Assembly (NCBI GenBank): GCA_009929975.1
Contig: RZZF01000002.1
Span: forward strand, 1 to 25,258
Direction: 5' to 3'
Origin: Clostridia bacterium
GTDB lineage: Bacteria > Bacillota > Clostridia > Saccharofermentanales > UBA5734
Length of the DNA stretch: 25,258 nucleotides
A program made the translations under genes and the position numbers. Under the pieces are notes generated by a model, which searched no databases, was not told the DNA's origin, and was given only the letters and a program-made list of their open reading frames with translations. Below are positions 1-25,258 of the stretch, piece by piece (the stretch's first letter is position 1; each line of letters begins with the position of its first letter).

Positions 1-42
1 TTTGCGGACATCTGAGGGATTAATGAATAATTGACGGGTCAT
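1..42 (-). CDS. 5' fragment of next operon gene, probably 2-oxo-acid dehydrogenase E1 component (partial)
   Basis: Only the first 14 codons are in the window (MTRQLFINPSDVRK). The start is supported by an ideal GGAGG ribosome binding site about 6 bases upstream and by an ATGA overlap in which the ATG of this gene shares bases with the TGA of the dihydrolipoyl dehydrogenase gene, a typical sign of translational coupling. The preceding genes encode E2 and E3 of a 2-oxo-acid dehydrogenase complex and no E1 lies elsewhere in the window, so a thiamine-diphosphate E1 subunit is the natural expectation. That identity is inferred from context; the 14 residues alone do not prove it. Confidence 0.5.
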   Translation of the reverse strand, partial: MTRQLFINPSDVRK

Positions 43-1469
43 ACCTTACCTCCAGTGATTGAATCGTGTTCGTCTGTGGGTTGATCGCCAGCCGGTGTCC
101 CTGTTTCCGGCAGTCGGAAGACGGCTTCACGAATAATTTCCACGACGGTCGGGTGCGGAAAAATAAATTTCTTGATTTCAGACAGCGGCATCTGATGTTC
201 AATCATCATACCGGCTGTCAGGATGATTTCCGACGCGTAGCTGCCGAGAAGATGACAGCCCAGAAGGATCTGTCGCCGGGGATGGACCAGCAAATGGATC
301 TGACCGCCAGCCTGCGCGTTTTCAGCCATGAACCGTCCGCTGTACTGCATGGGCAGCCGTACCTCAAGATAAGGAATTCCCTTCTCCCGGCAGGCATCTG
401 CCGTCAGGCCGACTGAAGCCAGCTCCGGCTGGGTGTAGATCACGGATGGCATCGCGTCATAAGACATCCTGTCATTTTCCCCAAGAATCGAAGCGATCGC
501 GACCTCCGCTTCGCGATAGGCGGCATGGGCCAGCATCCACAGGCCGTTGACATCACCGACCGCATAAACGTCCGGCCAGTTGGTCCGACCTTGCGCATCG
601 GTCACGATGCGTCCCTTTTCGGTGTAAACGCCAATGTTCTCCAGGCCGATGCCCCTGATTCTGGGACGCCGCCCGACACTGAGCAGAATTTTTTCAGCGT
701 TGAGCCATTTTGTTTCGCCATCCTGCTGAAACTCGACACCATCGCCCGAGACCCGGCTGACCCGGCTCTGCAGGAAAACCTGCATTCCCTTTTTCTCAAG
801 CTGGCGCTGCAGCAGTCCGACCTGTTCACGGTCGGCCTGCCCAGCCAGTTGATCCAGCATTTCCACAATGGCCACCTGGCTGCCGATACTCTGATAAAGG
901 CTGGCCATTTCCAGCCCGATCACACCACCGCCGATCACAACAAGCTGTTCCGGGATCTGTTCCAGATCGAGCATCTCACGGCTCGTCAGCACAAAGCCGG
1001 ACTCAAGGCCTTCCTGAATTCCCGTGATCGGAGGAATGACCGGTTCCGAGCCGGTCGCGATGATCAGCCAACGGCTGCTGTACTGCTCATTGCCGGCCTG
1101 AACCGTAATGCGGCCCGGCTCACGGCTGATGATCTGTCCCTCCCCGCTGACCACAGCCACACCGTGCTGTTTCAACTGCTGTTTGATCCCCGCCACCAGT
1201 CCGCGGACAACTTTGTTTTTCCGCTTGACCGCGACCGCGGGATCGTAACGGGCCGATTCAACCGTTACACCATAGGCCTTGCCATGCAGGGCATACTCAT
1301 AGATCTTAGCGCCATTGAGCAGCGTTTTCGATGGAATACAGCCCTCGTTCAGGCAGACGCCGCCGAGCTTGTCTTTTTCGATCAGCAGAACCGCCAGTCC
1401 GGCCTGGCCAGCCCGTTCCGCGGCCAGGTAACCACCAGGCCCGCCGCCAAGAACAATCAGATCAAACAT
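39..1469 (-). CDS. lpdA: Dihydrolipoyl dehydrogenase (E3 component)
   Basis: A 476-residue FAD/NAD flavoprotein that reoxidises the dihydrolipoyl arm of E2 and passes electrons to NAD+. The N-terminus has the FAD Rossmann motif GGGPGGYLAAERA (residues 8-20), then the redox disulfide in GGVCLNEGCIPSK (Cys39, Cys44). A second nucleotide fold, VIGGGVIGLEMAS, lies near residue 180, and the catalytic His-Glu pair of the dimer interface is in HPTVVE (His439, Glu444). The length is normal for the family apart from a roughly 20-residue polar tail after the last helix. The ATG at 1469 lies inside the last codons of the E2 gene (8-base overlap) and the stop overlaps the next gene by ATGA, so E2, E3 and the following gene are tightly coupled. 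Function is certain; which complex it serves depends on the E1 outside the window. Confidence 0.96.
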   Translation of the reverse strand: MFDLIVLGGGPGGYLAAERAGQAGLAVLLIEKDKLGGVCLNEGCIPSKTLLNGAKIYEYALHGKAYGVTVESARYDPAVAVKRKNKVVRGLVAGIKQQLKQHGVAVVSGEGQIISREPGRITVQAGNEQYSSRWLIIATGSEPVIPPITGIQEGLESGFVLTSREMLDLEQIPEQLVVIGGGVIGLEMASLYQSIGSQVAIVEMLDQLAGQADREQVGLLQRQLEKKGMQVFLQSRVSRVSGDGVEFQQDGETKWLNAEKILLSVGRRPRIRGIGLENIGVYTEKGRIVTDAQGRTNWPDVYAVGDVNGLWMLAHAAYREAEVAIASILGENDRMSYDAMPSVIYTQPELASVGLTADACREKGIPYLEVRLPMQYSGRFMAENAQAGGQIHLLVHPRRQILLGCHLLGSYASEIILTAGMMIEHQMPLSEIKKFIFPHPTVVEIIREAVFRLPETGTPAGDQPTDEHDSITGGKV

Positions 1470-2808
1470 GTTCAGGTTCCTCCGCCATTTCTGTCTCCGG
1501 TACGGCTTGCCACAACATCAAGGTCAGATGTTCAAGTGCCCAGACAAGATCCTTGAGAAAACGGGCGGCCGGCGCGCCATCCAGCGCGCGATGGTCAAAG
1601 GTCAGCGACAGACCAATCGCCGGATAGGTGCTGATCGTACCGTTTTCAGCGCGGACGCGCTCAACAGCGCAGCCGACCCCGAGAATACAGGTCTGCGGCG
1701 GATTGATCACCGGAGTAAAATTTTCGACGCCGAGTGTTCCGAGATTGGTCACGGTAAATGTCCCGCCTTGAAGCAGGTCCGGATTGATGGTTCCCGTCTG
1801 GCAGTCGGCCGCCAGTTTTCGCGTCTGTTCCGTGATTTTTTCGAGTGTCAGTTGATCCGCAGCGCGCAGTGTCGGAACCATCAGACCCCGTGGTGTATCA
1901 ATCGCGACACCCAGATGGACTCTGCGGAACAAGGTCAGTCCGGCATCATCGTACCAGGCATTACAGGCCGAATGAAGCGGCAGCACTCGGGAAACCGCCC
2001 AGAGAATCAAATCATTTACGGTCGGTATGCGGCGGGACTGCGGCCAGTCCAGGCTCAACGGGTGCTGGTCGGCCGCCGCGGCTTTCAACTGGCCGCGCAG
2101 TCTGAACAGCTCAGTGGCGTCAAAACTGCTGTTCAATGTCAATTGAGCCATCGTGGACAATGATTCATGCATGGAACGGGCGATCAACTGGCGAACGCGG
2201 CTGTGTGGAACCTGCCGGATTTCGTCATCAACCGGCATCACCGGCGCAGCCGGCTCCGGTTCATGTCCTGCGGCCGATTGCCCCTCCGTACTGCCGGAGA
2301 GGCTGATCTTCAGAATATCGTCCTCAATCACCCGGCCCCCCGGTCCGCTGCCGCTGGCCTGCTGCCAGGAAACATTTTTCTGCTTTGCCAGCCGGCGCGC
2401 ACGGGGGCTGCTGCCGCTTTGTGCCGGCGGTACCGGGATGGCCGGTTCACGCTTTACGGATTCAGGTTGGACGGTAGCGGCCACCGGCTCCGCAGCGGCG
2501 GCCGCATCTTCAGACGCATCAGCCGCCCGGTCGTCTGCCGGACGCGGATCATAAGGATCAACGGATTCTCCGGGCTCACCGATCACCGCGACATGGTTGA
2601 GGCAGGGTACATCATCCCCTTCCTGATAGAAAACAGCCAGCAGGGTTCCGGCAACACGTGCCTTCTCATCAAAGGCGGCTTTATCCGTTTCATAGGTGAA
2701 TAAAAGATCATCCACCTCGACCCGGTCACCGACTTTACGATGCCATTCTCCAATGATGCAGCTTTCAACCGACTGGCCCTGACGGGGCATGATCACAGGT
2801 GTTGCCAT
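1462..2808 (-). CDS. 2-oxo-acid dehydrogenase complex dihydrolipoamide acyltransferase (E2)
   Basis: A 448-residue E2 acyltransferase with all three expected modules. An N-terminal lipoyl domain (about 1-78) carries the attachment lysine Lys43 in ETDKAAF. An Ala/Pro/Glu-rich linker leads to the E1/E3-binding domain (about 134-167, SPRARRLAKQK to GGRVIEDDIL). After a second linker comes the CoA-dependent acyltransferase domain (about 200-448) with the catalytic DHRALDG motif (His406, Asp410). It takes the acyl group made by E1 and transfers it to CoA. The ATG has an AGAGAGGA ribosome binding site, and the gene sits 26 bases after the SDR gene and overlaps the E3 gene. Pyruvate or acetoin is the most likely substrate class, but the sequence does not decide this. 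Confidence 0.94.
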   Translation of the reverse strand: MATPVIMPRQGQSVESCIIGEWHRKVGDRVEVDDLLFTYETDKAAFDEKARVAGTLLAVFYQEGDDVPCLNHVAVIGEPGESVDPYDPRPADDRAADASEDAAAAAEPVAATVQPESVKREPAIPVPPAQSGSSPRARRLAKQKNVSWQQASGSGPGGRVIEDDILKISLSGSTEGQSAAGHEPEPAAPVMPVDDEIRQVPHSRVRQLIARSMHESLSTMAQLTLNSSFDATELFRLRGQLKAAAADQHPLSLDWPQSRRIPTVNDLILWAVSRVLPLHSACNAWYDDAGLTLFRRVHLGVAIDTPRGLMVPTLRAADQLTLEKITEQTRKLAADCQTGTINPDLLQGGTFTVTNLGTLGVENFTPVINPPQTCILGVGCAVERVRAENGTISTYPAIGLSLTFDHRALDGAPAARFLKDLVWALEHLTLMLWQAVPETEMAEEPEHV

Positions 2809-2834
2809 AATGATGATTCCTCTCTCTAAATCGC

Positions 2835-3941
2835 CTAATTCAACATGACCTGGCCGCCCGTCACCGGGATCGCCTGGCCTGTTTCATACTCTTGTTCAAC
2901 ACAGTAGAAAATGGCCCGGGCGACATCGATCGGACGACAGCCGCGGCGCATGGGAACTTTCGCCGTATAGGCTCGATACACGTCATCAATGCTCGCCGCG
3001 CCTTCTATTTTTCCTGCTTTCAGATACTGGACAAACAGACCCTTATCCGGATCGCTCCACAGCGGTCCCTCGTAATAATTTCCGGGGCAGATCGCGTTGA
3101 CCTTGATCCGCCAGCTGACCAGTTCTTTGGCGAAACTCTGAACCAGGCCGATGCCGCCGAATTTACTTCCGGCATAGGCAAAATTCCGATCTGAGCCTTC
3201 GAGACCTGATTTCGAGTTGATCTGAATGATATCGGCGCTGTAGCCGGGGCATTCCTCAGCCTGCCGCTTCATCGGGCGGCAGCCGGCCCGGGCAACCAGA
3301 AAAAACCCGGTGTAGTTGACACGGGTCACGAACTCAAAATCCTCCGGCCTCAGTTCATCCAATCCGCCGGCACGAAGCACACCGGCATTGCTGATGATCA
3401 GATCCAATCCGCCATATAGGAGTGTCATGGTTTCGATCAGGGTGTTGACGGAGGATTCACTGGCGACATCAACCGGAAGCGCCAAAGCCTCCCCGCCGCT
3501 TTCATTGATCGATTCGGCCACAAACCGGGCCCGTTCCAGATTCAGGTCCGCGATCACGACAACCGCTCCGGCTGTGGCCAGCTCACGGGCAATGCCCTCA
3601 CCGAAGCCTTGTGCCGCTCCGGTCACCAGAGCGATTCGACCGCTCAGGCGGGCCGGGCCGCTCTGGCGCTGGCGCAGATGAAAACAGCCGGCCGGTGCGA
3701 TCCGGATACATTCAGGCTGGTGGCCTCCGGCATGGTCCAGCTGCTGCCGCAAAGCGCTGAGAAGCTGTTCAGGGCTGTCATAATCCGACGCGTCGATCGT
3801 CCAGACCGCCTTTTCATTCACGTCAGACGTTAAAGTTTCTTCAAACCTGACCTGCTTGAGCTTTGGCCAGAACAGGCCGCGCAGCCGCGGCGCCAGTTCC
3901 AGCGCAATCTGCTGTGGTGTCAGATGTTCTATCCAGTGCAT
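2835..3941 (-). CDS. SDR dehydrogenase, sorbitol-6-phosphate 2-dehydrogenase type, with N-terminal extension
   Basis: A 368-residue protein. Residues about 100-368 form a classical short-chain dehydrogenase: cofactor motif TGAAQGFG (107-114), NAG (185-187), and catalytic Ser243, Tyr256 and Lys260 in the YAGSK pattern. The C-terminal half (NAICPGNYYEGPLWSDP, then PVTGGQVM) resembles sorbitol-6-phosphate 2-dehydrogenases, which interconvert D-sorbitol-6-phosphate and fructose-6-phosphate. Residues 1-100 precede the Rossmann fold and match no domain I recognise; ordinary members have about 260 residues. The start has a GGAGGA site. The gene lies 31 bases after a SorE-like reductase, and SorE plus a sorbitol-6-phosphate dehydrogenase form the known L-sorbose-1-phosphate route. 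Family certain, substrate probable. Confidence 0.82.
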   Translation of the reverse strand: MHWIEHLTPQQIALELAPRLRGLFWPKLKQVRFEETLTSDVNEKAVWTIDASDYDSPEQLLSALRQQLDHAGGHQPECIRIAPAGCFHLRQRQSGPARLSGRIALVTGAAQGFGEGIARELATAGAVVVIADLNLERARFVAESINESGGEALALPVDVASESSVNTLIETMTLLYGGLDLIISNAGVLRAGGLDELRPEDFEFVTRVNYTGFFLVARAGCRPMKRQAEECPGYSADIIQINSKSGLEGSDRNFAYAGSKFGGIGLVQSFAKELVSWRIKVNAICPGNYYEGPLWSDPDKGLFVQYLKAGKIEGAASIDDVYRAYTAKVPMRRGCRPIDVARAIFYCVEQEYETGQAIPVTGGQVMLN

Positions 3942-3972
3942 TGAAATTCCTCCATCACCGCGTCAGCCTGAG

Positions 3973-5238
3973 TCAGATCGGCTGGGCCTGCTCAAGCAGG
4001 CAGCGTTCAGCTTCAGCGCACCACAGCTGCCGGTTCGCCGCGACAATGTCCGCCAATTCGCGAAACAGCGGGTCCTTCCCGCCCAGACGGGCAAAATCAC
4101 TAATCGCGGTCAGGGGAAGCCGGATTTGTGTATAAATCAATTTTTTACCGCCTGGAATCTTCGGCAGATTCAACGTGGTGTCGATGACGCTGTTCAGACC
4201 GCCGATATGCGTGATCATCGCCGAAGGATCGATCTGTCCGGCCGACATCATCTCCAACGCTTCGATCAGGTCATCCGTATTGCCGCCGCTGTTCCCGGCA
4301 ACATGAGTCGCCCGGTAATGGACATCGTAAAAATTGAGACGGGCTGAGAATTCCGGATCGGTCGGTCCGGCGAAGAAATTGAGGCACCCGTCATGGGCCA
4401 GAATCTGAACCGCCTGTTCCACCACGGCACTGACCGGTGCGTAGACATAAACATCATCGTATCCGTGACCGTCGCCGATTGACAGAAGATGCCCGGGGAC
4501 ATCGGATACATCACGCGTGTTGACATACACCAGACGGACACCGCAGCGCTCAGCTTCTGCCTCACTGTAGATCTCACGGGCCCGCTGCAGCCGGTCGTCA
4601 TCAATATCCGTTACGACCAGCAGGCCAGGCCTCCTGTCACAGTGCAGGGCATAGTCGATCGCGCCAAGTCCCATCGGTCCGACCCCGGCCAGCAAGGCCA
4701 TCTGACCGCCTTTGACAATCCCCATCCGGTGCTCATAACTGCCGGCCCGGGTGTGATAGTTGACATGAAACCCGCCGATGATGCAGGATACCGGCTCAGC
4801 CAGTGAGCCGTGGTAAAACGCCTCTCCCCGGTAAGGCAGGAGGCAGCCATGTTCCATCACCGTCTCAGGAATGATGATGCGGGTCGCCGCCCCGCCGATA
4901 TGGCGAAAACTGTAGCCAGGTGCCGCGTATGGGTCGGCCGGATCATTGATCGCCGGCTGGATCGCGAACCGGTCTCCGGCCTTGAACTGATGCTGCCAGC
5001 GGGAACCGACCTCGAGAATACGGCCGCAGAACTCGTGTCCGATGATCACCGGGTCGGTCGCGATCGTTTCCGGAACACGCTTATGGTCCGCTCCCTGTAT
5101 CGCTGCTTTATAGGAAGACATGCAGATACTGTCAGAGACAATTTCTGCCAGAATTTCTCCGGAACCGATTGGTGGAAGCTCAAACTGCTCCAGTCTCAAG
5201 TCATTTTTCCCATATAAACGAACGGCTTTTGTCTCCAT
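3973..5238 (-). CDS. sorE: L-sorbose-1-phosphate reductase-like zinc-dependent dehydrogenase
   Basis: A 421-residue medium-chain (zinc alcohol dehydrogenase) reductase. It keeps the catalytic zinc site (Cys39 in DSICMSSYK, His68-Glu69 in GHEFCG, Glu148 in LAEPVSC) and the nucleotide motif GVGPMG (185-190). The four cysteines of the structural zinc loop are absent; the stretch around 93-110 has none. The overall pattern (AVRLYGKNDLRLE at the start, HDGCLNFFAGPTD, then FYDVHYRATHVAGNSGGNTDD) matches my memory of SorE of enteric bacteria, which reduces L-sorbose-1-phosphate to D-sorbitol-6-phosphate. The next gene is a likely sorbitol-6-phosphate dehydrogenase, so the pair would lead to fructose-6-phosphate. 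The ATG is preceded by AAGGAG. It is the first gene of a minus-strand operon; no phosphotransferase transporter is visible here. Confidence 0.85.
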   Translation of the reverse strand: METKAVRLYGKNDLRLEQFELPPIGSGEILAEIVSDSICMSSYKAAIQGADHKRVPETIATDPVIIGHEFCGRILEVGSRWQHQFKAGDRFAIQPAINDPADPYAAPGYSFRHIGGAATRIIIPETVMEHGCLLPYRGEAFYHGSLAEPVSCIIGGFHVNYHTRAGSYEHRMGIVKGGQMALLAGVGPMGLGAIDYALHCDRRPGLLVVTDIDDDRLQRAREIYSEAEAERCGVRLVYVNTRDVSDVPGHLLSIGDGHGYDDVYVYAPVSAVVEQAVQILAHDGCLNFFAGPTDPEFSARLNFYDVHYRATHVAGNSGGNTDDLIEALEMMSAGQIDPSAMITHIGGLNSVIDTTLNLPKIPGGKKLIYTQIRLPLTAISDFARLGGKDPLFRELADIVAANRQLWCAEAERCLLEQAQPI

Positions 5239-5312
5239 GGTCGTTCTCCTTCCGGCCGGTTATTCGGGCAGGCCGGGCATCAGCGCCTGTCGGCCCTACA
5301 ACCGGCATTCTG

Positions 5313-5321
5313 ATTATATCA
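5313..5321 (-). promoter_or_regulatory. Extended -10 promoter for the SorE-like/E2/E3 operon
   Basis: On the minus strand the sequence reads TGATATAAT, a perfect TATAAT preceded by the TGn extension, about 75 bases upstream of the start at 5238. The -35 region at about 17 bases (GCTTTG) is poor, which is usual for extended -10 promoters. It is back to back with the promoter of the GGDEF gene, whose -10 is about 50 bases away. Confidence 0.6.
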
Positions 5322-5361
5322 TAGCGATCATTCCCCAAAGCGAAAAGAATCGCGCCGGGAT

Positions 5362-5370
5362 TGGTATAAT
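5362..5370 (+). promoter_or_regulatory. Extended -10 promoter for the PAS-GGDEF gene
   Basis: TGGTATAAT is a perfect TATAAT with the TGn extension, 40 bases before the ATG at 5410 and just upstream of a GGAGGAG ribosome binding site (5399-5405). No good -35 box is present at the expected distance. It is divergent from the operon promoter at 5313-5321. Confidence 0.65.
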
Positions 5371-5409
5371 CAATACGAAATGTGACACGATACGGCATGG
5401 AGGAGAAAC

Positions 5410-6393
5410 ATGAACATGGCTTATTCAGAATGGACCCGGCAGCAGCTGGTCGATCGAATCCGTGAGCTGGACGCCTTGAATCAAGCGCTGCTGCGGGAGC
5501 AGGAGCAGGAGGTCCGGCTGGAATTCGCCTGGAGCGGGAATCTTGGTCATTGGTACTGGGATATGGTCAGCAATACCGTGACATTCAATCCGCTCAAAGT
5601 CACTACGCTCGGATATCAGATGGATGAACTGCCTGGCCAGGTCAGCTATCAGTTTTTCACCGACAAGCTGCATCCCGATGATTTTCAAAAAACAATGGAC
5701 ATCATGTTGGATCATCTTCATGGAAAAACTCCGGTATATGAAGCTGAATATCGAATCAGAGCAAAAGACGGCCGCTACCGCTGGTACTACGACCGTGACA
5801 AGGTCACGCGATATGATGCCGATGGCAAGCCGGTTTTCCTCTCCGGTATTGTCTTCGACATTACTGAGAAGAAAGCCACACAGGTTGAACTGGAGGAAAA
5901 AAACAAGCTGTTGGCCAAGATGTCAGAGCTTGATGGACTGACAAGGATCAGCAACCACCGCGCTCTGGTCGAGCGCCTGAAGAGTGAAACAGAACGTTCC
6001 GACCAGAAGCAGACCCCGCTGGCGATCGCTATTTTCGACATTGACAATTTCAAGCAGGTCAATGACAGCAAAGGCCATATCATTGGTGACGAAGTCCTGG
6101 TTCATGTCGCGGCAGTCATCAGGAGCAATATCCGTGACACCGATCTGGCCGGCCGATATGGTGGTGAAGAGTTTCTCGTCATCTTCCCGGAAACTGATCT
6201 TCGAGGGGCCGGATTGACCGCAGAACGGATCCGACAGGCGATCGCGGCCTTTCCGTTTGGTGAAACGCTCTCAATCTCGGTCAGCGGCGTGGTACAGGAC
6301 TACCGGGGCCAGAGTACGACGGAACTGATTCATGAAGCCGATATGAAAATGTATCAAGCCAAACGGAATGGCAAGAACCAGATTGTGATCTGA
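5410..6393 (+). CDS. PAS-GGDEF diguanylate cyclase
   Basis: A 327-residue cytoplasmic protein with no membrane segment. A short coiled-coil-like start (about 8-40) leads to a PAS/PAC sensor domain (about 41-155; HWYWDMVSNTVTFNP, LHPDDF, then RAKDGRYRWYYDRD and GIVFDITEKK). A linker helix is followed by a GGDEF domain (about 172-327). The active-site signature is GGEEF (251-255), an accepted active variant, and an inhibitory I-site RDTD (242-245) lies exactly five residues before it, so product inhibition by cyclic di-GMP is likely. It should make cyclic di-GMP from two GTP. Of the two nearby ATGs, 5410 is better spaced from the GGAGGAG site than 5416. What the PAS domain senses cannot be told. 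Confidence 0.93.
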   Translation: MNMAYSEWTRQQLVDRIRELDALNQALLREQEQEVRLEFAWSGNLGHWYWDMVSNTVTFNPLKVTTLGYQMDELPGQVSYQFFTDKLHPDDFQKTMDIMLDHLHGKTPVYEAEYRIRAKDGRYRWYYDRDKVTRYDADGKPVFLSGIVFDITEKKATQVELEEKNKLLAKMSELDGLTRISNHRALVERLKSETERSDQKQTPLAIAIFDIDNFKQVNDSKGHIIGDEVLVHVAAVIRSNIRDTDLAGRYGGEEFLVIFPETDLRGAGLTAERIRQAIAAFPFGETLSISVSGVVQDYRGQSTTELIHEADMKMYQAKRNGKNQIVI

Positions 6394-6430
6394 TTCGTTT
6401 TGCTCCTCTTTCACGTGCCGCAGTCATCTA

Positions 6431-6459
6431 TTGTCAAGAGAAGGTTCATATGATATTCT
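6431..6459 (+). promoter_or_regulatory. Promoter for the long-chain acyl-CoA synthetase gene
   Basis: TTGTCA (6431-6436) is followed after 17 bases by TATTCT (6454-6459), which also carries a TGn extension (TGATATTCT). Transcription would start near 6466, leaving a leader of about 75 bases before the ATG at 6543. The 149-base gap after the GGDEF gene holds no visible terminator. Confidence 0.6.
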
Positions 6460-6542
6460 GTTTTTACTTTGATATTCAAATTATTTGGGTTTAGAACCAT
6501 TGTCCGGCACAGCCGGCACAGCCAGGAGGAGGATCACCCCCT

Positions 6543-8351
6543 ATGCAGACGGTTAAAGGAACACAACATTATCAGCGTCAGCGCTTTCGAGATCTGCGTG
6601 AGTTGCTGCGCTACTGCGCCACGGAGTACGCGGATCTGCCTGTCTACCGCTATCATGACTCGCCGGGCGGCCGGGAAACGGTCCATACCTATCGTGAGTA
6701 TGTCCGGACCATCGATGAGATGGGAACCGGTCTGGCGCAGTTGGGCCTGAAAGGCGCTTTTGTGGCGATCGTCGGTGCCAATGCCTATGAATGGGCTGTC
6801 TCATTCAACAGTGTTGTCAATGGACTTGGTGTCGCGGTGCCGCTTGACCGGCAGCTGCCCGAACCGGAGGTCATCAGCCTGTGCGAACGGGGCAAAGCCG
6901 AGGTGTTCATTTACAATAGCGGTCATCAGGCAATCGCTGAAGCCGTTGCCGCGACCAACCCGAAAATCCGTTATTTCATCTGTATGAAAGCGGAGACGAT
7001 CACCCCTGAACTGCGCTTGCGTGATCCCCGTTTCATTGAGTACCAGGAGGTCATCGAGCGCGGCCGGACAGCGCTGGCCGATGGCGACCGCAGTTTTGTC
7101 GAGGCTGATATCGATCCGGAAGCCCTGTGCTCTCTGCTTTTCACCTCGGGAACGACCGCGATGTCCAAAGGCGTCATGCTGTCACATCGCAATATCACTC
7201 ATAATGTGCATGCCGTGACCAGTACGATCAATGTTGAAAAAGGCCAGAGGGCGCTCTCAGTACTGCCCCTGCACCATACGTTTGAGAATACCGTCGGTAT
7301 GTACATGATGCAGGCCTACGGCTGCTCTATCTGCTTTACGGACGGACTTCGCTATATCTCGGATAATTTCAAGGAATGGGAGATCAACATTCTGCTGGCC
7401 GTACCGCTGCTCTTTGAGAATATCTATCACCAGATCCAGAAGACCCTGCAGCGCAGCGGCAAACTGCGGCTGGTCAATGCCATGCGCAAAATCTCCAATG
7501 TGCTGCGCTTCTTCGGCATTGATATCCGACGCAAACTATTTCACCAGATCATCGACGCGCTCGGCGGCGGCCTGAAACTCGGCGTCAGCGGCGCGGCTGC
7601 GATAGATAAGGAAATCGTCCGTTTCTTCAATGAGATCGGGATTGACTTCTTTGCCGGATACGGGTTGACTGAAACGTCACCTGTCGTGGCCGCCTGCAAT
7701 GAATTTGTCAATGTCTACGGCAGTGTCGGTCAGCCTTTGAGCACCGTAGAAGTCGCGATTGATACCGATGATCCCAAGCCCGGCGCGGTTGGTGAAATTC
7801 TCACACGAAGCGAAAGTGTCATGATGGGATATTATGAAAATGAAAGCGCGACGGCCGAAGCGATGACCGCGGACGGCTGGTTCCGTACCGGAGACAGTGG
7901 CTACCTGGATAAAAAAGGCTGCCTGTTCATCACCGGGCGGATTAAGTCGATGATCGTACTGACGAACGGCAAAAAAGCCTTCCCGGAAGAAATCGAATTT
8001 CTCATTGCCCATATTCCCGGTGTCAAGGAGTCCATCGTCTGGGGCGAATCGTCGAGCCGCGGCGCGGTTGATATCTGCGCCAAACTGGTGCTTGACCCTG
8101 ACAGCCTGCCACAGGAAACAGCCGGAGATATGGAAAAAATCAGTGTCTACATGAATCAGCAGATCAGCGAAATCAATCGCCAGATGCCGCCTTATAAGGC
8201 CATCAAATATTTCGTTCTTTCAGAAACCGATCTGGTCAAGACCACAACGCTGAAAGTCAAACGTCCAATGGAGCATGATCTCATTCACCAGCGGCTGGAA
8301 GCGCTCTCCAGTGATATGCGCTCATTAAGCGGCAAGATGATCGACGCCTGA
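6543..8351 (+). CDS. Long-chain fatty acid-CoA ligase (AMP-forming)
   Basis: A 602-residue member of the ANL adenylating superfamily, close in plan to long-chain acyl-CoA synthetases. It activates a carboxylic acid with ATP and transfers the acyl group to CoA. Core motifs are all present: phosphate-binding TSGTTAMSKG (201-210), GYGLTETSP (372-380), DGWFRTGD (444-451), the hinge GRIKSMIVLTNGKKAFPEEIE from 465, and the C-terminal catalytic Lys571 in TLKVKRP. The N-terminal subdomain is complete, unlike the paralogue at 21207-22703. A GGAGGAGG site precedes the ATG, and the gene has its own promoter, so it is probably monocistronic. The acyl chain length cannot be read from the sequence, and an acyl-carrier protein could replace CoA as acceptor. 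Confidence 0.9.
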   Translation: MQTVKGTQHYQRQRFRDLRELLRYCATEYADLPVYRYHDSPGGRETVHTYREYVRTIDEMGTGLAQLGLKGAFVAIVGANAYEWAVSFNSVVNGLGVAVPLDRQLPEPEVISLCERGKAEVFIYNSGHQAIAEAVAATNPKIRYFICMKAETITPELRLRDPRFIEYQEVIERGRTALADGDRSFVEADIDPEALCSLLFTSGTTAMSKGVMLSHRNITHNVHAVTSTINVEKGQRALSVLPLHHTFENTVGMYMMQAYGCSICFTDGLRYISDNFKEWEINILLAVPLLFENIYHQIQKTLQRSGKLRLVNAMRKISNVLRFFGIDIRRKLFHQIIDALGGGLKLGVSGAAAIDKEIVRFFNEIGIDFFAGYGLTETSPVVAACNEFVNVYGSVGQPLSTVEVAIDTDDPKPGAVGEILTRSESVMMGYYENESATAEAMTADGWFRTGDSGYLDKKGCLFITGRIKSMIVLTNGKKAFPEEIEFLIAHIPGVKESIVWGESSSRGAVDICAKLVLDPDSLPQETAGDMEKISVYMNQQISEINRQMPPYKAIKYFVLSETDLVKTTTLKVKRPMEHDLIHQRLEALSSDMRSLSGKMIDA

Positions 8352-8377
8352 TTTTCTCCGTGCAGGCGCATCGACAG

Positions 8378-9388
8378 TCAAACAGCTCCTCCTTTGAAGC
8401 GATCTCCCGGCTGATACCGCCAGGAGGTCGCTTCTTTGACACCAAAATCAGGCAGCGGCTGGTACCAGGTCGGGATCAATTCGCGAAAATTCTGATACGA
8501 CGCGATCATCTGGAGAAGGCCCTGCTGCTCAGTCCGTGTTGGTGATGCCGCTCGCCATCTTTCGATACGCCAGAGAATCTCAATCGCGATGAAGAGGCGC
8601 AGAATCTGATAGGAACGGCTGCCGGCCGCTCCTGCGAAGTAGCTGTCGAGCACACCGGTCAGGAAAACAGATCCGCTGGCACCTGTATTCAGGACAAGCG
8701 CCGCCAAATCACGATATGGATGCCCGGTGACCCGACCGGTCACACCCGTGAGAACCAGGCCGGATCGAGGTGTCAGGACACCATGCTCCGGCCCCGGCCG
8801 TCCATGCAGCCAGGCTGTGCCGTGCCGGGTCCAGATTTTCGCCAGGGAACGGATCAGGCTGATCATCCGGTCCGGCACAGGGAGGGCCAGTCCGCAGCGT
8901 TCAGCACGTGTCAGCAAGTCGGCAGTTTGCCGGCTCCAGTCAGATGATCCGCAAGCCGGTGGCGGCATCTGGATCTGATGGGGTATCAGTCGATCCGCCG
9001 CGTGCAGTTGTCTCAGCACCAGTCCGTAATCAATGCCTGAGGCATAATCATCCTGAGGTCCGTACTGCCCGAGCCGTCGGCGAACCGGCTCGCCGCGGAT
9101 CCAACGGCTCAGCAGATATTGAAATTGCCGATCGGCACTGAGACCGTGCCGGACCGGCTGCGGGACGCAGGCGAACCGTTGGAAAAGAAACTGCAGGCGC
9201 TGATAACTGGCGCCGGATCGGTCAATCGATGAATCGGGAAACCATCTCAGGCAATACAGCCGGCCAGAGTGAGTTTCGACATAGCAGCTGCGGTGATCAT
9301 CACGGTCCGACGGCAGTTCGATCAGTCGCCAGCCACCTTCATCGGCAAGCAGTTCACTGAGAAGTCTGTCGTTGTCCGGATTGCTCAT
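8378..9388 (-). CDS. APH/choline-kinase-fold protein lacking catalytic residues (probable pseudokinase)
   Basis: A 336-residue protein with the layout of aminoglycoside-phosphotransferase/choline-kinase-like enzymes: an N-lobe with YLLSRWIRGEP (91-101), the helix LRQLHA (125-130), a catalytic-loop equivalent WLHGRPGPEHGVL (193-205), a metal-binding strand LVLTGVTG (211-218) and GHPYRDLA (222-229). In active members the loop reads HGDxxxxN and the strand carries an Asp. Here the Asp is Arg197, the Asn is His202, the metal Asp is Thr214 or a neighbour, and the N-lobe Lys position looks like Arg48. It is therefore unlikely to phosphorylate by the usual mechanism and may bind a ligand or partner. 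The reading frame is intact and the ATG has a GGAGGA site. It is convergent with the acyl-CoA ligase and divergent from the gluconokinase operon. The fold assignment is by motif spacing only. Confidence 0.7.
   Translation of the reverse strand: MSNPDNDRLLSELLADEGGWRLIELPSDRDDHRSCYVETHSGRLYCLRWFPDSSIDRSGASYQRLQFLFQRFACVPQPVRHGLSADRQFQYLLSRWIRGEPVRRRLGQYGPQDDYASGIDYGLVLRQLHAADRLIPHQIQMPPPACGSSDWSRQTADLLTRAERCGLALPVPDRMISLIRSLAKIWTRHGTAWLHGRPGPEHGVLTPRSGLVLTGVTGRVTGHPYRDLAALVLNTGASGSVFLTGVLDSYFAGAAGSRSYQILRLFIAIEILWRIERWRAASPTRTEQQGLLQMIASYQNFRELIPTWYQPLPDFGVKEATSWRYQPGDRFKGGAV
8396..8437 (+). terminator. Probable intrinsic terminator of the acyl-CoA ligase gene, inside the neighbouring CDS
   Basis: GAAGCGATCTCC (8396-8407) pairs with GGAGGTCGCTTC (8423-8434) in a 12-pair stem with one G-T wobble. 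The loop contains a further CGG/CCG pairing. It is followed by TTT (8435-8437), so the U tract is short. It lies 45 bases after the ligase stop and within the last codons of the convergent pseudokinase gene. Confidence 0.5.
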
Positions 9389-9417
9389 ACACCGTCCTCC
9401 GCTCGTATCGTTCCTTC

Positions 9418-9423
9418 ATTATA
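9418..9423 (-). promoter_or_regulatory. Candidate -10 box for the pseudokinase gene
   Basis: A perfect TATAAT on the minus strand, 29 bases upstream of the ATG at 9388 and just before its GGAGGA site. There is no convincing -35 box or TGn extension, so this is tentative. The 254-base gap between the two divergent genes holds this box, the gluconokinase -10 box and a small palindrome CGAAAATTTTTCG (9510-9522). Confidence 0.4.
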
Positions 9424-9594
9424 GAGTTCTCTTGCGCCGGTGGCCCCGGATGTAGATCAACATCGTGTCAACCAGGTCAAAACAAGGACAGACACGCCGG
9501 GGTTTCATACGAAAATTTTTCGGACACGGTGCATCTGAGCAAGCTTTCCTGCGGAACTTGCCAAGATAGGGATGCAGGGGGTGGACTTGTCCTT

Positions 9595-9600
9595 TATAAT
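9595..9600 (+). promoter_or_regulatory. Candidate -10 box for the gluconokinase operon
   Basis: A perfect TATAAT 42 bases before the gluconokinase ATG at 9643. No good -35 hexamer is found at 16-18 bases, which suggests an activator-dependent or weak promoter. The implied transcript start (about 9607) lies downstream of an in-frame ATG at 9529 and so argues against that longer start. Confidence 0.45.
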
Positions 9601-9642
9601 GGACTCAGACAAAGCAGTGGATCAACCATAAGGCGGTATGAA

Positions 9643-11151
9643 ATGGCAGATAACTACTATCTCGGCATCGACCTCGGAACATCGAGTGTCAGGGCAGTTC
9701 TATTCAATCACGACGGGCAGCCCGTTCATGCTGAGCAGCGTGAGACACCTCTGATGACGGAAACGGCGGCAACAGCCGAGCTTGATCCTGATCTGATATT
9801 CGACCAGCTGATCGAAGTGGTCAGCCAGAGCACTCGCTTCGCCCGGGAGCACAACCACCATATTCGCGCCATCGGCTGGAGCACTCAGCTGCACAGTCTG
9901 ATGGCGGTGGATAAGAGCGGCCGCCCCCTGACCCGGCTGATGACCTGGGCAGACAGCCGCGCCAATGACCAGGCCGACGAGATCAGCCGCCAGTTTGATT
10001 CTGACCGCCTGTACTCAATTACCGGCTGCCGGGCACAGCATCCGCTGTATCCACTCAGCAAAATTCTCTGGCTGAAGGAATGCCAGCCGGACGTTTTCGC
10101 CAGAGCTCACCGTTTTATCTCCATCAAGACGTATCTGACTGAACGCCTGTGTGGTGAATATCTGATTGATATCACCGACGCGTCAGCCACAGCGTGCTTC
10201 AATATCCGGGAATTTCGCTGGGACCCCTATATTCTGAAGGAAATACTCGGGCTTGAACCACGCCACTTCGCCCGTCCGGTAGCCTGCGAAGCGGTCTTGC
10301 CGCCGTTGAAACCTCAGATGCGTCTGCGGCTCGGCCTTGAACCGGAAACACTGATTGTCGCCGGAACCGGAGACGGCATCGCGGCTAATCTTGGCTGTGG
10401 CATTTTTGATGACAGCGCCATGACCAGTACAATCGGCACGAGCGGCGCGATCCGCACAACAGTCCGCCAGCCGCTGCTGGATCCGCGGCAGCGAACCTGG
10501 TGCTACTGTCTGTCCGATCATCTCTGGGTAGCCGGCGGAGCGATCAACAATGGCGGAATCGTTCTGCGCTGGCTGCGCGATCAATTCCTGGAAACATTCA
10601 AGGCCGATGCCGCGGCTTCAGATCTCAACTCCGTCTACGCCCAGTTCGACCGCTACGCCGCTGATCTTCCGGCCGGCAGTGACGGCTTGATCTTCCTTCC
10701 TCTGTTGACCGGCGAACGTTCACCCAACTGGAACGCCCGTACACGCGGTGTTCTGTATGGCCTGGATATCAGGCACAGCCGCGCGCATATTGTCAGAGCA
10801 GCCATGGAAGGGATCCTATACCAGATGTATTCGGTCTATCAGGCACTGGCTTCGATCAGCGGATCATCCATTCAGATCCGCGCCAATGGCGGGTATGCCC
10901 GCTCTGAAATATGGCTGCAGATGCAGGCTGACCTGTTCGGTCAGCCGATCGCGGTCAGTACGGTCAGCGAGGCTTCAGCGTTAGGTGCCGCCTACCTTGG
11001 CATGCTGGCTGCCGGTACCGTATCCCATTTGGGAGAGACGCTGCCGGCCATGGCCGTCCATAAAATTTTCCAGCCTGATCCAGCCCAGTCCGCGGTGTAT
11101 CAATCCGGATTCCAGCTGTATCAGGACATCTATCAGCGGCTGTACCGCTAA
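9643..11151 (+). CDS. gntK: Gluconokinase, FGGY family
   Basis: A 502-residue FGGY carbohydrate kinase that phosphorylates D-gluconate to 6-phosphogluconate with ATP. The N-terminal ATP motif is LGIDLGTSSVRAVLF (7-21). The substrate-side motif TWADSR (101-106), the catalytic Asp244 in GTGDGIAANLG, TIGTSGAIR (263-271), GGAINNGGIVLRW (298-310) and TGERSPNWNARTRG follow the order and wording of Bacillus GntK. The start at 9643 is preferred because an AAGGCGG site precedes it, the sugar-kinase fold begins right after it, and the -10 box at 9595 lies upstream; an in-frame ATG at 9529 would add 38 residues without homology. The stop TAA overlaps the AAGGAGGA site of the next gene. Gluconate specificity is supported by the 6-phosphogluconate dehydrogenase two genes downstream. 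Confidence 0.9.
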   Translation: MADNYYLGIDLGTSSVRAVLFNHDGQPVHAEQRETPLMTETAATAELDPDLIFDQLIEVVSQSTRFAREHNHHIRAIGWSTQLHSLMAVDKSGRPLTRLMTWADSRANDQADEISRQFDSDRLYSITGCRAQHPLYPLSKILWLKECQPDVFARAHRFISIKTYLTERLCGEYLIDITDASATACFNIREFRWDPYILKEILGLEPRHFARPVACEAVLPPLKPQMRLRLGLEPETLIVAGTGDGIAANLGCGIFDDSAMTSTIGTSGAIRTTVRQPLLDPRQRTWCYCLSDHLWVAGGAINNGGIVLRWLRDQFLETFKADAAASDLNSVYAQFDRYAADLPAGSDGLIFLPLLTGERSPNWNARTRGVLYGLDIRHSRAHIVRAAMEGILYQMYSVYQALASISGSSIQIRANGGYARSEIWLQMQADLFGQPIAVSTVSEASALGAAYLGMLAAGTVSHLGETLPAMAVHKIFQPDPAQSAVYQSGFQLYQDIYQRLYR

Positions 11152-11161
11152 GGAGGATCCC

Positions 11162-12433
11162 ATGCCAATCATCATCGAACGCCCTGAAGCGGCGATTTCA
11201 GATCAGGAGCTGCGCGAAGCCCTGCAACAGACGCTGTCAGGCCGAAACCTGAAAAAAGTTTTGCTGCTGCCTCCCGATCTGACACGCCTCCACTCTGGTG
11301 CCGGCCGGATCACGCAGTTATGCTATCAGCTGCTCAGTCCGGACTGCCAGGTGGACATCATGCCCGCGCTCGGAACACATGACGCGATGACCGAAGCGGA
11401 ATGCCGCCTGTTTTTCGGCCCCGACATTCCCTGGTCCTCGTTCATCGCCCATCGTTGGAAAACCGATGTCGTCAAAATCGGTGAGGTGCCGGCCGACTTT
11501 ATCAGAACCGTCTCTGAGGGACGGATTGATGAAGCATTGCAGATTGAAATCAACCGTCGCCTGCTCGACCCGCAGTATGACCTGATTCTCTCGATCGGCC
11601 AGGTTGTACCGCACGAAGTCGTCGGTATGGCCAACTACAGCAAGAACATTCTGGTCGGCTGCGGCGGACGAACGGCAATCAACCAGTCACATTTTCTCGG
11701 AGCTGTCTATGGACTGGAACGACTGATGGGGCGTGACCATTCACCGGTGCGCCAGGTCTTTGATTATGCTGAAGAACATTTCCTCAGCCGGCTGCCGCTG
11801 GAATATATCCTGACCGTGACCACCCTGCAGGAGCAGACAGTTAATCTCGAAGGGCTCTATATCGGGCGTGACCGGTCTTTGTTTGAACAGGCAGTCAAAC
11901 TGAGCCAGGCGCGGAACTTCATCCATCTTGACCGTGAGCCGAAAAAAATGGTGGTCTATCTGGATGAACGTGAATTCCGCAGCACCTGGCTCGGCAACAA
12001 GGCCGTTTACCGGACACGAATGGCCATTGCTGACGGAGGCGAACTGCTGATTCTCGCCCCCGGTGTCAAAAAATTCGGCGAGGATCCTGAGATTGACGCA
12101 CTGCTGCGCCGCTACGGTTATGTCGGCCGGGATCAGATCCTTGACCTGTATCAGGCTCATGAAGATCTGAGATCGAATCCTTCGGCGGCCGCTCATCTGA
12201 TTCACGGCTCATCGGACGGACGCTTTACCATCACATACGCCGTTCGCCATCTCAGCCGTAAAGCGGTCGAAAAGGCCGGTTATCAATACGCTTCGCTGGA
12301 TGACATGTTAAAACGATACGACCCGGACCATCTGAAACCGGGTTATAATCAATTACCGGATGGTGAGGAAATCTACTTTATCAGCAATCCGGCCGTCGGT
12401 CTCTGGGCCAGCCGCCAGCGACTGGCCCACTGA
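11162..12433 (+). CDS. LarA-family nickel-pincer hydroxyacid racemase/epimerase, candidate aldonate 2-epimerase
   Basis: A 423-residue DUF2088/lactate-racemase-domain protein. Enzymes of this family use a nickel-pincer nucleotide cofactor to invert the alpha carbon of 2-hydroxy acids. The key residues of Lactobacillus LarA have counterparts at matching spacings: Asp39 and Arg42 in PDLTRLHS, His73 in LGTHD, His151 in VVPHEVVG, Lys161 ten residues later (the cofactor-attachment lysine) and His177 sixteen residues further (nickel ligand), in TAINQSHFLG. The ATG is 10 bases after gntK with an overlapping AAGGAGGA site, so the two are co-transcribed. Between a gluconokinase and 6-phosphogluconate dehydrogenase, epimerisation of an aldonate such as D-mannonate/D-gluconate is the best guess; D-gluconate 2-epimerase activity has been reported for a LarA homologue. 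LarB/C/E cofactor-synthesis genes are not in the window. Confidence 0.8.
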   Translation: MPIIIERPEAAISDQELREALQQTLSGRNLKKVLLLPPDLTRLHSGAGRITQLCYQLLSPDCQVDIMPALGTHDAMTEAECRLFFGPDIPWSSFIAHRWKTDVVKIGEVPADFIRTVSEGRIDEALQIEINRRLLDPQYDLILSIGQVVPHEVVGMANYSKNILVGCGGRTAINQSHFLGAVYGLERLMGRDHSPVRQVFDYAEEHFLSRLPLEYILTVTTLQEQTVNLEGLYIGRDRSLFEQAVKLSQARNFIHLDREPKKMVVYLDEREFRSTWLGNKAVYRTRMAIADGGELLILAPGVKKFGEDPEIDALLRRYGYVGRDQILDLYQAHEDLRSNPSAAAHLIHGSSDGRFTITYAVRHLSRKAVEKAGYQYASLDDMLKRYDPDHLKPGYNQLPDGEEIYFISNPAVGLWASRQRLAH

Positions 12434-12495
12434 ACAGCAGATAGCCGGCTGACCCTGCGAAGCAGCATGGCGGCCGCGTCACAAGGAGGACAACT

Positions 12496-13947
12496 ATGAA
12501 AAAAGCAGATATCGGATTGATCGGTTTGGCCGTCATGGGTGAGAACCTGGTGATGAACATGGAAAGTCACGGATTCACCGTCGCGGTATTCAATCGTTCA
12601 GCGGATAAAGTGCGCTGCTTTATCGGTGGCAGAGCCAGCGGACGACAGATCATCGGCACCTATAGTCTTGAAGAACTGACTGCCCAGCTGCAGACGCCGC
12701 GTAAAATCATGCTGATGGTCAAGGCCGGCCAGCCGGTCGACCAGCTGATTGAGCAGCTGATCCCGCTGCTTGACGCCGGTGATGTGATCATCGATGGCGG
12801 CAACTCTCATTTTCCGGACACGATTCGCCGGACACGCCATGTTGAGGCAGCCGGTCTTCTCTATATCGGCACCGGTGTTTCCGGTGGTGAGGAAGGCGCG
12901 TTGAAAGGACCGAGTATCATGCCTGGCGGTTCTGAAGCCGCCTGGCCGCTGGTTCAGCCGATCTTTCAGGCAATCGCCGCCAAAGTTGAAGACGGCAGCC
13001 CCTGCTGTGACTGGGTCGGGTCAGATGGAGCCGGTCATTTTGTCAAAATGGTTCATAACGGGATTGAATATGGTGATATGCAGCTGATCTGTGAAGCCTA
13101 TCATCTGATGCGCGATTATCTGAAAATGACCGCGGACGAGATGCACGACGTTTTCACCGACTGGAACCAGGGCGATCTGGACAGCTATCTGATCGAGATC
13201 ACCCGCGATATTCTGGCATACAAAGATGAAGACGGTGAGCCGATGATTGACAAGATTCTTGACGCGGCCGGCCAGAAGGGGACAGGCAAATGGACCTCGG
13301 TCGCGTCTTTGGATGAAGGTGTCCCCCTGACCCTGATCAGTGAAGCTGTCTACTCCCGTTTTCTTTCCGCATTGAAATCAGAGCGTGTCGCGGCGTCAAA
13401 GATCCTGCAGGGACCTTCGGCCACATTCACCGGGGACAGGGAGGCGTTTCTTGTTCATCTGCGCAGCGCGCTCTACGCCGCGAAGATTGTGTCGTATGCC
13501 CAGGGTTATGCGCTGATGAAAGCGGCAGCCGAAACCTACGGATGGCAGCTCGACTTCGGCGGTATCGCGAAAATGTGGCGCGGCGGCTGCATCATCCGTT
13601 CGATCTTCCTCAATCGGATCAGCGACGCGTTTGCCGCGCAGCCTGACTTGCAGAACCTGCTGCTCGCTCCGTTTTTCCAGGAACAGGTCAGCCAGGCGCA
13701 GTCCGGCTGGCGTCAGGTGATCGCCGCTGCAGCGCTTGCCGGCATTCCGGTGCCGGCCATGGCAACCTCACTCAGTTATTTCGACGGCTATCGCAGCGAA
13801 TGGCTGCCGGCTAATCTGCTCCAGGCGCAAAGAGATTATTTCGGTGCGCATACCTATGAGCGGGTCGATCGCGAACGCGGGGAATTCTTTCATACGAACT
13901 GGACCGGCGAGGGCGGCGATACCGCCTCATCGACCTATAACGCGTAA
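12496..13947 (+). CDS. gnd: 6-phosphogluconate dehydrogenase (decarboxylating, NADP-type)
   Basis: A 483-residue enzyme that oxidatively decarboxylates 6-phosphogluconate to ribulose-5-phosphate, giving NAD(P)H. The cofactor motif GLIGLAVMGENL lies at 7-18, and Asn33-Arg34 after the second strand are the residues usually read as NADP preference. DGGNS (100-104), VSGGEEGA (128-135) and HFVKMVHNGIEYGDM carry the substrate and catalytic residues (Lys184, Asn188, Glu191). The C-terminal tail has RDYFGAHTYERVD and the FHTNWTG end typical of the long, dimeric form. The length is normal. It lies 62 bases after the LarA homologue with an AAGGAGGA site and is the last gene of the operon, followed by a hairpin terminator. 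Together with gntK it converts gluconate to pentose phosphate. Confidence 0.96.
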   Translation: MKKADIGLIGLAVMGENLVMNMESHGFTVAVFNRSADKVRCFIGGRASGRQIIGTYSLEELTAQLQTPRKIMLMVKAGQPVDQLIEQLIPLLDAGDVIIDGGNSHFPDTIRRTRHVEAAGLLYIGTGVSGGEEGALKGPSIMPGGSEAAWPLVQPIFQAIAAKVEDGSPCCDWVGSDGAGHFVKMVHNGIEYGDMQLICEAYHLMRDYLKMTADEMHDVFTDWNQGDLDSYLIEITRDILAYKDEDGEPMIDKILDAAGQKGTGKWTSVASLDEGVPLTLISEAVYSRFLSALKSERVAASKILQGPSATFTGDREAFLVHLRSALYAAKIVSYAQGYALMKAAAETYGWQLDFGGIAKMWRGGCIIRSIFLNRISDAFAAQPDLQNLLLAPFFQEQVSQAQSGWRQVIAAAALAGIPVPAMATSLSYFDGYRSEWLPANLLQAQRDYFGAHTYERVDRERGEFFHTNWTGEGGDTASSTYNA

Positions 13948-13974
13948 GCAACAGCGCCCTGATGATGTGATGAC

Positions 13975-14007
13975 AGCAGCCCGGATCGACCATGATCCGG
14001 GCTGTTC
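13975..14007. terminator. Bidirectional hairpin terminator between gnd and the GGDEF/HD-GYP gene
   Basis: AGCCCGGATC (13978-13987) and GATCCGGGCT (13994-14003) form a perfect 10-pair stem around a 6-base loop, extendable by about three pairs. It is followed by a weak T-rich tail on the plus strand only. Its place between two convergent genes, 30 bases after gnd and touching the stop of the minus gene, makes a shared terminator the simplest reading. Confidence 0.65.
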
Positions 14008-15937
14008 ATATCTTGAGCGGTTTCGACTGAGCCAGAAAACGCCGGAACAGTGCCACTACAGCTGGATCGAACTGGCTGCCGGCGCCCTTCTCCAGTTCAT
14101 TCATCGCCTGAAATGACGACATATTCTTTTTGTGCAGCATGGCGTCAAACGCCACAGCGACACTGACCATCCGGCTGATCAGCGGAATTTCATGCTGACG
14201 CAGACCTCGCGGATAGCCGAGACCGTCCGGACGCTCATGATGGGTCAGAATAATCTCAGCGACATCCGCGTAGTGATGGATATTTTTCGCGATCTGGTAA
14301 CCGATCTCGACATGACGCTGTATTTCACGCCAGTCATCGTCATTCAGGGGCTCTTTCTTCATCAGAATGCGTTGATCAATCGCGATTTTCCCGATATCAT
14401 GCAGCCGGCCGGCCAGCCCGGCCAGCCGGATCTCTTCACGTGTAAGGCCGCTCTGCACTGCCAGCTGCTGGCAGATCTGGCCGATCCGCTCGCTCCGTTC
14501 CTTCTCCCGCGGGTCACGAATTGCCAGCTGCTGACGAATATGAGTGGCCAGACGGCGTTCAAATCCCCGGCGGTCCCTCATTTTCTGATGGTACATCTCT
14601 TCTTCAGCCTTGATGAACTGTTCAGCGAATATCTGATCCGGCAGCGTTTTGACCGCGATACCGCAGGAAACCGACAGAACCGACTGCGCGAGCTTTTTCT
14701 GGTCAATCAGCTGCATGATGCGGTCCCGGATCATCATCACCTGTTCCTGGCCGGTGTTCGGCAGCAGAACAATGAACTCATCCCCGCCGATCCGGGCGAT
14801 GATGTCATCGGCGCGGCAGGCCTGGCGCAGAATGTCCGCGTAGGCGATCAGCAGGGTGTCGCCGGTGGTATGACCAAAAATATCATTTGTGGCTTTCAGA
14901 CCGTTGATATCTGATAGGATCATGGCGATCGGCAGATTGCGCGGAACGTCGAGCCGCTGCAGTTCAGCGCTGTAAAAATGACGATTGTACAAATGAGTCA
15001 TCTGGTCGTGATAGCTGAGGTAGAGAATCCGGCTTTCATGTTTTTTCCGGTCTTCAATATTGCGGGCCGATCCGATCAGTTCCAGTTCTTTTTGCTCATT
15101 CAAGCGAAACCTGTAGGCAATCTCACTCCAGACAGGATGACCGTCGCGATGCTGCAGCTGCAATTCCAGATACGGGTGGAGCGGCTGTTCGCCATAGCGA
15201 AGAAACCGTTCCAGATACTGGCCGAACAGGTCAAGCAGGTGCGGACGCTGATAGGGGTCGGTCAGCTCACGATGAGACAGTCGAAGCGCATCGGCCACCG
15301 GATAGCCCAGCAGCTGCGTCACAGCCGGACTCACATAAGTCAGGGCATTGCGCTGAACATTGTATCGCCAGACCGTATCGAGTGAGAACTCAGTCAGCAG
15401 ACGGTACAGATCCCGGCTGTCACGCAGTTCAGACTCACTCTGGCGCTGTCTGCTGATATCAATCTGTATCGCCAGGACACCGATCAGCTGGCCGTGCTCA
15501 TTATACAGGCAGACTGAATCAATCATCATCCAGGCCGAAGTCTGGTCATGGCGGATAATCTTGACCTCTTGACGCAATTCACCCAGTTCAAACAGCTGAA
15601 ACCAGCTCTGGCTGCTCTCATCCAACAGGTCTCCATAAAGATCGGCAGGACTTCTGCCGATCAGCCCGATGCGCTCAATGGCACGAAACTGGTGCAGGGC
15701 CGTCGCGTTCACCCAGGTCAGCGGCATGGTGAGATACATGGTCTTGAGTGTGGTTTCCCGATCGGCCGCATGCTGCCAGTCGACGGGTTCTCTGAGCTGG
15801 AACAAATAAATGCCGGCCATCGGCTGACTGACCAGAGCGTCAATCACACCCGGCTGAACATGATTCGTACAACTTTCCTGGATCATCGCCGCGAACTCAG
15901 CGTTGATCAGATTATCCCGCATTTCCTGAATTTTCAT
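14006..15937 (-). CDS. PAS-PAS-GGDEF-HD-GYP cyclic di-GMP turnover protein
   Basis: A 643-residue protein with no membrane segments. Two PAS-like modules (about 60-162, ending ISRQRQ, and 172-297, ending NIEDRKKH) precede a GGDEF domain with intact GGDEF (384-388) and I-site RADD (375-378) five residues earlier. A C-terminal HD-GYP domain (about 470-640) has LHDIGKIAI (512-520) and HHERPDGLGYP (566-576). The usual ADxYDAM metal-ligand motif reads AVAFDAM, with Val595 where Asp is expected, and the following RPYR motif is missing, so phosphodiesterase activity is doubtful. I chose the ATG at 15937 because a GGGAG site lies 7 bases upstream; an in-frame TTG at 15979 would add 14 residues but has no such site. 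It is expressed from its own strong promoter. Confidence 0.88.
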   Translation of the reverse strand: MKIQEMRDNLINAEFAAMIQESCTNHVQPGVIDALVSQPMAGIYLFQLREPVDWQHAADRETTLKTMYLTMPLTWVNATALHQFRAIERIGLIGRSPADLYGDLLDESSQSWFQLFELGELRQEVKIIRHDQTSAWMMIDSVCLYNEHGQLIGVLAIQIDISRQRQSESELRDSRDLYRLLTEFSLDTVWRYNVQRNALTYVSPAVTQLLGYPVADALRLSHRELTDPYQRPHLLDLFGQYLERFLRYGEQPLHPYLELQLQHRDGHPVWSEIAYRFRLNEQKELELIGSARNIEDRKKHESRILYLSYHDQMTHLYNRHFYSAELQRLDVPRNLPIAMILSDINGLKATNDIFGHTTGDTLLIAYADILRQACRADDIIARIGGDEFIVLLPNTGQEQVMMIRDRIMQLIDQKKLAQSVLSVSCGIAVKTLPDQIFAEQFIKAEEEMYHQKMRDRRGFERRLATHIRQQLAIRDPREKERSERIGQICQQLAVQSGLTREEIRLAGLAGRLHDIGKIAIDQRILMKKEPLNDDDWREIQRHVEIGYQIAKNIHHYADVAEIILTHHERPDGLGYPRGLRQHEIPLISRMVSVAVAFDAMLHKKNMSSFQAMNELEKGAGSQFDPAVVALFRRFLAQSKPLKI

Positions 15938-16002
15938 CTGCCGGCTCCCATTCAAACAGTGGATCGGGACAGTATTCAAAGCGTCATGGATCTTCTATTT
16001 TC

Positions 16003-16031
16003 ATTATCAATGGTTCAGACTCACATGTCAA
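16003..16031 (-). promoter_or_regulatory. Sigma-70-type promoter for the GGDEF/HD-GYP gene
   Basis: On the minus strand a perfect TTGACA (16031-16026) is followed after exactly 17 bases by GATAAT (16008-16003). This is the best -35/-10 pair in the window. The transcript would start near 15996, about 60 bases before the ATG at 15937, which again favours 15937 over the TTG at 15979. Confidence 0.75.
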
Positions 16032-16069
16032 ACTTTGTCATATCAAGACGCCTAATGATGACTTTCGAG

Positions 16070-16075
16070 TATAAT
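16070..16075 (+). promoter_or_regulatory. Candidate -10 box for the lipase-like gene
   Basis: A perfect TATAAT ends 8 bases before the GGAGGA site (16084-16089) of the gene starting at 16098. The -35 region is poor (GACGCC at 17 bases), and the implied leader would be very short. Confidence 0.4.
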
Positions 16076-16097
16076 AAGGTTGTCGGAGGAAACGAAA

Positions 16098-17042
16098 ATG
16101 AGTCAGTCTTTCAACCAGCAGCTGGTCAATGATCTGGCGGACATGATTGACGCCGCCCCAGATCCATTGCCTGATGGCCGTACCTGTGCCGGCCTGGTTC
16201 TGATCGCTCATGGCTATGACACGAAGATAACCGGAGAACCCGGATGGACCGGCTATATGCAGCAGTCGATCATCCATCGCCTGCGCTCACACGGACGGGC
16301 AGGCTGTCTTCGCGTCCGGCGCAGTCATGACACAGGCTGGAAGGTCGACCTCGAGTGGCTGGAGCCGCATCCGGCAGACCCCAGTGACTGTGAATGTTTT
16401 CTGCGCGTCGACTGGACCGCCGTGGCCAATCATCTGATTCATCCGGTCAGTACAGGATGGCTGGCTCAGATACTGATGACATCACTAATGGACCACCAGT
16501 CTGAACTGCCTGATCCGGGCCGCCATCCCATCCATCTGATCGGGCATAGCCGCGGAGCCTCACTTGTCTGTGAAATGGCCGCTCTGTTCGGTCAGCAGGG
16601 GATCTTCGTTGACCAGGTCACAACCCTCGATCCGCACCCGCTGACGGCCGACGACCCCCAACCGCCGCTGCGGCCTGCTGTTGAAGACGCGGCGGTCCGC
16701 AGGCACCCCTGTATCCGATTCATGGATAATTACTGGCAGGATATCGCCTATCCGCGGGGACAGGCGGTCAGCGGGGCCTTCAACCATGCCTGGCATCATC
16801 TGCCTGACGGCTACCACGGAACGCTGCACAGTGCCTTCGCGGATCATATGAATGTCATCCTCGCCTATCAGGCGACGATCAGTGACAGGCTGCCTATCCA
16901 CAACGAAGAAGCCCGTCTCGATGCCGCCACCTTGGAACGATGGTGTAAAGAAAATAACCTGGCGGAGCTGCCGCCAGGTTATCGCTTCAGTCAGGCGGTA
17001 GAGCCTGAACTGCGCCGCAGTGTCGGTCAACCGGTTATCTGA
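16098..17042 (+). CDS. Lipase-like alpha/beta hydrolase (cytoplasmic, substrate unknown)
   Basis: A 314-residue protein with the serine-hydrolase nucleophile elbow GHSRGA (Ser151) after a hydrophobic strand (HPIHLIGHSRGASLVCEM) and an earlier strand-turn LVLIAHGY (33-40) that could form the oxyanion side. The likely acid is Asp178 in LDPHPL, and the likely base is His250 in FADHMNVILAY or a nearby His. There is no signal peptide or membrane segment, so it should act inside the cell, which is unusual for a lipase. The start is the ATG at 16098 with GGAGGA 9 bases upstream; an in-frame TTG at 16080 lies before that site. Its 3' end overlaps the convergent TIM-barrel gene by 8 bases. An esterase or a thioesterase is possible; I do not recognise the exact family. 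Confidence 0.7.
   Translation: MSQSFNQQLVNDLADMIDAAPDPLPDGRTCAGLVLIAHGYDTKITGEPGWTGYMQQSIIHRLRSHGRAGCLRVRRSHDTGWKVDLEWLEPHPADPSDCECFLRVDWTAVANHLIHPVSTGWLAQILMTSLMDHQSELPDPGRHPIHLIGHSRGASLVCEMAALFGQQGIFVDQVTTLDPHPLTADDPQPPLRPAVEDAAVRRHPCIRFMDNYWQDIAYPRGQAVSGAFNHAWHHLPDGYHGTLHSAFADHMNVILAYQATISDRLPIHNEEARLDAATLERWCKENNLAELPPGYRFSQAVEPELRRSVGQPVI
16945..16982 (-). terminator. Intrinsic terminator of the TIM-barrel gene, embedded in the lipase-like CDS
   Basis: ATAACCTGGCGG (16954-16965) and CCGCCAGGTTAT (16971-16982) form a perfect 12-pair stem with a 5-base loop. Read on the minus strand it is followed by TTTCTTT (16953-16947), so it terminates leftward transcription from the gene ending at 17035, 53 bases after its stop. 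It lies wholly inside the C-terminal codons of the opposite gene. Confidence 0.75.
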
Positions 17043-17949
17043 CCTGTCGCCAGGCCTGGTTGAGGGTCCGCTTCGCGTTGGCAATGACCATGTCCGGTGT
17101 CTCATCGCCCCAGGGCTTCACTTCAAAGCTGACAATCGGCCGCTTTTCAGGATGGATAAAGCCGATATCCTTCAATTTCTGCAGATAGGCAGTCAGTTGG
17201 GGGACATCATTTTCCGAATTGGGGAATCCGAAACGCGGATGTGTGTCGCCATACGCTTCATACGACGGGTCGGCAATGACGGTATTGCCCATATGCGCAT
17301 GGACCAGATAGGGCTGCAGCGGCAGAATATGCTCGTCATTGGTCTCATGGATCATCGGAATATGTGAAAGGTCGATCATCAGGCCGAAATGATCATATTC
17401 CGGACGGATCATCTCAGCGAAGCGGCGGGCACGATCCGCCGGTCCGATCAGCGACTTCTTGTCAATGTCATAATCAAAGACTTCCAGGGCGACCGTGAGG
17501 TCTCCCTTTTCCTGTGCATAGCGGCAGAGTTCACGTGTTGAGCTTGCCAGTGCTGCCATGGCCTCTTCCAGCCGGGCTTCCTCATAATGGCCGGAAAGGA
17601 ACGCGAAGCCAGTGGCCCCGAGTTCCACGGCTTCATCCATGCCTGTCTTAAGGCTGGCGACCGCCGCCAGACGCTTCGTTTCATCCAGATCATTGATATT
17701 CATGCCAGTGGTCAGCAGACGCGGCTGCGCGCCATAAGCGACCGTCATGCCGGCCGTCTGCAGGCGTTTTGCTACGGTTGCCCTCACAGCGTCGTCTTTG
17801 ATCCAGGTCAGCTCAATCGCTTCGAAATAGGGATCCCGGGCGATCGATTCGACCGTTTCAAGAATCGGGCCTTCGCCCTTCATGGTTTCCGGAAACGCCA
17901 TAAAATGGACAATCCCGACTTTCATATAATGATTGATTGGTTCGATCAT
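17035..17949 (-). CDS. Sugar phosphate isomerase/epimerase-like TIM-barrel protein
   Basis: A 304-residue protein of the xylose-isomerase-like TIM-barrel superfamily (AP endonuclease family 2 fold). Four residues stand where these enzymes bind a divalent metal: Glu156 in VALEVFDYD, Asp193 in LMIDLSHIP, His219 in VHAHMGN and Glu276 in VSFEVKPWG, the pattern of ketose 3-epimerases and related isomerases. It probably isomerises or epimerises a free sugar or sugar derivative; the substrate cannot be told. The ATG at 17949 has an AGGAGG site 6 bases upstream, better than the internal ATG at 17925. It is a single gene with its own extended -10 promoter and a terminator inside the convergent neighbour. 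Confidence 0.82.
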   Translation of the reverse strand: MIEPINHYMKVGIVHFMAFPETMKGEGPILETVESIARDPYFEAIELTWIKDDAVRATVAKRLQTAGMTVAYGAQPRLLTTGMNINDLDETKRLAAVASLKTGMDEAVELGATGFAFLSGHYEEARLEEAMAALASSTRELCRYAQEKGDLTVALEVFDYDIDKKSLIGPADRARRFAEMIRPEYDHFGLMIDLSHIPMIHETNDEHILPLQPYLVHAHMGNTVIADPSYEAYGDTHPRFGFPNSENDVPQLTAYLQKLKDIGFIHPEKRPIVSFEVKPWGDETPDMVIANAKRTLNQAWRQVR

Positions 17950-18016
17950 ATTGGCCTCCTGTTATTAGTTGCCCCCGGCAGCGGGGTATCCGCGTTCCGG
18001 TTCGAAGTACTATTTC

Positions 18017-18025
18017 ATTATAGCA
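18017..18025 (-). promoter_or_regulatory. Extended -10 promoter for the TIM-barrel gene
   Basis: Minus-strand TGCTATAAT is a perfect TATAAT with TGn extension, 68 bases upstream of the start at 17949. The -35 region is weak. It is divergent from the promoter at 18115-18142; together they fill the 263-base gap. Confidence 0.6.
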
Positions 18026-18114
18026 GAACCAACTGACGGCTTCGTATCACAGGTTCACATCTTTCCACGCGGCCACCGTTGAGAATGAGCGCCGAAAATC
18101 ACTGCAAATTCCCG

Positions 18115-18142
18115 TTGACTTTACGCCATCGTGATCTATACT
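18115..18142 (+). promoter_or_regulatory. Promoter for the unknown gene and pyrophosphatase operon
   Basis: TTGACT (18115-18120), a 16-base spacer and TATACT (18137-18142) match the consensus at five of six positions each. The transcript would begin near 18149, giving a leader of about 65 bases before the TTG start at 18213. Confidence 0.7.
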
Positions 18143-18212
18143 GAATTTGGTTTTACTTGTCCTTCAGTCGCAGTCAGCGTTATTCTGATTTTTGCAGGAA
18201 AGGGTGAGACAT

Positions 18213-18977
18213 TTGAACTACCATATCTATCTGACACTGATCCCGGAAACACTGGTCATCTCAATGCTCAATCCTGAAGAATTTGCCGCTTATTACGCGA
18301 TCGGCGAGCGCGGTAAATCGAGCGGACAGGTTCTTTTCGTCGAAATCGACCCGGCCTTCAGGCATCCTTTCTTCCAGATTGACCAGGGCATTGCCCGCTG
18401 TGTCCCCACAGCAGACGGCCAGCCGAAATCATCGGTCTATGTCGCGATCTACCGTGTACTTGAGCATCTCCCGCTGGCGGCGATGGGAACGCTGTACTAT
18501 GTTGCCCGCGACGGCCGCTCACTGGGGGTCAGTAAAGTACCTGCCCTGAACAATGAAGAGGGTCTCCATCTCTATTTCGAACTGGCGCCCACGCGTCCGG
18601 CGGTTGTCAGTTCACTGGGGCCGCTGGATTATACGAATCTGATGATGGGCCGTCCCGGAGGTTTCCAGGGAATTCCGGCGATCGCGTTTGCTGAACTCAG
18701 ACTGGGCCGTCTTGCTGAAGATCCCGATCAGGGATCCGCTGACGACCTCCCCTACGAAAACCTGCCGCATCTGCGCAATTGTCTCCAGGAAGTCAAAACC
18801 AAGGATATCTCGTCAAAGATGTTTGACTTGAGCGGCGGACAGATCCTGACGTTCCGTATGGTCAAGAATGGTGTATTCGTCGGGAATTCAACCGAAGGAC
18901 TCTATCTTTATCCCCTGCCGTCCATGAGCGAACTTCGCCAGAACAATTATGACTGGTGGCGCTCCATCAATACGTAA
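18213..18977 (+). CDS. Protein of unknown function upstream of the proton pyrophosphatase
   Basis: A 254-residue protein that I do not recognise. It has no signal peptide or membrane segment and begins MNYHIYLTLIPETLVISMLN. Visible traits are a glycine-rich turn (MMGRPGGFQGIPAIAFAELRLG) in the middle, an acidic, polar stretch after it (EDPDQGSADDLPYEN), and an aromatic C-terminus (NNYDWWRSINT). I chose the TTG at 18213 because AAAGGGTGAG lies 5-8 bases before it; another in-frame TTG at 18192 lies upstream of that site. A good promoter precedes it. The pyrophosphatase gene begins 36 bases after its stop with no terminator between, so the two are probably co-transcribed and may be functionally linked. 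No function is claimed. Confidence 0.75.
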   Translation: MNYHIYLTLIPETLVISMLNPEEFAAYYAIGERGKSSGQVLFVEIDPAFRHPFFQIDQGIARCVPTADGQPKSSVYVAIYRVLEHLPLAAMGTLYYVARDGRSLGVSKVPALNNEEGLHLYFELAPTRPAVVSSLGPLDYTNLMMGRPGGFQGIPAIAFAELRLGRLAEDPDQGSADDLPYENLPHLRNCLQEVKTKDISSKMFDLSGGQILTFRMVKNGVFVGNSTEGLYLYPLPSMSELRQNNYDWWRSINT

Positions 18978-19013
18978 TTCATAAATATATTATCGTTTCG
19001 GAGGTTCATGCAC

Positions 19014-21089
19014 ATGACAACAGATGTTTGGCTCATCTCAGGCATGGTCCTGGGAATCATCTCATTCGGTATCGCCCTTCTTATCTACGGCTGGGTCAGA
19101 AAACAGGATGATGGATCAGAGCGATCCCGCAAGATCGCCCGTGCCATCAAAGATGGTGCCTGGGCTTATCTGCGCCATCTCTATAGCGCGCTGGCAGGAG
19201 TGGCGGTTGTTTTCGGGGTGATACTCGCGATTGTCTTCTCACTCAAGGGAGAGGGGTTCAATCTGCTGACAGGTCTGGAGACCGCTCTGGCATTTGTCGT
19301 CGGAGCGCTTTGCTCCGCCATCGCCGGGTTTCTCGGGATGTCAGTCGCGGTTCGCGCCAATGTCCGGACAGCGGTCGCGGCCGTCAACAGCCTGAATAAG
19401 GCCTTCAATACCGCGTATCGCGCCGGAGCGGTTCTGGCCCTGGCGATGGTTGGCATCGCCGTCTTCGGCATGTGCCTGATCTACCTGGTGACAGGAAATC
19501 CTGAGGTTGTGCTGGGATTTTCCTTTGGTGCTTCATCACTGGCCCTTCTGGCGAAAGCCGGCGGCGGTATCTATACGAAAACCGCCGATATCGCGGCCGA
19601 TCTGGTCGGGAAAATTGAAGCTGGAATACCCGAAGATGACCCCCGCAATCCGGCCGTCATCGCGGATAATGTCGGTGATAATGTCGGCGATGTCGCCGGA
19701 ATGGGCGCTGATATTTTTGATTCGTATGTCGCCGCGACAGTCGCTGCCATGCTGATCGGTTTCACCGGGTTCCTATCCTCGCCTGAGGAAACTCAGATCC
19801 TATATACCATTCTCCCGCTCATTCTCTGTCTTGTCGGTATCATCTCATCCATCATCGGACTCCAACTGGTTCGTGTCGGCAGGAACGGCAAACCCGGAAC
19901 AGCCCTGAATATGGCCACCGTCATCTCCTGTGTGATTTTCGCCGTGCTGGCCACGGTTCTCTTCCTGGTCATGCAATGGAATATCGGTGCCCTGATCGCG
20001 ACCGTGGCCGGACTGGCGATTGGTGTCATCATCGGCTTTACCACCGGTTACTTTACCGATGATAATTATAAACCGGTTCGCAAAACGGCTGATATCGCCA
20101 AATCAGGGGCCGCGCTTAATATCATCTCAGGCATGTCCTTCGGATTCATTTCAATCGGGCCGTCGCTGTTCGGCATCGCCGCCGCCACACTTGTCTCCTA
20201 TTTTTCCGCGGAAGCTTTCGGCCTGCCCGGAGTCTACGGAGTCGGTATCGCCGCGGTTGGCATGCTGTCACTGACCGGGATCGTTGTCGCCAATGACGCG
20301 TATGGTCCGATTGTCGACAATGCCAAGGGAATTGCTGAAATGTCCAATCTGGGAGATGAAGTCGTCAGCCGATGTGATGTCCTCGATTCCGCGGGAAATA
20401 CCGCCAAGGCCATCACCAAGGGATTTGCCATCAGCGCCGCTGCCCTGACGGTCCTGGCGCTGTTCGTGGCCTATAAGGAGCAAATTGAGCACTATCTGCC
20501 GAATGGCCAGGAGCTGACTCTGAGTCTGCTCGATCCGCTGGTCCTCGCGGGTATTCTGCTCGGCGCGATGGTTCCGCCGATTTTCTCGGCGCTGCTCATG
20601 CTCGCTGTCACCCGCAACGCCTTCACGATGATTGAGGAAATCCGGCGCCAGTTCCGCGATATACCCGGCATTCTACTGGGCACCGTCGATCCTGATTACG
20701 CCACCTGCGTCGGGCTCGCGTCACAAGGCGCGCTGAAATCACTCATCCTGCCGGCACTGCTGGCGGTTCTGCTGCCCCTGCTGATCGGCTTCATCCTCGG
20801 TCCGGCCGCGCTAGGTGGGTTTCTGGGCGGCGCGATCTTCGTCGGTATCGTCTTCGCTCTGTTTATGGCCAATGCCGGCGGTTTATGGGATAACGCGAAA
20901 AAATATGTTGAAGCCGGAAATTGCGGCGGTACGGGTTCTGACGCGCATAAGGCCACCGTCATCGGCGATACGGTCGGCGATCCTTTCAAGGATACCGCCG
21001 GGCCATCCATCAATACACTGATCACCGTCATGACACTGACATCGAATCTTTTCGCACCGCTGATCGCGGTTGTTCACCTGTTCGGCTGA
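19014..21089 (+). CDS. hppA: K+-independent proton-pumping membrane pyrophosphatase
   Basis: A 691-residue integral membrane protein with many hydrophobic helices that couples pyrophosphate hydrolysis to ion transport. The signature DX7KXE is D192-IAADLVG-K200-I-E202. Further metal/pyrophosphate motifs are DNVGDNVGDVAGMGADIFDS (218-237), VANDAYGPIVDNAKGIAEM near 425-443, and the C-terminal SDAHKATVIGDTVGDPFKDT. The K+-dependence determinant GNTAKAIT (461-468) has Lys465 and Thr468 where K+-dependent enzymes have Ala and Gly, so this is the K+-independent, H+-pumping class. The ATG at 19014 lies 9 bases from GGAGG; the in-frame ATG at 19008 is only 3 bases away and adds two residues. The gene follows an unknown gene and ends at a strong terminator. 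It would recover energy from biosynthetic pyrophosphate, including that made by the acyl-adenylating enzymes here. Confidence 0.96.
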   Translation: MTTDVWLISGMVLGIISFGIALLIYGWVRKQDDGSERSRKIARAIKDGAWAYLRHLYSALAGVAVVFGVILAIVFSLKGEGFNLLTGLETALAFVVGALCSAIAGFLGMSVAVRANVRTAVAAVNSLNKAFNTAYRAGAVLALAMVGIAVFGMCLIYLVTGNPEVVLGFSFGASSLALLAKAGGGIYTKTADIAADLVGKIEAGIPEDDPRNPAVIADNVGDNVGDVAGMGADIFDSYVAATVAAMLIGFTGFLSSPEETQILYTILPLILCLVGIISSIIGLQLVRVGRNGKPGTALNMATVISCVIFAVLATVLFLVMQWNIGALIATVAGLAIGVIIGFTTGYFTDDNYKPVRKTADIAKSGAALNIISGMSFGFISIGPSLFGIAAATLVSYFSAEAFGLPGVYGVGIAAVGMLSLTGIVVANDAYGPIVDNAKGIAEMSNLGDEVVSRCDVLDSAGNTAKAITKGFAISAAALTVLALFVAYKEQIEHYLPNGQELTLSLLDPLVLAGILLGAMVPPIFSALLMLAVTRNAFTMIEEIRRQFRDIPGILLGTVDPDYATCVGLASQGALKSLILPALLAVLLPLLIGFILGPAALGGFLGGAIFVGIVFALFMANAGGLWDNAKKYVEAGNCGGTGSDAHKATVIGDTVGDPFKDTAGPSINTLITVMTLTSNLFAPLIAVVHLFG

Positions 21090-21120
21090 CCTGAGACGAA
21101 GTCCTGTCCGAAGATCAATG

Positions 21121-21160
21121 AACACGCCTGTCATCTCATGGGGTGACAGGCGTGTTTTTT
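21121..21160 (+). terminator. Strong intrinsic terminator after hppA
   Basis: AACACGCCTGTCA (21121-21133) and TGACAGGCGTGTT (21144-21156) form a perfect 13-pair stem with a 10-base loop, followed by a run of T to 21160. It lies 31 bases after the hppA stop, between convergent genes. On the minus strand the tail is only partly T-rich, so it may also slow transcription from the ligase gene. Confidence 0.92.
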
Positions 21161-21206
21161 ATGATCGCTCTGCTCGAGGTCAGACAGTGAAATATGCAAT
21201 GGACAG

Positions 21207-22703
21207 CTATTGATAATTCCGTTTGATCTTTCTGGTCGTCGTTTTCTCAAACTCTGTTTCGCGGATGATAACCTGAGAGATCCGTTTGAATTTGGCCAGA
21301 TGACCGTTAACCTTCTCAATATCCGCCTTCAACTGAACACGGGCCCGCTCCAGACCCGTTTCACTGATAAATTGCGGATCGAGAAAAGCATCCGCCGCGA
21401 TGATCCGCTCATGGCCGAATTTATCTTTCGGAGCGAAGACAATGACTTCACGAAGGTAGGGAATCTGATTCATCAGGCATTCCTCCAGCTCCTCAGGATA
21501 GACATTTTTGCCATTCGAACTGATAATCAGGTTTTTGGCGCGCCCTGTGATATACACGTTATTTGCCTTATCAATACAACCGATGTCACCGGTTTTGAAC
21601 CATCCGTCCTCAGTGAATGATTGGCGGGTTGCCGCTTCATCTTTATAGTAGCCGAGCATGACATTATCACCTTTGACCTGAATTTCGCCTGCACCATCGT
21701 CATCAGGATCACTGATCCGGACCTGACAATCGGGTGCGACAGCTCCGACACTCCCCGGCACTTGAGAAATCGGACTGTTGCTCGATACGAGCGGGGAGCA
21801 TTCCGTAATGCCATACCCGTTGTAAATATCGATTCCAATATCAGCAAACGCTTTAATCCGTTGGGGATTCAACGGTGCGCCACCACAAAAAATCATTTTC
21901 AGATGGCCGCCCAACCCGTCAAGGATCGGCTTGAAAAACTGGTCACGACGATCGATTCCGAATACTCTGAGAAAATTACTGAGTAGGATGCCCAGCTTGA
22001 GCCGTGTTGCCTGGCCGGCCTTTTCAGCTTCCTTCCAGATATTCTTATGCAGGTGGTCAACGACCATGGGAACCATCATGGTCATGTCCGGCTTGAAAAT
22101 TCTCAGGTTCTCCTTGAAATTCTTGAGTTCATCATTAAAGCAGACGGTAAACCCTGCATAAAGACTCCCCAGGATAAACAAATTCATCTCAACCGTGTGA
22201 TTGATCGGCAGTAATGAAAAATACGTTTCAGCCTGTCTGAACATCGCCAGCGCGGAGTGGAGAACGGCGGTGATGTTCCGATGGCACAGCATCACGCCTT
22301 TATTGGCACCCGTTGTGCCCGAGGTAAAAATGATTGAGCACACTTTGTTTACATCCACTTCAGGATCAAAATCCACTGGGTCTCCCTGTGCCAGAATCTG
22401 CTGACCGGAATGAATCAGCTGCATCACGTCAGGCACACCCGCATCTTGATTGGTGTACCCGGTTTTGACAGCCATCCGGACATCCGGACACTGCTCCAGG
22501 ATAACGGATATCCGTGCGGCCTGGGATTGCGAATAAAAAACAGCATCGGCATCACTTAACTGCAGCTGTCGGTCTGTGTGTTCAACAAATTCCCGTTTCG
22601 TGTTGAATTCCCGGATAGCCACTTTGTCGCTGTGCGTTTCTGCCGCATACGCGACCAGTTCACGCAGATCGCTTAACCGGACACTGTCATAGTACTCCAT
22701 CAT
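21207..22703 (-). CDS. Acyl-CoA/acyl-adenylate ligase with an internal N-terminal deletion
   Basis: A 498-residue AMP-forming ligase related to the 602-residue enzyme at 6543. The catalytic core is intact: TSGTTGANKG (127-136), NGYGITECSP (295-304), DGWFKTGD (366-373), the hinge GRAKNLIISSNGKNVYPEELE from 387, and the C-terminal Lys492 in TTRKIKRN. However, residue 43 (EFVEHT) joins directly to a stretch beginning DRQLQLSDADAVFYS. Relative to the paralogue about 60 residues of the N-terminal subdomain are missing, in frame, around base 22574. Start choice is uncertain. The ATG at 22703 gives MMEYYDSVRLSDLREL, which aligns with the start of the paralogue; an in-frame TTG at 22760 has no ribosome site. 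It is divergent from the SPT-like gene, whose acyl donor it may supply. Confidence 0.85.
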   Translation of the reverse strand: MMEYYDSVRLSDLRELVAYAAETHSDKVAIREFNTKREFVEHTDRQLQLSDADAVFYSQSQAARISVILEQCPDVRMAVKTGYTNQDAGVPDVMQLIHSGQQILAQGDPVDFDPEVDVNKVCSIIFTSGTTGANKGVMLCHRNITAVLHSALAMFRQAETYFSLLPINHTVEMNLFILGSLYAGFTVCFNDELKNFKENLRIFKPDMTMMVPMVVDHLHKNIWKEAEKAGQATRLKLGILLSNFLRVFGIDRRDQFFKPILDGLGGHLKMIFCGGAPLNPQRIKAFADIGIDIYNGYGITECSPLVSSNSPISQVPGSVGAVAPDCQVRISDPDDDGAGEIQVKGDNVMLGYYKDEAATRQSFTEDGWFKTGDIGCIDKANNVYITGRAKNLIISSNGKNVYPEELEECLMNQIPYLREVIVFAPKDKFGHERIIAADAFLDPQFISETGLERARVQLKADIEKVNGHLAKFKRISQVIIRETEFEKTTTRKIKRNYQ

Positions 22704-22789
22704 CGTTTTACCCGTTGCCTCAATGGTCAAATCAAACTCATGTTCACCAGCAAAAATCAATGTAAAGATGATGATGTGAGAGCTGTTAT

Positions 22790-22867
22790 CATGATCATGT
22801 ACTGACTATTATGATATCAAAATATGATATGATTATCACGCATGTAATTTGATGATCAAATCATCAA
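22790..22867. promoter_or_regulatory. Cluster of TGAT/ATCA dyads in the divergent ligase/SPT-like promoter region
   Basis: The AT-rich gap between the two divergent starts contains four nearby palindromes: CATGATCATG (22790-22799), TGATATCA (22812-22819), TGATTATCA (22830-22838) and TTGATGAT-CAA-ATCATCAA (22849-22867, 8-base arms). ATGATAT also occurs twice in direct orientation. Such an array suits a dimeric repressor or activator controlling both genes. I see TATGAT-like -10 boxes near 22823-22833 but no convincing -35 partner, so exact promoters are not assigned. Confidence 0.5.
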
Positions 22868-22919
22868 TCATTTGAGCCGTTTAGCTGGTCATGAGACACC
22901 ATCAATTTCAGGAGGAGCG

Positions 22920-24152
22920 ATGAGCATGGACTTATTTCAAAAATGCGACGATTTCACACGGGTCGATCAAGCAAAAGCATTAGGGCTGTATCCATATTTC
23001 CACATGCTGACCTCCGGTCAGGATACAGAAGTCGACATGGACGGACATCGCACCCTCATGTTTGGCTCCAATAATTATCTGGGGCTGACTTCCGACCCCC
23101 GGGTCAAAGAAGCTTCAATCAAGGCAGTGGAAAAATATGGATCCGGCTGTTCCGGTTCCCGCTTTCTCAATGGCACGCTTGATCTGCACGTCGAGCTGGA
23201 AGCGGCTCTGGCCAGATTTCTTCAGAAAGAGGACGCCCTTGTCGTCTCAACAGGCTTCCAGACGAACCTTTCGATCATATCCGCCATCACCGGCCGCAAT
23301 GACTATATTCTTTCAGATGCCATGAATCACGCCAGTATTGTAGATGGTACACGCTTGTCGTTTGCCAAGACGCTCAAGTTCAAACACAGTGATATGGACG
23401 ATCTGGAACGTTTACTGATCCACTGTGCCGCCGACGAGAAAGCCGGCATCCTGATTGTAACCGATGGTGTGTTCAGCATTGAGGGCGAAATCTGCAAATT
23501 GCCGGATATTGTCCGTCTGGCTGGGAAATATGGCGCACGTGTCATGGTGGACGATGCCCATGCGATCGGTGTTCTCGGCCAACACGGGCGCGGGACAGCT
23601 GAATATTTCGGCTTGAATGATGGCGTTGATATTATCATGAACACCTTTTCAAAAACACTGGCGTCTCTGGGCGGCTGCATCGCGGCCAGCAAAAAGGTGA
23701 TTGACTATATCAAGCACAATGCCCGGCCATTCATCTTCAGCGCGTCCATCGCACCGGCCCAGGTCGCGGCCGCACGCGAAGCGCTGCGGATTCTTGAAAA
23801 CGAACCTCAGCGCGTTCGCCGGCTCAACGAGATCGCCGCTTATATGAAGCGTGGACTGAGCCAATTGCCCAATGTCCATATTTTTGACAATGGCAATGAT
23901 ATCGTCCCGATCGTACCGATCCTGACCGGTTCGATCGGACGGACGCTTTATACCGCCCATCTTCTGCTGGAAAACGGAGTTTATGTTAACCCGGTCCTGC
24001 CCCCCGCGGTTCATAAAGATTCCTGTCTGCAGCGCACAAGCTATTCCGCGACCCACACAAACGCCCAGCTGGATGAAGGAATTGCCATTATCAATAACGT
24101 GTTGACCCAGATCGCCGAGATGACGGATGTCAACTTCGATATTGATCTTTGA
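22920..24152 (+). CDS. Serine palmitoyltransferase-like alpha-oxoamine synthase
   Basis: A 410-residue PLP enzyme of the alpha-oxoamine synthase family, which condenses an amino acid with an acyl-CoA and releases CO2 and CoA. PLP Lys245 is in NTFSKTLASLGG, His137 in NHASI stacks on the cofactor, and Asp211 and His214 are in VDDAHAIGVLG. Arg372 in the RTSYSATHT stretch is where serine palmitoyltransferases bind the substrate carboxylate. The N-terminal LYPYF (23-27), QDTEV (34-38) and GSRFLNGTLDLH (79-90) match my memory of Bacteroides serine palmitoyltransferases more closely than KBL (glycine C-acetyltransferase) or BioF. The start has GGAGGAG just upstream; ATG 22926 is an alternative. Divergent from an acyl-ligase gene. 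Family certain; long-chain-base synthesis is a good inference but not proven, and related oxoamine products are possible. Confidence 0.85.
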   Translation: MSMDLFQKCDDFTRVDQAKALGLYPYFHMLTSGQDTEVDMDGHRTLMFGSNNYLGLTSDPRVKEASIKAVEKYGSGCSGSRFLNGTLDLHVELEAALARFLQKEDALVVSTGFQTNLSIISAITGRNDYILSDAMNHASIVDGTRLSFAKTLKFKHSDMDDLERLLIHCAADEKAGILIVTDGVFSIEGEICKLPDIVRLAGKYGARVMVDDAHAIGVLGQHGRGTAEYFGLNDGVDIIMNTFSKTLASLGGCIAASKKVIDYIKHNARPFIFSASIAPAQVAAAREALRILENEPQRVRRLNEIAAYMKRGLSQLPNVHIFDNGNDIVPIVPILTGSIGRTLYTAHLLLENGVYVNPVLPPAVHKDSCLQRTSYSATHTNAQLDEGIAIINNVLTQIAEMTDVNFDIDL

Positions 24153-24259
24153 TCACTTGAACAACGGCTGAATCACCCGGGCTTTGCGCGCGATCAAAAT
24201 ATCACAATAAGACTCATGGAAGAGGGCTCCGGTATTTGATTGAAATGAGGACTGTCAAT

Positions 24260-25258
24260 ATGAGCGGCACGGTTGATCTCTTCGGTCAATTTTTTCAAAA
24301 CATCGAAGATGAGGAAAAGCGAATGAAAACAGCCAACCTGATGGTCATCGGTAAAACCGGTGTCGGCAAGAGCACATTGATCAACTGTGTCTTCCGGGAT
24401 GATCTCGCTGACACGGGGGTTGGAACCCCCGTCACACGACATTTGCAGAAAATCACAAAGCCCGGCATTCCCCTGACCCTTTACGATACCAAGGGAATTG
24501 AACTGGATCAGGCCGTTCAGGCCGAAATCAAGCATGAGATTCTCGATGAAATCAACCGGCTGATCCAGCAAAATGAAAAAGAACACCTGATCCACATGAT
24601 CTGGTTTTGCATCAACAGCCTGTCCAGGCGGATTGAAGAGGTTGAGGTCGAATGGATCCGTTCATTCGCCGATAAAATTCCGGTCATCATTGTTCTGACG
24701 CAATGCGTCGGCGTTGACTACAAGGAGCTGGAGAACTATATCCGGGATCTCAATCTTCCGGTCAGAAATGTCCGGCCGGTGCTGGCACACGACATGCCAA
24801 TCACTGACGAATACACATTACCATCTTTCGGCCTGAAAGAACTGGTCGACACCACGTTCGACTGTCTGCCGGAAGCCGCCCATGCCGCGTTCATCAATGC
24901 CCAGAAGGTCAACATAGAACGTAAACTCGATACCGCCAATAAGGCGGTGCTGCCGTTTGTCACCGCGGCATTTGCGGAAGGCTTCAATCCGCTCCCCTTT
25001 GCCGACGCGGCTCTGCTGGTCCCCACTCAGCTGGCGATGCTGGCCAGGCTGACCGTCATCTTTGGTGTCCCGATCAATAAATCACTGATGACCAGCACGA
25101 TCTCAGGGGTCTTGGGCACTGGCGGCGCGACGCTGCTCGGCAGAACCATCGTGGCCAATATTGTCAAGTTCATCCCAGGTGTCGGAACAGTCGCCGGAGG
25201 AACCATCAGCGGAACAACGGCGGCCATGATCACAGCGGCGCTTGGCTTCGCCTACAAC
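24260..25258 (+). CDS. GTPase with DUF697-like C-terminal domain (3' end outside window)
   Basis: The first 333 residues are in the window and the frame is open to its end. A short N-terminal helix leads to a GTPase domain: Walker A GKTGVGKS (31-38), switch-I Thr in GTPVT (55-59) and G3 DTKG (76-79). The G4 position reads LTQCV (146-150) where NKxD or TKxD is normal. The second half (about 225 onward) has GFNPLPFADAALLVPTQLAMLARLTVIFG followed by glycine-rich hydrophobic stretches, like the membrane-associating DUF697 region of YcjF-type proteins. The ATG at 24260 has GAGGA 8 bases upstream; ATG 24245 is in frame but lacks a site. It follows the SPT-like gene by 107 bases without a terminator, so co-transcription is likely. 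Its cellular role is unknown; a membrane or envelope function is a guess. Confidence 0.85.
   Translation, partial: MSGTVDLFGQFFQNIEDEEKRMKTANLMVIGKTGVGKSTLINCVFRDDLADTGVGTPVTRHLQKITKPGIPLTLYDTKGIELDQAVQAEIKHEILDEINRLIQQNEKEHLIHMIWFCINSLSRRIEEVEVEWIRSFADKIPVIIVLTQCVGVDYKELENYIRDLNLPVRNVRPVLAHDMPITDEYTLPSFGLKELVDTTFDCLPEAAHAAFINAQKVNIERKLDTANKAVLPFVTAAFAEGFNPLPFADAALLVPTQLAMLARLTVIFGVPINKSLMTSTISGVLGTGGATLLGRTIVANIVKFIPGVGTVAGGTISGTTAAMITAALGFAYN

What the first reader, a model, noticed from the sequence alone, without database searches (positions are those of the whole stretch)
21207..25258. Possible sphingolipid-like (alpha-oxoamine lipid) module: SPT-like enzyme, divergent acyl-ligase and a membrane-type GTPase
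The PLP enzyme carries serine-palmitoyltransferase-type sequences (LYPYF, QDTEV, GSRFLNGTLDLH, Arg in RTSYSATHT) and a complete catalytic set. An acyl-adenylating enzyme is transcribed from the same control region, which would supply acyl-CoA or acyl-ACP; in Caulobacter an acyl-CoA synthetase gene also belongs to the sphingolipid gene set. Long-chain bases are known mainly from Bacteroidota and some Proteobacteria, so such a module in a Bacillota-like genome would be unusual. No ceramide synthase or ketosphinganine reductase is visible before the window ends.
Basis: partly seen in the sequence, partly recalled or inferred. Interest (0 to 1): 0.82.

Follow-up and report, generated by a model that had tools for sequence, protein, structure and literature searches.

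The report
Clostridial serine palmitoyltransferase, second copy
This uncultured clostridium carries an apparently intact second copy of the enzyme that starts sphingolipid synthesis, and many related clostridia keep that enzyme next to a likely partner reductase, which suggests that these membrane lipids may be made in a group of bacteria where they are rarely looked for.

Summary
The PLP gene (22920-24152, +) belongs with Bacteroidota serine palmitoyltransferases (SPT), not with KBL, BioF or CapA: Sphingobacterium SPT 417 bits against at most 270 for any KBL/BioF entry, intact active site, careful tree split 100/99. It is not a curiosity of one genome: 21 of 23 family genomes and 49 of 391 sampled class genomes have such an enzyme. 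In the window's own assembly no such reductase was found, and this SPT is an extra copy; another contig holds the second. The "divergent" ligase lacks 61 residues in frame; a 559-residue version exists. Its link to SPT is narrow. The GTPase has no match in 135 SPT loci of relatives. Best reading: a paralogous SPT making 3-ketosphinganine-type long-chain bases. New member of a known kind; the interest is the Bacillota-wide SPT-reductase pair. No activity or lipid has been shown.

The parts
22920..24152 (+). SPT-type alpha-oxoamine synthase (410 aa; 408 if ATG 22926 is used), second copy in this genome
   Evidence: NCBIfam SerpalmtaseCFB 525.7 bits vs next best 382 (KBL), cut-off 640 not met; PDB best Sphingobacterium SPT 417 bits; trees; residues; AGGAGG and ATG
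21207..22703 (-). fatty-acyl adenylating ligase (AMP-binding), 498 aa with a 61-residue in-frame internal deletion; divergent from the SPT gene
   Evidence: full-length version P0121 of 559 aa
22704..22919 (.). shared 216-bp intergenic control region; perfect inverted repeat TTGATGAT-3-ATCATCAA at 22849-22867 (possible operator, function unknown)
   Evidence: 1 match at up to 3 mismatches in the window; 24 of 100 shuffles had at least one
24260..25258 (+). GTPase (MMR_HSR1; DUF697 below its cut-off), cut by the contig end; probably not part of the lipid function
   Evidence: no match in 135 SPT loci of relatives
21120..21157 (+). terminator-like hairpin (17 pairs, T tail) after the pyrophosphatase gene, separating the locus from upstream genes
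   Evidence: a consensus match; 7 sites found in the region, 3.9 expected

Best explanation
The PLP gene encodes a serine palmitoyltransferase of the Bacteroidota/Sphingobacterium type. It would condense a long-chain fatty-acyl thioester with L-serine on PLP-Lys (Lys244 in Sphingobacterium numbering) and release CO2, giving a 3-ketosphinganine-type long-chain base. In relatives the next step, NADPH reduction to sphinganine, would be done by the SDR encoded beside SPT. In this genome SPT is duplicated: the copy on contig C425 groups (weakly) with that of a same-genus genome and the window copy is a paralogue, possibly with its own acyl supply or regulation through the divergent ligase, whose present copy looks damaged. 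Shown by sequence: SPT-type family, intact active site, the SPT-reductase pairing in relatives, two copies. Inferred: substrate (serine rather than alanine or glycine), chain length, product, and any role of the ligase.
For: SerpalmtaseCFB is the best of 18950 NCBIfam models for the window protein, the second copy and two relatives (525.7, 520.5, 491.2, 521.7 bits; next best 372-399, which for two of the four is another SPT model). PDB: Sphingobacterium SPT 417 bits, BioF/KBL 269-270, KBL 256, CapA 217. N52, Y54, G80, S81, H138, S185, D210, H213, T241, F242, S243, K244, A274, R367 of Sphingobacterium SPT are all kept in the window and in 50 of 50 Bacillota-clade rows (roles of N52, Y54, G80, S81, H138, S185, D210, H213, T241, S243, K244, A274 from passages of PMC10196870). 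Careful tree: SPT rows apart from KBL/BioF at 100/99; Bacillota clade 100/98. Reductase: best NCBIfam family is KdsR in 6 of 6 SPT-neighbouring SDRs tested (L041, L059, L066; L162, L181, L225). SDR within 1.5 kb of SPT in 12 of 28, 21 of 27 and 22 of 26 loci of three partly overlapping sets; in the last, all 25 SDR hits (E<=1e-12) in 291 kb were beside SPT. SPT and KdsR-like (>= 145 bits) co-occur: 25 both, 3 SPT only, 7 reductase only, 23 neither of 58 genomes (sets read by hand). Two copies in G000, one in each of the other 20 positive family genomes.
Against: NCBI's curated cut-offs are met neither by this SPT (525.7 < 640) nor by any reductase (at most 298 < 400); the reductase cut-off was passed in 0 of 58 genomes and 0 of 14 controls, Bacteroides ihuae included. 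No KdsR-like gene in this assembly at E<=1e-30, nor a match to the neighbour SDR at E<=1e-25. A79 is Ser, S245 is Thr and M271 is Ile in the window. The AU test that moves the root was not decisive (p 0.535), and two outgroup rows have very long branches. BioF shares G80 and S81 with SPT (2 of 2 rows). No ceramide synthase found in this genome with the one query tried. No activity or lipid data.
Confidence: 0.78

Rival explanations
1. The enzyme is an SPT-like alpha-oxoamine synthase whose main substrate is alanine or glycine, giving 1-deoxy or 1-deoxymethyl long-chain bases, or another amino acid, rather than sphinganine.
For: A79, which meets the substrate side chain through a water (PMC10196870 passage), is Ser in 50 of 50 Bacillota-clade rows against Ala in 12 of 14 Bacteroidota rows; M271 is Ile. 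Sphingobacterium SPT itself uses Ala and Gly, with much lower efficiency (PMC10196870, start of abstract in the listing). 1-deoxysphingolipids were reported from euxinic Black Sea water (PMC11334938, abstract passage).
Against: Two of 14 Bacteroidota rows also have Ser at 79 and ten also have Ile at 271; the other serine-contacting residues (N52, G80, S81, H138) are unchanged.
Confidence: 0.12
2. It is a KBL (glycine C-acetyltransferase) or BioF paralogue that resembles SPT by chance.
For: Substantial KBL and BioF profile scores (382 and 366 bits); all are one superfamily; the root between them is hard to place; BioF rows share G80 and S81. A zinc-type dehydrogenase gene lies 18 kb away (3973-5238), but its threonine-dehydrogenase score is 43 bits against a cut-off of 380 and its best model is another.
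Against: 143 bits better to the SPT profile; Bacillota + KBL rejected, p 0.007; no clear tdh or bio gene among the window proteins scanned; reductase pairing in relatives; the four KBL-type rows have Ser/Ala, Val, Leu and Thr/Asn where 64 of 64 SPT rows have G80, S81, F242, A274.
Confidence: 0.04
3. The window locus is a redundant copy in decay or recently acquired: SPT2 still intact, its ligase partner damaged, no reductase in the genome, so that it makes little or nothing.
For: 61-residue deletion in the ligase bounded by QLQ coding stretches; G+C 0.46-0.53 over 21-25 kb against 0.51-0.59 in the rest; a second SPT on C425; no KdsR-like match.
Against: SPT2 has no lesion and keeps the catalytic residues checked; metagenome proteins of 80-88% identity exist (P0002-P0010); the assembly is 86% complete in 479 contigs and both same-genus genomes have a KdsR-like gene (204 and 200 bits); the deletion could be an assembly or strain variant, since P0121 lacks it.
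Confidence: 0.2
4. SPT2 and the ligase form a dedicated pair like Caulobacter SPT/AasR, with the ligase charging an ACP for SPT.
For: Divergent adjacent genes with one control region; a second species with both on one 4357-base contig, judged by equal contig length (P0004/P0123); in Rhodobacteria SPT co-occurs with ACP and acyl-ACP synthetase genes (PMC9386255 passages).
Against: The gaps around the two genes (117, 216 and 107 bp) leave no room for an ACP gene; ligase orthologue in only 1 of 22 other family genomes at E<=1e-150 and there on another contig; a ligase match in 1 of 28 Saccharofermentanales SPT loci, L042, 39% over a part and 9 kb away, and in 0 of 107 further SPT loci (27 of these have only 1.5-kb flanks); damaged copy here.
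Confidence: 0.2

Closest known systems
Serine palmitoyltransferase of Sphingobacterium multivorum (PDB 3a2b, 8guh)
   Same: best solved relative, 417 bits over residues 5-397; same catalytic and most serine-binding residues
   Different: Ser for Ala79, Ile for Met271, Thr for Ser245; separate Bacillota clade
Bacteroides thetaiotaomicron pathway SPT (BT_0870) + 3-ketosphinganine reductase (BT_0972)
   Same: same two enzyme types; KdsR is the best family of the SPT-neighbouring SDRs tested
   Different: in Bacteroides the two genes do not cluster (PMC9278070 passage); in many Bacillota relatives they are neighbours; in the window's assembly no reductase was found. Direct comparison with the BT_0870 and BT_0972 sequences was not made
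Caulobacter-type Spt/bCerS/CerR with AcpR and AasR
   Same: an AMP-binding ligase near SPT
   Different: no room for an ACP gene beside SPT and no NAD-epimerase reductase recognised; among 80 named SPT loci the SDR type (30) and the presumed bCerS type (23) overlap in one
CapA cysteate fatty acyltransferase (PDB 28eh)
   Same: same superfamily
   Different: 217 bits against 417 for SPT

Membership tests
serine palmitoyltransferase (Bacteroidota type) | best match among curated AOS families | tested here: met
   SerpalmtaseCFB 525.7 bits vs KBL 382.3, TIGR01825 377, BioF 365.9
serine palmitoyltransferase (Bacteroidota type) | NCBI curated cut-off of NF047600 (640 bits) | tested here: not met
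   525.7; 520.5 in the second copy, 491.2 and 521.7 in two relatives
serine palmitoyltransferase (Bacteroidota type) | PLP lysine, Asp, His, stacking His, TFSK motif, serine-binding N52/S81 | tested here: met
   with residue roles from PMC10196870 passages
serine palmitoyltransferase (Bacteroidota type) | groups with characterised SPT apart from KBL and BioF | tested here: met
   100/99 in the careful tree, Bacillota+KBL rejected p 0.007; but the root alternative is not rejected, p 0.535
serine palmitoyltransferase (Bacteroidota type) | makes 3-ketosphinganine from serine and long-chain acyl thioester | not testable with these tools
   needs an assay
SPT-KDSR gene pair | KdsR-like SDR next to SPT | tested here: not met
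   not beside SPT in the window nor in the assembly at the thresholds used; met in 22 of 26 named Bacillota/Mycoplasmatota loci
3-ketodihydrosphingosine reductase NF049977 (neighbour SDR of relatives) | curated cut-off 400 bits | tested here: not met
   202-298 bits, yet best family in 6 of 6; cut-off reached in 0 of 58 genomes and 0 of 14 controls
glycine C-acetyltransferase (KBL) | groups with KBL, tdh alongside | tested here: not met
   the only dehydrogenase with a threonine-dehydrogenase match is 18 kb away at 43 bits, cut-off 380
8-amino-7-oxononanoate synthase (BioF) | groups with BioF, bio genes alongside | tested here: not met
   tree (no AU test for BioF alone); no bio gene recognised among the window proteins scanned
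Caulobacter-type sphingolipid cluster | ACP, bCerS and CerR near SPT | tested here: not met
   gaps of 117, 216 and 107 bp around ligase and SPT, neighbours are pyrophosphatase and GTPase; a presumed bCerS-type query found nothing in G000 at E<=1e-10
functional acyl-CoA/ACP ligase | complete adenylation domain | tested here: not met
   61 residues of the N-terminal part missing in frame

The most novel reading that the evidence does not exclude
Many Clostridia and Acholeplasmataceae-like bacteria make sphingoid lipids by a compact SPT + 3-ketosphinganine reductase gene pair with the eukaryote-like order (condense, then reduce). Among SPT loci this pair and the Spt/bCerS/CerR cluster are almost mutually exclusive, so surveys that look for bCerS and CerR beside Spt miss it. 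In the window's species the pathway has gained a second SPT with its own divergently transcribed acyl ligase.
Probability: 0.5. Interest if true: 0.75.

Novelty: new member of a known kind. Interest (0 to 1): 0.5.

Why it matters
Bacterial sphingolipids shape host immunity and membrane properties and are usually credited to Bacteroidota and some Proteobacteria. An SPT in a sizeable minority of Clostridia (29 of 223 sampled genera), often beside a reductase, would widen the list of likely producers in guts, rumens and digesters, and offers a candidate reductase for lineages where Spt occurs without bCerS/CerR nearby, as PMC11334938 reports for Cloacimonadota (passage). One hit whose record title names a strain rather than a MAG, Peloplasma aerotolerans M4Ah (L181), makes the claim directly testable.

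Tried and rejected
GTPase as part of the module: rejected, no match in the 28 and 107 SPT loci (nor in 20 further loci), with a working positive control. KBL/BioF/CapA reading: rejected. Contig wrongly binned: not supported; its tetranucleotide profile is closest to the genome's other SPT contig (0.755) among 18 loci compared, and its 6-phosphogluconate dehydrogenase is nearest to the two same-genus genomes (78% full length; 79% over a 200-residue fragment). Ligase as a conserved SPT partner: weak. bCerS-type ceramide synthase: a 380-aa protein near SPT-KDSR in one clostridial locus (L162) is only 30% identical to the type-B neighbour of SPT in L183, has no Pfam family, and RecO and a PEP-utilising enzyme lie between; of 58 genomes 7 match it at E<=1e-10, strongly only G018 and G022, G000 not: left open. 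The names bCerS and CerR for those neighbour clusters rest on gene order that I recall, not on a labelled sequence. Literature: the searches listed no paper on sphingolipid genes of Clostridia or Saccharofermentans that I recognised from titles and abstract starts (lists were capped at 8-20); PMC11334938 main text has no 'Firmicutes', 'Bacillota' or 'Clostridi'; [quoted passage not shown] The key earlier survey (10.1038/s41589-021-00948-7) is not held, so prior reports cannot be excluded. Of papers I saw listings, abstract starts and passages only, no whole text. Structure prediction and fold search were not run: the fold is not in doubt from sequence.
Full report
WHAT IS THERE. The window is one whole contig (C386, 25258 bases) of a 2.18-Mb, 479-contig, 86%-complete assembly. 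Order Saccharofermentanales is suggested by the source name of P0012, 80% identical in SPT, not by a taxonomy call. The last 4 kb hold a minus-strand AMP-binding gene (21207-22703), a 216-bp shared control region with a perfect 8-bp inverted repeat, a PLP enzyme gene (22920-24152) and a GTPase gene cut by the contig end. A terminator-like hairpin at 21120-21157 closes the upstream pyrophosphatase gene. G+C falls to 0.46-0.53 here against 0.51-0.59 before.

THE PLP ENZYME. The best NCBIfam model of 18950 is the Bacteroidota serine palmitoyltransferase, 525.7 bits (curated cut-off 640 not met); KBL has 382, BioF 366. The best PDB chain is Sphingobacterium multivorum SPT, 417 bits; the next protein, annotated BioF/KBL, has 269 and CapA 217. 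Against Sphingobacterium numbering, N52, Y54, G80, S81, H138, S185, D210, H213, T241, F242, S243, K244, A274 and R367 are present in the window and in 50 of 50 Bacillota-clade rows; A79 is Ser, S245 Thr, M271 Ile. Roles of most of these come from passages of PMC10196870. In a quick tree of 87 rows and a careful tree of 46 rows the SPT-type rows stand apart from the outgroup (99 SH-aLRT; 100/99), with a Bacillota clade (99; 100/98) that holds the window gene; in the 87-row tree two rows titled Paludibacteraceae and Spirochaetales fall inside that clade. Forcing the Bacillota rows together with KBL alone is rejected (AU p 0.007); forcing them together with all ten outgroup rows is not (p 0.535), so the root between Bacillota and Bacteroidota SPTs is open.

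DISTRIBUTION. 21 of 23 genomes of the family have the enzyme at E<=1e-120, 28 of 58 relatives by a line that I drew in the gap between 475 and 311 bits of the table, and 49 of 391 genomes sampled from the class at E<=1e-100, in 29 of 223 genera; the two weakest of these 49 are 48% identical. G000 alone of the 21 positive family genomes has two copies: the one on C425 groups with a same-genus genome (96 SH-aLRT; only 90/49), the window one with P0002 and P0012 and then with three genomes of genus g2 whose SPT sits beside the reductase (100/97 and 99/92).

THE MISSING REDUCTASE. Clustering neighbours of 28 fetched SPT loci showed one partner in 12 loci, an SDR of about 285-300 residues; two other families recur in 8 loci each, among close relatives. 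Its best NCBIfam family is 3-ketodihydrosphingosine reductase in 6 of 6 proteins tested from Saccharofermentanales, another clostridium, Peloplasma and Bacteroidales (202-298 bits, cut-off 400 not met). Searching the family over 58 genomes gave 145-253 bits in 32 genomes and at most 132 for any other listed match (E<=1e-30); no genome and none of 14 controls passed the cut-off. The SDR lies within 1.5 kb of SPT in 12 of 28 Saccharofermentanales loci (of the 16 misses, 8 have flanks under 1.5 kb on at least one side), 21 of 27 class loci (all held with about 1.5-kb flanks or less) and 22 of 26 named Bacillota/Mycoplasmatota loci; from the last set I dropped L176 and L183, titled as other phyla, before counting. 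The three sets overlap in part (L160 and L161 repeat loci of the other sets), so they are not independent. Co-occurrence over 58 genomes is 25/3/7/23 (Fisher p 3e-7; by genus 13/0/3/9, p 1e-4), uncorrected for relatedness. In G000 itself none was found (E<=1e-25 and 1e-30), while both same-genus genomes have one, on another contig than SPT.

TWO ARCHITECTURES. In the 80 named loci, 30 have the SDR cluster and 23 a cluster of about 380-residue proteins of no Pfam family (two tested), 13 of the 23 together with an NAD-epimerase-type protein (one member scanned, L189); the first two overlap only in L162. The second type resembles the Spt/bCerS/CerR cluster of the literature by gene order (recalled). 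Rubrobacter and Aureispira plasmid records show SPT beside a hypothetical protein and an NAD(P)-dependent oxidoreductase, and the Rubrobacter protein is 40% identical to the L183 member of the 380-residue cluster.

THE LIGASE. It is a long-chain acyl ligase by profile (PRK06187 217 bits, cut-off 476 not met). That pattern fits a short-repeat deletion; strain variant or assembly error cannot be told apart. Close orthologues are rare: among 22 other family genomes only G011 at E<=1e-150, 53%, on a different contig from its SPT. A second pair is suggested by P0004 and P0123, both listed with a 4357-base contig; P0007 and P0130 share a 1379280-base contig length, which says nothing about distance.

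MECHANISM AND LIMITS. Most likely: acyl thioester + L-serine to 3-ketosphinganine on the window SPT, then reduction by a KDSR in relatives. Substrate, acyl donor (CoA or ACP), second acyl transfer and head group are not shown. PMC9278070 (passages) showed that such a reductase works in Bacteroides, where the two genes do not cluster. PMC11334938 (passages) widened potential producers to about 40 phyla and noted lineages with Spt but no bCerS/CerR nearby. A link of those lineages to the SDR pair is my suggestion and untested.

VERDICT. By sequence a real SPT gene, an extra copy in a lineage where SPT is normal; the ligase is doubtful and the GTPase incidental. The wider SPT-reductase pair in Bacillota is the part a specialist would want to test.

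Noticed in passing
L098:8006-11491, L099:5661-9104, L100:7988-11383, L101:7598-11074, L115:5482-8814: Single ORFs of about 1110-1161 residues in same-order genomes of another family; two of the five (L100, L115) were scanned and show AMP-binding ligase + phosphopantetheine carrier + alpha-oxoamine synthase. These five genomes (G043, G051, G048, G046, G054) have a KdsR-like SDR but no SPT-clade gene by the lines I drew: a possible fused replacement.
   Followed up: partly
L120:5634-9221: Priestia megaterium plasmid with an SPT-like gene (49% to the window's) beside a methyltransferase and an acyltransferase gene, near a retron.
   Followed up: partly
window 21207-22703: Ligase with a 61-residue in-frame deletion bounded by repeated QLQ coding sequence; a 559-residue version exists in another record.
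   Followed up: yes
window 22849-22867: Perfect inverted repeat TTGATGAT-CAA-ATCATCAA in the divergent promoter region; only one site in the window at up to 3 mismatches.
   Followed up: partly
L162:1013-2692, L169:5340-6987, L172:435-1214 and 2566-3333: Two SDR genes beside SPT in three clostridial loci.
   Followed up: no
window 18192-18977: 261-residue ORF with no Pfam or NCBIfam match at E<=0.001.
   Followed up: no
window 6543-8351: A second long-chain acyl ligase (602 residues, PF00501 3e-59), 34% identical to the one beside SPT.
   Followed up: no
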